The notes under the pieces were generated by a model, which ran no database searches, was not told the origin of the DNA, and was given only the letters and a program-made list of their open reading frames with translations. Shown here one piece after another: positions 1 through 64,000 of a stretch of DNA of 64,000 nt. Made by a program: the position numbers and the translations under genes. Origin of the DNA: Psychroserpens damuponensis (GTDB lineage: Bacteria; Bacteroidota; Bacteroidia; Flavobacteriales; Flavobacteriaceae). The stretch spans positions 124,001 through 188,000 of the forward strand of contig NZ_JXJO01000016.1 in NCBI RefSeq assembly GCF_000826655.1, read 5' to 3'. Position 1 is the stretch's first letter. Each line of letters opens with the position of its first letter.

Positions 1-408
1 ACCTATAGAGAACTTACAAAAAACTTTGATTATCCTAATCACGAAGAAATTTTAAGAGCATTTACGAGGTTTACCTTTAAAATGCATGAGAAAAAAGTTC
101 ATTTTTTAGACCACTCACCAGGCAATACCTTAATTAAAAAAGTTGATAATAATTATGAGTTTTATCTCGTAGATTTAAATCGCATGGAGTTTAAATTATT
201 AGACTTTGAAACACGAATTAAAAACTTTGCAAAATTAACCACTCATGAGTCGATGGTTAGAGTGATGAGTGATGAGTATGCCAAATGTATTGGTAAAGAT
301 CCTGAAGTCGTATTTAATTTAATGTGGAAAGAAACAATGGACTTCCAACATCGTTATTGGCGACGACGACGTTTAAAAAATAAACTGCTATTTTGGAGAC
401 GCAAGTAA
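1..408 (+). CDS. Kdo/WaaP-family lipopolysaccharide kinase-like protein, C-terminal part (5' end outside window)
   Basis: The reading frame is open from base 1 (begins TYRELTKNFDYPNHEE), so the first ATG at 82 is internal and the gene is cut by the window edge; 135 residues are visible. The segment HSPGNTLI resembles the catalytic loop and LVDLNRM the Mg-binding DFG-equivalent of small eukaryotic-like kinases of the Kdo/WaaP/RIO group that phosphorylate lipid A-core sugars. The tail is very basic (WRRRRLKNK...RRK), as expected for a protein lying on the inner face of the membrane. It sits beside LPS-type glycosyltransferases. Its last 21 bases overlap the convergent downstream gene. Family assignment is by motif only; the substrate is inferred. 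Confidence 0.7.
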   Translation, partial: TYRELTKNFDYPNHEEILRAFTRFTFKMHEKKVHFLDHSPGNTLIKKVDNNYEFYLVDLNRMEFKLLDFETRIKNFAKLTTHESMVRVMSDEYAKCIGKDPEVVFNLMWKETMDFQHRYWRRRRLKNKLLFWRRK

Positions 409-1158
409 GTTTTTTAAAGCCTTATATCTATAAAAAACACCATATGCATTAAGAGCGCAAATGGTGTAGCCTTCTTTTCCATCTAAAAAACCTAATCTAA
501 AAACATAATTAGTTAAAAACTTATATGCTGGTTTAAAATAAAAGTGAAACCAATTAGGTCGTGTGCCCTTTTTTAATAATTCTTGAGCTTTTAATAAGCC
601 ATAATGCTCTGTTTTTCGTTTGTAAGCGTCATAATCACTAAATGAATAATGCAACATATCATGTTTTAAGATCTTAAATTCGCCTTTAAAATCTAATAAT
701 TCGTGCACCAATTTATCGTCTCGATATTTAGTGACTCCCTTTTTAAACAATCTAAATACTTGATCGGTTTGCAATCCGCTAAAACGCATCATTTTATCAT
801 TAAACATGAATTTCCTCGGAAATTTAAAAGCGTCAATACCGTTATTGTGTTTTACAGATGCGACTATCTCTAATTGAGAGGCTTGGGTTAAGCGCTCATC
901 AGCATCAATAAAGAAAATCCATTCACAATTAGCTTGCTCGATAGCGTAGTTACGTTGGTCTGCGAAATTTTTAAACTGACGTGATATAACGGTTACGTTA
1001 TCCATTTTGGATAATTGCTCATAAGTACCATCGGTACTATAGGAGTCTATAACAATGATTTCGTCAGCAAACGAGAGGTTACTAATTACCTCTTCAATGT
1101 GTTTTATTTCATTGAAGGTAATCATTAAAGCAGATATGTTACTCTTATTGGTTTTCAA
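388..1158 (-). CDS. Glycosyltransferase family 2 (WaaE/KdtX-like LPS core type)
   Basis: A 256-residue GT-A enzyme predicted to transfer a sugar from a nucleotide donor onto LPS core or a related glycan at the cytoplasmic membrane. The N-terminus (SALMITFNEIKHIEEVI) is the GT2 nucleotide-binding strand, ADEIIVIDSYSTDGT follows at about 31-45, and the metal-binding DADE lies at 85-88. These patterns and the short length match the LPS-core beta-glucosyltransferase WaaE/KdtX group. There is no membrane segment. The gene is convergent with the kinase fragment and shares 21 bp with its tail. The acceptor sugar cannot be told from sequence. Confidence 0.85.
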   Translation of the reverse strand: MKTNKSNISALMITFNEIKHIEEVISNLSFADEIIVIDSYSTDGTYEQLSKMDNVTVISRQFKNFADQRNYAIEQANCEWIFFIDADERLTQASQLEIVASVKHNNGIDAFKFPRKFMFNDKMMRFSGLQTDQVFRLFKKGVTKYRDDKLVHELLDFKGEFKILKHDMLHYSFSDYDAYKRKTEHYGLLKAQELLKKGTRPNWFHFYFKPAYKFLTNYVFRLGFLDGKEGYTICALNAYGVFYRYKALKNLLASPK

Positions 1159-1189
1159 ATTTGACGTTAAGAATCTGCGTAAAAATAAC

Positions 1190-1197
1190 TATTTTTG
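1190..1197 (+). promoter_or_regulatory. -7 promoter element TATTTTTG for the GT2 gene at 1294
   Basis: Perfect match to the Bacteroidota TAnnTTTG box. Transcription would begin near 1202, giving a leader of about 90 nt. A 40-codon frame (1203-1325, start MKHPYLGFN) begins almost at this point and overlaps the glycosyltransferase start out of frame. It may be a leader peptide or chance. Confidence 0.55.
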
Positions 1198-1293
1198 ACC
1201 CAATGAAACATCCATATCTAGGGTTTAATATAAATTCTAATTTTTATGTAGATGTTACAAGTGACCTCTTTATAAAAACGGTACAACATACTC

Positions 1294-2124
1294 ATGAAAA
1301 CTATCGATACATCTGTAATTATTAGTACTTATAATAGCCCAATGTGGTTACAAAAAGTTTTGTGGAGTTTTGACCAGCAAACATTCAAAAATTTTGAAGT
1401 TGTTATTGCAGATGATGGTTCAGGTCAAGACACTAAAAACTTGATTGAAACCATGACAACTGAAGTGAGTTATCCCATCCAACATATTTGGCATGAAGAC
1501 AATGGGTTTCAAAAAACCATCATTCTTAATAAAGCAACTGTAGCTGCAAAAGGTGATTACTTAGTGTATACAGATGGTGATTGTATGGCTCGAGCAGATT
1601 TTTTGCAAGTTCATATTAATAGGAGAGAAGTAGGTTATTTTTTATCTGGCGGATATTTTAAATTACCCATGAATATAAGTGAGCTCATTTCCGAAGAAGA
1701 TATAAAAACGCAACGTTGTTTTGATATAAATTGGTTGCAATCTCACGGACTCAAATCGTCATTTAAAAATAATAAAATCACAGCAAAAGGAGTAAAGCAA
1801 AAATTGCTTAATGCGCTTACTCCAACTACTGCAACGTGGAATGGACATAATGCTTCTGGTTTTAAAAAAGATATTATTGCAGCTAACGGTTATGATGAGC
1901 GTATGCAATATGGAGGTGAAGATAGAGAACTTGGTGAGCGTTTGTTTAATGCAGGAATTAAAGCAAAACAAGTGCGCTACTCAGCTATTTGTTTGCATTT
2001 AGATCATGAAAGAGGATATGTGAAACCCGAAATGATTGAAAAAAATAAAGCAATTAGAGCAACGACTAAAAATGAAAACGTCACTAAAACGCCTTTTGGA
2101 ATAAATACCTTAAATACGATATGA
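1294..2124 (+). CDS. Glycosyltransferase family 2 with galactosyltransferase-like C-terminus
   Basis: A 276-residue GT2 protein. VIISTYNSPMWLQK at 8-21 and VVIADDGSG at 36-44 form the nucleotide-sugar fold, TDGD at 93-96 is the metal-binding DxD, and YGGEDRELGERL near 210 resembles the acidic catalytic segment of the GT7-like C-terminal domain found in chondroitin-synthase-type enzymes. It is cytosolic with no membrane segments. It overlaps the next gene by 4 bp (ATGA-type), so the two are probably translationally coupled. Likely role: LPS core or capsule assembly together with the kinase that follows; acceptor unknown. Confidence 0.82.
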   Translation: MKTIDTSVIISTYNSPMWLQKVLWSFDQQTFKNFEVVIADDGSGQDTKNLIETMTTEVSYPIQHIWHEDNGFQKTIILNKATVAAKGDYLVYTDGDCMARADFLQVHINRREVGYFLSGGYFKLPMNISELISEEDIKTQRCFDINWLQSHGLKSSFKNNKITAKGVKQKLLNALTPTTATWNGHNASGFKKDIIAANGYDERMQYGGEDRELGERLFNAGIKAKQVRYSAICLHLDHERGYVKPEMIEKNKAIRATTKNENVTKTPFGINTLNTI

Positions 2125-2741
2125 TAATTTTAGAAGATAAGCTTTACATTTCTGAAGGATTGGCAAGAGTGGTGTATCAACATCCTAATGACAGTGATTT
2201 ATGTGTTAAAATTGGTAAGCCAGAGGTCGATGTTAAACATCTTTATAAGGAAATTATTTATTATAATAAGATAAAACGTAAAGACGTCTCAAAATTTGAA
2301 TATCCTTTTTATGCAAAATATCATGGAGAAATTGAAACGAATAAAGGTGTAGGTTTTGTTTATGATCTAATAAAAGATGAGGAGTCTCAACAAACGTCTA
2401 AAGTATTGAGGCAATATTTAGAAATGAAACCGTCTCCAATCTCAGACAATGTGTTTTTGAAAGAACTAAATCGTTTAAAGCAACAAATGATTACTCACAA
2501 GGTATTTGCTTCAGATTTGAGAGCTCGCAACATTTGTTGCAAACGTTTTAAAGATGGATCGGTAAGATTAATTATTGTAGATGGAATTGGGCATCGGGAT
2601 TTTTTACCTTTCGCTGATTATTTGGGTTATTTTGCAAAGAAAAAAAATGAGCGTCGTTTTGAAAAAGCAAAACTAGTATCATTAGATGAACAGCGAGATT
2701 ATATTAAAGCATTAAGAGATCGAGGAGATGTTATTGTTTAA
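2121..2741 (+). CDS. YrbL-like (PhoP regulatory network) small protein kinase fold
   Basis: A 206-residue protein that resembles the YrbL family: the start ISEGLARVVYQHPNDSDLCVK has the family's G-x-x-R-x-V-Y...CVKIG pattern, a glycine-loop plus lysine arrangement of a mini-kinase. ASDLRARNIC corresponds to the catalytic D-x-x-x-x-N loop and IVDGIG to the metal-binding DG. In glycan loci such proteins are thought to phosphorylate core sugars, but this is inference. Translation is coupled to the upstream glycosyltransferase by a 4-bp overlap. The 3' end overlaps the convergent GT9 gene by 30 bp. Confidence 0.75.
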   Translation: MIILEDKLYISEGLARVVYQHPNDSDLCVKIGKPEVDVKHLYKEIIYYNKIKRKDVSKFEYPFYAKYHGEIETNKGVGFVYDLIKDEESQQTSKVLRQYLEMKPSPISDNVFLKELNRLKQQMITHKVFASDLRARNICCKRFKDGSVRLIIVDGIGHRDFLPFADYLGYFAKKKNERRFEKAKLVSLDEQRDYIKALRDRGDVIV

Positions 2742-3785
2742 AAAAACAATGAGTTGATCCATAAAATAATGTGGAGATAACTGTTCGTAAAGAGACTTTT
2801 GGTTTGATTTTAAAACCTTGGTCTTCTTATCTATAAATAAATCGGGCTGAAAATCTTTTAAATGCACAGACACATTTTTCTTGTTGTCTTCAAACATACT
2901 CCAGGCTTCTTTTAATATCCATGGAGAGAAAATTGTAAATGTTGGGACATCTAAAGCTTTTGCCATGTTAACAGCACCACCTTCATTACCAATTAAAGCT
3001 GTACAATGGTGCGTTATTGCTAGAAATTCGCGTAAGCTTTTTCCAAACACATCAAAGTAAATGTGTTGTTTGGTTTCGGCTTTACAAAAATTATAAACCG
3101 TTTTGGCTTCGTGCGCTTGTTTTGGAATATAATTAAATAAAATTTGTCCGTTAGTTTCCTCAACAATAGCATCAATAATATCTGCCATGTGCGACAAAGG
3201 ATAGGTTTTATTGTCACCACTTCCTAATACGCTAATCATATATAATGGTTGCTCTAAATTAATTTTAGAACGAGTTAAAAGCAATTTAGCATTTTCAATT
3301 TCTTGAGGCTTTAGGTACACTTTAGGTTTTATACGCTGTGGTATGATTTCACACAAAGGTTGTAACATTTGTAATCTATTCTCTACCGCTAAACCAGCAT
3401 TTGTTTTTGGTGTTTTAGCCTCGATAAAAGTATGCGTATAATAATGAGACGTGTACCATTTTTTCTTAGAAATTTTAATTTTTGCTCCCGAAAACTTGGT
3501 AATTAGATTACTAGAAAATTTAGAGTAGACATCAATAACAGCATCATATTTTTCTTTTTTTATTGCCTTTAAAAACGTGAGAAATTTAGATTTACTGTCT
3601 TCTATTTCTGGAGTGATAAATAAAAACTGATCTATAAATGGATTATTCTCAACCACAGGAAACGTATGTGAATTAATCACATAATGCAGCTCAGCATCTG
3701 GGTGTTCGGCTTTAAGCGCTTCAAACAAGATACTTGTGGTGAGCACGTCACCAATCATTTTTTGTTGTATGATTAAGATTTTCAT
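2712..3785 (-). CDS. Glycosyltransferase family 9 (ADP-heptose:LPS heptosyltransferase-like)
   Basis: A 357-residue GT-B enzyme. The N-terminus MKILIIQQKMIGDVLTTSILFEALK carries the GT9 G-D-V/x-L motif, and ALIGNEGGAVNMAKALDVPTFTIFSP near 265-290 is the donor-binding signature of heptosyltransferases (N-x-G-x-x-H/N-x-A). It is expected to add heptose or a related sugar to lipid A-core in the cytosol. The GNEGGAVN segment has Asn where the classical enzymes carry His (GPDTGPMH/GNDSGPMH), so donor specificity may differ. It is convergent with the YrbL-like gene (30-bp overlap) and 71 bp downstream of dapD on the same strand. Confidence 0.85.
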   Translation of the reverse strand: MKILIIQQKMIGDVLTTSILFEALKAEHPDAELHYVINSHTFPVVENNPFIDQFLFITPEIEDSKSKFLTFLKAIKKEKYDAVIDVYSKFSSNLITKFSGAKIKISKKKWYTSHYYTHTFIEAKTPKTNAGLAVENRLQMLQPLCEIIPQRIKPKVYLKPQEIENAKLLLTRSKINLEQPLYMISVLGSGDNKTYPLSHMADIIDAIVEETNGQILFNYIPKQAHEAKTVYNFCKAETKQHIYFDVFGKSLREFLAITHHCTALIGNEGGAVNMAKALDVPTFTIFSPWILKEAWSMFEDNKKNVSVHLKDFQPDLFIDKKTKVLKSNQKSLYEQLSPHYFMDQLIVFLNNNISSIS

Positions 3786-3856
3786 TATTTTGAATCTTCA
3801 GTCTAAGGTTTTTAGGCTTAAGTTTATATGGCCAACTTAATACTGCTTACTAATTT

Positions 3857-4672
3857 TTAAACCGCAACATCATACTCACGCAACGCATCATTAAGCGACG
3901 TTTTCTTATTCGTGCTTTCTTTACGTTTACCTATAATTAGTGCACATGGTACTTGGTATTCACCTGCAGCAAATTTTTTGGTATAACTGCCAGGAATAAC
4001 TACTGATCGTGCAGGAACTCTACCTTTCATTTCAATAGGTTCTTCACCTGTAACATCAATAATTTTTGTACTCATGGTTAACACTACATTAGCACCTAAA
4101 ACAGCTTCTTTTTCAACATGAACACCTTCTACGACAATACAACGTGACCCAATAAATGCACCATCTTCAATAATCACTGGAGCAGCTTGTAAAGGTTCTA
4201 AAACACCACCAATACCAACACCACCAGAGAGATGTACGTTTTTGCCAATTTGTGCACAGCTACCAACAGTTGCCCAAGTATCAACCATAGTGCCTTCATC
4301 AACATAGGCACCAATATTTACATAACTAGGCATTAAAATTGTACCAGAAGAAATATAAGCACCATGACGAGCTACAGCATTTGGTACCACTCGTATACCT
4401 CTTTTTTGATAATCACGTTTTAAAGGAATTTTATCATGATACTCAAAAATACCAGCTTCTAGAGTTTCCATTTTTTGAATAGGGAAATATAATACAACTG
4501 CTTTTTTTACCCATTCGTTAACTTGCCAACCATCAACTGTGGGCTCAGCAACTCTTAAAGTACCTTCGTCTAATAAATCTATAACGCTTCTAATACTATC
4601 AATAGTGAGTTGATCTGTTAATAAAGATCTATCATCCCAAGCGCCTTCTATAATGTTTTGTAGTTGTTTCAT
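3857..4672 (-). CDS. dapD: 2,3,4,5-tetrahydropyridine-2,6-dicarboxylate N-succinyltransferase
   Basis: A 271-residue cytosolic trimeric enzyme that succinylates tetrahydrodipicolinate in the succinylase branch of the lysine/diaminopimelate pathway. The N-terminal helical part ends near 90 (VVPNAVARHGAYI), followed by a left-handed beta helix of hexapeptide repeats (YVNIGAYVDEGTMVDTWATVG, then IGGVLEPLQAAPVIIEDGAFIGSRC). The length equals the family norm. The start at 4672 is supported by a TATATTTG box 25 bases upstream on the same strand. The gene stands alone; the rest of the lysine pathway is not in the window. Confidence 0.97.
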   Translation of the reverse strand: MKQLQNIIEGAWDDRSLLTDQLTIDSIRSVIDLLDEGTLRVAEPTVDGWQVNEWVKKAVVLYFPIQKMETLEAGIFEYHDKIPLKRDYQKRGIRVVPNAVARHGAYISSGTILMPSYVNIGAYVDEGTMVDTWATVGSCAQIGKNVHLSGGVGIGGVLEPLQAAPVIIEDGAFIGSRCIVVEGVHVEKEAVLGANVVLTMSTKIIDVTGEEPIEMKGRVPARSVVIPGSYTKKFAAGEYQVPCALIIGKRKESTNKKTSLNDALREYDVAV

Positions 4673-4696
4673 TGTATTTTATATCTGCTATTTGTA

Positions 4697-4704
4697 CAAA
4701 TATA
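4697..4704 (-). promoter_or_regulatory. -7 promoter element TATATTTG for dapD
   Basis: Read on the minus strand (CAAATATA on the plus strand), it matches TAnnTTTG and lies 25 bases upstream of the dapD start, giving a leader of about 20 nt. Confidence 0.6.
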
Positions 4705-4755
4705 AGCCTATAATTTTGTTGAGTAAATTCAGAATAAATAAAAAAATAAAAAATA

Positions 4756-4899
4756 ATGTGACCTATCCATAAAAGAGGTGTCTTATTAGTGTGAATTATT
4801 ATTTACCGAGTATTTTCCCTAAACTAATACTTGGATGCTTTAATAATTAATAGCTAATTTTTGTAAAACCCTCCTATCCCTTAGGAGGGTTTTCTTTTT
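4756..4899 (+). ncRNA. Candidate small RNA unit 1 of a three-unit tandem array
   Basis: The unit opens with ATGTGACCTAT at 4756 and GTGTCTTA at 4778. It ends in an intrinsic terminator: a perfect 12-bp stem AAAACCCTCCTA (4865-4876) / TAGGAGGGTTTT (4882-4893) with loop TCCCT, followed by CTTTTT. There is no open frame of note between. The two 5' blocks recur with identical 22-base spacing in units 2 and 3 and look like the -35 and -10 of an alternative (ECF-type) promoter; transcription would then start near 4790 and give an RNA of about 105 nt. No expression evidence exists here. Confidence 0.6.
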
Positions 4900-4920
4900 A
4901 AAATTAACGCTTAAAATAAA

Positions 4921-5055
4921 ATGTGACCTGTTACATGTTGAGGTGTCTAAATGTGTAGTTGACAGTAAATTAGAGAATGCCTTATACCTCCTGCATTAAT
5001 ATAAATGCAATTCAAAAAAAAGTCTTTCTTAACCTCAAGAAAGGCTTTTTTGTAT
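4921..5055 (+). ncRNA. Candidate small RNA unit 2 of the tandem array
   Basis: Opens with ATGTGACCTGT at 4921 and GTGTCTAA at 4943. It contains a small hairpin TGCATT/AATGCA at 4992-5009 and ends in an intrinsic terminator with stem AAAAAGTCTTTCTT / AAGAAAGGCTTTTT (about 5017-5030 and 5038-5051, one G-U pair), then T-rich sequence. The start lies 165 bases after that of unit 1. The body between head and terminator shows little similarity to units 1 and 3, so head and terminator are conserved while the middle diverges. Confidence 0.6.
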
Positions 5056-5079
5056 TAATTTAAATGTTTTTCTTCTGAA

Positions 5080-5219
5080 ATGTGACTTATTAAAAACTAT
5101 CGTGTCTTAAAAAATATATCATGAATTGTTTAAGGTAGAGGGTAGGCAATTTCATGTTATTAATTGATAGTTGATTATTTTGAAACTCTTCTTTAGTTTT
5201 TAAAGAAGAGTTTTTTTTG
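5080..5219 (+). ncRNA. Candidate small RNA unit 3 of the tandem array
   Basis: Opens with ATGTGACTTAT at 5080 and GTGTCTTA at 5102, 159 bases after unit 2. It ends in a perfect 13-bp terminator stem AAACTCTTCTTTA (5183-5195) / TAAAGAAGAGTTT (5201-5213) followed by eight T in all. The body contains a purine-rich AGGTAGAGGGTAGG stretch. The next gene, ruvX, has its own -7 box at 5254, so this unit is not simply its leader. Confidence 0.6.
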
Positions 5220-5253
5220 TTGCATTAAGATGGGTAACTCAATTAATAAGAAT

Positions 5254-5261
5254 TAACTTTG
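5254..5261 (+). promoter_or_regulatory. -7 promoter element TAACTTTG for ruvX, only 4 bases before the ATG
   Basis: Perfect TAnnTTTG match ending four bases before the start codon. With the usual distance from box to transcription start, the mRNA would begin at or within a base or two of the ATG, i.e. a leaderless message. Confidence 0.5.
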
Positions 5262-5265
5262 TAGT

Positions 5266-5679
5266 ATGGCGAGAGTTTTAGCATTAGATTACGGTACAAA
5301 ACGAACAGGTATAGCAGTCACAGACGAGCTACAGATTATAGCTTCAGGCTTGACAACAGTTAACACTAAGGAGTTGATCGTGTTCTTAAAACAGTATATT
5401 TCCGAAGAAAACGTAGAATTATTTGTCGTTGGAGAACCAAAACAAATGAATAATGAAGCCTCTGAAAGTGAAGCGTCTATCGCTAAATTTTTAATAAGCT
5501 TAGAAAAAGCGATTCCGCAAATACCAATAAAACGTGTTGATGAACGCTTTACATCTAAAATGGCGTTTCAAACGATGATTGATAGTGGACTCAAAAAAAA
5601 ACAACGACAAAATAAAGCCTTAATAGATGAGATTAGCGCAACAATTATATTACAGACATATTTGCAAAATCCATCTTAA
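5266..5679 (+). CDS. ruvX: Putative pre-16S rRNA nuclease / Holliday junction resolvase-like protein YqgF
   Basis: A 137-residue RNase H-fold protein of the YqgF/RuvX family, essential in many bacteria for final 5' maturation of 16S rRNA. ALDYGTKRTGIAVTD at 6-20 carries the first catalytic Asp, VVGEPKQMNN replaces the usual VVGLP strand, VDERFTSKMA near 97 carries the conserved DERxxS/T, and DEISATIILQTYL near 125-137 the last acidic residue. Length fits the family. It is followed after 65 bp by def, which has its own promoter box. Confidence 0.92.
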   Translation: MARVLALDYGTKRTGIAVTDELQIIASGLTTVNTKELIVFLKQYISEENVELFVVGEPKQMNNEASESEASIAKFLISLEKAIPQIPIKRVDERFTSKMAFQTMIDSGLKKKQRQNKALIDEISATIILQTYLQNPS

Positions 5680-5716
5680 ATCCGTCTTAAAAATTCTTAA
5701 ATAAGAAGAAGAATCG

Positions 5717-5724
5717 TATTTTTG
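5717..5724 (+). promoter_or_regulatory. -7 promoter element TATTTTTG for def
   Basis: Perfect TAnnTTTG match; the predicted leader before the def ATG at 5745 is about 15 nt. Confidence 0.55.
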
Positions 5725-5744
5725 CACCCGAAAATTACAATATA

Positions 5745-6335
5745 ATGATATTACCAGTAGTTGCTTATGGCGACCCTGTTTTGAGAAAAAAAGCAGCGCC
5801 TATTACAAAAGATTATCCTAATCTAGATGCCCTTTTAGAAAACATGAAAGAAACCATGTATGGTGCTTTTGGTGTTGGTTTGGCGGCACCTCAAATAGGA
5901 TTGCCAATTCGTTTGTTTCTTGTAGATACAGCACCTTTTGCTGAAGATGAAGTGTTTACCGAAGAAGAACAAGAGCAACTTAAAAATTTTCAACGTACGT
6001 TTATCAATGCCGAAATTTTACAAGAAGAAGGTGATGAATGGGCTTTTAATGAAGGCTGTTTGAGTATACCAGATGTGAGAGAAGATGTGTTTAGACAACC
6101 AAAAATAACGATCAAATATCAGGATGAGAATTTTGATACCCATACCGAGGTTTATGATGGTTTAATTGCAAGAGTGGTTCAACATGAATATGATCATATT
6201 GAAGGTGTATTATTTACCGATAAACTATCGTCACTCAAAAAACGATTGATAAAAGGGAAATTAACTAATATTTCCAAAGGAAAAATAAAAGTAGACTACA
6301 GAATGCGTTTTCCTTTAATGAAGAAAAAACGCTAA
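5745..6335 (+). CDS. def: Peptide deformylase
   Basis: A 196-residue Fe/Zn metallohydrolase that removes the formyl group from the N-terminal methionine of new proteins. All three family motifs are intact: GVGLAAPQIG at 43-52, EGCLS at 103-107 with metal ligand C105, and HEYDH at 147-151 with ligands H147/H151 and catalytic E148. An acidic insertion (FAEDEVFTEEEQEQ, about 65-78) before strand NFQRTFINAE is typical of Bacteroidota enzymes. It is followed after 16 bp by the DUF5606 gene, probably in one operon. Confidence 0.97.
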   Translation: MILPVVAYGDPVLRKKAAPITKDYPNLDALLENMKETMYGAFGVGLAAPQIGLPIRLFLVDTAPFAEDEVFTEEEQEQLKNFQRTFINAEILQEEGDEWAFNEGCLSIPDVREDVFRQPKITIKYQDENFDTHTEVYDGLIARVVQHEYDHIEGVLFTDKLSSLKKRLIKGKLTNISKGKIKVDYRMRFPLMKKKR

Positions 6336-6351
6336 TAGATATACATAAATT

Positions 6352-6777
6352 ATGACATTAGATAAAATACTTTCCATTTCTGGAAAACCAGGATTATATA
6401 AAATTGTGACACAAACTCGTAATGGTTTTGTTGTAGAATCTTTAATTGATCAAAAAAAGACCTCTGTGAATATTCATAGTAATATTAGTGTATTAAGTGA
6501 AATAGCTGTGTATACATTAACCGAAGAGTTACCACTTAGGGAGGTTTTGAAAAAAATTAGAACTAAAGAAAACGCTAATCAAACATCAATTAGTCACAAA
6601 GATTCTAAAGATAAATTAGAAGAATTTTTCTTTGAAGTATTACCAGATTATGACGAAGATCGCGTGTATGCAAGTGATATTAAAAAAATTGTGCAATGGT
6701 ACAATTTACTTCAAAAACATGATATGCTTGGTGCTTTAGATGAGGATAAAACCGATTCTACAAACGAAGAAGAATAA
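6352..6777 (+). CDS. DUF5606 domain protein (function unknown)
   Basis: A 141-residue soluble protein. The N-terminal half (LDKILSISGKPGLYKIVTQ...FVVESLIDQKK) looks like a small beta barrel and is the conserved DUF5606 part found across Flavobacteriia, commonly next to peptide deformylase and mazG. The second half is helical (LEEFFFEVLPDYDEDRVYASDIKKIVQWYNLL) with an acidic tail. No catalytic motif or signal peptide is visible. Its position 16 bp after def suggests co-transcription and a link with translation or protein maturation, but this is only context. Confidence 0.85.
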   Translation: MTLDKILSISGKPGLYKIVTQTRNGFVVESLIDQKKTSVNIHSNISVLSEIAVYTLTEELPLREVLKKIRTKENANQTSISHKDSKDKLEEFFFEVLPDYDEDRVYASDIKKIVQWYNLLQKHDMLGALDEDKTDSTNEEE

Positions 6778-6839
6778 CCTCGTTAATAGATTGTTCATAT
6801 TAATTGTTGCTTAGAATTTCTATCTGAGTGAAACCATCG

Positions 6840-6847
6840 TATTTTTG
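6840..6847 (+). promoter_or_regulatory. -7 promoter element TATTTTTG for mazG
   Basis: Perfect TAnnTTTG match with a TTG about 30 bases upstream; predicted leader of roughly 13 nt to the ATG at 6865. Confidence 0.55.
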
Positions 6848-6864
6848 AGTTTTAAAGAGATACT

Positions 6865-7644
6865 ATGTCTAATAAAACACAACAATTAAAAGCCTTTGAG
6901 CGCTTACTCGTTATTATGGATGAGTTGCGCGAGCAATGCCCTTGGGATAAAAAGCAAACCCTTCAAACCCTTCGTCATTTAACTATTGAAGAAGTTTATG
7001 AACTTGGTGATGCTATCTTAGATAATGATTTGCAGGAAATAAAAAACGAACTAGGTGATGTTTTACTTCATATCGTATTTTATTCAAAAATTGGTAGTGA
7101 GAAAAACGCCTTTGATATCGCAGATGTTTGCAACAGTATTTGTGATAAACTTATACATCGTCATCCTCATATCTACGGAAATGTAACGGTTAAAGATGAA
7201 GCCGACGTCAAAAGAAACTGGGAGCAAATAAAACTTAAAGAAGGCAAAGGTAAAAAGAGCGTTTTAGAAGGTGTACCTAAAAGTTTGCCAGCAATGGTTA
7301 AAGCCAATAGAATTCAAGATAAAGTAGCAGGCGTAGGGTTTGATTGGGAAGAACCTCACCAAGTATTTGAAAAAGTGCAAGAAGAGCTTGGAGAATTACA
7401 AGTAGAGGTTGAGGCAAACAATAAAGATAATATAGAAAGTGAATTTGGAGACGTTCTATTTTCAATGATTAATTATGCACGCTTTTTAAACATAGATCCA
7501 GAAAGCGCATTAGAACGAACTAATAAAAAATTTATTAAACGTTTTCAGTATTTAGAACAAAAATCTAAAGATTTAAAAAAAGATTTATCTGCCATGACAC
7601 TAGAAGAAATGGACGTTTATTGGGAAGAAGCGAAAAAAATATAA
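6865..7644 (+). CDS. mazG: Nucleoside triphosphate pyrophosphohydrolase MazG
   Basis: A 259-residue all-alpha NTP pyrophosphohydrolase that converts NTPs (including damaged or non-canonical ones) to NMP and PPi. It has two MazG repeats: the first with CPWDKKQTLQTL at 24-35, EEVYEL near 44 and NELGDVLLH; the second with EELGELQVEV near 172 and ESEFGDVLFSMINYAR. The ExxE...ExxD metal-binding residues are visible in both. The length matches the E. coli-type two-domain enzyme. It is monocistronic, followed by a 350-bp region with RNA-like structure. Confidence 0.96.
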   Translation: MSNKTQQLKAFERLLVIMDELREQCPWDKKQTLQTLRHLTIEEVYELGDAILDNDLQEIKNELGDVLLHIVFYSKIGSEKNAFDIADVCNSICDKLIHRHPHIYGNVTVKDEADVKRNWEQIKLKEGKGKKSVLEGVPKSLPAMVKANRIQDKVAGVGFDWEEPHQVFEKVQEELGELQVEVEANNKDNIESEFGDVLFSMINYARFLNIDPESALERTNKKFIKRFQYLEQKSKDLKKDLSAMTLEEMDVYWEEAKKI

Positions 7645-7700
7645 CTTTTTTTCAGTTCTCGTAATCCAAACCTATAAAACAGCACGTATATAAACCAGAT

Positions 7701-7827
7701 AGAAACTAATTATAGTTTCTTAATCATAAGTAGGTAATCTTAATGTAGTAGTTAAGCGGACGCATTAAGATTTAAAATTTAGTTTAGTTAGGGGTAAAAT
7801 CCTGTCTGTGTATTCAGGCAGGATTTT
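7701..7827 (+). ncRNA. Candidate structured non-coding RNA with three hairpins and a terminator
   Basis: Three consecutive perfect stems lie in a gene-free stretch: AGAAACTA/TAGTTTCT (7701-7720), AATCTTAATG (7736-7745) / CATTAAGATT (7763-7772) around a 17-base loop, and AAAATCCTGTCTG / CAGGCAGGATTTT (7796-7808, 7815-7827) ending in a T-rich tract. The last can act as intrinsic terminator in either direction. The element could be an independent small RNA, the 3' UTR of mazG, or on the other strand the end of the thioredoxin transcript. Strand is uncertain. Confidence 0.45.
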
Positions 7828-7849
7828 ATTATTTATTGATAATCTACCT

Positions 7850-7993
7850 TTAAAAGCCGAAAGACGCATTACAGGTACAGTTATAATTATCGCGATACAT
7901 ATCTACATCTTAATCCTTTTATTCAACAGTTAATGGATCACATGACAGAAACATTACACCTATAAATAATACACTGTAAAAAGTATTTTTCAT
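7850..7993 (-). pseudogene. Remnant of a tiny lipoprotein gene (24 intact codons, then two stops)
   Basis: Starting 3 bases after the stop of the thioredoxin-like gene, an ATG at 7993 opens a 24-residue frame with a textbook lipoprotein signal (MKNTFYSVLFIGVMFLSCDP, lipobox cysteine at 18), ending at 7919. After TAA-AAG-GAT-TAA the same frame continues as DVDMYRDNYNCTCNASFGF to a stop at 7850. Two stops within four codons suggest a decayed lipoprotein of about 48 residues; alternatively the 24-residue peptide is itself made. It lies in the same direction as, and probably in one transcript with, the thioredoxin gene. Confidence 0.45.
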
Positions 7994-7996
7994 TTC

Positions 7997-8551
7997 CTAT
8001 TTCCATTTTATATTGCAACCAATGCTAGGTTTTTGGTCTTCGGAAATTGGCTTGTTATTTAAAATATGATCAAAGGTTGTACGAATATCTGTTCCGGTGA
8101 GTGCGATATCGTTTCCTGGTCTTGAGTCATCCAGTTGTCCTCTGTAAACTAATTTTAAATTACCATCAAACACAAAGAAATCTGGAGTACAAGCAGCATT
8201 ATATGCTTTTGCTACATCTTGCGTTTGGTCATATAAATAAGGAAATATATAATCATTATCTATGGCAAACTGCTTCATAAACTTAGGGCCATCTTGAGGG
8301 TAATTATCAACATCATTACTAGAAATAGCGATGCAATTAATGCCTTTAGAAACATAATCTTTTGCTAATTGTGATAGTTGTGCATTTACATGAATTACAA
8401 ACGGACAATGATTACAAATAAACATAACCAACGTACCCTTGAGACCTTTTGCTTCGTTTAAAGAAATTATAGTGTCATCAACAGTGTTTACTAATTTAAA
8501 ATCGGGAGCTTTTGTACCTAACGGAAGCATATTTGATTGTGTGCGTGCCAT
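7997..8551 (-). CDS. Thioredoxin-like/AhpC-TSA (redoxin) family protein
   Basis: A 184-residue redoxin-fold protein. APDFKLVNTVDDTIISL at 15-31 is the AhpC/TSA entry segment, and CNHCP with C46 and C49 forms the CxxC redox site in the position of the peroxiredoxin peroxidatic Cys. CTPDFFVFD near 121-129 contains the cis-Pro-type region. No signal peptide is present, so it is cytosolic. The family is common in Bacteroidota; substrate unknown. It is divergent from csaA with only about 20 bp between starts, so the two promoters must overlap the opposite coding regions or be shared. Confidence 0.85.
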   Translation of the reverse strand: MARTQSNMLPLGTKAPDFKLVNTVDDTIISLNEAKGLKGTLVMFICNHCPFVIHVNAQLSQLAKDYVSKGINCIAISSNDVDNYPQDGPKFMKQFAIDNDYIFPYLYDQTQDVAKAYNAACTPDFFVFDGNLKLVYRGQLDDSRPGNDIALTGTDIRTTFDHILNNKPISEDQKPSIGCNIKWK

Positions 8552-8571
8552 ATTTTTTATACTTTTAGTTT

Positions 8572-8907
8572 ATGAATAATATAATAACTTTTGAAGACTT
8601 CACCAAGGTAGATTTACGAATTGGAACGATAATAGAGGTTAACGATTTTCCTAAGGCTCGACAACCAGCATATCAGTTACTTATCGATTTTGGAGAACTT
8701 GGTATTCGTAAGTCGTCAGCTCAAATCACAACCTTATACTCTAAACAGGATTTATTACAAAAGCAAATAGTTGCTGTTGTTAACTTTCCGAAGAAACAAA
8801 TCGCAACATTTATGAGTGAATGTTTAGTATTAGGAGCTGTACAAGGGAAAGATGTTGTTTTATTAAACCCTGAAAATAGAGTTAAAAACGGATCGACCGT
8901 ATCATAA
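8572..8907 (+). CDS. csaA: CsaA-like tRNA-binding/chaperone protein
   Basis: A 111-residue protein consisting of one EMAP/Trbp111-type OB-fold: FTKVDLRIGTIIEVNDFPKAR at 8-28, IRKSSAQITTLYS near 44, VVNFPKKQIATFMSECLVLGA near 66-86. CsaA binds tRNA-like structures and has been described as an export-related chaperone in Bacillus; the cellular role here is unproven. Length matches CsaA. Its stop is followed at once by the BASS transporter start (ATG at 8911), so they form an operon with the acyltransferase. Confidence 0.9.
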   Translation: MNNIITFEDFTKVDLRIGTIIEVNDFPKARQPAYQLLIDFGELGIRKSSAQITTLYSKQDLLQKQIVAVVNFPKKQIATFMSECLVLGAVQGKDVVLLNPENRVKNGSTVS

Positions 8908-8910
8908 TTG

Positions 8911-9822
8911 ATGGAGCAATTAGACAACGTAAAAATAAATTTTGACAGTCAAGGATTGTGGGTGCTAAACATGGCTCTAGCGGTTGTCATGTTTGGTGTT
9001 GCTTTGGGTATTTCGGTTAACGATTTTAAATCTTTATTAAAGCAACCAAAGTTGGTATTAGTGGGTATTTTAGCTCAATTTGCTTTGTTACCATTGTTGA
9101 CATTTGTAATTGTTGTTCTAATTAAGCCACAACCTAGTATTGCTTTAGGAATGATGATGGTTGCTGCTTGTCCTGGTGGTAATATATCTAATTTCATGAC
9201 GCATTTAGCTCATGGAAATACCGCGCTTTCAGTCTCGTTAACCGCTTTTGGAACATTACTAACGATAGTGTTAACGCCTTTAAATTTTCATTTGTATGCG
9301 AGTTTGTATGAGCCTACATCACAAATTTTAAGAGATGTGCAAATACAACCTTTTGAACTTATTAAATTAATCGTACTCATTTTAGGAATTCCACTTGTAC
9401 TAGGAATGTTACTTAAATATAAAAACAATACGCTTGCTATAAAACTGTCTAAATTACTTAAACCCATTTCGATTTTAGTGTTTGTAGCTATTGTAGTTAT
9501 TGCCTTTTCTAAAAATTTAGAGGTTTTTTATAATTATATACATTATGTTTTAATTATTGGTGTTTCACATAATGCATTAGCTATTTTGTTAGGGTTTTTG
9601 ACAGCTAGATTATTTAGATTGTCATTTAAAGATCAAAAAACAATAGCCATAGAAACAGGTATCCAAAACTCAGGGTTGGGTTTATTACTCATTTTTGCAT
9701 TTTTTAGTGGTTTAGGTGGTATGGCTATTATGGCTGCTTTTTGGGGAATTTGGCATATTGTTTCTGGATTACTGTTAGCGTTTTATTGGAGCCGTAAACC
9801 TTCTAAAATTGTTGTAGCTTGA
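8911..9822 (+). CDS. Bile acid:sodium symporter (BASS) family transporter
   Basis: An integral membrane protein of 303 residues with nine to ten hydrophobic segments, starting near ALAVVMFGVALGISV. The glycine/proline-rich AACPGGNISNFMTHLAHGN and the second-half IAIETGIQNSGLGLLL are the two crossover motifs that bind sodium and substrate in the BASS fold. The substrate in bacteria may be bile acids, pantoate, pyruvate or other organic anions and cannot be told here. I prefer the ATG at 8911 over the in-frame TTG at 8908. The gene sits 3 bp after csaA and overlaps the acyltransferase start by 4 bp. Confidence 0.9.
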   Translation: MEQLDNVKINFDSQGLWVLNMALAVVMFGVALGISVNDFKSLLKQPKLVLVGILAQFALLPLLTFVIVVLIKPQPSIALGMMMVAACPGGNISNFMTHLAHGNTALSVSLTAFGTLLTIVLTPLNFHLYASLYEPTSQILRDVQIQPFELIKLIVLILGIPLVLGMLLKYKNNTLAIKLSKLLKPISILVFVAIVVIAFSKNLEVFYNYIHYVLIIGVSHNALAILLGFLTARLFRLSFKDQKTIAIETGIQNSGLGLLLIFAFFSGLGGMAIMAAFWGIWHIVSGLLLAFYWSRKPSKIVVA

Positions 9823-10850
9823 AACAAATATGGCTGTTTAGTGTAAGAGCGTATTTACGCTTAGCGTTGTTTTTTTATTTTAAAAAAATTGAGATACAAC
9901 ATATTAATCGTGTTCCTAAAAATGAAGCTGTAATTTTTTTAGGCAATCATCAAAATGCATTGTTAGATGCCCTGTTGATAGCAACCAAAAACGGTCGTTT
10001 TTCTTATTTTTTAACTCGTGCATCGGTTTTTAATAAGCCCTTAGTAAGTAAAATATTGCAAAGTTTACAAATGCTTCCTGTATATCGAATAAGAGATGGT
10101 TGGGGAAATTTAAATAAAAATAATGCGGTGTTTTCTAAAACATCAAAGTTATTAAGTGAACGTAATGCGGTAGTAATTTTTCCTGAAGGTAGTCATCACT
10201 TAAATAGAACGGTTAGACCTCTAAGTAAAGGGTTTACCCGTATTATTTTTGAAACGTTGGAGCGTTATCCAAAAACTGAAATAAAATTGATTCCTGTAGG
10301 TCTTAACTTTAAACATGCCGAGAAATTTAGTGATACTGCTCTAATTCATTTTGGGAAACCTATAACTGTTGGTTTAGAATTGCTTGAAGATAAAGCTCAA
10401 AGTGTATTAAAATTAAAAGAAGAGGTATCACAACAGTTAAAAGAACTGACAATTCATATTGAAAATGACAATTACGAATTAACACTTCAGCAATTAAAAG
10501 ATTTAAATGTAGATTTTACAAAACCAGAAACCGTCAATCAATGTATCGCAAATAACTTTAAAGATTGTAAACAAGCAAAACCCAAATTGGTGCATCCAAT
10601 TAAACAAATAGCTAAAGTTTTATTAATCCTTAATTTGTTTGCTCCTTATTTGATTTGGAAAAAAATTGCCGAACCAAAAATTAAGGAAATTGAATTTACC
10701 TCTACATTTAGGTTTGCAATAGTTATCTCATTAGTGCCCATTTTTATAATCTTGGTCATGATTATTTTAGCACTTCTATTGTCTATTAAATTTGCATTTT
10801 TGTATGTAATTGCTGTTATTATTTTGGCTTTACTATCAGTTAAGCTATAA
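9819..10850 (+). CDS. PlsC-like lysophospholipid acyltransferase with C-terminal membrane anchor
   Basis: A 343-residue membrane-associated acyltransferase for glycerophospholipid or ornithine/lipid acylation. NHQNALLDALL near 43 is a variant of the NHxxxxD catalytic motif with Gln/Asn in between, and FPEGSHHLN near 123 is the substrate-binding FPEGxR/S motif. After about residue 270 come one or two strongly hydrophobic helices (FAIVISLVPIFIILVMIILALLL...). Start TTG at 9819 overlaps the TGA of the BASS gene; no closer ATG preserves the N-terminus, so a coupled TTG start is likely. Confidence 0.85.
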   Translation: MKQIWLFSVRAYLRLALFFYFKKIEIQHINRVPKNEAVIFLGNHQNALLDALLIATKNGRFSYFLTRASVFNKPLVSKILQSLQMLPVYRIRDGWGNLNKNNAVFSKTSKLLSERNAVVIFPEGSHHLNRTVRPLSKGFTRIIFETLERYPKTEIKLIPVGLNFKHAEKFSDTALIHFGKPITVGLELLEDKAQSVLKLKEEVSQQLKELTIHIENDNYELTLQQLKDLNVDFTKPETVNQCIANNFKDCKQAKPKLVHPIKQIAKVLLILNLFAPYLIWKKIAEPKIKEIEFTSTFRFAIVISLVPIFIILVMIILALLLSIKFAFLYVIAVIILALLSVKL

Positions 10851-10890
10851 ATTAAATTTCAAGTAGAAATATACCATAAGTATTTACAAA

Positions 10891-13395
10891 TCACATTTCG
10901 TCTCTAAAAAATATGGCATTCATCAACAATTTATTTGTGCCATACCAAAACGCTCTAAAATTGGTGTTATCTGTAAAAACCACAACATTACCTCGACCCA
11001 AATGTTTCACTTTAAAAGGAACAGTTAAAGCTAAACTATCTAAGTTTGGTTTTGAAATATAACCACTTAACAATGGATTTTTTGTGTATTGTATTGGGTT
11101 GTTATAGCTTTGTTCATCAGCCTTCATAAATAGCGTATTGTTTCTAAATAGGGCAATTTTATCGTTTTTATAACCAAAATTAATGGGATGCGAACGATCA
11201 ATCTGAGCTTCAAAAATGGCACCTCCAATATATTGCGCACCTCTATAATCACTACGTTGCTCAAAGCTAATATCATTAGCTTTACGCTCCATTTTTTTAA
11301 AATCTAGGCTTATAAATTCGCTGTTTTTTAGCCAATTTAATGCACTTCTAAAACCAATGAGTGTTCCGCCTTTTTGAACCCATTCTTTTAATTTTTTTGT
11401 CGCACTAGCATCAACACGTCCACTTGGTAAAATAATGGTATTATAACGGTCTAAATTTGCCCAATTTAATGCGCTGTTATCTAGTTTTGTTAATCGTATA
11501 TCATAACGTTGATCAAATATATGCCACATCTCTCCAGCGTCATACGGACTAATGCCATCACCAACAATCATTGCGACTTTTGGCTGTTTAAGCGCTTTAA
11601 ATTGATTGCTGCCTAAATCAATACCTTGCGTTAATCCTGTTGTTACTGCATCAATTTGAACGTGACTTTCTTCGGAAATGTTCTGTAAAAAGTTATAGAG
11701 TTCTGTTGCAGATTTATCTTGATTTTGAACAGGTATTAAAATCGTACCATAATCGTAAGATGTACCATTTATACTAAACTGTTTCATGGCTACTTTTGCT
11801 CGCAACCCAGAAGTTAAAATAGCGTTTAAGGCTTTTGGTGTATAATATTCATGCCATTCCATGAGGTATGCGTAATTGCTTTTTGCGGTAACGATTCCTG
11901 TTTTTAATTGTAAATCTTCAACTTTGTCACCTGCTTTAGAGGTTGAGATATTGTCATCATAATCCAATCCAAATGCTAAAGGAAACGTCCATGCAGATAC
12001 ATCGTAAAACAAACTGTCTTGAAATGTGGTGCGTTTTTCAAACATGGCATTAATCATTCGTGTGTTTTTTTGATTCTTCGGAATAATAAACGCATGTCCT
12101 TTTTTAAACCGTTTGCCATTACTCGTAAAGTTCTCCTTTAATTCATGAAACGCTATATGTTGGCGTTTTAAAATTTCGGCTAAATGATAGGTTTTTGCAG
12201 CATCCTTTTCATCTCCAAATACAATGGCTTTGTCGTTTTCTTTGGTGGCTTCGGTTCTTGCATTTTTATAGAAGTCATGTTGGTATTGGAGAATCTCTTC
12301 TCGCATATGTTGTGCAGCTTCTAATGTAGACAAAGCTGCTGTAAGTTGATTACGTATGGTGAATGGGAACGTTAAAATCCCGTTATCACTTTCTTGAATG
12401 TGTCCGCGAGAACTAGCTTGCTCAAACAAAATGCCAATGCCACCGTTGATATCTGGAAAGGTAGATCCTTTTCCGTAGTAAAAATCATCAAAACTCTCTT
12501 CGGTATAATATAACGAGCCGATTTTATCAAAGGCTTTGGCGTGAAAATTTCCAATATTTTTAGTGAGTTCTTGGTTTAGTTTTGGAGTAAGTGGATGTGT
12601 TCTTGATGGAATACCAGGTTGAAAAAAGAAACTGGCATTGGTTCCCATTTCGTGATGATCTGTAAGAATATTTGGCAACCATTTATGAAAACTTGCAATA
12701 CGAGCTTGCGACTCTGGCAATTGTACTGGTAGCCAATCTCTATTCATATCAAACCAATAATGATTGGTTCGTCCGCCAGGCCAAACTTCGTCGTACTCTC
12801 GGTCATTAGGATCTGGATTTAAGTTTTTGCTTTTATTGGTGTTAGCCCAATACGCAAAACGTTGTAACCCATCAGGATTTAATGCAGGATCAAATAAAAT
12901 AACCGTATTTTCTAGAAGTGTTTTAACGTCTTCATTTTGAGCTGCAGCAAGATGATAAGCTGCTAACATTGCTGCATTAGATCCACTTGCTTCATTACCA
13001 TGAATTGAAAATCCTTGATAGACAACTATTGGCATATTGCTTGTGTTTATAGTGTTTTCTTCGGTCGCAGCAATATGTGTTGCTCTAATAGATTCTAAGT
13101 TTTTGTGATTCTCGGGAGACGTAATGGTGAGTAGGAGTAGAGGTCTGCCTTCAAAGGTTGTACCTCTGTTTTCTATTGAAATCCTGTTTGACGATTTTGC
13201 TAAAGCTTGCATATAATACACGAGCTTATCGTGTGTAATGTGCCACTCGCCAACTTGATGACCTATAACAGATTGTGGTGTTGGTATTGACTGATCATAT
13301 GTAGTATCTTGAGATAGATAATAGGATAAATCGTTTTGAGATTGAGCACTAATACTAAAGATAGAAAGCACAAATAGAAAGAAAGTTAGTCTCAT
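10891..13395 (-). CDS. Secreted M14 family zinc carboxypeptidase
   Basis: An 834-residue exported peptidase with signal peptide (MRLTFFLFVLSIFSISAQS). The M14 domain (about 40-370) has zinc ligands HGNE (H132, E135) and a histidine in DHHEMG (H247 or H248), and the general-base region GILFEQASSRG near 322-332. The C-terminal half holds a glutamine amidotransferase-like Rossmann segment (VAMIVGDGISPYDAGEMWHIFDQ, followed by NTIILPSGR). This architecture is typical of Bacteroidota M14 enzymes of periplasm or surface. It has no T9SS tail. Substrate unknown. Confidence 0.93.
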   Translation of the reverse strand: MRLTFFLFVLSIFSISAQSQNDLSYYLSQDTTYDQSIPTPQSVIGHQVGEWHITHDKLVYYMQALAKSSNRISIENRGTTFEGRPLLLLTITSPENHKNLESIRATHIAATEENTINTSNMPIVVYQGFSIHGNEASGSNAAMLAAYHLAAAQNEDVKTLLENTVILFDPALNPDGLQRFAYWANTNKSKNLNPDPNDREYDEVWPGGRTNHYWFDMNRDWLPVQLPESQARIASFHKWLPNILTDHHEMGTNASFFFQPGIPSRTHPLTPKLNQELTKNIGNFHAKAFDKIGSLYYTEESFDDFYYGKGSTFPDINGGIGILFEQASSRGHIQESDNGILTFPFTIRNQLTAALSTLEAAQHMREEILQYQHDFYKNARTEATKENDKAIVFGDEKDAAKTYHLAEILKRQHIAFHELKENFTSNGKRFKKGHAFIIPKNQKNTRMINAMFEKRTTFQDSLFYDVSAWTFPLAFGLDYDDNISTSKAGDKVEDLQLKTGIVTAKSNYAYLMEWHEYYTPKALNAILTSGLRAKVAMKQFSINGTSYDYGTILIPVQNQDKSATELYNFLQNISEESHVQIDAVTTGLTQGIDLGSNQFKALKQPKVAMIVGDGISPYDAGEMWHIFDQRYDIRLTKLDNSALNWANLDRYNTIILPSGRVDASATKKLKEWVQKGGTLIGFRSALNWLKNSEFISLDFKKMERKANDISFEQRSDYRGAQYIGGAIFEAQIDRSHPINFGYKNDKIALFRNNTLFMKADEQSYNNPIQYTKNPLLSGYISKPNLDSLALTVPFKVKHLGRGNVVVFTDNTNFRAFWYGTNKLLMNAIFFRDEM

Positions 13396-13426
13396 AGAAG
13401 GAGTTGATTAGTTTATAAAAATAGAA

Positions 13427-13453
13427 AAACCGTTACTCAATGAATAACGGTTT
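13427..13453 (-). terminator. Intrinsic terminator of the DUF3276 gene
   Basis: Stem AAACCGTTA (13427-13435) / TAACGGTTT (13445-13453) with a 9-base loop; on the minus strand the right arm runs into TTTTTCTATTTTT. It lies 24 bp past the DUF3276 stop and before the M14 start. Confidence 0.65.
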
Positions 13454-13476
13454 ATATAATTTAACAATTGAATGTT

Positions 13477-13878
13477 TTAGATATCTTCAAAATTGATGTC
13501 TGTGAATTTTTCGGCAGAATCAGAAGTATTAATAGATTCTCCGCCTTCTGTAATATCGTTTGGTTTAGAGTAATCTTCTTTTTTGAAATCTTTTTGATGA
13601 CGTTCACTTATAACTTCATCCCCTTTTTCAGTTATAATATAATCGGTCATTTCTTTTAAAATTTCATTAAACTCAGCAAAATCTTCTTTGTATAAATAGA
13701 TTTTATGTTTTTTGTAATGAAACGATCCGTCATCGTTGGTGAATTTTTTACTTTCAGTAATAGTAAGATAATAATCTTCTGCCTTAGTCGCTCTAACGTC
13801 AAAAAAATAGGTTCGTCGTCCTGCTCTTAAGACTTTTGAGAAAATTTCTTCTTTCTCCATCATTCCGTGATCACTCAT
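13477..13878 (-). CDS. DUF3276 (PUR-alpha-like) single-strand nucleic-acid binding protein
   Basis: A 133-residue protein with one PUR repeat-like fold: EEIFSKVLRAGRRTYFFDVRATKAEDYYLTITESKK at 10-45, then HKIYLYKEDFAEFNEILKEMTDYI. Members in Bacteroidota (B. fragilis/B. burgdorferi PUR-alpha homologues) form dimers that bind single-stranded DNA or RNA. The last 45 residues are acidic and probably disordered. The start at MSDHGMMEKEE may instead be the Met at codon 6 or 7. Gene product is cytosolic, monocistronic, with a terminator after it. Confidence 0.88.
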   Translation of the reverse strand: MSDHGMMEKEEIFSKVLRAGRRTYFFDVRATKAEDYYLTITESKKFTNDDGSFHYKKHKIYLYKEDFAEFNEILKEMTDYIITEKGDEVISERHQKDFKKEDYSKPNDITEGGESINTSDSAEKFTDINFEDI

Positions 13879-13949
13879 AGCTAATTTTTAATTTTTGAAT
13901 TGATTGTTCACCAAAAATCTAAAAAAAAAGATTAGTAAGCAACAAATAA

Positions 13950-15704
13950 CTATATTTCTTTTGTGCTTAGTTGTTTTACGTATAGTTCTTTGTAGTAACC
14001 ATCTAGGTTAACAAGAGATTCATGCGTTCCTTTTTGAATAATTTTGCCGTCATCTAAAACAATAATTTTATCTGCGTTTTTAGCAGAAGAGACACGATGA
14101 CTTACAATGATTGTCGTTTTGTTTTTAGAAACTTCTCGTAAACTTTTAAGGATTTTTTCTTCAGTTTCGGTATCAACAGCCGATAAGCAGTCGTCAAAAA
14201 GCATGATTTCTGGAGCTTTGATGATGGCTCTTGCTATAGAGATACGTTGTTTTTGTCCGCCAGAAAGTGTGACACCACGTTCTCCTAATTTGGTTTTGTA
14301 GCCATTAGTGAATTTTATTATGTTTTTGTGTACATCTGCATTTTTGGCTGCTTTGATAACAGCTTCTTCGGTAGCATCTTCTTTTCCAAACATGATATTG
14401 TTTTCAATAGTATCAGAAAATAAAAAAGCATCTTGAGGCACATAGCCTATATGATCACGTAAACTTTTAAGGTTAATTTGATTTATTTGAGTGCCATCAA
14501 TCAAAATTTGACCTTCTTGCACATCATATAATCTACCAATCAAATCTAGAATGGTTGATTTTCCAGAACCTGTTTTTCCTAGTATAGCCAGTGTTTCTCC
14601 TTTTTTAAGAGAGAAACTAACGTTGTCTAGAGCTTTAATATTAGTATCAGGATATACATAGGTAACAGCTTTAAAATCAATATTTCCATTGATGTTCGTA
14701 GGAGTTGAAATTAAGTTTTTAACTTCAGGCTCTTCTTTTAAAAATTGATTGATTCGTTTTTGAGACGCTTCGGCTTGTTGAACTAAATTTGTAACCCATC
14801 CTACTGTCGCAACTGGCCACGTTAACATGTTTACATAAATTAAAAACTCTGCAATGGTTCCAATTTCTTTAATTTCACCATTAATATATTGCATGCCTCC
14901 AATGTAAGCAACAAGTACATTACTCAACCCAATAAGTAAAATCATGGAAGGGAAAAAGAGCGCTTGTACCTTTGTTAGATCAATTTGCTTTTGTTTACTT
15001 TCTTCGGAAAGTTTATTAAACTCATCATAGTTTCTTTGTTCAATTCCGTAGGACTTAATAACAGAAATACCACTAAAAGATTCTTGCGTATAAGCGGATA
15101 GGTGAGATAAATATTCTTGAACAACTCTACTTCGATTATTGATTACTCTACTTAATTTATAGATAATGAAAGAGAGTAGAGGTAGAGGTAAAACAGTATA
15201 TAAGGTTAATTTAGGAGCTACACTTATCATATATATTAACGCTACGATAAATAGTGTCACAGTATTGATTGTATACATAATAGCAGGACCAGCATACATT
15301 CTAACTTTACCAACATCTTCACTTATTCTATTCATCAAATCACCAGTTTTATTAGCCTTGTAAAAGTTTAGTGATAGGTTTTGATACTGTTGATAGATTT
15401 CATTTTTTAAATCATATTCGATAAAACGAGATACATTTATAATTGTTTGTCTCATTAAAAATGTAAAGATTCCTGCAATAACAGCGGCTCCAATAAGATA
15501 GCCAATATTTAAGGCTAGTTCTTGTCTAAAAACGGCTTCTGAAATGTTACCATTTAATTTATTGGAGATTGTAGTAATGGCTTTACCTATATACCTTGGA
15601 GTAAACAATGCAAATATTTTAGCGCCAATCGTAATTAAGATTCCTAAAAGCAATCTATAGCGGTACTTTTTAAAATATTTGTTGATGTGTTTTAGTTCTT
15701 TCAT
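13950..15704 (-). CDS. ABC exporter, fused membrane and ATPase domains (MsbA/MDR-like)
   Basis: A 584-residue half-transporter that works as a homodimer or heterodimer in the inner membrane. Six hydrophobic segments lie within about 15-310 (ABC transporter type 1 fold). The ATPase has Walker A GKTGSGKST near 375, signature LSGGQKQR near 480, Walker B IMLFDDCLSAVD near 499 and the H-loop VSHR. The substrate may be lipid or drug; the sequence does not decide. It is divergent from the amino-acid dehydrogenase at 15835 with 130 bp between. Confidence 0.93.
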   Translation of the reverse strand: MKELKHINKYFKKYRYRLLLGILITIGAKIFALFTPRYIGKAITTISNKLNGNISEAVFRQELALNIGYLIGAAVIAGIFTFLMRQTIINVSRFIEYDLKNEIYQQYQNLSLNFYKANKTGDLMNRISEDVGKVRMYAGPAIMYTINTVTLFIVALIYMISVAPKLTLYTVLPLPLLSFIIYKLSRVINNRSRVVQEYLSHLSAYTQESFSGISVIKSYGIEQRNYDEFNKLSEESKQKQIDLTKVQALFFPSMILLIGLSNVLVAYIGGMQYINGEIKEIGTIAEFLIYVNMLTWPVATVGWVTNLVQQAEASQKRINQFLKEEPEVKNLISTPTNINGNIDFKAVTYVYPDTNIKALDNVSFSLKKGETLAILGKTGSGKSTILDLIGRLYDVQEGQILIDGTQINQINLKSLRDHIGYVPQDAFLFSDTIENNIMFGKEDATEEAVIKAAKNADVHKNIIKFTNGYKTKLGERGVTLSGGQKQRISIARAIIKAPEIMLFDDCLSAVDTETEEKILKSLREVSKNKTTIIVSHRVSSAKNADKIIVLDDGKIIQKGTHESLVNLDGYYKELYVKQLSTKEI

Positions 15705-15780
15705 TAATCTTTTTGAAACTTAAATATTAACAATTTATTATTTTTAATATCTATTTTTTGCTAATACTCTAATATTGGGT

Positions 15781-15788
15781 TATTTTTG
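15781..15788 (+). promoter_or_regulatory. -7 promoter element TATTTTTG for the amino-acid dehydrogenase
   Basis: TTTG at 15757-15760, then 20 bases, then TATTTTTG: both halves of the Bacteroidota promoter are present. Predicted leader of about 40 nt. Confidence 0.6.
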
Positions 15789-15834
15789 CTCGCTATTTTA
15801 CACATAATTAAAATAAACACTTAATCTACATACA

Positions 15835-16938
15835 ATGACAACAGATGTTTTAAGTACTAAAGAACTATCAAAAATTGACCCAGTTTTTGGACAGTTATCT
15901 TTTGATAATCATGAACAAATCGTTTTTTGCAACGACAAAGATACTGGTTTAAAAGCAATAATTGGAATTCATAACACAGTTTTGGGACCTGCACTTGGCG
16001 GTACTCGAATGTGGAATTATAATAACGAGTGGGAAGCACTTAATGATGTTTTAAGGCTTTCTCGTGGTATGACTTTCAAATCAGCAATCACAGGTTTAAA
16101 TCTTGGTGGAGGAAAAGCAGTCGTCATTGGTGATGCTAAAACTCAAAAAACACCAGAACTTATGAAAAAGTTTGGTGAGTTTGTTCACGGTTTAAGCGGA
16201 AAATATATTACCGCCGAAGATGTGGGTATGACTACCGAAGATATGGATCTTGTAAGAGAAGTTACGCCATATGTAACTGGTATTTCAGAAAGCAAAGGTG
16301 GCGCAGGAAATCCATCTCCAATCACAGCTTATGGTGTTTTTATGGGAATGAAAGCTGCTGCCAAATTTAAGTATGGAAGCGATATTCTTGAAGATAAAAA
16401 TGTTTTTGTTCAAGGTATTGGTCATGTTGGAGAATCTCTAGTAGAGCATTTAACCAACGAAGGTGCTAAGGTTACTATTTCGGACATTAACCAAGAACGT
16501 TTGGAAGAAGTACGTTCTAAATACGATGTCACGATTTACGGTGGGCATGATATCTATAGTGAACCAATGGATATTTATGCACCATGTGCTTTAGGAGCTA
16601 CTATAAATGATGACACCATCTATAAATTAAGAGCAGATATTATTGCTGGAGCAGCAAACAACCAGTTAGCTGACGAAGTGAAGCATGGTAAGCTGTTACA
16701 AGAAAAGAATATTTTATACGCTCCAGATTTTTTAATTAACGCAGGTGGTATCATTAATGTTTACGCAGAGTTAGAAAATTATGACAAGCAAGAGATCATG
16801 CGTAAAACTGAAAATATCTATAATACGACTTTAGAAATATTAGATCGTGCAAAAGCTAGTCAAATAACTACAAATGCAGCAGCTATGAGTCTTGCAAAAG
16901 AACGTATAGAGACAAGAAAAAGAGAACAACAAAAATAA
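15835..16938 (+). CDS. Glu/Leu/Phe/Val dehydrogenase (leucine dehydrogenase-like)
   Basis: A 367-residue NAD-dependent oxidative deaminase of branched-chain or aromatic amino acids. GPALGGTRMWNY near 52-63 and the glycine-rich LNLGGGKAVVIGD near 87-99 (with catalytic Lys) mark the substrate domain; ITAEDVGM carries the catalytic Asp; the Rossmann motif QGIGHVGESL starts near residue 199. Length fits leucine/valine dehydrogenases rather than the ~450-residue glutamate dehydrogenases. It supplies 2-oxo acids for branched-chain degradation or, in reverse, amino acids. Confidence 0.92.
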   Translation: MTTDVLSTKELSKIDPVFGQLSFDNHEQIVFCNDKDTGLKAIIGIHNTVLGPALGGTRMWNYNNEWEALNDVLRLSRGMTFKSAITGLNLGGGKAVVIGDAKTQKTPELMKKFGEFVHGLSGKYITAEDVGMTTEDMDLVREVTPYVTGISESKGGAGNPSPITAYGVFMGMKAAAKFKYGSDILEDKNVFVQGIGHVGESLVEHLTNEGAKVTISDINQERLEEVRSKYDVTIYGGHDIYSEPMDIYAPCALGATINDDTIYKLRADIIAGAANNQLADEVKHGKLLQEKNILYAPDFLINAGGIINVYAELENYDKQEIMRKTENIYNTTLEILDRAKASQITTNAAAMSLAKERIETRKREQQK

Positions 16939-16981
16939 AAATAATACAAACTAAAATAGTTTGCATAATTTAAAATTATAG

Positions 16982-16989
16982 TATTTTTG
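16982..16989 (+). promoter_or_regulatory. Full promoter (TTTG-N18-TATTTTTG) for nusB
   Basis: TTTG at 16960-16963, 18 bases, then TATTTTTG: the best promoter match in the window. Transcription should start near 16994, at the base of the hairpin that follows. Confidence 0.65.
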
Positions 16990-16990
16990 C

Positions 16991-17041
16991 AAAGCAAATT
17001 TGTACACTCAACTTTTAAAGTTCAGTTTATAAATTTGCTTT
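16991..17041 (+). promoter_or_regulatory. Terminator-like hairpin in the nusB leader (attenuator candidate)
   Basis: AAAGCAAATTT (16991-17001) pairs perfectly with AAATTTGCTTT (17031-17041); inside it ACT/AGT and AACTTT/AAAGTT (17010-17022) extend the helix. The helix is followed directly by a T-rich run (TTATTTTTTATT). It begins at the predicted transcription start and ends about 30 bases before the nusB ATG at 17074. The shape is that of an intrinsic terminator placed before an antitermination-factor gene; autoregulation is inference. Confidence 0.5.
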
Positions 17042-17073
17042 TATTTTTTATTAATTAATAGTTCTTTGTAACC

Positions 17074-18018
17074 ATGTTAAACAGACGACATATTCGTATT
17101 AAAGTAATGCAAACACTTTATGCATCAAAAGGTGGAGAAAGTGATAATGTAAGAATTAACGAAAAATTTCTTCTACAGAGTCTTGATAGCATGTATGATT
17201 TATTTATAGCACAATTATCGTTATTGATTGAAGTGCATAAAAAGTCTATTGATATTTTAGATAAAACACAAAATAAATTATTACCTACTAAGGCAGATAA
17301 AAATCCTAACTCTAAGTTTGTAAATAATGAGGTGTTAGTTCTTTTAAGCTCTAATGAATTATTGTTAGAATTGATAGAAGACCAAAAAGTAAATCTTTGG
17401 TATTTAGATTTTGAATACGTAGATGTCATCTATAAGTCTATTCTTAAAAATGATCTTTATAAAGAGTACATGTCTACCAAAACATCAACTTTTAAAGATG
17501 ACAAGGCTTTTATCATTGATTTGTTTACAGAAGTTATAGCGCCTAATGATAAATTATATGATTTCTTTGAAGATAAACGCATTACATGGCTAGATGATCT
17601 TCCTGTTGTGAATACGGCAATACTTAAGATTTTAAAGAAAGTAAAAGCTTCATCTGGAGGAAAATTCTTTACACCAAAATTATATAAAGACTTGGAAGAT
17701 AGAGATTTTGGAGTAGAGTTGTTGAAAAAAACATTACTGAATCAATCTAAGTTTAGTGAAGAAATAGGGTCTAAAACCAAAAATTGGGATGCAGATCGTA
17801 TCACTCAAATTGATACGATATTAATGCAAATGGCTATTTGTGAATTTCAAAAATTCCCATCGATCCCAGTAAAAGTAACAATTAACGAGTATTTAGAAAT
17901 CGCTAAAGAATATTCTACACCAAAAAGTAGTACCTTTATTAACGGTATTTTAGATAAAATTGTTAAAAGTTATACTGCAGATGGACAACTAAATAAAATA
18001 GGAAGAGGTTTAATGTAA
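17074..18018 (+). CDS. nusB: Transcription antitermination/rRNA-processing factor NusB
   Basis: A 314-residue Bacteroidota-type NusB, more than twice the length of E. coli NusB (139). The conserved N-terminal MLNRRHIRIKVMQTLYA at 1-17 is the first helix, and the C-terminal NusB helices include NWDADRITQIDTILMQMAICEF near 233-254 and PVKVTINEYLEIAKEYSTPKSSTFINGILDKI near 260-291 (family signature E-x-A-K-x-Y-x-x-x-x-S-x-x-F-x-N-G-I-L). The middle portion is a family-specific insertion. NusB with NusE binds boxA RNA for antitermination at rRNA operons. It is followed by its own gap of 126 bp, then DUF1573 with a separate promoter. Confidence 0.93.
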   Translation: MLNRRHIRIKVMQTLYASKGGESDNVRINEKFLLQSLDSMYDLFIAQLSLLIEVHKKSIDILDKTQNKLLPTKADKNPNSKFVNNEVLVLLSSNELLLELIEDQKVNLWYLDFEYVDVIYKSILKNDLYKEYMSTKTSTFKDDKAFIIDLFTEVIAPNDKLYDFFEDKRITWLDDLPVVNTAILKILKKVKASSGGKFFTPKLYKDLEDRDFGVELLKKTLLNQSKFSEEIGSKTKNWDADRITQIDTILMQMAICEFQKFPSIPVKVTINEYLEIAKEYSTPKSSTFINGILDKIVKSYTADGQLNKIGRGLM

Positions 18019-18099
18019 TCCCTTTTATTTTATAGGTTGTAGAGTGTTAATGTTTTGTTTGAAAATGGTCTAAAAATTTTAATTACATGAAATTATTAG

Positions 18100-18107
18100 T
18101 ACATTTG
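18100..18107 (+). promoter_or_regulatory. -7 promoter element TACATTTG for the DUF1573-yajC operon
   Basis: TAnnTTTG match; predicted leader of about 33 nt to the ATG at 18145. Confidence 0.55.
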
Positions 18108-18144
18108 ACTTCTCGAATCAAAAATTATCTAAAATAATAAAGCA

Positions 18145-18642
18145 ATGAAAAAAACAATTTTAGCGTTAAGCGCATTATGTTTAGTAGCTTTTACATCTTG
18201 TAAAGAAGATGCAACAAGCAAAATCAAATCAGAAAATGTAGCAGTAGCAGCTGAGAGAGATGCAACAGCAGGAGATTTTCCTGTAATTTCTTTCACTGAA
18301 ACTGAACACGATTTTGGAACTATCGTTAATGGTACTCCAGTAGAAACAAAATTTAGCTACACTAATACAGGTAAAACACCTTTAGTAGTAAGTAATATTA
18401 AAAGTACATGTGGATGTACAGTACCTTCAGATTGGAACAGAAGCCCATTAGCTCCAGGTGAGTCTGCTGAGTTTACTGTAAAATTTAACGGTAAAGGTTC
18501 AAACCAAGTACAAAAGTCAATTACTTTAACAACGAACACAGAAAAAGGTTCGGAAATTGTTAAAATTAAAGCTTTTGTCGAGCCAGATCCTAATGCACCA
18601 GCTAAAAAAGCAGGTACGACATCAATTAAATCTGTAAAGTAA
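18145..18642 (+). CDS. DUF1573 lipoprotein
   Basis: A 165-residue exported lipoprotein: signal MKKTILALSALCLVAFTSC with lipobox Cys at 19. The body is a single Ig-like DUF1573 domain (FTETEHDFGTIVNGTPVETKFSYTN..., then STCGCTVPSDW and APGESAEFTVKFN), which has the conserved CGC motif. Such domains are common on Bacteroidota periplasmic and surface proteins; function is unknown. It ends 4 bp before yajC, so it belongs to the export-related operon. Confidence 0.9.
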   Translation: MKKTILALSALCLVAFTSCKEDATSKIKSENVAVAAERDATAGDFPVISFTETEHDFGTIVNGTPVETKFSYTNTGKTPLVVSNIKSTCGCTVPSDWNRSPLAPGESAEFTVKFNGKGSNQVQKSITLTTNTEKGSEIVKIKAFVEPDPNAPAKKAGTTSIKSVK

Positions 18643-18646
18643 TTTT

Positions 18647-18937
18647 ATGGGATCAATTGGAGATTTTTTACCTTTTATAGCCATGTTTGCTGTCGTGTAT
18701 TTCTTTATGATTGCACCACAGATGAAACGAGCAAAGCAAGAAAAGAAGTTTGCTGCTGAGCTAAAAAAAGGTGATAAAGTTGTAACAAAAAGTGGTATGC
18801 ATGGTAAAGTTGTTGATCTAAACGAGAAAGACAATAGCTGTGTTATCGAAACTCTTGCAGGAAAAATTAAGTTTGAACGATCTGCTATTTCTATGGAAAT
18901 AAGTAGAAAATTAAATACGCCTGCTACAGTAAAATAA
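18647..18937 (+). CDS. yajC: Preprotein translocase subunit YajC
   Basis: A 96-residue single-span inner-membrane protein that associates with SecDF/SecYEG. Hydrophobic span about 6-22 (FLPFIAMFAVVYFFMIAP), then the family motif PQMKRAKQEKKFAAELKKGDKVVTKSGMHGKV at 24-55, and a beta-rich soluble tail. Typical length. It is followed by a strong terminator. Confidence 0.95.
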   Translation: MGSIGDFLPFIAMFAVVYFFMIAPQMKRAKQEKKFAAELKKGDKVVTKSGMHGKVVDLNEKDNSCVIETLAGKIKFERSAISMEISRKLNTPATVK

Positions 18938-18960
18938 AATTTATATAATCTATATATTAA

Positions 18961-18990
18961 AAACTCCGAAAGTTCGCTTTCGGAGTTTTT
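18961..18990. terminator. Intrinsic terminator between yajC and the convergent YdeI-like gene
   Basis: Perfect 12-bp stem AAACTCCGAAAG (18961-18972) / CTTTCGGAGTTT (18977-18988) closed by a TTCG tetraloop, followed by T7; A-rich on the left, so it can serve both strands. Confidence 0.85.
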
Positions 18991-19023
18991 TTGTTTGAGT
19001 TAAAATGTTAGTCTATTAACAGC

Positions 19024-19614
19024 TCAACATTTTTTATACTTATCATGTAAACCAGCGCCTTTTAAAATCATAGGTTTGATTTTATCTAACCTTGAAAATT
19101 TTGTAGCATCTCGTTTTGCTTCACTAATATAATTACAATACTCTCTTTGACATGAAGGAGTTAATGCCTTGAACGCAGTTTTAAAATCGGCATTTGAGTT
19201 TAACACTTCGCTTATCAAATCTGGTACGATAACATCCTTTTTTGTAATTCGTTTCGGTTTAAACGCTTGATTTTCTATAGCTTCTTTAACGTAACTTAAA
19301 ACAGCAGTTTCATTGATGTCACTTATAGATTTAAAGCGCATTTGGCGCATGCCTTTGGTCTTGTCTTCTTGAGCATTATTGAGTAAATCATGTTCGTCTT
19401 TTAGAAAAACACCTTGATGAAAAAATATGCAGAAATGCTTTTTAAATGCGCCTAGCCCTAAAACATTTTTACCATTTAAGCAATACGCAGGAGCACTCCA
19501 TTTAATCGTTTCTTCTAAATCTGTGGTGTTTATAATTTCACGTAGTAAAGTCAGTTCTTGAGAAAAATTTGAGTTCACTTCTATATATTCTTCTACGGAA
19601 TTTACTTTTTTCAT
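19024..19614 (-). CDS. YdeI/OmdA-associated, DUF1801 domain protein
   Basis: A 196-residue cytosolic protein of two parts. Residues about 15-110 are a DUF1801 (YdhG-like) fold with ETIKWSAPAYCLNGKNVLGLGAFKKHFCIFFHQGVFL. The C-terminal 60 residues form the YdeI bacteriocin-protection helix pair (LTPSCQREYCNYISEAKRDATKFSRLDKIKPMIL). YdeI in Salmonella is linked to antimicrobial-peptide resistance, but no direct function is known. It overlaps the upstream lipoprotein gene by 4 bp. Confidence 0.85.
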   Translation of the reverse strand: MKKVNSVEEYIEVNSNFSQELTLLREIINTTDLEETIKWSAPAYCLNGKNVLGLGAFKKHFCIFFHQGVFLKDEHDLLNNAQEDKTKGMRQMRFKSISDINETAVLSYVKEAIENQAFKPKRITKKDVIVPDLISEVLNSNADFKTAFKALTPSCQREYCNYISEAKRDATKFSRLDKIKPMILKGAGLHDKYKKC

Positions 19615-20204
19615 TTTCTAATTAGTTTAGATATGCCTCTAGCAATTAATTCGCGTACTAATTCTTCATTTTTAGGATTAAAATAGAATTTTTCTTTATC
19701 TACAATTTCTATGACTTCTGTAATATTATTAATTACTGAAAATGAAATTTGTCCATTATTTCGATCTCCATAAATACCATTTATTTCAACTAATAGAGTG
19801 TATTTTTTATTTGGAACAATAATTTCCTCTGGAGCTTTCATTATCCAATTAGGATGTGAAAATTTGTCATGAATAACTTTTTCTAAAACTTTATTTTTTT
19901 TCTTTTGATTGAGTGCATCTAAATCAGTTGTTATAATATCACTAGTATTTAGCTCTGCTTTTAATATGTTTGTAATCATATCGTTAAATGCAGTCACGTC
20001 TTTAGATACAAAATAATGTTCACCATTATTCACATAACGAAGTTGAACAATTGGAGCGATTAAATTAAGACTATCTTTATCGAAATAACGTTTTTGGTAA
20101 TTATTTTCAATTCCTATAAAATAATTTTTATTAGTTGAAACTTTTTTGCTTTTGCAAGAATATATTGTAGTTATTATACAAATAAGTAGGATTACTTTTT
20201 TCAT
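19611..20204 (-). CDS. Lipoprotein of unknown function
   Basis: A 197-residue protein I do not recognise. The start MKKVILLICIITTIYSCKSK has a lipobox with Cys at 17. The body alternates charged helices and strands (NYYQKRYF..., NKVLEKVIHDKFSHPNWIMKAPEEIIVPNKKYTLLVEINGIYGD) and has no catalytic motif. The ATG overlap of 4 bp with the YdeI-like gene implies coupled translation. It starts only 14 bp after pepT on the same strand, so it may be the middle gene of a pepT operon. Confidence 0.7.
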   Translation of the reverse strand: MKKVILLICIITTIYSCKSKKVSTNKNYFIGIENNYQKRYFDKDSLNLIAPIVQLRYVNNGEHYFVSKDVTAFNDMITNILKAELNTSDIITTDLDALNQKKKNKVLEKVIHDKFSHPNWIMKAPEEIIVPNKKYTLLVEINGIYGDRNNGQISFSVINNITEVIEIVDKEKFYFNPKNEELVRELIARGISKLIRK

Positions 20205-20218
20205 GCTATTCTATAATT

Positions 20219-21463
20219 TTATTTCAAAGCCTTTTCTGCAGTCAACTCCACAATTTTACAAATGACTTCAGTTGCTTTAATCATACTTTCTACTGGTACG
20301 TATTCATATCGTCCATGGAAATTATGTCCACCAGCAAAAATATTTGGGCATGGTAATCCCATATAACTCAGTTGAGAACCATCGGTTCCGCCTCTTATTG
20401 GTTTTATAAGTGGTTCAATATCTAAGGCTTTCATAGCTTCTTCAGCAACATCAACAATATGCATTACAGGTACGACCTTTTCTTTCATATTGAAATATTG
20501 GTCTTTAATTTGGATGGTAATTACTTCTCGTTCGTACTGTTCGTTTATAGCATCTGTTAGCTTTTGCAAGACTTCTTTTCTAGCTTCAAAATGATCTTTG
20601 TCATGATCTCTAATAATATATTGTAAAATGGTCTCATCAACGCTACCATCTATATTATGAAGATGGAAAAATCCTTGATAACCTTCAGTATGTTCTGGCG
20701 TTTCCATTCGAGGTAACGAATTAATAAATTCTGTTGCTATGTACATAGAATTTACCATTTTGCCTTTAGCATAACCAGGATGCACAATTTTACCCTTGAT
20801 ATATACTTTTGCTCCTGCAGCATTAAAATTCTCGTATTCTAATTCTCCAAGTTGGCTTCCATCCATTGTATAAGCCCAATCTGCACCAAATTTTGCAACG
20901 TCAAATTTATGAGCACCACGACCAATTTCTTCGTCTGGAGTGAAGCCTACTCTAATTTTTCCGTGTTTAATTTCTGGGGTATTGATAAGATGTTCCATGG
21001 CAGAAATTATTTCTGTGATGCCTGCTTTATCGTCTGCACCAAGAAGTGTTGTACCATCTGTAGTGATTATAGTTTGACCTTTATATTGTAATAGGTCTTC
21101 AAAATAATCTGGTGAAAGCACAATGTTTTCCGAAGCATTTAAAATAATATCTTTACCATCATAATCGTCTATAATTTGAGGGTTTACATTGGCTCCTGTA
21201 AAATCTGGCGTAGTATCAAAATGTGATACAAAACCAATTGTTGGCACATCGTGATCTACATTACTTGGCAAAGTAGCCATGATATACGCATTGTCATCAA
21301 TTGTGACATCGCTCATGCCAATAGCTTTTAGCTCATCTACAAGCGCATTTGCTAAATCCCATTGTTTGGCTGTACTGGGTGTAGTCTCGCTTTCTGGGTC
21401 TGATTCTGTGTCAACGGTTACGTAACTTATAAATCGTTTTGTGATGTCTTTTTTTGAAATCAT
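20219..21463 (-). CDS. pepT: Peptidase T (tripeptide aminopeptidase)
   Basis: A 414-residue M20B di-zinc aminopeptidase that releases the N-terminal residue of tripeptides in the cytosol. [11 protein letters not shown] carries the first ligand His with adjacent Asp, [14 protein letters not shown] the bridging Asp, [14 protein letters not shown] the catalytic Glu pair, and [22 protein letters not shown] the last His. [15 protein letters not shown] is the substrate-binding loop. Length is normal. A TATCTTTC promoter-like box lies about 40 bp upstream. Confidence 0.96.
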
Positions 21464-21561
21464 AACGTATGTTTTTTTCTTTTTTGAATTGGAGTGAAAG
21501 ATAATAAACCAATGCTTAATTATTAAACCTAAAGTTAGGGATTATATTCAAAAATGTATAT

Positions 21562-21569
21562 TATTTTTG
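21562..21569 (+). promoter_or_regulatory. -7 promoter element TATTTTTG for pyrD
   Basis: Perfect TAnnTTTG match; predicted leader of about 14 nt to the ATG at 21588. Confidence 0.55.
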
Positions 21570-21587
21570 CAATAGAAAAGATTTAAA

Positions 21588-22631
21588 ATGTACAAGCTTC
21601 TACTAAGACCGATATTATTTTGCTTTGATCCTGAAAAAGTTCACTATTTCACCTTTTCTTTAATTAGAAATGTATCTAAAATACCAGGATTTTCAACATT
21701 ATTTAGAAATTTATATCAGGTTACAGATGCGTCCTTAGAACGTGAAGTTTTTGGACTAAAATTTAATAATCCTGTCGGACTTGCAGCAGGTTTTGATAAG
21801 AATGCAGTACTGTATAATGAATTAGCGAATTTTGGTTTTGGGTTTATTGAAATTGGTACTGTGACTCCAAAAGGTCAAGTAGGAAATCCTAAAAAACGCT
21901 TATTTAGACTGAAGGATGATAAAGGAATTATCAACCGAATGGGTTTTAATAACGAGGGTTTAGAAACGGCAATTACACAATTAAAAAAGAATAAAGGCAA
22001 CCTCATCATAGGAGGGAATATTGGTAAAAATACAGATACCAAGCCAGAAGATTACACGAAAGATTACATCACTTGTTTTAACGGCTTGCATCCTTATGTT
22101 GATTATTTTGTGCTCAACGTGAGTTGTCCAAATGTAGGCAGTCATGCAAAATTAAATGATAAAGCGTATCTTTTAGAGCTCATTTATGCAGTACAAAAAG
22201 CAAATAGAGCATTTGAAATACAAAAACCAATAGTTTTAAAAATAGCACCAGACTTAAACGACCAGCAGCTCGATGAGATAGTTGAGCTTATTGCTGAAAC
22301 GAGCCTGGATGGAGTTATAGCAAGTAATACATCTATAGATAGATCGGGTTTAAAAGCGACTGATGAGCGTTTAGCTGAAATTGGAAATGGTGGATTAAGT
22401 GGGCAACCTATTAAAGAAAAATCGACACGAGTTATTAAATATCTTTCAGAAAAAAGCAATAAAGCATTCCCGATAATTGGAGTAGGAGGTATACATTCTG
22501 CTAAAGATGCATTAGAGAAAATTGAAGCTGGAGCTAGTTTAGTGCAAGTGTATACAGGTTTTATTTATGAAGGACCTAGATTGATTAAAAATATCAATAA
22601 GGCGCTTGTAAAAAAACGAACTAACGGTTAA
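21588..22631 (+). CDS. pyrD: Dihydroorotate dehydrogenase (quinone), class 2
   Basis: A 347-residue FMN enzyme at the inner face of the membrane that oxidises dihydroorotate to orotate with quinone as acceptor. The N-terminal helix pair ([24 protein letters not shown]) is the class-2 membrane anchor. [36 protein letters not shown] and the catalytic-serine loop NVSCPNVG (class 2 uses Ser, present in this segment) follow; [27 protein letters not shown] near 302-328 binds FMN phosphate. Single-gene transcript, convergent with the M43 protease. Confidence 0.97.
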
Positions 22632-22668
22632 GTTAATTCGCTTTGTACATTATAATATTTCCGAAGTA

Positions 22669-24411
22669 TTAATTCTTAATAAAAGGAATTGTACTTGAGT
22701 TACTTTCTTTGGTTACTTCTAAATAATACACACCATCACTGAACGTATTTGTTTGAAAACTTAGATCTTTTAGTTGCGTTACTGCCTTACTTTTTATAAT
22801 TTGACCGAGCATATTATAGACCTTGTAGTTGTCTGGTAAATCATTTGAATTGGATAATTTAATGTTTAAAACATGTTGTGTTGGATTTGGATATACAGTT
22901 ATTTCTTGATTAGAAAAATAATCGTCATCATTTAAAACGGCATTGGCCATATATGTGATTTCACCATCACCATAATCTCCTCCAGCAGTAATTGTTGTGC
23001 CTTCTAGGGTTTCAAGGCTGTATGATCCATTACCTGAATAGCAGCAAATGCCATCGCCATAACTATCAATCATTTCAAAGGTGTAACATTCATTTGTTGA
23101 GATGTTAAACGTTTCTGTAAAGGTGGTAAAATCATCAACATCGTCTACATAGGTTGGGCTTGTATATAATGCAGTACCAGCACTGTCTTTAAAAACCCAC
23201 GAGGTTTCATTAGGCCAATCATCTGTGAATAACGTTAAAATGATTTGAGTGGTATTTGTGGTTTCACCTCCAACAGTAATATAATCTTGATATACTTTGG
23301 TTAAAGTTTCTGTACCATTTGAAATGGTAAGTGTGACATCATATTTACCTGCTTCAGTATAAGTGTGAGATGGGTTTTGAGTGGTATAGTCAATGTTATC
23401 ATCTCCATCAATATCCCATTGCCATGAGGTGGCACCAACACTTGTGTTTGTAAAATCAACTAGCATAGAATTGCTGCAATCTCTAGTAAAATTTGCAGTA
23501 AGATCAATATTAAAACTAGGACAAGCCATTTGTGATCTTGAAGCCTGATACACTCCATAAATTCTAGCATATTGACCTTGTGAAAATAGCGTACGGCATT
23601 CTTTTCTAGAGTAGGACATTATATTTAAAGGTTCTGGTACAAAGCTATCATTATTAGCATCTGTAGCTGTACCAATATAGTTACATGAAGCGCTAACGTT
23701 ACCATATCCTAATTGAGGATCTGCGGCTGTGTCACAAATAAAATCACCATCGGTATCACAATTAGAACCATCAACCAACTCTGTTGTTAAGGTACCATTT
23801 AGATTACCATGTGTGTGTGATAATCCAAAAAAGTGTCCCATTTCATGAGACATTGTACTACCGTTTATGGCACATGAATTATCCATCATGATAATTTCTG
23901 CATTACCAGGAAAATAAGCATATCCACATAAACCTCCACCATTTTCGGTACTTACTGAATTAGCAAAATAGATATTGATAACATTGGCAGTATTATTAGC
24001 TAATGTTAAGTCATCTTCCTCATCAATTGAATAATCAAAATATGCTGTATTGTCTATATAATTAATGGCATCACAAATAAAGAATTCTAGAAAGGCGTTA
24101 GCATAAAAGGTATTCATATCTGTAATGATATTATTAATTTGACTCTCTGATAAACCACCTGCTCCTTCGTCAGTTCTTAAAATATGAATTTTTACAGGTA
24201 CAGAGCTTACGGCTGTAGAAGATCGTAGTAACGATTTTTGGTAAAACTCTTGCTCAAATTGAGAGACTTGAGGCATAAGGTTTTTCAAATATTTTTCAGA
24301 TTCTGGTGTAGCTAGAGTACCACATTGTGGTTCTGTTTGGGCATTTACATAAGAATATGAAAATAACATAATGAGACATAATACCGTCTTTATTTGAGTG
24401 ATTTTCTTCAT
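22669..24411 (-). CDS. Secreted M43 (pappalysin-like) metalloprotease with PKD domain and T9SS tail
   Basis: A 580-residue type IX secretion cargo. Signal peptide to about 25 (…YSYVNAQ); catalytic domain with HExxHxxGxxH motif HEMGHFFGLSH (H189, E190, H193, H199) and Met-turn NIMSYSRKEC; PKD-type Ig domain near 310-380 (SVGATSWQWDIDGDDNIDY); a beta domain with GDGICCYSGNGSYSLE; and a C-terminal sorting domain (VYPNPTQHVLNIKLSN...GVYYLEV). The zinc protease probably digests extracellular proteins. It forms a possible pair with the T9SS cargo gene behind it. Confidence 0.95.
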   Translation of the reverse strand: MKKITQIKTVLCLIMLFSYSYVNAQTEPQCGTLATPESEKYLKNLMPQVSQFEQEFYQKSLLRSSTAVSSVPVKIHILRTDEGAGGLSESQINNIITDMNTFYANAFLEFFICDAINYIDNTAYFDYSIDEEDDLTLANNTANVINIYFANSVSTENGGGLCGYAYFPGNAEIIMMDNSCAINGSTMSHEMGHFFGLSHTHGNLNGTLTTELVDGSNCDTDGDFICDTAADPQLGYGNVSASCNYIGTATDANNDSFVPEPLNIMSYSRKECRTLFSQGQYARIYGVYQASRSQMACPSFNIDLTANFTRDCSNSMLVDFTNTSVGATSWQWDIDGDDNIDYTTQNPSHTYTEAGKYDVTLTISNGTETLTKVYQDYITVGGETTNTTQIILTLFTDDWPNETSWVFKDSAGTALYTSPTYVDDVDDFTTFTETFNISTNECYTFEMIDSYGDGICCYSGNGSYSLETLEGTTITAGGDYGDGEITYMANAVLNDDDYFSNQEITVYPNPTQHVLNIKLSNSNDLPDNYKVYNMLGQIIKSKAVTQLKDLSFQTNTFSDGVYYLEVTKESNSSTIPFIKN

Positions 24412-24502
24412 AACTTAAAGAATATATGTAGGTTAAGTTTAGGTGGTAAATATATGAAAATCCGATTAAATACCTAATTTATAGATGAAATGCATAATTG
24501 GT

Positions 24503-25459
24503 TTAGCTAATAATCACCTTTTTTGTAGATTGTGAACCATCATTTAAAACTAATCTCACTAAGTATACACCTTTATTTAAGCTTGTTAAATCTACTTTTA
24601 ATGTGTTATCTGAATTTAAATTTTTGATGTGAGCCACTTGTTTGCCTAAGACATCATAAACTAAAACTTCTTTTAAAGTATTAGAATTAGACGTGCTAAT
24701 ATTAAATACACCTTTAGAAGGGTTTGGAAATAGGCTCACCTCAGTGATGCTTTTAGTATCAGTAGTACTTAAGGTTTCGGCCACCAATGTTATTGTAAGT
24801 GTACCAATTGGTTTTGCATTAAAAGGTTCTTCATTAATTAAAACTGAAATTGGTTGAAAGGGCGTTGAAATTTGATTTGCAGCAGTATATGTTGATCCAC
24901 TATCTGTTCCTGCATCATAGGGAAATAACTCAATAATAACTTCTGGTTTCCATGCATTGCCGTCTCTTAAATTAAGGCTATTTACTGCAATCATCCAATC
25001 TGGACTAGGCGCAATCATAGAGACTAAACTTAATAAAGGATAGTTTTCATCCACGATAACTTCATTTAGCGTTGCAGAGCTTATAGCAGCAAAAGGTGAA
25101 AAATCTTCCTGTAACCATTGGTTTGCATTACCTGTAACATTAATTTCATTCATAATTTCTGTCATCAAGGCATCATTATTTCCAGTTTCAGCAACATTTT
25201 TTACACCTAAAGAGGCTAATGTTCCCATTTCAACAAGTGTATAATTACTGTTATGTGTTGCGCCAACAAGATTTGACCAATGTGCATTTCCAGGAATTGC
25301 AGCTGTACTGTTTCCAAGTAGTGGATCTACAATGTCATTTTCCCAAATACTATTAAATGTAATATTATAACTTGCTGCAGACTGAGCATAAGACATCGTT
25401 ATAAATAATAGTAGTAAAACAAATAGAACAGGCTTTAAAGTTAAAGTAGTTTTTTTCAT
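24503..25459 (-). CDS. Spondin-domain protein with T9SS sorting tail
   Basis: A 318-residue exported protein: signal peptide to about 27 (…ITMSYAQ), a spondin N-like domain about 28-225 (SYNITFNSIWENDIVDPLL, PSPDWMIAVNSLNLRDGNAWKPEVIIELFPYDAGTDSG, typical metal-binding spondin-N segments), and a type A sorting domain (VSLFPNPSKGVFNIS...GVYLVRLVLNDG). It is likely surface-anchored through the A-LPS tail or released. Role unknown; spondin-N domains in animals bind matrix. It is divergent from the LysE gene with overlapping promoter space. Confidence 0.9.
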   Translation of the reverse strand: MKKTTLTLKPVLFVLLLLFITMSYAQSAASYNITFNSIWENDIVDPLLGNSTAAIPGNAHWSNLVGATHNSNYTLVEMGTLASLGVKNVAETGNNDALMTEIMNEINVTGNANQWLQEDFSPFAAISSATLNEVIVDENYPLLSLVSMIAPSPDWMIAVNSLNLRDGNAWKPEVIIELFPYDAGTDSGSTYTAANQISTPFQPISVLINEEPFNAKPIGTLTITLVAETLSTTDTKSITEVSLFPNPSKGVFNISTSNSNTLKEVLVYDVLGKQVAHIKNLNSDNTLKVDLTSLNKGVYLVRLVLNDGSQSTKKVIIS

Positions 25460-25548
25460 AATGGTTTACTTTAAGTGTTGAGCAGTATGTCGTGAAAACA
25501 ATAGTAGTCTTACGTAATATTTTATTTATTTTTATAAAAAAAAACAGT

Positions 25549-26175
25549 TTGAATTTTGACCTCCTTATTTCATTTATGATTGCCACTTCAGTTTTGGCAC
25601 TCTCACCAGGACCTGATAATATTTATGTACTCATGCAAGGTGTTGTTAATGGTAAAACATATGGATTAGCAACAGTTGCTGGATTAATTGCAGGTTGTTT
25701 GGTACATACCACCTTGGTTGCATTTGGCGTATCTGCAATTATTAAAGAAAGTGATACTTTATTTTTTATTATAAAATTATTGGGAGCGCTTTACCTGTTG
25801 TTTTTAGCTTTTAAGGTTTACAAATCAAGTGCAGAGTTGAGTTTAAATAGCGACAACATTCCTAAGAAAAGTCTTTTACAACTTTTTAAACAAGGGTTTA
25901 TTATGAATGTTTTAAATCCCAAAGTGTCAATTTTCTTTTTAGCTTTTTTTCCAGGATTTTTATTTAGTGATACGTTGAGTACTGTGGTTCAATTTTATAG
26001 TTTGGGTTTTCTATTTATGTTTGTTTCTGGTATCATTTTTTCCGTAATAGCTGTTCTAGCTGGTTCCATTTCCGAATATATAAAACAAAATAATAAGATA
26101 GGATTGTATTTAAAATGGTTGCAAATTATTGTCTTTGTTGGGATTGCGATTTTAATTTTTACTTCGAAAAAATAA
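25549..26175 (+). CDS. LysE family amino-acid exporter
   Basis: An inner-membrane exporter of about 208 residues with six hydrophobic segments and the family signature ATSVLALSPGPDNIYVLMQGVVNGKTYGLATVAGL just after the first strand. The longer reading frame from ATG 25492 adds MKTIVVLRNILFIFIKKNS, which is unlike the family and lies in the promoter zone shared with the divergent spondin gene; I prefer the TTG at 25549 (M-N-F-D-L-L-I-S-F-like start), with the ATG at 25576 a second choice. Exported substrate unknown. Confidence 0.85.
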   Translation: MNFDLLISFMIATSVLALSPGPDNIYVLMQGVVNGKTYGLATVAGLIAGCLVHTTLVAFGVSAIIKESDTLFFIIKLLGALYLLFLAFKVYKSSAELSLNSDNIPKKSLLQLFKQGFIMNVLNPKVSIFFLAFFPGFLFSDTLSTVVQFYSLGFLFMFVSGIIFSVIAVLAGSISEYIKQNNKIGLYLKWLQIIVFVGIAILIFTSKK

Positions 26176-26198
26176 AGCCATCATTTCGTCATATTTGC

Positions 26199-26206
26199 TA
26201 TCTTTG
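26199..26206 (+). promoter_or_regulatory. -7 promoter element TATCTTTG, 6 bases before the HMG-CoA lyase ATG
   Basis: Perfect TAnnTTTG box ending six bases before ATG 26213, predicting a leaderless or nearly leaderless mRNA. It also argues against the longer in-frame TTG start at 26195, which would lie upstream of the RNA. Confidence 0.5.
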
Positions 26207-26212
26207 AGCAAG

Positions 26213-27076
26213 ATGACAACACCTTTAAAAATAATTGAATGTCCTCGTGACGCCATGCAAGGGATTAAAACTTTTATTCCTACGGAAACGAAAGTGCAAT
26301 ACATCCAATCGCTATTACGAGTAGGTTTTGATACTATTGATTTTGGCAGCTTCGTATCACCGAAAGCCATACCACAATTGGTAGATACAGCTGAAGTTTT
26401 AGCACAATTAGATTTGAGTTCAACGAAGAGTAAATTACTTGCCATTATTGCAAATACAAGAGGCGCTGTAGATGCATGTAAACATCCTGAGATTGATTAT
26501 TTAGGGTATCCATTTTCAATTTCAGAGAATTTTCAAATGCGTAATACTCATAAAACCATTGCGCAATCTGTGGTGACGCTTTCTGAAATTTTAGAACTCA
26601 CAAATAAGCATAATAAAGAGATGGTAGTCTATATTTCTATGGGATTTGGAAATCCTTATGGAGACCCTTGGAATGTTGATATTGTTGGAGAATGGACTGA
26701 ACGATTAAGCAAAATGGGAGTAAAAATTTTGTCGTTGAGTGATACAATTGGGAGTTCAAATCCTGAAAATATTGATTACTTGTTTTCAAATTTAATACCT
26801 GAATATTCTAATATTGAATTTGGAGCACATTTACATACTACTCCAACCACGTGGCATGAAAAAGTGCATGCGGCTTATAAAGCAGGATGTATGCGTTTTG
26901 ATGGAGCTATACAAGGTTTTGGAGGTTGCCCAATGGCAAAAGATGATCTAACAGGTAATATGCCTACTGAGAAATTACTATCTTATTTTACATCAGAAAA
27001 ACACAATCATCTTAATGCTATGAGCTTTGAAAGCTCTTATAATGAAGCCACAAAGATTTTTACAAAGTATCATTAA
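26213..27076 (+). CDS. Hydroxymethylglutaryl-CoA lyase
   Basis: A 287-residue TIM-barrel lyase that cleaves HMG-CoA to acetoacetate and acetyl-CoA at the end of leucine degradation. PLKIIECPRDAMQGIKTFIPTETK at 4-27 holds the catalytic Arg-Asp pair, VGFDTIDFGSFVSPKAIPQ follows, EFGAHLHTTPTTWHEK carries the metal-binding HxH, and the C-terminal signature QGFGGCPMAKDDLTGNMPTE contains the catalytic cysteine. The ATG at 26213 fits family N-termini. No other leucine-degradation genes are adjacent, but a leucine dehydrogenase-like gene lies at 15835. Confidence 0.94.
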   Translation: MTTPLKIIECPRDAMQGIKTFIPTETKVQYIQSLLRVGFDTIDFGSFVSPKAIPQLVDTAEVLAQLDLSSTKSKLLAIIANTRGAVDACKHPEIDYLGYPFSISENFQMRNTHKTIAQSVVTLSEILELTNKHNKEMVVYISMGFGNPYGDPWNVDIVGEWTERLSKMGVKILSLSDTIGSSNPENIDYLFSNLIPEYSNIEFGAHLHTTPTTWHEKVHAAYKAGCMRFDGAIQGFGGCPMAKDDLTGNMPTEKLLSYFTSEKHNHLNAMSFESSYNEATKIFTKYH

Positions 27077-27080
27077 ATAA

Positions 27081-27112
27081 AAAAAGTCCTTATCTCATGA
27101 TAAGGACTTTTT
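27081..27112. terminator. Bidirectional intrinsic terminator between HMG-CoA lyase and the HmuY-like gene
   Basis: Perfect 14-bp stem AAAAAGTCCTTATC (27081-27094) / GATAAGGACTTTTT (27099-27112) with a TCAT loop; A and T tracts flank both sides, serving the two convergent genes. Confidence 0.88.
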
Positions 27113-27134
27113 AATATGTACAGGTTTTTGCTAC

Positions 27135-28244
27135 TTACTCTTCTAATAAGCTGTAAACAAATTCAGGATACCCACGTTCTCCATCTGGATTTGTTAGTGC
27201 TAAGAATTTTAATTTGTAATAATTACCGTTAGCATCATTAACAATATAAAATACATTATCCTTTAAAGAAGGAGCAGCACCAGGTCCACCTCCATTTCTC
27301 CAAGAACTACCAATACTACGTTGGTCAGTTGAGAAATTAAAATCAACTACATCTGCCATGATAAAGTTGTCATAAGTAAATTGAGTGTCTACATCGGTAT
27401 CAATCATGTAAATACCTACGTTTTCAAGATTATTACTCGCCACAAAATCTGCATAAATATAAGCACCATAGCTATCTGGTCCAGCAAAAACTTCATCAGT
27501 AAAAACACTAAAGTTTAAATCCCACTCTGTAGATGTAGGTTCAACGTTTACTATAGATTCGGTATTAAAACTGAAGAATGTAAAATTATAGTTTGTACTT
27601 TTTGAGATGGTAACTTCGGTATGAGTTGTAGCGTCCAAATTTGCATATTGTAAGATGTAATTATTGTCATCTTTAAGTACACGTATTTTCATCCATCCTC
27701 TTTCTTCACCATCTAACGAAACGCCTGTTTCAGGAGTATCTGTACCTACCTCATTTCCTAGATTAACTAAATACACATTGTTTTCAGAGTTGGTATCTGA
27801 GACTTGTTCAATTGCAGTTCCATTAATGTTACCATCAAAAGCATCAACATAAGCTACATTAGCACTATTAAATGTACCTACGGCTACTTGAGGTTGTAAA
27901 TCAACAACTTCTTGAGTGGAAGACGAAATTGCGTCAATATCTGTTGTAGAAAGCTCTGCAACAGCCATTGCAATAGACCCATTGATAGCTACTCTAAAAT
28001 CGTTTCCGGAGTAAAATCCTAAATCCCAAGAATCTCTTTGAATACTTGTTGTTGTATTTGTGCTTAAATCAATATACACTTGGTTTTGTTGATTTGGTCC
28101 TCCAACTTCAGGTGCAACTGCTGCACCTTCAATAGTGATTACTAATGGTGCCTGAGGTCCATCATCATCACTACTACAGCTAGAAAATAAAACAACGCAT
28201 AAGCATAATGTGAGTTTTAATAATTTGTTTGTCATGGTATTCAT
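27135..28244 (-). CDS. HmuY-family haem-binding lipoprotein
   Basis: A 369-residue lipoprotein (lipobox SSC with Cys at 23; a second start at codon 4 is possible). It contains the HmuY-like beta fold: VYIDLSTNTTTSIQRDSWDLGFYSGNDFRVAINGSIAMAVAEL near 57-100, and a second half with STEWDLNFSVFTDEVFAGPDS... and GWMKIRVLKDDNNYILQYANLDATTHTEV. HmuY proteins bind haem at the outer surface and pass it to a TonB receptor. The receptor gene lies 1 bp upstream in the same operon. Haem ligands cannot be assigned by eye. Confidence 0.85.
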   Translation of the reverse strand: MNTMTNKLLKLTLCLCVVLFSSCSSDDDGPQAPLVITIEGAAVAPEVGGPNQQNQVYIDLSTNTTTSIQRDSWDLGFYSGNDFRVAINGSIAMAVAELSTTDIDAISSSTQEVVDLQPQVAVGTFNSANVAYVDAFDGNINGTAIEQVSDTNSENNVYLVNLGNEVGTDTPETGVSLDGEERGWMKIRVLKDDNNYILQYANLDATTHTEVTISKSTNYNFTFFSFNTESIVNVEPTSTEWDLNFSVFTDEVFAGPDSYGAYIYADFVASNNLENVGIYMIDTDVDTQFTYDNFIMADVVDFNFSTDQRSIGSSWRNGGGPGAAPSLKDNVFYIVNDANGNYYKLKFLALTNPDGERGYPEFVYSLLEE

Positions 28245-28245
28245 T

Positions 28246-30387
28246 TTAAAAATTTAAGTTATATAATAGTTTTAAATAATATGATCTTCCGTAGCCTAAT
28301 AAAAGCGAACTGTTACCTGCAGAGTGAGTGCCTCCAACTGAGGCGTTACTTACATCTACATTGGTAATGTCTAATAAGTTTCTACTACCAAGCGTAACGT
28401 TTATGGTATTATCAAAAAATGATTTTTTAATAGAGGCGTCTAACCAGCTGTAAGCCTCTGTTGTTGATTTTGAGAATAGTGAATTTCCGTTTTCATCGGT
28501 ATCTGTGGCTATATAATTTTGCTGTTCGCCATTATATTTAAGAAATAGAGAAAACACGGTATCCCATTTTTTATGTGCATAAGATGCGCTAGTATTTACC
28601 TGGAAATTGTGTAAAAAATCATCTTGACCGTTAACTTCATTTGAGTCAATACGAGAAATACCTTGAAAAGTAACTCCTAGGTTAAAAGATAATTTGTCCA
28701 TTTTTAAGGTATTGTCTAGTGTTAATCCCCAAAGTTTAAATTTGTCGATATTTATATATTGATATTGTAAAGGCGTTGTGTTTACAACGGCTAGATCAAT
28801 TTTATCAGACACATCAATGTAGCTCATTTTAAAATTTGAAATCATTGATATGTTATTAAACCAGCTTCGTTTTTTTAAATTTATAAATGCTGAATAGCCA
28901 TTTTCTGGATCTAAATTCTCGTTACCTCTAACATCATGATTAGAATCTACGAAGTAGTAATACAGTTCTTCAAAATTTGGAACTCTATAGGATGTACCAA
29001 GGTTTGCGCGAAGTTCAAATCCGTTGTTCAAAAAGTAGCGAGCACTTAGTGATCCTAAAAATTTTGAATTAAATAATGTGTTGTATTCAAAACGTGCGCC
29101 TGGTCTTAGTGAGAGTTTTTTAGATAGTTCAATTTCCGAAGAACCAAAAACCGCAATATTACTTTGCTTATTTGTTTTGTTTTGCTGTGTGATTTCACCA
29201 GAGGCTTGTGTGTCATAACCTTCAATGTATCGACCTTCATAACCTAACTGGAAGTTATAAGTGTCACTTTTTACTAGATTACTTATGGTTCCTTTTGAAA
29301 ATACAACCTGACTAGATTGGTAGGTTTCATCTGTTTCATTACTGCGATCTTGAGTTAGAATAAAATAGTTGAATTCATTTAGATCGCGTTCTTGTTGTTG
29401 ATAGGAAAGCGCAAATGTATAGTTGGCTCCAGAGTTTAGTTTCCCGTTTATATTTAAGTTATTTAGAAAACGATTGGTTGTAAAAATTCTATCTGTGGCA
29501 GATGGATTACTAGTTTGCGATTCGGTATCTATATTGGCTCTTACTGTTGCATCATAATAATTGATACGCTCATTAAAATATTCGAATTTATAAAATAGAT
29601 TGAAGTTTTTTGCCTTGTAGTTGATTAAGGCATTGCTCGTTATTTGATGTTTTGGTAGCCATTCGTAACCTCGTAATTCATCATTTTGATAATAGTTTTT
29701 ACCTTGTTTGTTGTTAAAAAAACCAGCAAAATCATTTCTATTAAAACCGACTTTGGCGAACCATTTTTCATTGATATTATGTGCAATATTGAAGGCTTGA
29801 ATGTGACGACCTTCGTTAAACCAAGCATATTCATCGCTTATGGTTTCTTCTTGCAAATAGGCTTGAATTTTCCAATCATTATCGATTGATTTTTTAGTTA
29901 TAATATTGATGACACCCGAAACAGCATTTGCGCCATATTCTACACCCATCGAACCTTCTACCATTTCAATACGTTCTATATCATCAAGGTTAATTTGAGT
30001 TAAATCTATGTTATTACCTAAGCCATTATCACTCACTAATGGCACATTATCGATGAGGATATTAAAATATTCAGCATCTAAACCAAAAAATGAAATTGTT
30101 GATTTTCCAGATTGAGAATTTGGGATGATATTAAGGTTAAGGTTGAAGTTTAACAAATCGGCTAAATTGGTAGCAGCTTGTTGTTCTATTTGTTTTCTAT
30201 TGATAACAATAACATTATGGACAGACTTTTTTATGGATTGCGGATTATACTGTCCAGTGATTACAACTTCTTCTAATGATTCGATTTTACTAGAATCTTT
30301 GTCTATCTCTCTGGTTGTCTGTGAGAAAGATAAACTTATGAAAAAAAGTGAAAAATAAATGCTAAAATTATTTTTATTTAGACTCAT
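28246..30387 (-). CDS. TonB-dependent outer-membrane receptor (haem/iron type), partner of the HmuY-like protein
   Basis: A 713-residue outer-membrane beta-barrel receptor. Signal peptide to about 22, then the plug domain (LEEVVITGQYNPQSIKKSV..., GLDAEYFNILIDNVPLVSDNGLGNNIDLTQINLDDIERIEMVEGSMGVEYGANAVSGVINIIT, about 38-170) and a 22-strand barrel with PNFEELYYYF and the aromatic C-terminus YYLKLLYNLNF. No N-terminal carboxypeptidase-like domain. First gene of a two-gene operon with the HmuY-like lipoprotein; its promoter carries a 9-1-9 repeat. Confidence 0.93.
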   Translation of the reverse strand: MSLNKNNFSIYFSLFFISLSFSQTTREIDKDSSKIESLEEVVITGQYNPQSIKKSVHNVIVINRKQIEQQAATNLADLLNFNLNLNIIPNSQSGKSTISFFGLDAEYFNILIDNVPLVSDNGLGNNIDLTQINLDDIERIEMVEGSMGVEYGANAVSGVINIITKKSIDNDWKIQAYLQEETISDEYAWFNEGRHIQAFNIAHNINEKWFAKVGFNRNDFAGFFNNKQGKNYYQNDELRGYEWLPKHQITSNALINYKAKNFNLFYKFEYFNERINYYDATVRANIDTESQTSNPSATDRIFTTNRFLNNLNINGKLNSGANYTFALSYQQQERDLNEFNYFILTQDRSNETDETYQSSQVVFSKGTISNLVKSDTYNFQLGYEGRYIEGYDTQASGEITQQNKTNKQSNIAVFGSSEIELSKKLSLRPGARFEYNTLFNSKFLGSLSARYFLNNGFELRANLGTSYRVPNFEELYYYFVDSNHDVRGNENLDPENGYSAFINLKKRSWFNNISMISNFKMSYIDVSDKIDLAVVNTTPLQYQYINIDKFKLWGLTLDNTLKMDKLSFNLGVTFQGISRIDSNEVNGQDDFLHNFQVNTSASYAHKKWDTVFSLFLKYNGEQQNYIATDTDENGNSLFSKSTTEAYSWLDASIKKSFFDNTINVTLGSRNLLDITNVDVSNASVGGTHSAGNSSLLLGYGRSYYLKLLYNLNF

Positions 30388-30405
30388 TCTTGATTAATTT
30401 TGCTG

Positions 30406-30413
30406 CAAATATA
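30406..30413 (-). promoter_or_regulatory. -7 promoter element TATATTTG for the receptor-HmuY operon
   Basis: Read on the minus strand; predicted start near 30401. The 9-1-9 repeat at 30421-30439 lies just upstream, covering the -33 region. Confidence 0.55.
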
Positions 30414-30420
30414 AATACTT

Positions 30421-30439
30421 ATTTTAATTCAATCTAAAT
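30421..30439. promoter_or_regulatory. Candidate metal-responsive operator (9-1-9 repeat) in the divergent promoter region
   Basis: ATTTTAATT-C-AATCTAAAT: 7 of 9 positions of the left arm complement the right arm. The same architecture and right half-site recur at 35586-35604 and 44440-44458. It lies between the divergent receptor and DUF6607 promoters, so one regulator could control both operons. Fur- and DtxR-type regulators bind 19-bp sites of this form; which one is not known here. Confidence 0.45.
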
Positions 30440-30491
30440 AAGGATAGAGAAATTTTAACTTTTTTAATTCATATAAATTAAACGCTTAAAA

Positions 30492-31397
30492 ATGAAACAA
30501 ATAGTAAGTTTATTAGTTGTGATTTTAACATTTTCAACAGTTGGAAATGCTCAAAACAAGAAAAAACAAGATCAAGAAGCCATTAAAAAGATGTGTGGTT
30601 GTTTTGAAGTAACATTTAATTTTGCAGAGACATTCTCTTATAGCGAAGACTCTCTATATAGACCTTCTAAAACAAAGGTTGATAAGGGATTAGAATGGGC
30701 AGAGTTAATTGAAGATAAAAATAATAAAATTTCTATACAGCACTTATTGCAAGTTGGTAATCCAGCGCAACCTCATATTGTAAAGCATTGGAGACAAGAT
30801 TGGTTATTTGAAAATACCAACTTTTATATGTTTAATGGAGATAATGCTTGGTTATCAGAAGAAAAGGATGATAAGGCTGTGAAAGGGCAGTGGACTCAAA
30901 AAGTGTATCAGGTAGATGATAGTCCGCGTTATGAAGGATCTTCTACTTGGGTTCACGTTGATGGAAAGAGCTATTGGGAAAATACTACAACGGCTCCATT
31001 ACCAAGACGAGAGTATACAAAACGTAGTGATTATAATGTAACGTTAAGAGGTAATCGTCATGAGATTACTAATTATGGTTGGGTTCATGATCAAGATAAT
31101 GATAAGCTCATTAGAGAAGCCGGAAAACAAGATGTGGTTTTAGCAAAAGAAAAAGGTTACAATACGTATGTTAAAGTCGATGATAGTAGATGTCAAGCAG
31201 CTGCAGATTGGTGGAAAGAACATCAAGAAAAATGGGCAATAGTTAGAAGTAAATGGGATGACGTTTATGACAGGCACCAAAATTTATCATTAGAATCTAA
31301 AGTAGACAACAAATTATTATATAAACATTTATTTGCTGAAGATATGAATGAAGAAAAGCAAATTGAATCTGTAATAGAATCATTCGTAAAAAAATAA
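30492..31397 (+). CDS. DUF6607 family exported protein
   Basis: A 301-residue protein with signal peptide (MKQIVSLLVVILTFSTVGNAQ). The body is the DUF6607 fold: KKMCGCFEVTFNFAETFSY near 31-49, HIVKHWRQDWLFENTNFYMFNGDNAWL near 94-120, VHVDGKSYWENTTTAPLPRREYTKRSDYNV near 154-183. Two cysteines in MCGCFEV and a further one in DSRCQAA are the main candidate metal or disulfide residues. Rich in Trp. Families of this kind accompany iron/haem uptake genes in Bacteroidota. First gene of a four-gene operon; 1 bp before the ankyrin gene. Function unknown. Confidence 0.85.
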   Translation: MKQIVSLLVVILTFSTVGNAQNKKKQDQEAIKKMCGCFEVTFNFAETFSYSEDSLYRPSKTKVDKGLEWAELIEDKNNKISIQHLLQVGNPAQPHIVKHWRQDWLFENTNFYMFNGDNAWLSEEKDDKAVKGQWTQKVYQVDDSPRYEGSSTWVHVDGKSYWENTTTAPLPRREYTKRSDYNVTLRGNRHEITNYGWVHDQDNDKLIREAGKQDVVLAKEKGYNTYVKVDDSRCQAAADWWKEHQEKWAIVRSKWDDVYDRHQNLSLESKVDNKLLYKHLFAEDMNEEKQIESVIESFVKK

Positions 31398-31398
31398 G

Positions 31399-32877
31399 AT
31401 GAAACACACTAAAACATATATAGCCATAGTTACACTCTTAATGAGTGTCTGTGGCTTTTCTCAAGATAATATATTTTTAAGTCGTGATTATTGGAGTACA
31501 AACCCTTCAATAAAAAACGTAGATTTAAAAATTAAAGAAGGGCATGATATTACTGAAGCTAATAGCAATAATTTTGATGCTGTGGTGTATGCTATTCTTC
31601 AAAAGGCTCCAAATAAAACTATTGAGTACATACAATCTAAACAAGGAAATGATGTCAATAAACTCACACACGATGGGAGAACTTATATCTTTTGGGCAGC
31701 CTACAAAGGTAATGTTGAGTTTATGAGATACTTACTTAAAAAAGGAGCTAAAACAGATCTTACAGACGATAAAGGCAATACAATTTTAAATTTTGCAGCA
31801 TCTTCAGGACAACAAAATACTGAGGTGTATGATATTTGCCTAACCAATGGAGCTAACCTTAAAACAGATCTTACTCCAGATGGTGCAAATGCGTTATTAT
31901 TAGTAGCGCCAAGTGATAAAGATTTTAAATTGATAGATTATTTTCAATCTAAAGGTTTAGACCTAAATAGTAAAGATAATCAAGGTAATGGTGTTTTTAA
32001 CTATGTAGCAAAAACAGGAAATATTGATGTGATGAATACCTTGTTAAAAAAAGGGATAAAAGGAACCAATCAAGCCTTTTTATTTGCAGCTTATGGAACA
32101 AGAGGTACTACAAATGGAGTGTCAGTTTACAAATATTTAGAAAGCCTTGGCTTAGACCCTAACATCTCAAACGAAGAAGGAATCTCACCATTACATATCA
32201 TCGCTTCTAGAAGTAAAGACACTGAGCTTATATATTATTTGTTAGAAAAAGATTTAGATCCAAGTGACAAAGACTTTAAAGGAAATAATGCCATTATGAA
32301 TGCTGCTTCTAGAAATTCGCTTGAGGTTGTTAAAATTTTATTTAACAATCTAAAAGTTAAAAATGAGATTAATAAAAAAGGGCAATCTGCGCTATCACTA
32401 GCCGTAAAAGGTAATACTCCTGATGTTGTAGAGTTTTTAATAAGAAATGGTTATGACACGACTATCATAGATGTTGATGGAAACAATTTAGCACATTATT
32501 TAGCCAACGCTTACTCTACAAAAAACAAGGCTCAGTTTACTGAAAAAATGGCGTTATTAAAACGCTATAAAGTTGATGTGTCTGCTGTTCAAAAAAATGG
32601 AAATACTTGGTATCATTACGCAGTTGATAAAAATAGTACCTATTTAATTAAGCTAGCATCAGAGCTAAAACAAGACATCAATGCTAAAAATAATGATGGT
32701 AATACAGCCTTGCTATTAGCAGCTATGAAAGCTAAAAACACTGAGGTTTTAAAATTTCTTATAGCTCAAGGAGCAGATAAAACCATCACCACAGATTTTG
32801 AAGAAACAGCATACGATCTAGCTAAAGAAAACGAGTTACTCACAAAAAATAGTAATTCGATAGAATTTTTAAAATAA
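31399..32877 (+). CDS. Exported ankyrin-repeat protein
   Basis: A 492-residue protein with signal peptide (MKHTKTYIAIVTLLMSVCGFSQ) and about ten ankyrin repeats from residue 55 to the end, for example GRTYIFWAAYKGNVEFMRYLLKKGAKTDL, KGNTILNFAASSGQQNTEVYDICLTNGA, GQSALSLAVKGNTPDVVEFLIRNGYD and GNTALLLAAMKAKNTEVLKFLIAQGAD. It is likely periplasmic and acts by protein-protein contact. Bacterial periplasmic ankyrin proteins can accompany haem catalases and iron uptake (e.g. AnkB). Starts 1 bp after the DUF6607 stop, so tightly co-translated. Confidence 0.9.
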   Translation: MKHTKTYIAIVTLLMSVCGFSQDNIFLSRDYWSTNPSIKNVDLKIKEGHDITEANSNNFDAVVYAILQKAPNKTIEYIQSKQGNDVNKLTHDGRTYIFWAAYKGNVEFMRYLLKKGAKTDLTDDKGNTILNFAASSGQQNTEVYDICLTNGANLKTDLTPDGANALLLVAPSDKDFKLIDYFQSKGLDLNSKDNQGNGVFNYVAKTGNIDVMNTLLKKGIKGTNQAFLFAAYGTRGTTNGVSVYKYLESLGLDPNISNEEGISPLHIIASRSKDTELIYYLLEKDLDPSDKDFKGNNAIMNAASRNSLEVVKILFNNLKVKNEINKKGQSALSLAVKGNTPDVVEFLIRNGYDTTIIDVDGNNLAHYLANAYSTKNKAQFTEKMALLKRYKVDVSAVQKNGNTWYHYAVDKNSTYLIKLASELKQDINAKNNDGNTALLLAAMKAKNTEVLKFLIAQGADKTITTDFEETAYDLAKENELLTKNSNSIEFLK

Positions 32878-32889
32878 CAGAGATTACCA

Positions 32890-33375
32890 ATGAAAAAAAT
32901 ACGCATAATAATACCAATATTAGTAGTGGTTTTAAGCTTTATGTCTTTTAAATCATTAACCGAATCATCAAAATACAAATGCATGATTCAAATGACTAAT
33001 TATACAGGAGAAGGCGCATATATTGTCATTTCATTAATCAATCCTGAAGGCAATTATGAAAAAACCTTATATGTAAAAGGTGATGATGATGAATGGTATA
33101 ATACAGTAGAATCTTGGTGGGATTTCTACGGAAAAAGACGTACTGACCTTGATGCCATTACAGGAGCAACCATAAGTGGTGGAGAACGAGCAATAAATGT
33201 GATTGAAATTGATAATGATAAATTAGATAAAGGCTACAAACTTAGATTTGAAACGGCTGTTGAAGATCAAGATTATTACACAAGTGACGTAGAGTTTGAT
33301 CTCACATCTCAAAACGTAAAAAGTAAAATTGAAGGTAAAGGCTTTATTAGATACATACGTATGATGCCTCAATAA
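32890..33375 (+). CDS. DUF2271 domain protein
   Basis: A 161-residue protein with an N-terminal hydrophobic segment (IRIIIPILVVVLSFMSF) acting as signal peptide or anchor. The rest is a DUF2271 beta fold (CMIQMTNYTGEGAYIVISLINPEGNYEKTLYVKGDDDEWY..., WWDFYGKRRTDLDAITGATISGGER). DUF2271 proteins are regularly found next to PepSY membrane proteins in iron-uptake operons, as here. The DAITGAT motif is like the FMN-attachment motif D-x-[IV]-[ST]-G-A-[TS] of ApbE-flavinylated proteins, a noteworthy resemblance. Lies 12 bp after the ankyrin gene and 12 bp before the reductase. Confidence 0.85.
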   Translation: MKKIRIIIPILVVVLSFMSFKSLTESSKYKCMIQMTNYTGEGAYIVISLINPEGNYEKTLYVKGDDDEWYNTVESWWDFYGKRRTDLDAITGATISGGERAINVIEIDNDKLDKGYKLRFETAVEDQDYYTSDVEFDLTSQNVKSKIEGKGFIRYIRMMPQ

Positions 33376-33386
33376 ATCGAATAAGC

Positions 33387-35582
33387 ATGACCATTTCTAT
33401 TTGGAGATTTAGTCATCTTATTTTGGCTATACTATCTTCTGTATTTATTATTTTGGCTTCGGTTACTGGTATGATTTTGGCTTTCGAGCCCATCTCAAAT
33501 CAGTTCGAGTCTTACAATATAAATGACGATACAACAGTTGCAACAACTATAGACAACTTAAGCAATCGCTATGATGAAATTTTAACCATCCAAACCGATG
33601 AAAATAATTTTGTCGTAGCGTCTGTAATTACAAACGAAGGTGAAAGTGATACGTTTTATATCAATCCAGAAACTGGTAAAAAAATAGGAAGTCTCATTGA
33701 GAAGGCACCAATTTTTAGCTTTGCTACCAATTTGCATCGTTCCTTGTTTTTAAAGTCAACAGGTCGTTTTATTGTTGGTTTAGTGTCTTTTTTTTTAATC
33801 CTGATGGCATTTTCGGGACTCATTTTAATTGTAAAAAGACAAGGTGGTATTCATCGTTATTTTTCTAAAGTTATTAATGAAAATTTTGATCAATACTATC
33901 ACGTAATTTTTGGTAGATGGCTATTAATTCCTATCCTTATTGTTGCATTTACAGGTGTTTATCTGTCTTTAGAAAAATTCGCTTTACTACCAGAAACTAC
34001 AATTTCTCACAAGTATCCAGAGATGTTGACTTCGGAAATTGATACAACTTCAATCGCTAGCTTTGAGTTATTTAAAACGTTAAAAATAACAGATGTAAAA
34101 CGCTTAGAATTTCCATTTTCCGAAGATATAGAAGATTATTTTTTCATAACACTGAAAGATAAAGAACTGCTCGTTAATCAATATTCTGGAGCCATTGTAA
34201 GCGAGCAAGATTACCCACTTATAAAACTGCTATCACAATGGAGCCTTATTTTGCATACAGGACAAGGCACTATTTTTTGGTCTATGGTGTTGTTTTTGGT
34301 GTGCGTAGCCTTATTGTTTTTTATCTACTCTGGTTTTGCAATGACTTTAAAACGCAGAAAAAAAGTAGGAATTCCTAAAAACAAGTTTTCTAAAGATACT
34401 GCGGAAATCGTCATACTCGTAGGATCGGAAACGGGAAGCACCATTGGTTTTGCCACACTATTTTATAACGCATTATTAGCACATGGGAAAACCGTTTTTA
34501 TTGCTGAAATGAACGCGTATACAACCTATAAGCAAGCTCAGCAAATCGTGATTTTCACAGCAACTTATGGTGAAGGTGATTCGCCAATAAATGCCACAAA
34601 ATTTATAAATTTAACAAACCAAACGCCTCCAAATCAACCTTTAGAGTTTTCTGTGTTAGGGTTTGGTTCATTGTTATATCCCGAATATTGTAAGTATGCA
34701 GAAGTTGTAGATTCACATTTAGCTACACATAAAGGATTTCAACAACAATTAGAAGTATTTAAAATTAATAATCAATCGTTTAATGCGTTTCAAACCTGGA
34801 TTAAACAATGGAGTACTGCTAATGGTTTAGAACTTATAATAAAACAACCTTTAGAGACCTTAAATTCAAAATATACACGGCAATTCAAAGTTGTAAAGCG
34901 CACAAATTTAAATAACGATCAAACCTTTATGTTGCAATTAAAGCCAACAAAAAAAGTAAAATTTCAATCGGGAGATTTGTTAGCGTTTAGACCTAATGTT
35001 AATGAAGCAGTGCGACAGTATTCGGTAGCAAAAATTGGAGATGATATAGTATTAAGCATTAAAAAGCATGATATGGGTTTATGTTCATCTTATTTAAGCA
35101 CTCTAAATATTGGTGATGAGATATCTGCAACAGTTGAACATAATCGAGAGTTTCATTTTCCGAAGTCATCAACACCAGTAATCATGATTGCCAACGGAAC
35201 GGGAATTGCACCTTTTTTAGGGATGATTCACCAAAATGAGGCTAAAAGCGATATTCATTTATTTGTAGGTTTACGTAAAAAAACATCTTTTGCACTTTAT
35301 TCAGGTTTACTTGATCAGGCGATACATGATGGTAAATTAAAAACCAGTCAAATGGCGTATTCTCAAGAAGGTATTGAAAAAGTTTACGTTCAAGATTTAT
35401 TGATAAAACAAACTGAATTTATAGCAAAGCATCTTGAAAAAGGAGGTGTGATTATGATTTGTGGGTCTATAGTAATGCAAAACCAAGTGTTAGACAAATT
35501 ACGGCATATTACAAGTACAACACTTAATTTATCGTTACGTTATTTTGAAGACAATCAGCAAGTTAAATTAGATTGTTATTAA
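33387..35582 (+). CDS. PepSY membrane domain fused to flavodoxin and NADPH-type flavin reductase
   Basis: A 731-residue inner-membrane protein. Residues 1-330 are a PepSY_TM module with about four membrane helices (LILAILSSVFIILASVTGMILAF; RFIVGLVSFFLILMAFSGLILIV; LLIPILIVAFTGVYLSL; IFWSMVLFLVCVALLFFIYSGF) and His in TNLHRSLF and LHTGQG. Then a flavodoxin domain (VILVGSETGSTIGFATL..., TATYGEGDSP) about 343-475 and a ferredoxin-reductase-like part with VRQYSVAKI (FAD) and MIANGTGIAPFLGM (NADPH). It resembles cytochrome P450/sulfite reductase flavoproteins and is expected to carry electrons across the membrane for iron reduction. Last gene of the operon. Confidence 0.92.
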   Translation: MTISIWRFSHLILAILSSVFIILASVTGMILAFEPISNQFESYNINDDTTVATTIDNLSNRYDEILTIQTDENNFVVASVITNEGESDTFYINPETGKKIGSLIEKAPIFSFATNLHRSLFLKSTGRFIVGLVSFFLILMAFSGLILIVKRQGGIHRYFSKVINENFDQYYHVIFGRWLLIPILIVAFTGVYLSLEKFALLPETTISHKYPEMLTSEIDTTSIASFELFKTLKITDVKRLEFPFSEDIEDYFFITLKDKELLVNQYSGAIVSEQDYPLIKLLSQWSLILHTGQGTIFWSMVLFLVCVALLFFIYSGFAMTLKRRKKVGIPKNKFSKDTAEIVILVGSETGSTIGFATLFYNALLAHGKTVFIAEMNAYTTYKQAQQIVIFTATYGEGDSPINATKFINLTNQTPPNQPLEFSVLGFGSLLYPEYCKYAEVVDSHLATHKGFQQQLEVFKINNQSFNAFQTWIKQWSTANGLELIIKQPLETLNSKYTRQFKVVKRTNLNNDQTFMLQLKPTKKVKFQSGDLLAFRPNVNEAVRQYSVAKIGDDIVLSIKKHDMGLCSSYLSTLNIGDEISATVEHNREFHFPKSSTPVIMIANGTGIAPFLGMIHQNEAKSDIHLFVGLRKKTSFALYSGLLDQAIHDGKLKTSQMAYSQEGIEKVYVQDLLIKQTEFIAKHLEKGGVIMICGSIVMQNQVLDKLRHITSTTLNLSLRYFEDNQQVKLDCY

Positions 35583-35585
35583 TTT

Positions 35586-35604
35586 ATTTAAATTTAATCT
35601 AAAT
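35586..35604. promoter_or_regulatory. Candidate metal-responsive operator upstream of the DUF4856-imelysin operon
   Basis: ATTTAAATT-T-AATCTAAAT: 8 of 9 arm positions complementary, same right half-site and spacing as 30421-30439. Additional TCTAAA half-sites occur at 35613 and 35674. It lies about 40 bases upstream of the predicted start. Confidence 0.5.
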
Positions 35605-35631
35605 AAACTTTGTCTAAACGAATTTGTATTT

Positions 35632-35639
35632 TATTTTTG
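35632..35639 (+). promoter_or_regulatory. -7 promoter element TATTTTTG for the DUF4856 gene
   Basis: TAnnTTTG match; predicted leader of about 57 nt. Confidence 0.55.
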
Positions 35640-35700
35640 CAATCAAATTACATATATTATTTGTAACAAGTCTAAATAAAAACAATATAACCACAATTTA

Positions 35701-36900
35701 ATGAAAAAGTTAGCTTTAAGTTTATGCGTAATTGCAAGTCTATTTACATCATGTACTAGCGACGATGATGGTACAGCATTTGTACCACAAATAGAAACTC
35801 CTGCAACCTATAGTTTTGAAAGAAACGGAGAATCTACTGTAGATTTTAATGGTCAAACAACAAGAATTGCAATGGCTCAAGAATTAGCCTCTGCACTTAC
35901 AACAGAAACTAATACAGAAGCACAATTAGATGGCATGTTTGCACATGTTGAAGGAGACGCAGATTTCTCTAACGCAGATTTAAATGCTTCAAACAAAAGT
36001 ATTCGTTCTAAAGTTGCTGCATCATCAGATTACTTTTCATCTAATGCAACGCTTTCGGCTTCAATAAAAAATGAATTTGATGGTTGGATAGCAGATCAAG
36101 CTAACAACGTATTTCCTAATTGGTCGGCTACTGCATCTGCAGGTAACGCAGGTCAATTACAACAAGCAGGTGGAGGATCTATTCGTTACATTAACGGTAA
36201 AGGTTTTGAGTTAAACCAAATCGTCTCTAAAGGATTAATTGGTGGTTTAATGACAGATCAAATTTTAAACAACTACCTAAGTCCAGCTGTTTTAGATGCA
36301 GGATCAAATGTAGAAAACAATGATAATGATGTTGTAGAAGAAGGAAAGACTTACACTACAATGGAGCACAAATGGGATGAGGCTTTTGGTTACCTTTATG
36401 GAGCAGAAGATGATGCTTCTACACCAGTTTTAGGAGCCGATAGTTTTTTAAATAACTATTTAAATAGATTAGAAAATGACGAAGATTTTGCTGGTATTGC
36501 TCAAACAGTATTAAATGCATTTAAATTAGGTCGTGCAGCAATTGTTGAAAAAGACTATACGTTAAGAGATGCGCAAGCAGAAATTATTAAAGAAAACCTA
36601 TCTAAAGTATCTGGAGTAAGAGCAGTACATTATTTACAAGCAGGAAAATTAAAAATTGAAGAGAATGATATGGCTAGCGCATTTCATCAATTATCTGAAG
36701 GTTTTGGATTTATCTACAGCTTACAATTTACAAGACAACCAAATACAGCTATCCCATATTTTACTAATGCAGAAGTTAATGCTTATATCGCAGAACTTTC
36801 TCAAGGAAATGGGTTTTGGGATGTCACACCAGAAACTTTAGATACAATTTCTGAAGAGATTGCAGCACGTTTTAACTTTACAGTTGAAGCTGCTAACTAA
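35701..36900 (+). CDS. DUF4856 lipoprotein
   Basis: A 399-residue surface or periplasmic lipoprotein: signal with lipobox FTSC (Cys18) then SDDDG. The body is the DUF4856 family, mostly helical with TYSFERNGESTVDFNGQTTRIAMAQEL near 37-63, AQLDGMFAH, NGKGFELNQIVSKGLIGGLMTDQILNNYL near 164-192 and MEHKWDEAFGYLYG near 220. The fold pattern resembles imelysin-like helical bundles, and the gene is usually next to imelysin, HTTM and TonB-receptor genes, as here. Proposed role: iron binding at the outer membrane; unproven. Confidence 0.88.
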   Translation: MKKLALSLCVIASLFTSCTSDDDGTAFVPQIETPATYSFERNGESTVDFNGQTTRIAMAQELASALTTETNTEAQLDGMFAHVEGDADFSNADLNASNKSIRSKVAASSDYFSSNATLSASIKNEFDGWIADQANNVFPNWSATASAGNAGQLQQAGGGSIRYINGKGFELNQIVSKGLIGGLMTDQILNNYLSPAVLDAGSNVENNDNDVVEEGKTYTTMEHKWDEAFGYLYGAEDDASTPVLGADSFLNNYLNRLENDEDFAGIAQTVLNAFKLGRAAIVEKDYTLRDAQAEIIKENLSKVSGVRAVHYLQAGKLKIEENDMASAFHQLSEGFGFIYSLQFTRQPNTAIPYFTNAEVNAYIAELSQGNGFWDVTPETLDTISEEIAARFNFTVEAAN

Positions 36901-36922
36901 TATTTGAATATGTCTCAATAGT

Positions 36923-36950
36923 AAATGCGTTCATTAGGTTGAACGCATTT
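36923..36950 (+). terminator. Hairpin between DUF4856 and imelysin genes (weak terminator)
   Basis: 11-bp perfect stem AAATGCGTTCA (36923-36933) / TGAACGCATTT (36940-36950) followed by GCTTGTTT, a poor T tract. It may attenuate rather than end transcription; the imelysin gene has a new promoter box just behind it. Confidence 0.55.
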
Positions 36951-36957
36951 GCTTGTT

Positions 36958-36965
36958 TATCTTTG
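36958..36965 (+). promoter_or_regulatory. -7 promoter element TATCTTTG for imelysin
   Basis: Perfect TAnnTTTG match ending 19 bases before ATG 36985. It supports that start over the in-frame ATG-like start at 36949, which would precede the transcript. Confidence 0.55.
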
Positions 36966-36984
36966 CAAACTGAAAAAAACAAAA

Positions 36985-38112
36985 ATGATAAAGAAAATAA
37001 TTCTTAGCGTATTTACACTTGCCATACTGGTTGCATGTAGTTCAGATGATAGTAGTTCTGGAGCAACATCAGATGGGTTTGATCGTCAAGCGATGTTGAC
37101 CAATTGGGCAGACAATATTATCATTCCAGCGTTACAAGATTTGAGTGGAGATTTAGCAATGTTAACAGCTGCTAAAGATGCATTTGTAGCAGCACCAGAC
37201 CAAACGACTTTAGATGCTGTGAGATCATCTTGGTTAGAGGCTTATAAAACTTGGCAGTATGTAGAAATGTTTGATATTGGCAAAGCAGAAGAACTTGAAT
37301 ACTGGAAACAAATGAATATTTATCCTACAAATGTTACTAACATTCAAAATAATATTTCATCAGGATCTGGAAGTTATAATTTAGCAAGTCCAAGTAATAA
37401 TGCTTCGGTTGGTTTTCCTGCTGTAGATTATTTGCTTTATGGTATTGCAAGCAGTGATATTGAAATTCTAAATATATATACAAATAGTTCTAATTTTGAA
37501 TCAAATAAGACGTATTTGTCAAATTTGATAGATAGAATGCAATCTTTAACAGATCTTATTTTAAATGATTGGACAAGTAATTATAGAACTACATTTATTA
37601 ATGGTACAGCAAATACAGCAACAAGTTCTGTAAATAAAATTGTCAATGATTTTAACTTCTATTATGAGAAAGGTTTGCGTGCTAATAAATTTGGAATTCC
37701 TTCGGGAGTGTTTTCAACAACACCTTTTAATGATAAAGTTGAGGCTTTTTACAACCAAGACGTATCAAAGGATTTGGCATTAGAAGCATTTAAAGCAGTT
37801 CAAGATTTTTTCAATGGTGAGGCTTATGACAATTCTTCACAAGGACTAAGTTTTAAGGATTATCTAGATTATCTCAACACTATAAAAAATGGTGAGGATT
37901 TGAATCTACTTATAAACAATCAATTTGATATTGCAGAGACAAAAATCCAAACGTTAAATAATAATTTTTCTCTTCAAATTGAGACAGACAATACTAAAAT
38001 GTTGGAGACTTATGACGAAATTCAAAAAGCAGTTGTGCTTTTAAAAGTTGATATGATGGTAGCTTTTCAAGTTGCCATTGATGATGGTTACGATGATAAC
38101 GATGGAGATTAA
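36985..38112 (+). CDS. Imelysin-family (M75) iron-regulated lipoprotein
   Basis: A 375-residue lipoprotein (signal MIKKIILSVFTLAILVAC, Cys18, then SSDDSSS). The imelysin domain is helical with WLEAYKTWQYVEMFDIG near 73-89 and the GFPAVDYLLYG motif near 155, the imelysin-like equivalent of the GxHxxE region. In Bacteroidota and Pseudomonas such proteins are iron-regulated outer-membrane iron-binding or -sensing proteins. I choose ATG 36985 because the longer frame from 36949 adds a non-signal MLVYLCKLKKTK stretch and lies on the promoter. C-terminus is acidic (DDGYDDNDGD). Confidence 0.9.
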   Translation: MIKKIILSVFTLAILVACSSDDSSSGATSDGFDRQAMLTNWADNIIIPALQDLSGDLAMLTAAKDAFVAAPDQTTLDAVRSSWLEAYKTWQYVEMFDIGKAEELEYWKQMNIYPTNVTNIQNNISSGSGSYNLASPSNNASVGFPAVDYLLYGIASSDIEILNIYTNSSNFESNKTYLSNLIDRMQSLTDLILNDWTSNYRTTFINGTANTATSSVNKIVNDFNFYYEKGLRANKFGIPSGVFSTTPFNDKVEAFYNQDVSKDLALEAFKAVQDFFNGEAYDNSSQGLSFKDYLDYLNTIKNGEDLNLLINNQFDIAETKIQTLNNNFSLQIETDNTKMLETYDEIQKAVVLLKVDMMVAFQVAIDDGYDDNDGD

Positions 38113-38147
38113 AACCAATTAATTAAAAATTAAAATTTCAAATAAAC

Positions 38148-39962
38148 ATGAAAAAATTAAAATTTACTTTAGCATTTTTGTTTTTAATAAGTTACTCTTA
38201 TTCACAAGTCTCCATTCAGGAATGTGGCAATATTGTTGCAACGGGATTGTCAGTTCCAAATATTAATAACCCAGACAGAAATCACGATGGTTTCATTTTT
38301 AGGCATGATCTCGTCACAGGTTATAATATTAAACTTCAAGACAATCCCGGTAGTATTAACGGAAAACCAATTATAATTAGAAACCATATTGAAAAAATCA
38401 GAGATAAAATATGGTTTGATAGTAGTTATCCGTCAAATAACAATATAAACACGGGTGAGTATTTAAATGGTTATGGTAGAAATATTTACCCAAATAGTAC
38501 ACCTCAATTTACTCTAAATCCAAGTTTAGGTAGTAATGTATACGCATTAACTACTACCTACGATATGTCATTTTTATTTCATCCTAATGATATTGATTTT
38601 TTTCTTGGCGGATCTAACAATTTTCCATCAAATGAGGTTTTTAGAAATATACGTTTTACAGTTTATATTTATGTTAAACCAGAATTTGCTCATCTATATC
38701 CGGGAGGTGTAAATAATAGAGTTTATCAAATGAGTTCAGGTTTATTTAACTCAGATACAGTTTTTACTGATTCAGATGGTAATAATTATAGAACAACTGC
38801 CTTCAGTGAAAGTCCGGATATTGATGGTGATGGACTGCTAAATGAAATTGATTTATGTCCAGAAGATTTTGATCCATCAAATGCAGATACTGATGACGAT
38901 GGAGATGGAGATGTTTGTGATAATTGTCCTAATGTAGCCAATTCAAATCAATTAGATACAGATGATGACGGGATTGGAAATGTTTGTGATGATGATGATG
39001 ATAATGACGGAATTCTTGATATAAATGACAAATGTCCTCTTATAGCAAGCTCAAATAATCTTGATACAGACTTAGATGGAGTTGGTGATATATGTGATAA
39101 TTGTATAAATGAAGCTAATGCAAATCAACAAGACATGGATACCGATGGTATTGGAGATGTTTGTGATGCTGATCGGGATGGTGATGGTATTTCTAATACG
39201 GAAGATAATTGTCCAGATGAATATGGAATATTAAGCAATAACGGTTGTCCAGGACTTCCAGATTTAGTCGTGGATGTCAGTGGTTCTAATACAGTGGTTC
39301 CTGGCAGTGGGAATGCTACAACTTCATTATCTTCAAGTATAATTGAACAAATTTATACTGGAGATGAAATTCAATTCAATTTAAAAATTAAAAACGAAGG
39401 AATTGGAGATTCTGGTAACTTTAAGGTGGGTTTTTATTTATCTACAGATAATAACATATCTAATTCTACCCTTCTTCTAGACGAACAATTTTATAATATT
39501 AATGAAAATTCTTCAGCTTCCCAAAATATTGCTATTAGCCATTGGCATTTTGCCAACTTGCTAGGAATACTAGATAATGCTTATATACATATTAAAGTTG
39601 ATATTGATAATGATGTGGATGAAGGCTCTAACGAATCTAATAATTCATTTTCATCAAGAAGAGTTTATATTCATAACACAGCTGGAAGATTTGCTTATTT
39701 AAATCTTGGAAATAATATTTTAGTTGAAGTCCGTTTAGACCAGTACTTTCCATCCAATAATCGTATTCGACCAACTCAAACTCGTTATAATTTAAAAATT
39801 TACAAATTTGACACACTAGATTTGATTACAAATATGAGTGTTGTTGATGGTACTAACGTTAATTTGTCCAATTTACCTTATGGTAAGTACATTGTTCATA
39901 TTAATGATAATTATATTAAACAGTTTAAAAAACTAACTAGTGGTATTATAATACCCAATTAA
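38148..39962 (+). CDS. Secreted thrombospondin type 3 repeat / CARDB-like protein
   Basis: A 604-residue exported protein with signal peptide to about 20 (ISYSYSQ). Residues about 225-365 are five to six calcium-binding thrombospondin-3 repeats (DIDGDGLLNEIDLCPED, DTDDDGDGDVCDNCPN, DTDDDGIGNVCDDDDDNDG, DTDLDGVGDICDNC, DTDGIGDVCDADRDGDG), followed by a CARDB-type Ig domain near 370-510 (LPDLVVDVSGSNTV..., NLKIKNEGIGDSGNFKVGFYLSTDNN). The end LPYGKYIVHINDNYIKQFKK resembles a T9SS-type terminal domain without a clear NPxxG start. It sits inside an iron operon whose usual members flank it, and has its own terminator. Confidence 0.88.
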   Translation: MKKLKFTLAFLFLISYSYSQVSIQECGNIVATGLSVPNINNPDRNHDGFIFRHDLVTGYNIKLQDNPGSINGKPIIIRNHIEKIRDKIWFDSSYPSNNNINTGEYLNGYGRNIYPNSTPQFTLNPSLGSNVYALTTTYDMSFLFHPNDIDFFLGGSNNFPSNEVFRNIRFTVYIYVKPEFAHLYPGGVNNRVYQMSSGLFNSDTVFTDSDGNNYRTTAFSESPDIDGDGLLNEIDLCPEDFDPSNADTDDDGDGDVCDNCPNVANSNQLDTDDDGIGNVCDDDDDNDGILDINDKCPLIASSNNLDTDLDGVGDICDNCINEANANQQDMDTDGIGDVCDADRDGDGISNTEDNCPDEYGILSNNGCPGLPDLVVDVSGSNTVVPGSGNATTSLSSSIIEQIYTGDEIQFNLKIKNEGIGDSGNFKVGFYLSTDNNISNSTLLLDEQFYNINENSSASQNIAISHWHFANLLGILDNAYIHIKVDIDNDVDEGSNESNNSFSSRRVYIHNTAGRFAYLNLGNNILVEVRLDQYFPSNNRIRPTQTRYNLKIYKFDTLDLITNMSVVDGTNVNLSNLPYGKYIVHINDNYIKQFKKLTSGIIIPN

Positions 39963-39978
39963 AGATAAATATATCAGA

Positions 39979-40006
39979 CCATCATACACCAGTATGATGG
40001 TTTTTT
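39979..40006 (+). terminator. Intrinsic terminator after the thrombospondin-3 gene
   Basis: Perfect 9-bp stem CCATCATAC (39979-39987) / GTATGATGG (39992-40000), loop ACCA, T6. The next gene starts 3 bases after the T tract, so either read-through is normal or this is a switch. Confidence 0.8.
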
Positions 40007-40008
40007 CA

Positions 40009-41376
40009 ATGGCACAAATGCTAAAAACATACCTAAACAAAACCACAAACGCTGTACCATTAGCAGTTTTTCGCATTGGTTTTGGTGTTCTGATGTGTTT
40101 CAGTATCATCAGGTTTTGGTATCATGGCTGGATAGAAAAATTATACATTGCACCCAATTTTCATTTTAAATATTATGGTTTTGAGTGGGTGAAATCTCTT
40201 GGAGATTATAATTATCTTTTGTTTTTTTTCTGCGGAATCGCTGCGCTCTTTGTCGCCTTTGGGTTAAAATATAGACTAGCCATTATCGCATTTTTCCTAA
40301 CGTTCACTTACATAGAACTTATAGATAAAACTACCTATCTCAATCACTACTATTTTATTAGTGTGCTTAGTTTTGTAATGATTTTTTTGCCAGCAAACGC
40401 TAAATTCTCTGTAGATAATCTATTAAGGGAAAAAAGCTATAATCAAATCCCAAACTGGACCATAGATAGTATAAAATTACTTTTAGGTATTGTGTATTTC
40501 TACGCAGGACTTGCAAAACTAAATAGCGACTGGTTATTTAAAGCCATGCCATTAAAAATTTGGTTACCATCAAAATACGATTTACCATTTATAGGCAACG
40601 ATCTCATGCAACAAGATTGGTTTCATTACGCCATGAGTTGGTCTGGAATGTTATATGATTTAACAATTCCGTTTTTATTATTGTATAAACGAACACGCAC
40701 TTTTGCATTTGTATTAGTTGTAATTTTTCATGTATTTACACGCGTTTTATTCTCAATTGGCATGTTTCCGTATATCATGATTATTGCCACCTTAATCTTT
40801 TTTGATGCTAGCGTGCATGACAAAATAATAGCTAATATTAAACGCGTATTAAAACCATTTCGTAAACACATAAAATCACCAATTACTGTAGAAACCTATT
40901 CTTTTTCTAGCCGAAATATCTTGCTCCCAATTCTTGCCGTTTTTTTCATAATTCAACTCGTATTTCCGTTTAGATATGCCTTTTATAAAAACGAATTATT
41001 TTGGACTGAGGAAGGCTACAGACTATCATGGCGCGTAATGCTCATGGAAAAAGCAGGATTAACCACTTTTAAAATTGCCAATTCTAAAACTGGGCAGTAC
41101 TTTTACGTCCAAAATTCAGATTTTTTAACTGCATTTCAAGAAAAACAAATGAGTTTTCAACCTGATTTTATTTTAGAATACGCACATTTTTTAGGCGATC
41201 ATTTTAAAGCGCAAGGACATGAAAATGTACAAGTTTTTGCAGACAGTTACGTAGCACTCAACGGTAGGTTAAGTCAGAAATATATTGACCCAACCGTAGA
41301 TTTATATAAAGAAAAGGAATCATTTAAACCCAAACACTGGATTTTACCATTTAAAGATGACATTAAAGGATTTTAA
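40009..41376 (+). CDS. HTTM-domain membrane protein (vitamin K-dependent gamma-carboxylase-like)
   Basis: A 455-residue membrane protein with about eight hydrophobic segments. The N-terminal 270 residues form the HTTM domain (AVFRIGFGVLMCFSIIRFWYHGWIEKLYIAPNFHFKYYGFEWV, YLNHYYFISVLSFVMIFLPANAKFSVD, LLLGIVYFYAGLAKLNSDWLF), with the conserved His-rich and YAGLAKLN motifs; the C-terminal part is soluble. The frame from 39994 would start inside the terminator hairpin, so I use ATG 40009 (ATG 40018 is also possible). Overlaps the receptor gene by 20 bp. Enzymatic role in iron uptake unknown. Confidence 0.85.
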   Translation: MAQMLKTYLNKTTNAVPLAVFRIGFGVLMCFSIIRFWYHGWIEKLYIAPNFHFKYYGFEWVKSLGDYNYLLFFFCGIAALFVAFGLKYRLAIIAFFLTFTYIELIDKTTYLNHYYFISVLSFVMIFLPANAKFSVDNLLREKSYNQIPNWTIDSIKLLLGIVYFYAGLAKLNSDWLFKAMPLKIWLPSKYDLPFIGNDLMQQDWFHYAMSWSGMLYDLTIPFLLLYKRTRTFAFVLVVIFHVFTRVLFSIGMFPYIMIIATLIFFDASVHDKIIANIKRVLKPFRKHIKSPITVETYSFSSRNILLPILAVFFIIQLVFPFRYAFYKNELFWTEEGYRLSWRVMLMEKAGLTTFKIANSKTGQYFYVQNSDFLTAFQEKQMSFQPDFILEYAHFLGDHFKAQGHENVQVFADSYVALNGRLSQKYIDPTVDLYKEKESFKPKHWILPFKDDIKGF

Positions 41377-43783
41377 AATAATTATAACACTACTTTTATT
41401 GAGTTTGCCTGTAATAGGGCAAAACAAAGTTTCTGGATATATTACTAATGGCAATACTAACGATGTTGTTGCCAATGTTCAAGTTTTTGATAAAGTTTCA
41501 GGATTGTTAGCAACCTCTAATGCTAAAGGTTATTTTGAGTTTTCTACAGTAAAGACTGAGCTTGTCTTAGTATTTTACATTTCAGAATTTGAAATTATAG
41601 AATTAGAGCAAACACTTGAAAAAGATAAAAATCTAAATGTGGTTTTAATACCATTGCAAGAAGACCTTTCAGAAATTATAATCAATGCAAGACGTGCAAA
41701 GGTTTTTGAACTTAATAGGTTAAAAGATGTTGAAGAAACGTCAATTTTTGCAGGTAAAAAAACTGAGGTTATTCTTGTAGACCAATCACTAGCTAACTTA
41801 GCTACCAACAACGCAAGACAAATATATAGCCAAGTTGCAGGATTAAATATTTACCAAAATGATGATGCAGGTTTGCAACTCAATATTGGAGGTAGAGGTT
41901 TAGATCCAAACCGTACAGCTAACTTTAATACCAGACAAAATGGCTATGATATTAGCGCAGATGTGTTGGGTTATCCAGAAAGTTATTACACTCCAGCTGC
42001 CGAAGGTTTAAAAGAAATACAAGTGATTCGTGGTGCAGCATCTTTACAATATGGTACACAATTTGGCGGACTCATAAATTTTAAAACCAAGGCACCAAAT
42101 CCAAACAAACCAATTGAGCTTATCACAAGAAATACTTTGGGTAGCAATGGGTTGTATACCAATTTCACAAGCCTTAGTGGTACAAAAGGGAAGTTTAGCT
42201 ACTATTCTTATTTCAACTATAAAAAAGGGGATGGGTTTAGACCAAACTCTGAGTTTGAGTCTAAAAACGTATTTGCACATTTAGGCTATAAATTTAATGA
42301 GAAAACCAATATCGCAGCAGAGTTTACACATTTACATTATCTAGCACAACAAGGAGGTGGCTTAACAGATGCGCAATTTAATAACGATGCATTTCAAAGC
42401 AATAGATCAAGAAATTGGTTTAAGGTTAATTGGTTGTTGTACAGCTTAAAATTGAGTCATAAATTTTCAGAAAAAACAAACTTTACTTTTAACGCATTTG
42501 GTTTAAATGCATCACGAGATGCCTTAGGTTTTAGAACCAATCGTGTAGATCAAATAGACCCAAATAATGAGCGCGATTTAATTAAAGGTGATTTTAAAAA
42601 CTTTGGTGCAGAGGCACGACTGCTTAGTGAGTATAAGTTCTTCGGAAAAGAAGCGACCTTCCTAATTGGGTCTAAATTTTACAAAGCCAATAATAATGAA
42701 CAACAAGGTCCAGGATCTGATGGTAGTGGTCCAGATTTTGAGTTTTACTATGATCAATTTCCAAATTATCCGTCGCAATCACAATTTGATTTCCCAAATC
42801 TCAATGTAGCTGTATTTGGAGAAAATATATTTTATCTTAATGATAAATTCTCAGTTACACCAGGTTTTCGATTTGAATATATAAAGACTGAAAGTGAAGG
42901 CTTTTTTCAGCGTATAAATACAGATGCTGCAGGCAATGTTATTTTTGAAGAAACCGTAAATGACGATAGAACATTTGAACGTAATTTTGTGTTATTAGGT
43001 GTAGGATTGAGTTATAAACCTACAACAGCTTTAGAAATTTACGGTAATATCTCACAGAACTATCGTTCAGTTACCTTTTCAGATATTAATATCAATAATC
43101 CGGCATTTGCAGTTAACCCAGATATTACTGATGAGGATGGGTTTACCGCAGATTTAGGTTTTAGAGGTAATTATAAAAATACCATTTCTTATGATTTAGG
43201 TGCTTTTGCCTTGTTCTATAATGGCAGAATTGGGTTCATACAAAAATCTTTTGATGATGGTCGCGTAATAAGTGAGCGTGGCAATGTTGGTGATGCGAGA
43301 ATTGTTGGTATAGAGTCATTAGTAGATGTTAACCTAAAAAAGGTGCTGAAAATGAACAATGATTTCAGCTTTAATTACTTTGTAAATGCATCCTTTATTT
43401 CTTCGGAATATACAAACTCACAACAATCTGGTGTAGAAGGTAATCAAGTAGAGTTTGTGCCAGATGTGAACCTAAAAACAGGAGTGCGATTTGGATATAA
43501 AAATCTAATGGCAAACGTACAGTATTCTTATTTAGGTCGCCAATTTACAGATGCTACAAATTCTCAAGATGCTAATTTGAGTGGTGTTATAGGTGCCATC
43601 CCAGAATATGATATTTTAGATTTATCATTATCATATACCTACAAGCGTTTTAAACTAGAAACTGGTATTAATAACCTATTAGACGAAACCTATTTTACGA
43701 GACGAGCAACGGGTTATCCTGGACCAGGAATTATACCTTCGGCACCAAGAAACTGGTATACTACCTTACAAATTAAATTATAA
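41357..43783 (+). CDS. TonB-dependent receptor, Fe(III)-dicitrate (FecA)-like
   Basis: An 808-residue outer-membrane receptor. Signal peptide to about 20 (LLLLSLPVIGQ); carboxypeptidase-like regulatory (beta-sandwich) domain about 22-105; plug with ILVDQSLANLATNNARQIYSQVAGLNIYQNDDAGLQLNIGGRGLDPNRTAN..., GLKEIQVIRGAASLQYGTQFGGLINFKTK; barrel with YGNISQNYRSVTFSDININNP and aromatic C-terminus NWYTTLQIKL. The plug's GGRGLDPNRTANFN pattern is that of FecA-type receptors. It ends the iron operon begun at DUF4856. Ligand unproven. Confidence 0.92.
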   Translation: MTLKDFKIIITLLLLSLPVIGQNKVSGYITNGNTNDVVANVQVFDKVSGLLATSNAKGYFEFSTVKTELVLVFYISEFEIIELEQTLEKDKNLNVVLIPLQEDLSEIIINARRAKVFELNRLKDVEETSIFAGKKTEVILVDQSLANLATNNARQIYSQVAGLNIYQNDDAGLQLNIGGRGLDPNRTANFNTRQNGYDISADVLGYPESYYTPAAEGLKEIQVIRGAASLQYGTQFGGLINFKTKAPNPNKPIELITRNTLGSNGLYTNFTSLSGTKGKFSYYSYFNYKKGDGFRPNSEFESKNVFAHLGYKFNEKTNIAAEFTHLHYLAQQGGGLTDAQFNNDAFQSNRSRNWFKVNWLLYSLKLSHKFSEKTNFTFNAFGLNASRDALGFRTNRVDQIDPNNERDLIKGDFKNFGAEARLLSEYKFFGKEATFLIGSKFYKANNNEQQGPGSDGSGPDFEFYYDQFPNYPSQSQFDFPNLNVAVFGENIFYLNDKFSVTPGFRFEYIKTESEGFFQRINTDAAGNVIFEETVNDDRTFERNFVLLGVGLSYKPTTALEIYGNISQNYRSVTFSDININNPAFAVNPDITDEDGFTADLGFRGNYKNTISYDLGAFALFYNGRIGFIQKSFDDGRVISERGNVGDARIVGIESLVDVNLKKVLKMNNDFSFNYFVNASFISSEYTNSQQSGVEGNQVEFVPDVNLKTGVRFGYKNLMANVQYSYLGRQFTDATNSQDANLSGVIGAIPEYDILDLSLSYTYKRFKLETGINNLLDETYFTRRATGYPGPGIIPSAPRNWYTTLQIKL

Positions 43784-43869
43784 TAAAGCTTAGTTTAGAG
43801 TGATTCTGAATTTTTGTAAACATAACTTTCAACTCACAAATTCATTATCTTCGTAAAAACAAAATTATT

Positions 43870-44373
43870 ATGAACACGACAATAGAAGCATTACTTAATT
43901 CTCAAATAAAATACGAAGCACAAGCCTCTTTACAATATTTAGCAATGGCATCTTGGGCTGATGCAAAAGGATATAATGGAGTCTCAGATTTTTTTTATAG
44001 CCAGTCTGATGAAGAACGTGTGCACATGAGTAAACTTATAAAGTTTGTAAATGAAAGAGGAGGAAACGTTATAATTCCAGCTTTAGATAAACCAAAAGAT
44101 ACTTATGAAGGTCTCAATGAACTTTTTGAAAAGTTTTTAGAAAGTGAAATGTTCGTGACAGAACAAATTAATCACGTCATCTTTGAGTGCTTACAGCAAA
44201 AAGATTACAATGTTCATAATTTTATGCAATGGTATGTAACCGAGCAGTTAGAAGAGGAAGCAATGGCACGAACCTTACTAGATAAATTAAATATTATAGG
44301 TGCAGATAAATCTGGTCACTATCTATTTGATCGTGATATTAATACAATTGCTGCCAATCACACAAATGAATAA
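43870..44373 (+). CDS. ftnA: Ferritin (non-haem)
   Basis: A 167-residue iron-storage protein with four-helix fold: LLNSQIKYEAQASLQYLAMASWADAKGYNGVSDFFYSQSDEERVHMSKLIKFVNERGG covers helix A and B with ferroxidase ligands (E near 16-18, E50-E51-H54 in DEERVHM), ITEQINHVI... helix C, and YVTEQLEEEAMARTLLDKLNIIG helix D with QLEEE. No signal peptide; cytosolic 24-mer storing Fe(III). Length is typical of bacterial ferritin. A TATCTTCG box (43846) lies upstream. Follows the iron-uptake operons; single gene with terminator. Confidence 0.96.
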   Translation: MNTTIEALLNSQIKYEAQASLQYLAMASWADAKGYNGVSDFFYSQSDEERVHMSKLIKFVNERGGNVIIPALDKPKDTYEGLNELFEKFLESEMFVTEQINHVIFECLQQKDYNVHNFMQWYVTEQLEEEAMARTLLDKLNIIGADKSGHYLFDRDINTIAANHTNE

Positions 44374-44396
44374 TTAATTTTGCTAATTATATCTTA

Positions 44397-44425
44397 AAAG
44401 ATTCCTGAACAGGAATCTTTTTTTT
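44397..44425 (+). terminator. Intrinsic terminator of ferritin
   Basis: Perfect 11-bp stem AAAGATTCCTG (44397-44407) / CAGGAATCTTT (44410-44420) and T8 in all. Confidence 0.85.
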
Positions 44426-44426
44426 G

Positions 44427-44434
44427 TAAATTTG
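44427..44434 (+). promoter_or_regulatory. -7 promoter element TAAATTTG for the six-cysteine small protein
   Basis: TAnnTTTG match directly behind the ferritin terminator; transcription start near 44439, at the edge of the 9-1-9 repeat. Confidence 0.5.
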
Positions 44435-44439
44435 TATTT

Positions 44440-44458
44440 ATTTAGAATAAATTAAAAT
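44440..44458. promoter_or_regulatory. Candidate metal-responsive operator over the start of the small-protein gene
   Basis: ATTTAGAAT-A-AATTAAAAT: 7 of 9 arm positions complementary. The left arm matches the ATTTAGATT arm of the sites at 30421 and 35586 at eight of nine. It sits between the predicted transcription start and the ATG at 44460, where a bound repressor would block. Confidence 0.4.
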
Positions 44459-44459
44459 A

Positions 44460-44603
44460 ATGCAAAACGATATAATAGTAGACGACTTTCCTATAATCAT
44501 TACTTCATGTGTAATGTATTGTGATATCAGTAAGAAGTCTAAATGCTGTAAAAAGTATAAAAAATCGGGAAAAACGAATTGTAAACGTTGCCCTAGAGTG
44601 TAG
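44460..44603 (+). CDS. Six-cysteine small basic protein (47 residues), unknown function
   Basis: ATG 44460 opens a 47-codon frame, too short for usual gene calls, ending in TAG at 44601. The product MQNDIIVDDFPIIITSCVMY... has an acidic first ten residues, then Cys at 17, 21, 29, 30, 41 and 44 in CVMYC, KCCKK and CKRC, with nine Lys/Arg in between (SGKTNCKRCPRV end). Spacing CxxxC...CC...CxxC suggests a metal- (Zn/Fe) or nucleic-acid-binding knuckle. It has its own promoter box, a candidate metal operator, and ferritin's terminator directly upstream. I do not know the family with certainty; small lysine/cysteine-rich proteins of similar look occur in Flavobacteriia. Confidence 0.6.
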   Translation: MQNDIIVDDFPIIITSCVMYCDISKKSKCCKKYKKSGKTNCKRCPRV

Positions 44604-44661
44604 GTCTTTTTTCTTTAGTTAAGATTTAACCTTGTATTAATACTTTATCTTATTTAAATTG

Positions 44662-44669
44662 TATCTTTG
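44662..44669 (+). promoter_or_regulatory. -7 promoter element TATCTTTG for guaB
   Basis: Perfect TAnnTTTG match; start near 44674 gives a leader of about 20 nt, almost all of it the inverted repeat below. It argues against the in-frame TTG at 44667 as start codon. Confidence 0.55.
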
Positions 44670-44670
44670 C

Positions 44671-44692
44671 ATGCAATTAATTCTAATTGCAT
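44671..44692 (+). promoter_or_regulatory. 9-bp inverted repeat filling the guaB leader
   Basis: ATGCAATTA (44671-44679) and TAATTGCAT (44684-44692) are perfect inverted arms around ATTC and end one base before the ATG at 44694. It could be a repressor operator at the transcription start or an RNA hairpin that hides the start codon. Confidence 0.5.
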
Positions 44693-44693
44693 C

Positions 44694-46166
44694 ATGACAG
44701 CACACGAACATAAAATTGTTGGAGAAGGTCTTACTTATGACGACGTACTCTTAGTTCCAGCATTCTCAGAAGTCTTACCAAGAGAAGTAAATATCCAAGC
44801 CAAGTTAACACGTAATATTACTATAAATATTCCTATAGTTTCAGCAGCTATGGATACGGTTACAGAGAGCAAAATGGCAATAGCTATGGCTCAAGAAGGA
44901 GGTATTGGTGTACTCCACAAAAACATGACCATAGAGCAACAAGCCGAGAAAGTACGTAAAGTAAAACGTGCAGAAAGTGGTATGATTATGGATCCTGTGA
45001 CCTTACCAATGAACGCAGTTGTAAGTGATGCTAAACATAGTATGGCAGAGCATAGTATTGGAGGTATTCCTATTGTTGATGATAATGGATTATTAAAAGG
45101 TATTGTGACTAATCGTGATTTACGTTTTGAACACGAAAATAACAGACCGATTGTTGAGGTCATGACTTCGGAAAATTTAATAACCTCAAGAGAAGGCACT
45201 TCGTTGAAAGATGCAGAGAAGATTCTACAAAAAAATAAAATCGAAAAATTACTCATTGTTGATGATAACTATAAACTAGTAGGACTTATCACATTTAGAG
45301 ATATTACAAAGGTTACTCAAAAACCAAATGCAAATAAAGATACCTACGGAAGACTACGTGTTGCAGCTGCAATTGGAGTGACTGCAGATGCAGTTGAAAG
45401 AGCTTCAGCCCTTGTAAACGCAGGTGTAGATGCTGTTATTATCGATACAGCTCATGGTCATACTAAAGGTGTGGTGATGGTTCTAAAGGATATTAAAAAG
45501 AAGTTTCCGAAGTTAGAAGTCATCGTAGGAAACATTGCAACAGGTGAAGCGGCAAAATATTTGGTCGACGCAGGAGCAGATGCTGTAAAAGTAGGGATTG
45601 GACCAGGTTCAATTTGTACAACGAGAGTTGTGGCAGGAGTTGGATTTCCACAATTTTCAGCAGTTTTAGAAGTCGCAGCAGCGATAAAAGGATCTGGAGT
45701 TCCCGTAATTGCTGATGGTGGAATTCGTTATACAGGTGATATCCCAAAAGCAATAGCAGCAGGAGCAGATTGTGTTATGCTAGGGTCATTATTAGCAGGT
45801 ACAAAAGAAAGTCCAGGGCATACTATTATTTACGAAGGACGAAAATTTAAGTCGTATCGTGGTATGGGATCTGTGGAAGCCATGAAACAAGGTAGTAAAG
45901 ATCGCTATTTCCAAGATGTAGAAGATGACATCAAAAAATTAGTACCAGAAGGTATTGTAGGTCGTGTACCATATAAAGGTGAACTCGTAGAGAGTATACA
46001 TCAATTTATTGGAGGTTTAAGAGCAGGAATGGGTTACTGTGGCGCTAAAGATATTACAACACTTCAAGATAAAGGTCAGTTTGTAAAAATAACAGCGTCT
46101 GGTATCAATGAAAGTCATCCGCATGATGTAACAATTACTAACGAATCTCCTAATTACTCAAGATAG
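44694..46166 (+). CDS. guaB: Inosine-5'-monophosphate dehydrogenase
   Basis: A 490-residue tetrameric NAD-dependent enzyme that converts IMP to XMP, the first step committed to [25 protein letters not shown] at the N-terminus; two CBS domains about 90-200 ([48 protein letters not shown]); catalytic Cys loop [17 protein letters not shown]; flap [47 protein letters not shown]. The true start is ATG 44694 (MTAHEHK), not the upstream TTG. Regulation likely at the palindromic leader. Confidence 0.97.
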
Positions 46167-46179
46167 TAGGTTTTAATAT

Positions 46180-46239
46180 TGGTGTAATTACATTTTTAGA
46201 ATCTGTATTTAAATACAATTTTTAGCAGTAATTATACCA
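46180..46239 (+). repeat. Nested inverted repeats in the guaB 3' region
   Basis: TGGTGTAATTAC (46180-46191) pairs with GTAATTATACCA (46228-46239, one G-U), enclosing the perfect 12-bp palindrome GTATTTAAATAC (46205-46216). There is no T tract directly behind, so it is a 3' UTR structure rather than a classic terminator. Confidence 0.45.
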
Positions 46240-46347
46240 AATGTTTTGATCATGTTTCTGTTATTTAATATATGATAAAGGGTAACATGTATGTACATAT
46301 TTCTTTACTTTCGTTTTCCCTATGTTTTAAATTAATTAGAAATATCA

Positions 46348-47116
46348 GTGACGGAGTTTGATCCCATTTTAGAAGCCATCGAAAAAGCCTATGAAATTCC
46401 GCATTTAAGTGCAACTCGTAAAATTTCGGCTGTATTATCACACGATCATTACCACACAGATAAACAGTATCCAGTAGTTTATTTACAAGACAGATAAAAT
46501 CTATTCAATCCATTTGCACTCTATGGTGATTGGGCTATAGATAAAGCTATGGCTAAATTAGCGCTAGAAGATTATGGAGACCTTATAATCATTGCCGTAG
46601 ATCATGGCGAACAAGAACGAATTAGTGACTACTTACCTTATTAATATTCGCGTTTTGGTGAAGGAAAAGGTGATTTTTATATTCAGTTCATGATTGAAAA
46701 GTTAATGCCATATATCAATGATAAATTTAGAACCTTAACCGATTTTTAAAATACAGCAATTGGAGGCAGTTCAATGCGAGCTTTTATTAGTTTGCATGCA
46801 GGTTTATCAAATCCTGGTGTTTTTGGTAAACTGCTTATTTTCTCGCTTAGCCTTTGGATTTCTAATAGAATTTTTAAATACACTAAAAGCTTTAAACCAC
46901 TAGAAGAATCAAAAATATACTTGTATTCTGGCGGAAAATAAAGTGAAGAGCATTTTACCTAATGCAAATAAATTAGGTGACTTTATAAAAGAAAAAATGA
47001 CTAATGGTTATCATATTGATTTTCACTTTTCTATTAATGAGCATGGACATCATTCAAAGATGTATTGGCGAGAAGAATTTCCTAAAGCTGTATCATGGCT
47101 TTTATTTGAAGTATGA
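46348..47116 (+). pseudogene. Decayed alpha/beta-hydrolase (putative esterase, PF00756-like) gene
   Basis: Conceptual translation from GTG 46348 reads as an esterase of the enterochelin-esterase/YbbA type (YPVVYLQDR, YGDWAIDKAMAKLALEDYGDLIIIAVDHGEQERISDYLPY, GGSSMRAFISLHAGLSNPGVFGKLLIFS, NEHGHHSKMYWREEFPKAVSWLL). It is broken by in-frame TAA at 46495, 46642, 46747 and 46939 and a +1 frameshift in the T run 46953-46956 (CATTTTACCT). The nucleophile elbow GxSxG is damaged: its last Gly is Arg (GGA to CGA). End is TGA at 47114-47116. Function lost; unusually well preserved reading frame indicates recent decay. Confidence 0.8.
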
Positions 47117-47282
47117 GGTTAAGGTGTGGTTGGTTTTATACTGCAGAAATATTACAATTCACTCATTATTCGCTGGTGTAAATAACAAGCAATGACAGTT
47201 CAAATAGCTGTAACAACCAACACATCTATTTGTTATTTAGTATTTAATTAGTGATGAATCTCTATTGAATTTAACCCTAGAA

Positions 47283-47747
47283 TTAATCTACGATAACAAC
47301 ATTACCTCTATTTCTAATGAGCATGACTTGTATGATTTTTTCAACTAATTCCATTTCAATTTTCATGTGGTTGGCTATTAATTCAATAACTTTTTCTTCG
47401 TCTTTTTCTAAAATACCATCAGCTAATACAATTTCAACAGCCATTGAGAATAATGTCGCTTTATCATTTTCATTAACATACTCTGAGCAAACTTCTATTA
47501 AACCAATACCACCAATTTTTAGTTTTGCTTCTGCTACCGAATCATAAAGAGGAGAGATGTCAATGCCTTTAAATTTTTGTTTAAGCACAATCATTCTAGA
47601 AAGCGCATCGATTTCAACATCACTTACAGTGCCATCTGCCGACATGCAAGCATAAAGAATTCCAATCCAAGCTTCAAAATCTGAAAGCGGTTTATAAGTT
47701 ATGATTTTAGATTCTGGTTGTTTTATAAATTGGTCAAATAATCCCAT
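47283..47747 (-). CDS. TerB-like tellurite-resistance domain protein
   Basis: A 154-residue cytosolic helical protein. ILYACMSADGTVSDVEIDALSRMIVLK at 30-56 and LFSMAVEIVLADGILEKDEEKVIELIANHMKIE near 104-136 are the paired TerB helices, each with the acidic ADGxxxxxE metal-site pattern. TerB domains respond to metal or envelope stress, but no ter cluster is adjacent. Single gene; a TAACTTTA box lies upstream on the minus strand. Confidence 0.85.
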   Translation of the reverse strand: MGLFDQFIKQPESKIITYKPLSDFEAWIGILYACMSADGTVSDVEIDALSRMIVLKQKFKGIDISPLYDSVAEAKLKIGGIGLIEVCSEYVNENDKATLFSMAVEIVLADGILEKDEEKVIELIANHMKIEMELVEKIIQVMLIRNRGNVVIVD

Positions 47748-47801
47748 GTTTTAGTTTTAATAAGGTTATGGTTATGAATGCTAAAGTTAATTAAATCCCA
47801 T

Positions 47802-49658
47802 TTACTTGCTCTCAAATCCCAAAAGCGCATCAATTGTATTGGCAGTTACACTATGATAATTTGGTCGAGATTTTTGATATATAATCAAAGCCTCATCAAC
47901 TCTATCTGCATTTTTAAAAGCTTTAAATAAGGTAGAAACATACCAACGTCGTCCAACACGTATTAAAAATTCTTCAATGTTTTGGTCTACATTATTACCA
48001 TGATAATTATGATGAATCGCCTGCTCATACCAAACCATAGCAATGTGAGAATTTGTAGCGTTTGTAAAATTAAATGCAGCGTCTAATCTAGACAAATCGT
48101 CTAGAGTGATGGTTTCAGGGAAATTTCTAATAAAATGAACCCACTCTTGTGTCGTCCAATCTTTGGTTTTTGTGACATCAATAGATTTTAAATTTAAAAA
48201 AGACTGTAACGTCTGCTCAACATTTGTAAATGCATTAGAAACAATTACCGATTGATTTTCTGGAATTCCTGGGTTATAAATCCATTCTTCAGTATTAAAT
48301 GTAATATTGTTTGGTGTTAATAAATTGGCGTTGAGATAATCTATAAAACCTTCGGTTGTTACTGTAGAAAAAGCATTGGTTTTAAAATAGCTTTTTAAAA
48401 ATGCATCCATTTTTTCACGACCAACCGTTTCTTCTAAAGTTCTTAAAAACAAATAGCCTTTATCATAAGCAATACTATTCATGCCATCATCAGGATTTTT
48501 AGCGCTTAAATCTAATTTAAGTTTTGTCATATTAGGTTCGTCCTTAAATCCCTCAACTTCTTCTTCCAAATCTTGCCTGCCAATTAACGCAATCATGTTT
48601 GCACGCTCTTTTCCGTAAAGAGCTTCCATAATTCTAATTTCAAAATATACCGTAAACCCTTCGTTGAGCCAAAAATCATCCCAAGTAGCATTGGTGACTA
48701 AATTTCCAGACCATGAGTGTGCCAACTCGTGTGCAATTAAAGAGGTTAAACTTTTGTCTCCTGCAATTACAGTAGGTGTCGCAAATGTTAAACGCGGATT
48801 TTCCATACCACCAAACGGAAAACTAGGAGGTAAAACAATCACATCAAATTGATCCCAATCGTAGGCTCCATATAAATTTTCTGCTGCTGTAACCATTTTT
48901 TCCATGTCTATAAATTCTGCTTGCGCTTTGTCTATCATAGATTTTTCGGCATATACACCTGTGCGATGACTTACGGGTTTGTAAGCTATATCTCCAACAG
49001 CTAACGCAATAAGGTAAGGCGAAATGGCTTGCTTCATTTTAAAATGATAGATGCCGTTTTTAGATTTCTCCTTTGGATTTTCAGCACTCATAACTGCCAT
49101 TAACTCTTTAGGGACCGTAACTTTGGCATTATAAGTAATTCGAATTTGAGGACTATCTTGTATAGGAATCCATGTTCTCGTTAAAATGGCCTGACCTTGT
49201 GTAAATAAAAACGGATGTGTTTTATCGGCAGTTTGTTGTGCATTTAGCCATTGTAAAGCCTCTGTTTTAGCGGTTGTTTTATAATGGATGGTGATCTGTT
49301 TAGTATCTTCGGAAATAGGAATCTTTAAAGATTGGCCTAATTGTTTATTAAAAGGCCCTAGTTCAAAATCTACTGGTTTTTTATCTGCTTCTGTGCTAAT
49401 AATGTCTAGAAATTTTGTGTCTAGGACGATTTCCGAAGCATTATTATTTTCAAGCGTATAGGTTGCAGAACCATTAATTATTTCACGTTCAAAATCAACA
49501 ACAATATCTAAGTCTAAATGTTTAATAACCGACTCATTAGGTTTGGCGTTAGAATGAGGTTCTTCTACATATTTAGAAGAAGTAACGGCTTCTTTTTGGT
49601 TTTCTTTACAATTAAATGCAAGAATTATTAGCGCATACAAAAGCGTGTGTTTTTTCAT
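47802..49658 (-). CDS. M1 family aminopeptidase lipoprotein
   Basis: A 618-residue zinc aminopeptidase anchored as lipoprotein (Cys17 in LAFNC). Residues 45-230 form the N-terminal saddle; GGMEN at 283-287 is the substrate-recognition exopeptidase motif; HELAH (H310, E311, H314) with E333 of NEGFTVYFE are the zinc ligands and base; the C-terminal part about 450-610 is the leukotriene-A4-hydrolase-type armadillo domain. It digests peptides in the periplasm or at the surface. It is tandem with the TerB-like gene but 54 bp apart. Confidence 0.93.
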   Translation of the reverse strand: MKKHTLLYALIILAFNCKENQKEAVTSSKYVEEPHSNAKPNESVIKHLDLDIVVDFEREIINGSATYTLENNNASEIVLDTKFLDIISTEADKKPVDFELGPFNKQLGQSLKIPISEDTKQITIHYKTTAKTEALQWLNAQQTADKTHPFLFTQGQAILTRTWIPIQDSPQIRITYNAKVTVPKELMAVMSAENPKEKSKNGIYHFKMKQAISPYLIALAVGDIAYKPVSHRTGVYAEKSMIDKAQAEFIDMEKMVTAAENLYGAYDWDQFDVIVLPPSFPFGGMENPRLTFATPTVIAGDKSLTSLIAHELAHSWSGNLVTNATWDDFWLNEGFTVYFEIRIMEALYGKERANMIALIGRQDLEEEVEGFKDEPNMTKLKLDLSAKNPDDGMNSIAYDKGYLFLRTLEETVGREKMDAFLKSYFKTNAFSTVTTEGFIDYLNANLLTPNNITFNTEEWIYNPGIPENQSVIVSNAFTNVEQTLQSFLNLKSIDVTKTKDWTTQEWVHFIRNFPETITLDDLSRLDAAFNFTNATNSHIAMVWYEQAIHHNYHGNNVDQNIEEFLIRVGRRWYVSTLFKAFKNADRVDEALIIYQKSRPNYHSVTANTIDALLGFESK

Positions 49659-49758
49659 AATATAAAATTGAAAATCGTGAAATTTTAAAGTATTGAAAAG
49701 TAAATATTTTATCTGTAAAAAGAGAAGACTTAACCCTTAATTAAAAAATGAAATTAAT

Positions 49759-49995
49759 TTACTCTTCATACAAAGTGCCTCGATGTGGTTTTAGAGCGTC
49801 TCTAATAGGTTTCATTTCATCGTCTGTAACTACCATAAATGCGATGCTATGCATAGTATTGAGTTGTGAAAAACCAGTGATGTTGAGATTGGTTTTTTTG
49901 ATGGTAATAAATTCTTTGAGGTGTTTTTCGTGATGCTCAGCAGTTTTAAGAGCATCAGGACCTTTAAAGTCCCATATGAGCTTTAGTTTACGCAT
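49759..49995 (-). CDS. Small protein of unknown function downstream of SRPBCC gene
   Basis: A 78-residue soluble protein, start MRKLKLIWDFKGPDALKTAEHHEKHLKEF. It has a ferredoxin-like alternation of strands and helices (LNITGFSQLNTMHSIAFMVVTDDEMKPIRDALKPHRGTLYEE), with two histidines HH and a His in TMHS. I chose the Met at 49995 because it overlaps the upstream gene's stop by 8 bp (coupled translation); the longer frame from 50022 runs well into that gene. No family is recognised with certainty; similar short proteins follow SRPBCC genes in Flavobacteriia. Confidence 0.65.
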   Translation of the reverse strand: MRKLKLIWDFKGPDALKTAEHHEKHLKEFITIKKTNLNITGFSQLNTMHSIAFMVVTDDEMKPIRDALKPHRGTLYEE

Positions 49996-50443
49996 TTGAT
50001 ACAGAGGTTCCGTTTTCAACAAAATTTTTAAAATCTTGCATGTATTTTTGAGATTGCTTTTTAAATGCTCTTGGCATAAAAAATAACATTACTCTCATTT
50101 TTAGGTTTAAAGGTATAAATTCACTCGACGACGTCCATTTTGTAAAACCATTACTTGTTTTTTCAAAAAAATTTTGCTGTACATTATGCATGGATTTCAT
50201 CTTGTAATTTGCATGGAATTCATTAGGAAAGTTACGTTTTGTAATGGTTTCTATAATTTCCATTTTACGTGAGCCAAATTTGTAGATGAGTTTTATTTTG
50301 GCTCCTAATTGACCAAGATCGCCAGAAACATGCTCTGCAGAAACCAATCCACGTTGCCAATGTTTCATGTTTTCTACATTATCTAGTTTATTGATAAACT
50401 CATCTAAAGGGACATTAACCTTTATTTCTGTAGTATATTTCAT
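49988..50443 (-). CDS. SRPBCC (START-like) family protein
   Basis: A 151-residue helix-grip protein with a hydrophobic ligand cavity: MKYTTEIKVNVPLDEFINKLDNVENMKHWQRGLVSAEHVSGDLGQLGAKIKLIYKF is the usual polyketide-cyclase/Bet v1-like start, followed by strands and the long C-terminal helix (KKQSQKYMQDFKNFVENGT). Ligand unknown; cytosolic. The next gene overlaps its end by 8 bp. Promoter box TATCTTTG upstream at 50470-50477 on this strand. Confidence 0.85.
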   Translation of the reverse strand: MKYTTEIKVNVPLDEFINKLDNVENMKHWQRGLVSAEHVSGDLGQLGAKIKLIYKFGSRKMEIIETITKRNFPNEFHANYKMKSMHNVQQNFFEKTSNGFTKWTSSSEFIPLNLKMRVMLFFMPRAFKKQSQKYMQDFKNFVENGTSVSNA

Positions 50444-50751
50444 TTCAATTGAGAGGGGTTTTTCATTACCAAAGATAAGTATTTCTCATAATAAATACAC
50501 GTTTAAATGTTCAATAGCTATAATAATAGGCAAGCGGTTAAACTAACTTTAAGGCGTTATAAGTTGTAGTACTTGATATTATGGTCTTAACGTTTATCAA
50601 AAGCAACTTGTTTTATATGACAAAAGTTTTATTTTTGCTGAAATTGGACACACCAAACCAAGGATGTCTAAATATTATAAATATCTATCTCATATTGACT
50701 TTTGTGCCTGATAGATGTACTACAGCTTTTAAAATAAATAAATAGTAACAC
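50444..50751. other. Intergenic region with divergent promoters
   Basis: 308 bp without a gene. It holds the minus-strand TATCTTTG box (50470-50477) of the SRPBCC gene and the plus-strand TATTTTTG box (50630-50637) of the PpiC operon, which implies a leader of about 110 nt with no strong hairpin. I see no further coding potential. Confidence 0.55.
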
Positions 50752-52698
50752 ATGAAATTATTGGTAACCGTCGTTTGTTTTTGTTTCACGCTTGTGGCTC
50801 AAGCTCAAGTTAAAAAAGATGATGTTTTATTTACAGTAGGTGAAGACGCTGTAATGGCTTCAGAATTTGTAAGAGTGTACAACAAAAACCTAGATCTCGT
50901 AAAAGATGAGAGTCAAAAAGATATTGATGCTTATTTAGAACTGTTTATTAATTACCAATTAAAAGTCAAAGAAGCACGTCGTTTAGAATTAGATAAGGAT
51001 GCTAAATATATTAGAGAATTTAATAATTATAAAAAGCAGTTAACTAAAAATTACATGTCTGATAACAAGGTTACAGATGTCTTGGTTAAAGAAGCTTATG
51101 AGCGTACAACTCATGATGTTAAAGCTTCACATATTTTGGTGCGTATAGATGAATCTGTTACAGATGATACTTTAGAGGTTTATAATAAAGTTTTAAAATT
51201 ACGTGATCGTGTGATTAAAGAAGGGTTTGAAGCTGTACAACAAGATGTGCATGATGGTAAAAATGTGTTTGCTGAAGATTTAGGATATTTTGGTGGTTTT
51301 AAAATGGTTTATCCGTTTGAAACTGCAGCATTTAATACACCAGTTGGTGAAATTTCTATGCCTTTTAGAACTCGTTTTGGATATCATGTGGTTAAGGTTT
51401 TTGAAAAGCGTAAATCTTTAGGTGAAGTTACAGTTGCTCATATTATGGTGTCTTTAAAGCAAAAAGATAGTACCGTTAATCCAGAAACACGTATCAATCA
51501 AATTTATAAAAAAATAGAGCAAGGAGAGAAGTTTGAATCATTGGCCAAGCAGTTTTCAGATGATAAGAGTTCATCTCAAAAAGGAGGAACTTTATCGCCA
51601 TTTACTGGTGGGCAGTTACGATCTAAAGAGTTTGAATCTGTAGCATTTTCATTAGAAAATAAAGGAGATATCTCAAAGCCTTTTAAATCGGATTATGGAT
51701 GGCATGTTGTGAAATTAATTAATAAAAAAGGCGTGCAGCCTTTTGAAGAGGTTGAAGCTGAACTTCAAAATAGAGTAAAACGAGATTCTAGATCAGAACT
51801 TATTAACTCTGCCTTAGTGAAAAATCTAGTTGCAAAATATGAAATTAAAGATCATACAAAAGAAGGCTTTGCTTACATGGAAACGATGCTTAATGATAAC
51901 TTTTTTAAGCAAGCATGGGAAACTCCAAAAGAGATAAAAGATGGAGCCATAATCATTATTAAAGATACTGAGATTTCGTATAGAGAATTTGCTGAGTATT
52001 TAATGTCGAACCAACGTAAATATTATAAAAAGTTGGTAGATTATAAAACGATTTTAAACAAAGAATATGAAGACTTTTTTGAACAACAAGTTTTAAAATA
52101 CCGTGCAGATAACCTCGAATTTGAAAATGAAGATTTCGCTTTTGTTTTAAAAGAATATCGTGACGGATTGTTGTTGTTTGACCTCATGGAAAAGGAAGTT
52201 TGGAATGCGGCTGTAAAAGATTCTGTTGGACTTCAAAAATTTTATGATGCGCATACCTCTAATTATAAATGGCGTAATAGAGTTGATGCAATCATCTTAA
52301 CTTCTGCCTCAAAAGAAACCATTGAAAAAGTACAAAGTGAGTTGAAAAAAGATATTTCCGTAGACACTATTTTAGAAACTATAAATAAAGAAAACAATCG
52401 TAATGTGATTTCTACAACTAATATTTTTGAAGAAGGAAATCAAGCATTACCTAAAGATTTTAACTTTAAAAAAGGAGTGTCTCAAATTTATATGCATAAT
52501 GACTCGTACCATGTGGTTTTGGTTAAAGAGCTGATGCCTGCAACCTCAAAAACACTTGAAGAGGCAAGAGGTAAAGTGGTAAGTGATTATCAAAATCATA
52601 TTGAAGAAAATTGGGTGGCATCGCTTCATAAACGGTTTAAAGTATCTATAAATTCTAAAGTGCTTAAACGAGTTAAAAAACAAATTTTAAAAAACTAA
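50752..52698 (+). CDS. Periplasmic peptidyl-prolyl isomerase with tandem PpiC domains (SurA-like)
   Basis: A 648-residue exported chaperone: signal peptide to about 18 (FTLVAQAQ), an N-terminal chaperone segment (DVLFTVGEDAVMASEFVRVYNKNLDLVKDESQ), two parvulin domains near 118-225 (VKASHILVRIDE..., FGYHVVKVFEKR) and 226-330 (VTVAHIMVSLKQK..., YGWHVVKLINKK), and a 300-residue C-terminal region predicted helical. It assists folding of outer-membrane proteins. First of three consecutive PpiC-type genes, 1 bp from the next. Confidence 0.9.
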   Translation: MKLLVTVVCFCFTLVAQAQVKKDDVLFTVGEDAVMASEFVRVYNKNLDLVKDESQKDIDAYLELFINYQLKVKEARRLELDKDAKYIREFNNYKKQLTKNYMSDNKVTDVLVKEAYERTTHDVKASHILVRIDESVTDDTLEVYNKVLKLRDRVIKEGFEAVQQDVHDGKNVFAEDLGYFGGFKMVYPFETAAFNTPVGEISMPFRTRFGYHVVKVFEKRKSLGEVTVAHIMVSLKQKDSTVNPETRINQIYKKIEQGEKFESLAKQFSDDKSSSQKGGTLSPFTGGQLRSKEFESVAFSLENKGDISKPFKSDYGWHVVKLINKKGVQPFEEVEAELQNRVKRDSRSELINSALVKNLVAKYEIKDHTKEGFAYMETMLNDNFFKQAWETPKEIKDGAIIIIKDTEISYREFAEYLMSNQRKYYKKLVDYKTILNKEYEDFFEQQVLKYRADNLEFENEDFAFVLKEYRDGLLLFDLMEKEVWNAAVKDSVGLQKFYDAHTSNYKWRNRVDAIILTSASKETIEKVQSELKKDISVDTILETINKENNRNVISTTNIFEEGNQALPKDFNFKKGVSQIYMHNDSYHVVLVKELMPATSKTLEEARGKVVSDYQNHIEENWVASLHKRFKVSINSKVLKRVKKQILKN

Positions 52699-52699
52699 T

Positions 52700-53551
52700 T
52701 TGAGACAATTTTTAGCTTTATTAATATTATCATCATTAGTAACGTCATGCGATTTCTTTAAGGAAACCGATGATAGAATTCCTTTGGCTAGAGTTGATGA
52801 GAATTATCTATATCTAGAAGATATTGAAGATATTGTAATTGAAGGAACACCCAAAAATGATAGTCTGCAAATTGTAAATAGTTTTATTAATCGTTGGGCA
52901 ACACAACAACTATTATTAGATGGTGCTGAGCGAAACTTATCGGAAGAGAAACAAACCGATTTTAATAAACTCGTTCAACAGTATAAAAACGATTTGTATA
53001 GCAAAGCGTATTTAGAAGCTTTGGTAAAAAAAAGTATTGATACCTCAGTTTCAATGGCACAAGCTCAGGCTGTGTATGAGGCTAATCAAGAAACATTTAA
53101 ACTCAACGAAGAATTAGTGAAATTTAGGTATATCATAATATCTCAAAATGCACTACATGATGAAGATATCAAAAAACGATTTAAGCGCTTTGAACAAGCA
53201 GATAAACGTTTTTTAGATTCAATTTCTGTTCAGTTTAAAGGATATTCGCTTAATGATTCTATTTGGGTGAAAGCATCTCAGATTACAGAAAAAATTAAAG
53301 TTCTAAATTCTGAAAACAAAAAAGAACTGTTAAAAAAATCTAATTATGTACAACTCAAAGATTCATTAGACCTATATTTGATGCAAATTGAAGACGTCCT
53401 TTCTCAAAACGATTTGGCGCCTTTAGAGTACGTAAAACCTACAATTAAACAAATTGTAATTAATAAAAGAAAATTGGAGTTGATTAAACAACTAGAAAAA
53501 GATATTACTAAAGATGCAATTAAAAATAAACAATTTGAAGTCTATAAATAA
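52700..53551 (+). CDS. SurA-related lipoprotein without parvulin domain
   Basis: A 283-residue lipoprotein (signal MRQFLALLILSSLVTSC, Cys17). It has the SurA N-terminal-type helices (LARVDENYLYLEDIEDIVI, FINRWATQQLLLDGAERNLSEE) and a C-terminal helical tail, but no VxxSHILI and no GYHVIKV parvulin signature, so it is a chaperone-like part without isomerase activity. Start TTG at 52700 is the only codon that keeps the lipoprotein signal. Between two true PPIases in one operon; the downstream surA start lies 38 bp inside its 3' end. Confidence 0.85.
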   Translation: MRQFLALLILSSLVTSCDFFKETDDRIPLARVDENYLYLEDIEDIVIEGTPKNDSLQIVNSFINRWATQQLLLDGAERNLSEEKQTDFNKLVQQYKNDLYSKAYLEALVKKSIDTSVSMAQAQAVYEANQETFKLNEELVKFRYIIISQNALHDEDIKKRFKRFEQADKRFLDSISVQFKGYSLNDSIWVKASQITEKIKVLNSENKKELLKKSNYVQLKDSLDLYLMQIEDVLSQNDLAPLEYVKPTIKQIVINKRKLELIKQLEKDITKDAIKNKQFEVYK

Positions 53552-54974
53552 GTCCGTTATTACAGCGTTTGTTGTAACATTATTTGCTATGAATATCTCT
53601 GTAGCGCAAGAAATTATTGAAGATGTGGTTGACGCCTCAAAAAAGCAAAGAGACACAACAGGTACTAATACTGATCGTAAAAAAGTAGATGGAGTAGCTG
53701 CCGTAATTGGAGATTTTGTAGTGTTAGATTCTGATATTGACAAAGAGTATATTCAATTACAAGCTAGAGGTGTTTCTATAAAAGAGATTTCTAGATGTCA
53801 GCTCTTCGGAAAATTGCTAGAAGACAAACTGTACGCTCACCATGCCATACAAGATAGTATTACAGTTAACGAATTAGAAATTCGCTCAAATATAGAACAA
53901 CAAATTAGTGCATTCCTAGAACAAAAAGGAGGTTCAATGACAGAGCTTTTAGAATTCTATAATAAAGATAGTGAACAAAGCTTACGCGAAGAAATGTTTG
54001 AAATTAACAAGAACGCTAAGTTGGCAGGTGATATGCAACGTAAAATTGTTGAAGATGTTGAAGTGACACCAGAAGAAGTAAGAGAATATTATAACAGTAT
54101 TCCAAAAGATTCATTACCAATTTTTGGAACTGAGCTTAAAGTGGCTCAAATTGTTGTGATTCCAGAAGTGACAGAAGAAGCTAAGCAAACCGTTATAGAT
54201 CGTCTTAAAGAATATAAAGCCGATGTTATAGAAAATGGAGCAAGCTTTGCTACGAAAGCTGTATTTTATTCTGATGATACTGCTGCTCGATCTAAAGGTG
54301 GTGCTTATACACTGAATAGAAAACGACCTCAAATGGTAAAAGAATTTCGTGATGTAGCATTTTCATTACAAGAAGGTGAAATATCAGAACCTTTTGAAAC
54401 TGATTTTGGTTATCATATAATATTACTAGAAAAAATTAGAGGACAAGAGTATGATGTTAGGCATATTTTATTGCGCCCAGAGATCACAAACGAATCTGTA
54501 ATGGAAGCAAAAGCAGAAATTACAAAAGTTAAAGAACGTATCGAATCTGGAGATTTAACATTTGCCGATGCTGCACGCGAGTTTAGTGATGAAGAGGAAA
54601 CTAAGTTTGAAGGCGGACAATTAATTAACCCTTACACACAAGATTCTAGTTTAGAATTAACAAAAATGGATCCAGAATTATACGGACAAATTCAAGATTT
54701 AGCAGATAATGAAATTAGTTTAGTGTTACAAGATCAGGATAGAGTTAATCCAGTTAAATTTAAAATATTAACAGTTACTGATAGAACTGAAGATCACAAA
54801 GCAGATTTTGCACGCGATTATTTAAAAATCAAAGCACTCGCTTTACAAGAGAAGCAATTCAAGGCCATTGGAATTTGGCAAGAAGAAAAGATTTCTGATA
54901 CCTATGTAAAAATTAATGACGATTATAAAGGTTGTGACTTCACAAGTAACTGGTTAAAAACTGAAAAACAATAA
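53514..54974 (+). CDS. SurA-type periplasmic peptidyl-prolyl isomerase
   Basis: A 486-residue exported protein: signal about 12-31 (SVITAFVVTLFAMNISVAQ), SurA N-domain (VDGVAAVIGDFVVLDSDIDKEYIQLQARGVSIKEISRCQLFGKLLEDKLYAHHA) and two parvulin domains (KVAQIVVIPEVT..., GDISEPFETDFGYHIILLEK; then YDVRHILLRPEITNES...). It folds outer-membrane proteins with the two upstream proteins. Overlaps the preceding gene by 38 bp in another frame; ends 2 bp before moxR. The gene symbol surA would fit by architecture. Confidence 0.9.
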   Translation: MQLKINNLKSINKSVITAFVVTLFAMNISVAQEIIEDVVDASKKQRDTTGTNTDRKKVDGVAAVIGDFVVLDSDIDKEYIQLQARGVSIKEISRCQLFGKLLEDKLYAHHAIQDSITVNELEIRSNIEQQISAFLEQKGGSMTELLEFYNKDSEQSLREEMFEINKNAKLAGDMQRKIVEDVEVTPEEVREYYNSIPKDSLPIFGTELKVAQIVVIPEVTEEAKQTVIDRLKEYKADVIENGASFATKAVFYSDDTAARSKGGAYTLNRKRPQMVKEFRDVAFSLQEGEISEPFETDFGYHIILLEKIRGQEYDVRHILLRPEITNESVMEAKAEITKVKERIESGDLTFADAAREFSDEEETKFEGGQLINPYTQDSSLELTKMDPELYGQIQDLADNEISLVLQDQDRVNPVKFKILTVTDRTEDHKADFARDYLKIKALALQEKQFKAIGIWQEEKISDTYVKINDDYKGCDFTSNWLKTEKQ

Positions 54975-54976
54975 AT

Positions 54977-55930
54977 ATGTCTGACGTTGCTGCAATAGAA
55001 CAGTTTGTTAAAAAGTATAATGCCCTAAAAACCGAAATCGCCAAAGTAATTGTTGGGCAAGATGAGGTTGTAGATCAAATTCTTATTTCTATTTTTTCGG
55101 GTGGTCACTCTTTACTTATTGGTGTTCCTGGTTTAGCAAAAACCTTAATGGTAAACACTATTGCACAAGCATTAGGCTTAGATTTTAAACGTATTCAATT
55201 TACGCCAGATTTAATGCCTAGTGATATTTTAGGTAGTGAAATCTTAGACGAAAATAGGCAATTTAAATTTATTAAAGGTCCAATTTTTGCTAACATTATT
55301 TTAGCAGATGAGATTAATCGTACGCCTCCAAAAACACAAGCAGCCTTATTAGAAGCCATGCAAGAGCGCTCAGTAACTGTTTCGGGACATAACTATAAAC
55401 TAGATTTACCGTATTTTGTATTAGCAACTCAAAATCCAATTGAGCAAGAAGGAACTTACCCGTTGCCAGAAGCACAATTAGACCGTTTTATGTTTGCTAT
55501 CAATTTAGAATATCCTTCTTTTGAAGAAGAGGTTCAGGTTGTTAAAGCTACAACTTCAGATCACAAAGCAACAGTAAATGCATTATTTACAGCACAAGAA
55601 ATTATTAATTTTCAAAATGTGATTCGTCGTATTCCTGTTGCAGACAATGTGATAGAATATGCTGTTAAAATGGTGAGCAAAACTAGACCTAAAGCAACAA
55701 CTGCATCAAATTTGGTGGCTGAGTTTGTTGATTGGGGAGCAGGACCTAGAGCCTCACAAAATTTAATTCTAGCAGCCAAAACTCATGCTGCTATTCATGG
55801 TAAATTCTCTCCCGATATTGAAAATGTACAAGCCGTAGCTTCTGGGATTTTACGTCATAGAATAATTAAAAACTACAAAGCAGAAGCCGAAGGTATAAGT
55901 GATGACCAAATCATTAAAAGTTTGTTTTAA
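54977..55930 (+). CDS. moxR: MoxR-family AAA+ ATPase
   Basis: A 317-residue AAA+ ATPase. Walker A GVPGLAKT at 49-56, Walker B ILADEINRTPPKTQAALLEAMQE near 108-130, sensor 1 VLATQNPIEQEGTYPLPEAQLDRFMF near 150-175, and the AAA lid with GASPRAS-like GAGPRASQ. MoxR proteins act as chaperones for metal-cofactor or surface-protein assembly, normally with DUF58 and VWA genes; here none follows. It is coupled to the surA-type gene by a 2-bp gap and followed directly by the GldL-like protein. Confidence 0.93.
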   Translation: MSDVAAIEQFVKKYNALKTEIAKVIVGQDEVVDQILISIFSGGHSLLIGVPGLAKTLMVNTIAQALGLDFKRIQFTPDLMPSDILGSEILDENRQFKFIKGPIFANIILADEINRTPPKTQAALLEAMQERSVTVSGHNYKLDLPYFVLATQNPIEQEGTYPLPEAQLDRFMFAINLEYPSFEEEVQVVKATTSDHKATVNALFTAQEIINFQNVIRRIPVADNVIEYAVKMVSKTRPKATTASNLVAEFVDWGAGPRASQNLILAAKTHAAIHGKFSPDIENVQAVASGILRHRIIKNYKAEAEGISDDQIIKSLF

Positions 55931-56125
55931 ATGAATTTAAGAAAACTCATACCTGCTGCAATTGTACTACTTCTAGGAATAGGCGCAACAATTTTAGGCG
56001 CACTTTTTAAAATACAACATTGGCCTTATGGTGCTCAAATTTTAACGTTTGGTACGTTTATAGAATTAATTGCAATCATCATGGGTATTTTTGCGCTCAT
56101 TAAAATGTATAGACATAAAAACTAG
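55931..56125 (+). CDS. Small two-helix membrane protein resembling GldL N-terminus
   Basis: A 64-residue protein made of two hydrophobic helices: AAIVLLLGIGATILGALFKIQHWPYGAQILTFGTFIELIAIIMGIFALIKMYRH. The FKIQHWPYG motif between the helices is the conserved feature of gliding motility/T9SS proton-channel protein GldL, but the large periplasmic part is missing. It begins immediately after the moxR stop, so expression is coupled. It may be an accessory of the MoxR system or a degenerate motor protein. Convergent SCO gene overlaps by 4 bp. Confidence 0.75.
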   Translation: MNLRKLIPAAIVLLLGIGATILGALFKIQHWPYGAQILTFGTFIELIAIIMGIFALIKMYRHKN

Positions 56126-56715
56126 TCTAGTAAATTTCTAATATCTCGTTTTAATAGCGTTACTTCTTTAGGGTTTAGAACATCATAAAAACCACGTATA
56201 TATTGTTCCTTATCAATTAAAGCAACATAACTCGAGTGGTAAAAATCTGTGCCATCTTCATTGGGTTTGAAGTTTGTTTTTAAGAGTTTAGCAATGTCTT
56301 CTAATTGTTTTTTAGAAGTTGCTCGTAGTAAATTCCATTGGTTAGTTTTAATACTATGTAGCTCTACATGACGCTTGAGTTGGTCTACCGTATCGTTTTT
56401 ATAATCTATAGAAATTGAATATTGCTTAAAATTTTTTTCTTCGGAAAACGTCTCGGCAATAGCCTGCTGTTGTAGTCGCATTGGCGGACAAATAGAAGGA
56501 CAACTTGTAAAAAAGAAATTCATGGTATGCACTTGTCCTTCCGTTAAAGCAGAAGTGATAAGTTTTCCATCTTGATTTTTAAATTCAAAAGCATCAATTT
56601 TATACAATTCCTTTTTTCCGTCGATATAATTATAACTCAAAATAGGCAATTGGGCAGTCTCGTCCTTACAAGAAGTCATTAGTATGAAAGCAATTAAAAT
56701 GAGTTTAATTTTCAA
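56122..56715 (-). CDS. SCO1/SenC copper-chaperone lipoprotein
   Basis: A 197-residue lipoprotein (lipobox TSC with Cys16) of thioredoxin fold. Copper-binding CxxxC is C72-P-S-I-C76 in FFTSCPSICPPM, and the third ligand His lies in FYHSSYVALIDKE. SCO proteins insert Cu(A) into cytochrome c oxidase or act as thiol oxidoreductases. The gene is the downstream partner of a His-rich unknown (start 57861), with 3 bp between them, so a copper link is likely. Confidence 0.9.
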   Translation of the reverse strand: MKIKLILIAFILMTSCKDETAQLPILSYNYIDGKKELYKIDAFEFKNQDGKLITSALTEGQVHTMNFFFTSCPSICPPMRLQQQAIAETFSEEKNFKQYSISIDYKNDTVDQLKRHVELHSIKTNQWNLLRATSKKQLEDIAKLLKTNFKPNEDGTDFYHSSYVALIDKEQYIRGFYDVLNPKEVTLLKRDIRNLLD

Positions 56716-56718
56716 ACG

Positions 56719-57861
56719 CTATAATTTTAATGCTTTGATTTTATTTTCCATTTCAGCATCGTAATAGAAAATAGCCATACTTGCCATCATTTCTTGATCA
56801 TTATCTGTAGTGTTGTTAACTTCTAACAGCATTTCATAGGTATGGTCATGGTACATCCAAATTCCTTTTTGACTCGAAAATGAAGGTGTATTTTTTAGCC
56901 CAATTTTGTTGGTGTAGTTTTCACTGTTACAATCATAAATAATGTCTCCAGTAGTTTTGTCTCTTAATTTAAAGCGATTAGCAAAAGGATGTAAATGCGA
57001 TGTAATTTGATGTAACCTAATACTATCTTTTATTTGTAGTTGCTGCGATGCATTGTAGGTGTAACTATGTTTTCCTGGTGAAATAATCCAATGTCCCGAA
57101 AGCGCATTTCCGTCGTTATCCAAATACGAATGGTTTTTAGTTTCTACAGGAATACATGCGTTTGGTATTTGTTCTGTAGGACCTTGAAATGGGTTTTGAG
57201 GATCATATGGAAACATCATAAATACCGTTTTTGGTTGTAATGGTACTAATGCTTTGTCCTTATTTTTAGTAAAACCAATCTTTATTTGATGTTTTATATT
57301 AAACGTAGAGTCTGTGATGTTATGATTAAGGGCTTGTGCATTGATAAACAAACGCTCGTTAGAAAACACAGGGAAACCAAAGCCATCAGGCAATTCAAAC
57401 GCTTCAACACCATTACTAATAGATGTAATTCTTGGGTATTGAGAATTGATGCGCTCTGTTAAATTCCAACGGTTGTAATGCTCTGCATCGCGATATTCAA
57501 AATTAGTATGGCACACAAAATCATTAGACATTTTGTACTGCTCATTAGACGAGACAGCATTGGTTTTAAACGAGGTTAACCATAATAATTCTTCTGTAGT
57601 ATCATCAATAACCACAAATTGATCAGATTTTGGCCCTTCCATAGATTTGTAAATATTACTAATTACAAAAGTAGGTGTAGTAAAGGTGATACTATTGTTT
57701 GTTAAATTTGTTTTCCATTCAGAATCCACCAAACCTAGTGTATAATAGATTTTAGACTTTATTAATTCTTGATGTCTTGTCTTTAAGGAGGTATAATAAA
57801 TAAATACACCACCAAGAATCAAAACCAGAAAAATTAGTATAAATTTAGATCGACGTTTCAT
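56719..57861 (-). CDS. Anchored His-rich protein of unknown function, next to SCO
   Basis: A 380-residue protein, membrane-anchored by residues 8-24 (ILIFLVLILGGVFIYY), otherwise periplasmic with mixed strands. I do not recognise the family. Conserved-looking His clusters are H257 and H265 (SGHWIISPGKH), H289 and H291 (TSHLHPFAN) and H338, H340 (MYHDHTYEM), plus Cys117/His118. The pattern of HxH and HxxH in a two-sandwich-like protein resembles copper type II monooxygenase (PHM-like) domains, but this is inference. Operon with the SCO copper chaperone strengthens a copper link. Divergent from the acyltransferase. Confidence 0.6.
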   Translation of the reverse strand: MKRRSKFILIFLVLILGGVFIYYTSLKTRHQELIKSKIYYTLGLVDSEWKTNLTNNSITFTTPTFVISNIYKSMEGPKSDQFVVIDDTTEELLWLTSFKTNAVSSNEQYKMSNDFVCHTNFEYRDAEHYNRWNLTERINSQYPRITSISNGVEAFELPDGFGFPVFSNERLFINAQALNHNITDSTFNIKHQIKIGFTKNKDKALVPLQPKTVFMMFPYDPQNPFQGPTEQIPNACIPVETKNHSYLDNDGNALSGHWIISPGKHSYTYNASQQLQIKDSIRLHQITSHLHPFANRFKLRDKTTGDIIYDCNSENYTNKIGLKNTPSFSSQKGIWMYHDHTYEMLLEVNNTTDNDQEMMASMAIFYYDAEMENKIKALKL

Positions 57862-57868
57862 ATTTAAT

Positions 57869-57876
57869 CAAATGTA
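57869..57876 (-). promoter_or_regulatory. -7 promoter element TACATTTG for the His-rich/SCO operon
   Basis: On the minus strand, ending 7 bases before the start codon; predicts an almost leaderless message. Confidence 0.45.
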
Positions 57877-57899
57877 ATGAAACCGCATTTATAAAAAAA

Positions 57900-59036
57900 A
57901 TGAAGATTAACTACGATAAACGAATTTTCGGACTAGACCTCATGCGAGCCGTAGCCATTTTATTAGTGGTTTGTTCTCATGCCGTTTGGATTTTTCCACA
58001 AACAAAAAATGTACTCACAGATTTGATGAGTATAGCAGGAGTTGTTGGCGTAGAAATATTTTTTGTACTCAGCGGATTTCTAATTGGTAGAATTTTATAT
58101 AACAGCTTTGTTGCTTCAAAATTTACTCGAAAACAAATGACCTATTTTTGGGTAAGACGTTGGTTTAGAACACTGCCTAATTATTATTTAGTACTTGGTT
58201 TTAATGTGCTTTTAGCCCTGTTTTTAGGAACTAGTTTGCCAGATAATTTATGGCAATATGTGTTTTTTGTGCAAAACTTCTCATGGGAAATGCCATTGTT
58301 TTTTGGCGAATCTTGGAGCTTGCCAATTGAAGAGTTTGCTTACATTGTTGGGCCTTTATTGTTGTATCTTGTTTTATTTCTGAAATTGAAAATCAACAAA
58401 TCTAGGCTCTTTTTTTTTATCACATGTATGATATTACTTTTTTTCTTTCTGACTAAAGTATACTATAATATGACGCATCCAACAACACACATGATTTTTT
58501 GGAATGTGAACCTCAAAGCCGTTACCATATATAGAATAGACGCTATATATTATGGCGTTTTAGCAGCTTGGACTTCTATAGTCAACCCTCGTTTTTGGAG
58601 ACGCTTTAAATTGGTGTTTTTTATCATTGGTGGAATCTTGTTTTTAGGTCTTAATATTGTAATTCCTGCACAACAGATTTTTATAGAAACCCACTCGTTT
58701 TTTTGGAATGTACTGTATTTGCCTTTGCAATCCATTGCCATTATGTTTACGCTTCCTTTATTTTCGCAGGTTAAATCAGCACCAAAGTTTGTTTTGGTGC
58801 CTATTACGATTGTAAGTTTAATGTCTTACTCTATGTATTTAATTCATTATTCTGTAGTAATGCAGCTCATGAAACATTTTTTTCCTACGGAAAGTTTAAC
58901 AACCTCAAGCCTTTTAATATACGTGGCAATTTATGGCCTGATCACATTAATTGGCTCTTATTTGCTTTATGTGTTTTTTGAGAAACCTACGACTAATCTA
59001 AGGGATTCTGCTAGAATTAAGAATCATTTTAAATAA
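57900..59036 (+). CDS. Acyltransferase 3 family membrane protein
   Basis: A 378-residue inner-membrane O-acyltransferase with about ten hydrophobic segments, starting GLDLMRAVAILLVVCSHAVWIFP (catalytic His region) and GVEIFFVLSGFLIGRILYNSF; RRWFRTLPNYYLVLG is the conserved basic loop. It transfers acetyl or other acyl groups onto sugars of LPS, capsule or peptidoglycan. Acceptor unknown. Single gene, divergent from the His-rich gene. Confidence 0.92.
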   Translation: MKINYDKRIFGLDLMRAVAILLVVCSHAVWIFPQTKNVLTDLMSIAGVVGVEIFFVLSGFLIGRILYNSFVASKFTRKQMTYFWVRRWFRTLPNYYLVLGFNVLLALFLGTSLPDNLWQYVFFVQNFSWEMPLFFGESWSLPIEEFAYIVGPLLLYLVLFLKLKINKSRLFFFITCMILLFFFLTKVYYNMTHPTTHMIFWNVNLKAVTIYRIDAIYYGVLAAWTSIVNPRFWRRFKLVFFIIGGILFLGLNIVIPAQQIFIETHSFFWNVLYLPLQSIAIMFTLPLFSQVKSAPKFVLVPITIVSLMSYSMYLIHYSVVMQLMKHFFPTESLTTSSLLIYVAIYGLITLIGSYLLYVFFEKPTTNLRDSARIKNHFK

Positions 59037-59177
59037 CGATTACTTGTTAAATTTATAATTTAAACCTGTTTTATTTGTTAATTCATTAACGATCAATGGT
59101 GTTTTGAGGCTTTTGTTGATGTATGTGCAGAGTTTTTTACCATTTGTTACATATTTTAAAATACGCTTTATAATTTG

Positions 59178-59185
59178 TAAATTTG
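59178..59185 (+). promoter_or_regulatory. -7 promoter element TAAATTTG for aconitase
   Basis: TAnnTTTG match; predicted leader of about 85 nt. Confidence 0.5.
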
Positions 59186-59275
59186 CTTCACTAAAAAATG
59201 AACTCATATTGACTTTTCAGTTTAAAATAAGCAGTCAAAATGAATTCTATAAAATCAACCTTATAAATAAAACAT

Positions 59276-61546
59276 ATGGCATTTGATATTGACATGATAA
59301 AAAAGGTTTATTCTAACATGACAGAGCGTGTAGATGCAGCTCGTGATATTGTTGGTAAACCATTAACCCTTTCAGAAAAAATATTATACTCTCACCTTTG
59401 GGATGGAACACCTACCAAAGCATTTGCAAGAGGTAAAGATTATGTTGATTTTGCACCAGATAGAGTAGCATGTCAAGATGCAACAGCACAAATGGCATTG
59501 TTACAATTTATGCAAGCTGGTAAAGCTCAAGTGGCTGTGCCAACTACTGTGCATTGTGATCACTTAATTCAAGCAAAAAATGGAGCTTCTATAGATTTAC
59601 AACATGCAATTAGTACTAGTAATGAAGTTTTTAATTTCTTAGAATCGGTTTCTAATAAATACGGAATTGGTTTCTGGAGACCAGGAGCAGGTATTATTCA
59701 TCAAGTTGTTTTAGAAAACTATGCATTTCCTGGCGGAATGATGATTGGTACAGATTCTCATACAGTAAATGCTGGAGGATTAGGTATGGTTGCCATTGGA
59801 GTTGGTGGAGCAGATGCTGTTGATGTTATGGCAGGAATGGCTTGGGAATTAAAATTTCCGAAGTTAATAGGTGTAAGATTAACTGGAAAACTATCTGGTT
59901 GGACAGCGCCTAAAGATGTGATTTTAAAAGTAGCCGATATTCTTACCGTTAAAGGAGGAACAGGTGCTATTGTTGAATACTTTGGACCTGGAGCACAAGG
60001 AATGTCTTGTACTGGTAAAGGTACTATTTGTAATATGGGTGCCGAAATAGGTGCAACAACGTCTACCTTTGGTTATGATGAGTCTATGGAACGTTATTTA
60101 CGTTCTACAGATAGAGCAGATGTTGCTGATGCAGCAAATGCAGTTAAAGGATATTTAACTGGTGATGATGAAGTATATGCTAACCCTGAGCAATATTTTG
60201 ATGAAGTTATTGATATTAATTTAACAGAGTTAAATCCATTATTAAACGGACCATTTACTCCAGATTTATCTACTCCTGTTGGTTCTACAATGACAGAGAA
60301 AGCAAAGTCTAACGAATGGCCATTAAAAGTAGAATGGGGTTTAATTGGGTCTTGTACGAACTCATCATACGAAGATTTATCTCGTGCATCTTCTGTGGCA
60401 CAACAAGCTTTAGATAAAGGGTTAAAAATGAAATCTGAATTAGGAATTAATCCAGGTTCTGAAATGGTAAGATATACCACAGAAAGAGACGGTATCCTTG
60501 ATATATTTGAAAAATTAGATGCTAAGATTTTTACAAACGCTTGTGGACCATGTATTGGTCAATGGGCTCGTTATGAAGATCCTAAAAATGCACCTAAAAA
60601 CAGTATCGTGCATTCATTTAATAGAAACTTTGCTAAACGTGCCGATGGAAATCCAAATACACACGCATTTGTAGCATCTCCAGAAATAACTGCTGCCATT
60701 GCTATTGCAGGTCGTTTGGATTTTAACCCAATGACAGATAAGTTAATTAATGAAAACGGAGAAGAAGTGATGTTAAGCGAGCCAACAGGATGGGAATTAC
60801 CTCCAAAAGGCTTCGCTGTTGATGATAATGGGTATTTAGCACCTATGGCAGATGGAAGTGGAGTTCAAGTAACTGTAGCATCAGATTCTGAAAGACTACA
60901 ATTATTAACACCTTTTGAGCCAATTGGAAATGATATTTCGGGAGCAAAATTATTAATTAAAGCTTTTGGTAAATGTACTACAGACCATATTTCTATGGCT
61001 GGACCTTGGTTGCGTTTTAGAGGACATCTAGATAATATTTCTAACAACTGCTTAATTGGAGCTGTTAATGCTTTTGGGAAGAAAACAAATTTCGTTAAAA
61101 ATCAATTAACAGGTGAGTTTGGTGGTGTGCCAGATACTGCAAGAGCTTATAAAGCTGCAGGAGTAAAATCAGTAGTTGTTGGTGATCATAACTACGGTGA
61201 AGGATCATCTCGTGAGCATGCTGCAATGGAGCCTAGACATTTAGGTGTTGTTGCTGTAATTGTAAAATCTTTTGCACGTATTCATGAAACAAACCTTAAA
61301 AAACAAGGGATGTTAGGATTAACATTTGTGAATGAAAGTGATTATGATTTAATTCAAGAGGATGATACATTTAACTTTACGGATTTAAATGAATTTGCAC
61401 CAGAAAAGCAATTAACATTAGAAATTGTTCATGCAGATGGAAGTAAAGATACAGTGATGTTAAACCATACGTATAACCAAGCACAAATTGATTGGTACAA
61501 TGAAGGTTCGGCATTAAACTTAATTAAAAAAGAAAATGCTGCTTAG
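59276..61546 (+). CDS. acn: Aconitate hydratase (mitochondrial-type)
   Basis: A 756-residue [4Fe-4S] enzyme interconverting citrate and isocitrate in the TCA cycle. Cluster ligands C360 ([10 protein letters not shown]), C423 and C426 ([10 protein letters not shown]); substrate His/Asp/Arg segments [28 protein letters not shown] and the swivel domain with [22 protein letters not shown]. Length and pattern match the eukaryotic mitochondrial aconitase group rather than AcnB. Single gene with a strong terminator. Depends on iron, as do several neighbours. Confidence 0.97.
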
Positions 61547-61570
61547 TATTTTTTAATAGAAACTAAAATG

Positions 61571-61598
61571 AGCCTTTGAGAAATCAAAGGCTTTTTTT
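61571..61598 (+). terminator. Intrinsic terminator of aconitase
   Basis: Perfect 9-bp stem AGCCTTTGA (61571-61579) / TCAAAGGCT (61584-61592) with loop GAAA and T7. Confidence 0.85.
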
Positions 61599-61666
61599 AT
61601 AATACGTATTGTAAGGAGATTAGTGTTTATACGACTTCAAAACAACTAACATTAAAACTCACTCTA

Positions 61667-62338
61667 ATGCAATCACTATGGTTTTTTGACGATGTTAACC
61701 TATTTAAGGTACTTTGTCCTCACAAATTTAAAGCGTACAAGAAAGATCATGACTTTGATGCGTATAAAAAGAAAGACTATATATATTTTGAAGACGACTC
61801 GGCCAATAAAGTCTATCTCATTGAAAAAGGTAAAGTTAAAATAGGATACTATAATGAAAATGGGGATGAAATTGTAAAAGCTATTTTGTCTAAAGGTGAA
61901 TTATTTGGAGAAAAAGCTATTCTTGGAGATAATGTTAGAGATGAGTTTGCGCAATCTATAGATAATTCTACGTCTATTTGTCCTATTGGTGTAACCACTA
62001 TGCACGATCTTATGAGAGACAATCAAACCTTTAGTTTTAAAGTTTACAAGTTTATTGGGTTTAAGTTTAAAAAATTAGAACGACGCTTGCAATTACTTTT
62101 GTTTAAAGACACCAAAACTAGATTGGTGGAATTTTTAGATGAATTATGTTCCGATTATGGGTACGACTGCGAGAAAACAGGAGATCACGTAGTTAAGCAT
62201 CCTTATACTCAAAAAGATATAGCCTCTTTAATTGGTACATCTCGACCAACACTTAATATTTTACTCAATGAACTTAAAGAAGAAAATTACATTGATTTTA
62301 ATAGAAATGAAATTAGAATTTTAAAAAGATCGGCATAA
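61667..62338 (+). CDS. Crp/Fnr family transcriptional regulator
   Basis: A 223-residue regulator: cyclic-nucleotide-binding-like beta roll about 25-120 (DYIYFEDDSANKVYLIEKGKVKIGYYNENGDEIVKAILSKGELFGEKAILGDN), dimer helix, and Crp-type HTH near 170-210 (YTQKDIASLIGTSRPTLNILLNELKEENYI, with RPT in the recognition helix). No N-terminal Cys cluster, so not an oxygen-sensing Fnr of the iron-sulfur type. A 16-bp palindrome lies in the promoter of the following lipoprotein and is a candidate binding site. Confidence 0.9.
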   Translation: MQSLWFFDDVNLFKVLCPHKFKAYKKDHDFDAYKKKDYIYFEDDSANKVYLIEKGKVKIGYYNENGDEIVKAILSKGELFGEKAILGDNVRDEFAQSIDNSTSICPIGVTTMHDLMRDNQTFSFKVYKFIGFKFKKLERRLQLLLFKDTKTRLVEFLDELCSDYGYDCEKTGDHVVKHPYTQKDIASLIGTSRPTLNILLNELKEENYIDFNRNEIRILKRSA

Positions 62339-62349
62339 AATTTCCCATG

Positions 62350-62365
62350 TGTTAGCTAGCTAACA
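62350..62365. promoter_or_regulatory. Candidate operator: 16-bp perfect palindrome upstream of lipoprotein gene
   Basis: TGTTAGCTAGCTAACA is fully self-complementary. Its centre lies about 52 bases upstream of the transcription start predicted from the TAATTTTG box at 62397-62404, the position of a Crp/Fnr-type activator or repressor, 12 bp after the adjacent Crp/Fnr gene. Confidence 0.5.
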
Positions 62366-62396
62366 TTTAAACATTTATCTAAGTTATAATTTTGAC

Positions 62397-62404
62397 GTAT
62401 CAAT
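62397..62404 (+). promoter_or_regulatory. -7 promoter element TAATTTTG for the two-repeat lipoprotein
   Basis: TAnnTTTG match; predicted leader of about 14 nt. Confidence 0.5.
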
Positions 62405-62422
62405 AATAAAAATTATAAAGCG

Positions 62423-63304
62423 ATGATTAAAAAAATGTTTTTAGCAGTTTTGGCATTAGGAACTTTTGCCACCTCATGTAGTAATGATGACGACACAGTT
62501 AGTGCGCCTACAACCTCAGATTTGACACTAAATCTCACCGGATTAGAATCACTAGGAAGTGATTTTGTTTATGAAGGATGGATCATTGTAGATGGCGCTC
62601 CAGTATCAACAGGAACCTTTACAAGTGTTAATTTTCCTCAAACGTTTACAGTAAACACAGAGCAATTAAATAGTGCAACAACATTTGTGCTTTCAATTGA
62701 GCCTGCAGTAGATCCAGATCCTGCACCTGCAGCTACTAAAATTTTAGCTGGTGATTTTTCAGGAACTTCAGCGAGCGTGAATTCTAATGGTATTGTTGGA
62801 GATTTTAGTGCCTCTACAGGAACTTATATTTTAGCAACGCCTACAGATATGGATGATACCAACGAAGAAAGTGGTGTTTGGTTTTTAGATAACTCGAGTG
62901 GAACTGCTGTAGCAGGATTAGACTTACCAACATTATCTGAAGGTTGGAAATATGAAGGTTGGGCTGTTTTAAACGGTACTCCAATTAGTACAGGAACATT
63001 TTTAGATCCTGCAGCTGCAGATGATAATGCAGCAACATCTATGTTTAAAGGTGATGCAGGAAATGGTCCAGGATATCCAGGAGAAGATTATTTGCAAAAT
63101 GCACCTGATGGCATGACATTTCCAACAGATTTAAGAGATGCTACCATTGTAATTTCTGTTGAGCCAAGTCCAGATAACAGTCCTATGCCATTTACGCTAA
63201 AGCCATTAGCGCATGTTGTACCAACAGACGCTATGACACATACACCAATTTCAATGGGAACAGGACCAATTGCTAGTATTTCTGGTTCTGTAACAAGAAA
63301 CTAA
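62423..63304 (+). CDS. Lipoprotein with two repeated domains (RskA/anti-sigma-like)
   Basis: A 293-residue lipoprotein, signal with lipobox TSC (Cys19) and SNDDD acidic linker. Two homologous halves: YEGWIIVDGAPVSTGTFTSVNFPQTF near 52-77 and KYEGWAVLNGTPISTGTFLDPAA near 176-198, each followed by VVLSIEP / VISVEPSPDNSP. The pattern is that of the extracytoplasmic beta domain seen in anti-sigma K-like proteins and other lipoproteins (W..V.G.P...G.F, then SxEP). No function known. Follows the Crp/Fnr gene; candidate operator in between. Confidence 0.75.
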   Translation: MIKKMFLAVLALGTFATSCSNDDDTVSAPTTSDLTLNLTGLESLGSDFVYEGWIIVDGAPVSTGTFTSVNFPQTFTVNTEQLNSATTFVLSIEPAVDPDPAPAATKILAGDFSGTSASVNSNGIVGDFSASTGTYILATPTDMDDTNEESGVWFLDNSSGTAVAGLDLPTLSEGWKYEGWAVLNGTPISTGTFLDPAAADDNAATSMFKGDAGNGPGYPGEDYLQNAPDGMTFPTDLRDATIVISVEPSPDNSPMPFTLKPLAHVVPTDAMTHTPISMGTGPIASISGSVTRN

Positions 63305-63350
63305 TTAAAAGTATTACTCAGCAACATTTAGAGTTTTTGTTGTTAGATTT

Positions 63351-63382
63351 GAAACGCATTACCGACTATGGTAATGCGTTTC
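63351..63382 (+). terminator. Intrinsic terminator of the two-repeat lipoprotein
   Basis: Perfect 13-bp stem GAAACGCATTACC (63351-63363) / GGTAATGCGTTTC (63370-63382), short T run behind. Confidence 0.75.
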
Positions 63383-63395
63383 TTAATTTATAACA

Positions 63396-63971
63396 ATGGC
63401 AAAACAACCCAAACGATTCAAGATATCTAATATTATTTTTATCGTAATCATCGCATTACTCATCATTCCACAAACGAGGCAACCCATTCAAGTATTTTTG
63501 CAAAAAGGGATTGCAATGTTTGTAAAACCCAGTGTTATCGATACTTCGGAAAGATTAAAACTCACAAGTTATAACTGGTCATTAAAAGATTTGGAAGGAG
63601 AAACTTTTGATTTTTCTTCCGCAGAAGGAAAAGTAATTGTCATTAATTTTTGGGCTACTTGGTGTCCACCTTGCATTGCCGAAATGCCGAGTTTAGATCA
63701 ACTCTATCAACATTATAAATCTAATGACGATGTCGTTTTTCTTTTTGTTTCAAACGAAGATACTGAGCTTATAAATAATTTCATTACTAACAAATCATAC
63801 AGCTTCAATGCTTATCAATCGTTAACAAATTATCCACAAGAGTTTGATGTCACTTCAATACCTAGAACCTATGTAATTAGTAAAAAAGGAGAGATTGTTA
63901 TAGATAAATCTGGTGCAGCAGACTGGAATAGTGATACGGTAATTTCTACCATTGACGAGTTGCTTCAGTAG
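63396..63971 (+). CDS. TlpA/ResA-like membrane-anchored thioredoxin
   Basis: A 191-residue protein with an N-terminal membrane anchor about 9-26 (KISNIIFIVIIALLIIP) and a periplasmic thioredoxin domain: NWSLKDLEGETFDFSSAEGKVIVINFWATWCPPCIAEMPSL with C90 and C93, and a cis-Pro segment (SIPRTYVISKKG). It reduces or isomerises cysteines of cytochrome c or other periplasmic proteins. Gene ends 30 bp before the window end. Confidence 0.93.
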   Translation: MAKQPKRFKISNIIFIVIIALLIIPQTRQPIQVFLQKGIAMFVKPSVIDTSERLKLTSYNWSLKDLEGETFDFSSAEGKVIVINFWATWCPPCIAEMPSLDQLYQHYKSNDDVVFLFVSNEDTELINNFITNKSYSFNAYQSLTNYPQEFDVTSIPRTYVISKKGEIVIDKSGAADWNSDTVISTIDELLQ

Positions 63972-64000
63972 AAAAAAAGAGAGAAGCCAATGACAACTTC

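Follow-up and report, generated by a model that had tools for sequence, protein, structure and literature searches.

Between two genes of Psychroserpens damuponensis that we take from their sequences to be dapD and ruvX (Holliday junction resolvase-like, YqgF), we describe three tandem units, A, B and C, which very probably constitute the noncoding arm of an ECF regulon for membrane stress and encode three trans-acting RNAs. The units lie in a stretch of 64,000 nucleotides, which we call the window and which was analysed at its full length. According to the proposed model, each RNA (about 100-110 nt) would be made from its own promoter under the control of one autoregulated ECF sigma factor and would finish at its own terminator. 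A protein of about 58 amino acids encoded in the sigma operon could be an anti-sigma factor, membrane or osmotic stress would be the signal, and the RNAs would act by base pairing through their loops and single-stranded stretches. The loop of unit C presents UAGAGGGU, through which the RNA may, in most species of Psychroserpens, pair with the start of the sigma mRNA and so provide feedback.

The promoter motif, the regulon behind it, the co-occurrence of array and sigma gene and the conserved structure of the units were observed directly, and from the sequences we infer that the units are transcribed and that this depends on the sigma factor. A preliminary description of the locus had suggested sibling small RNAs under one alternative sigma factor, a suggestion now supported by the motif, by its presence ahead of the sigma gene itself and by the conserved bodies and terminators. 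New are the likely identity of the sigma factor, its mechanosensitive-channel operon, the conservation in several genera and a feedback target open to testing.

Architecture of the array

The three promoters were the only exact matches to TGTGAC-N15-GTGTCT in the window. When up to 2 mismatches were accepted, 7 matches were found against 2.9 expected, a number reached by 3/100 shuffles, and the remaining four carried 2 mismatches each. The A that had been noted before each motif, and the offset of 22 bases from it to GTGTCT, are correct at 4756, 4921 and 5080. An individual intrinsic terminator had also been claimed for every unit, and prediction across the array found 3, compared to 0.2 expected from shuffles. 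The bodies, described as free of coding sequence, indeed lie in an array without any ORF of at least 60 amino acids, and the inferred RNAs A, B and C gave fold z-scores of -5.5, -3.1 and -3.5 against shuffles. The coordinates of all these elements and of the flanking genes are collected in Table 1.

Table 1. Positions of the array elements and neighbouring features in the window
Feature	Position	Strand	Basis or remark
Presumed dapD, divergent neighbour	3857..4672 (start 4672)	-	ORF list
TATATTTG, a match to TAnnTTTG (sigma-A box of flavobacteria); likely dapD promoter	4697..4704	-	
Promoter of unit A, ECF-type, TGTGAC-N15-GTGTCT	4757..4783	+	exact motif match
Small RNA A (putative), ~110 nt	4790..4900	+	start inferred ~34 nt past the -35 box
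Conserved core of small RNA A, AATAATTAATAGCTAATTTT	4842-4861	+	
Terminator of A, intrinsic, perfect 12-bp stem	4865..4893	+	terminator prediction
Promoter of unit B, ECF-type, TGTGAC-N15-GTGTCT	4922..4948	+	exact motif match
Small RNA B (putative), ~100 nt	4955..5054	+	missing in several relatives
Terminator of B, intrinsic, 15 pairs including G-T	5016..5051	+	terminator prediction
Promoter of unit C, ECF-type, TGTGAC-N15-GTGTCT	5081..5107	+	exact motif match
Small RNA C (putative), ~105 nt	5115..5218 (start ~5114)	+	covarying hairpin, then AATT[AG]ATAGTTGATTATTTT
Loop octamer of the C hairpin, UAGAGGGU	5136..5143	+	complement found at codons 2-5 of the sigma mRNA
Terminator of C, intrinsic, 15 predicted pairs, or 13 bp if G-T is excluded	5182..5214	+	
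TAACTTTG, sigma-A box immediately 5' of the ruvX start	5254..5261	+	similar layout in relatives
Presumed ruvX, neighbour downstream of the array	5266..5679	+	ORF list

The bodies had been called divergent, but they are not entirely so, A and C having a 3' module in common (AATTAATAGCTAATT / AATT[AG]ATAGTTGATT). In a search of 23 sources, the model of C picked up unit A at E 7e-4, and since the C model detects A, the two units are probably old paralogs. A weak match to the same model (E 0.1) at 7735-7832 of the window, 3' of a gene that by eye looks MazG-like, is probably a terminator. No Rfam family reached its gathering score in the window; a search of 4670-5270 at E up to 5 gave 24 matches below threshold and none of them was to Flavo-1, the family singled out for a covariance search in the preliminary description, which like all the others stayed below threshold.

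The boxes listed for both neighbouring genes follow the flavobacterial sigma-A consensus TAnnTTTG, as given in the available text of PMC9723704. To judge from the position of its box, ruvX looks near-leaderless and driven by its own promoter.

The promoter motif and the ECF sigma operon

We counted exact sites of TGTGAC-N15-GTGTC and compared them with a reversed-pattern control, obtaining 12 versus 0 in the own genome, 161 versus 6 summed over 23 Psychroserpens genomes and 50 versus 1 summed over 8 genomes from 8 other genera. The three Psychroserpens genomes that lack an ortholog of the sigma factor had 4 sites versus 3 for the control; permitting one mismatch raised the background of the motif. 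Exact sites of the own genome lie upstream of mscL, of the ECF sigma gene, of an M48 peptidase and of a DUF2853 protein, while a DUF4197 protein follows another at a distance of 320 nt and some have no evident gene near downstream. Sites with one mismatch precede LysM/BON and DUF937 proteins, and several regulon proteins were found again 3' of the motif in other genera, as judged by eye. The ECF-type promoter proposed at the outset is thus borne out by the counts of 12 versus 0 and 161 versus 6 and by the motif preceding the sigma gene, and a search in relatives, advised together with it, found motif and spacing conserved with few control matches. On this sequence evidence, TGTGAC-N15-GTGTCT is a real promoter class.

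The sigma gene is on the same contig, about 254 kb from the array, with the motif 58 nt 5' of its TTG start. Orthologs (E <1e-80) were present in 23/57 genomes searched, corresponding to 20 Psychroserpens genomes (own included) plus G027, G028 and G030, and all 23 loci carry the motif upstream with at most one mismatch, 18 of them exactly. Among 22 sigma loci of other family genomes, the motif was exact in 10, had one mismatch in 6 and two in 3, and was absent in 3; this count includes the second ECF gene of G081 (L183, no motif), which was excluded from the octamer and operon counts. An operon of sigma factor, protein of about 58 amino acids and MscS-like channel was complete in 44/46 loci, and the channel was present in 46/46. 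In G014 there is, in addition, a second ECF paralog (G014:C2:216827-217381; 46% identity), preceded at 58 nt by the motif with one mismatch.

The best NCBIfam model for the sigma factor was SigX (ECF102), with 103.7 bits and therefore under its cut-off of 194. In the available text of the two accounts, SigX-CfrX-CmpX (ECF102) of Pseudomonas aeruginosa likewise sets an ECF sigma factor beside a small protein and an MscS-like channel, although in a gene order unlike that of the operon described here; the same portions mention no small-RNA arm, unlike the arm proposed here (PMC7641640, PMC8999054). In that text, P. aeruginosa SigX, together with CfrX and CmpX, figures as the only mechanosensing ECF to have been studied (PMC8999054).

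The preliminary description had also advised looking for a sigma gene that co-occurs with the array, and this ECF gene, with the same motif upstream, does so. All 20 Psychroserpens genomes with the ortholog have at least one exact array promoter beside dapD. The three without it comprise G003 and G021, which have no array, and G016, whose array is decayed, with an exact promoter at C only and the A and B promoters gone, leaving remnants. Outside the genus, the sigma factor occurred in 5/6 family genomes bearing the tandem motif (6/7 with G030) versus 13/32 others; the Fisher tests made in this work ignored phylogeny. Counter to the association, none of these 13 other genomes with the sigma factor, of 32 examined, has an exact tandem pair in a scan of 397 genomes, G270 has a tandem pair and no sigma ortholog at E<=1e-30, and G016 retains its C promoter in the absence of the sigma factor. 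In genomes without a sigma ortholog, we observed other ECF genes (L113, L114, L116) preceded by TGTAAC-N17-CGTC, which is a different type of ECF promoter.

Conservation, distribution and relatives of the units

From their positions beside dapD, in the middle and beside ruvX, respectively, A, B and C are judged to be orthologs across genomes. The hairpin of C with the UAGAGGGU loop was found in 21/21 Psychroserpens genomes with a C unit (20 at dapD plus G015 at ruvX), as confirmed by a position-based check of the octamer in each of the 23 genus genomes, of which G003 and G021 have no array. In the C alignment A1 (21 sequences, omitting G006, where no terminator was found, and G007, a near copy of G004), 97.3% of cells were paired and two-sided changes affected 8 pairs versus 3.5 in shuffles, with 0/500 shuffles reaching 8 and slid versions giving 0-2. 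In the 20 sequences of unit A, the AU-rich core on the 3' side hardly changes and the hairpin varies, with CCCUAA in its loop in 14/20 rows, and there is little covariation energy; the invariance within A1 and A2 is partly selection, because units were sorted as A or C by core words. Alignment A2 omits four rows (no terminator, or near copy) and A3 omits six B-type rows. B could be aligned in 8 genomes only and is missing from two-unit arrays such as those of G002, G011, G012, G013, G019 and G020, and one G027 unit is a composite, its loop of the C type and its 3' part of the A type.

These patterns bear on what the units are. The array stands immediately 5' of ruvX and in the same orientation, as would be expected if the units were leader or attenuator elements of ruvX (or dapD) rather than independent RNAs, but a terminator closes every unit ahead of ruvX, and ruvX has its own TAnnTTTG box beside its ATG, as it does in relatives. 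Moreover, in G015 dapD with A is apart from ruvX with B and C and the units are intact, indicating that they survive rearrangement as separate genes, and in G157, G270, G273 and G025 units with promoter and terminator adjoin other genes, all of which makes a leader function highly improbable. We also regard as very unlikely that the promoters and terminators are what matters, providing insulation or interference between dapD and ruvX, and that the RNA bodies do not. B is divergent and missing in several genomes, and the bodies of G030 and G157 are unlike those of Psychroserpens, which would suit such a role, whereas the loop octamer of C is kept in all 21 Psychroserpens genomes with C and additionally in G185 and G027, the stems of C covary, and the A core is found again in G185, G201 and G027. 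That the units code for very short peptides is scarcely credible: C contains an ATG followed by four codons and a stop in 14/21 aligned sequences, yet in the other 7/21 the ATG is lost or the frame shifted and the overlapping RNA loop is nonetheless kept, and, as stated above, the array has no ORF of at least 60 amino acids.

Independent small RNAs remain our reading of the units, and their spread was followed through the Flavobacteriaceae. The exact 20-nt core of A occurs at 26 loci in named genomes, 15/26 with an adjoining promoter motif, and 11 of these 15 belong to Psychroserpens. Exact tandem motifs were found in 9/397 family genomes from 8 genera with 0 control matches, a lower bound because only spacings of 134-164 were covered, and arrays that are wider or contain a mismatch, the one in G005 for example, escape the pattern. 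Units between dapD and ruvX are known from six genera (Psychroserpens, G027, G030 with four units, G074, G185 and G201/G381), the arrays of G074 and G381 being two further ones found by the C-model search; six other weak matches of this model were inspected and had no promoter. G270 has its pair of units away from dapD-ruvX, and in G273 and G371 one unit is followed by a second motif ahead of another transcript.

Some loci deserve a separate mention. In G157 (L160), four tandem units with the same promoter and three near-identical bodies lie at another locus and represent a separate expansion. G025 has two dispersed paralogous small-RNA-like units (L120, L123) that share the promoter and contain a stretch of GGGGAAAGG as well as terminators, and G093 has a solitary motif with a terminator (L346), whose body contains AATTAATAGCAAATTTTT, near the A core. 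Long direct repeats (AGTCTTCAGTCTTC... blocks) take the place of the array downstream of the dapD start in G021 (L069), and two small ORFs between dapD and the array of G201 (L161) have, by eye, the look of a HigB/HigA-type toxin-antitoxin pair.

ECF stress-response small-RNA arms are established in Proteobacteria and Fusobacteria. In the sigma-E noncoding arm of E. coli (MicA, RybB, MicL), small RNAs and the ECF sigma factor share one promoter type, as here. Qrr and LhrC arrays consist of sibling RNAs under one regulator, partly clustered and with one seed common to all. The preliminary description had likened the units to them, and this remains apt for siblings under one regulator but not for the loops, which are conserved and different and have no common seed; the units, being position-specific orthologs rather than copies with one shared seed, are unlike Qrr and LhrC in that respect. 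We know of no report of an RNA arm for a SigX-like module, and the openly licensed papers searched yielded none. A conserved small-RNA arm in marine Flavobacteriaceae, connected with the operon of a sigma factor and a mechanosensitive channel, would mean that the principle also holds in Bacteroidota, and the array supplies a testable set of a defined promoter motif, a regulon, three RNAs and one specific target.

As the available text of PMC11005410 reports, FoxI and FoxJ (the latter about 156 nt) are an ECF noncoding arm of Fusobacterium nucleatum. Like the array, the sigma-E and Fox arms consist of short separate RNAs; feedback on sigma activity is reported for them, and they belong to another phylum and another sigma branch. 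The array differs further in its three clustered genes, its different loops and its possible direct pairing with the sigma mRNA. The one precedent found in Bacteroidota is the putative RNA Rfp11 of Flavobacterium psychrophilum, which in the text available is placed under an ECF-type promoter (PMC9723704). That species belongs to the same family as the host of the array, but its motif SM6 contains a CGT box and is used by T9SS genes, unlike the motif described here, and for the Rfp small RNAs the available text mentions no tandem array or dapD-ruvX locus (PMC9723704). FopS/GibS of Bacteroides thetaiotaomicron are paralogous small RNAs from the same phylum, FopS being described in the accessible text as a 14-member family with one shared seed and housekeeping, sigma-A-type promoters, in contrast to the ECF-type motif of the array units (PMC11697453). 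The portions of the openly licensed literature that were covered contained no account of the array or its motif.

Candidate pairing of unit C with the sigma mRNA

The complement of the C loop, ACCCTCTA, has 60 sites in G000 and 36 in G009, one in each genome being located in the sigma gene, at offset 5 from its TTG, and among the sites inspected (60/60 and 33/36) the sigma gene was the only start-region match common to both. The exact octamer complement was present at the sigma start in 13/20 Psychroserpens orthologs, the others having ACCCTCTG (G010), ACCCTTA (five genomes) or ACCTTCA (G015), and in 0/26 loci of other genera; in seven genomes of other genera ACCCT comes one nucleotide later after TTG and thus in another reading frame. 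Codon 3 of the sigma gene is CCC in 19/20 orthologs, an unselected set, with codons 2 and 5 varying, and CCC accounts for 5.1% of proline codons in the window; a count of 13/13 for CCC is partly circular, because those 13 genomes were chosen for carrying CCCTCT.

Duplex energies with C placed the start region of the sigma gene 1st of 167 start regions of G000, a set covering part of the genome, with some genes entered twice (alternative starts) and enriched for octamer-bearing loci, while A and B did not favour the sigma mRNA, which came 79th and 30th of the 167, respectively. In per-genome shuffles, z of the C loop was negative in 14/14 ACCCTCT genomes, with p<0.05 in 7/14, and lay between -0.5 and 1.1 in the other 7 genomes tested; B in G000 (p 0.015) and A in G005 (p <0.005) also beat their shuffles. 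A long conserved target of C was considered and dropped, because of 23 matches to the 12-nt complement 16 fell on the RNA itself and the remaining 7 all lay away from gene starts, so that the start regions of the 20 genus genomes held no exact 12-nt complement. Pairing among A, B and C was rejected as too short.

The C loop complements codons 2-5 of the sigma mRNA, with an exact match in 13/20 orthologs, which suggests feedback, and we tentatively propose, as a possibility short of an even chance, that C closes a direct negative loop through these codons within the tandem small-RNA arm of a mechanosensing ECF. Slightly on the probable side is that the small RNAs are real but C has no feedback on the sigma factor, CCCTCT being kept for translation or codon effects and the true targets being other mRNAs. 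In line with this, the C loop is unchanged in the five ACCCTTA genomes and in G185 (ACCATTA), and GAGGG also occurs in units of other genera whose sigma mRNAs are without the octamer; against it stand the recurrence of the exact octamer at the same position in those 13 orthologs, the first rank of the sigma start among the 167 regions and the persistence of the rare CCC as codon 3 in 19/20. Aside from the sigma gene, two further ORFs of G000 (L260, L237) carry ACCCTCTA soon after their first start codon, one encoding a secreted-looking protein of 225 amino acids and the other a doubtful ORF of 108 amino acids.
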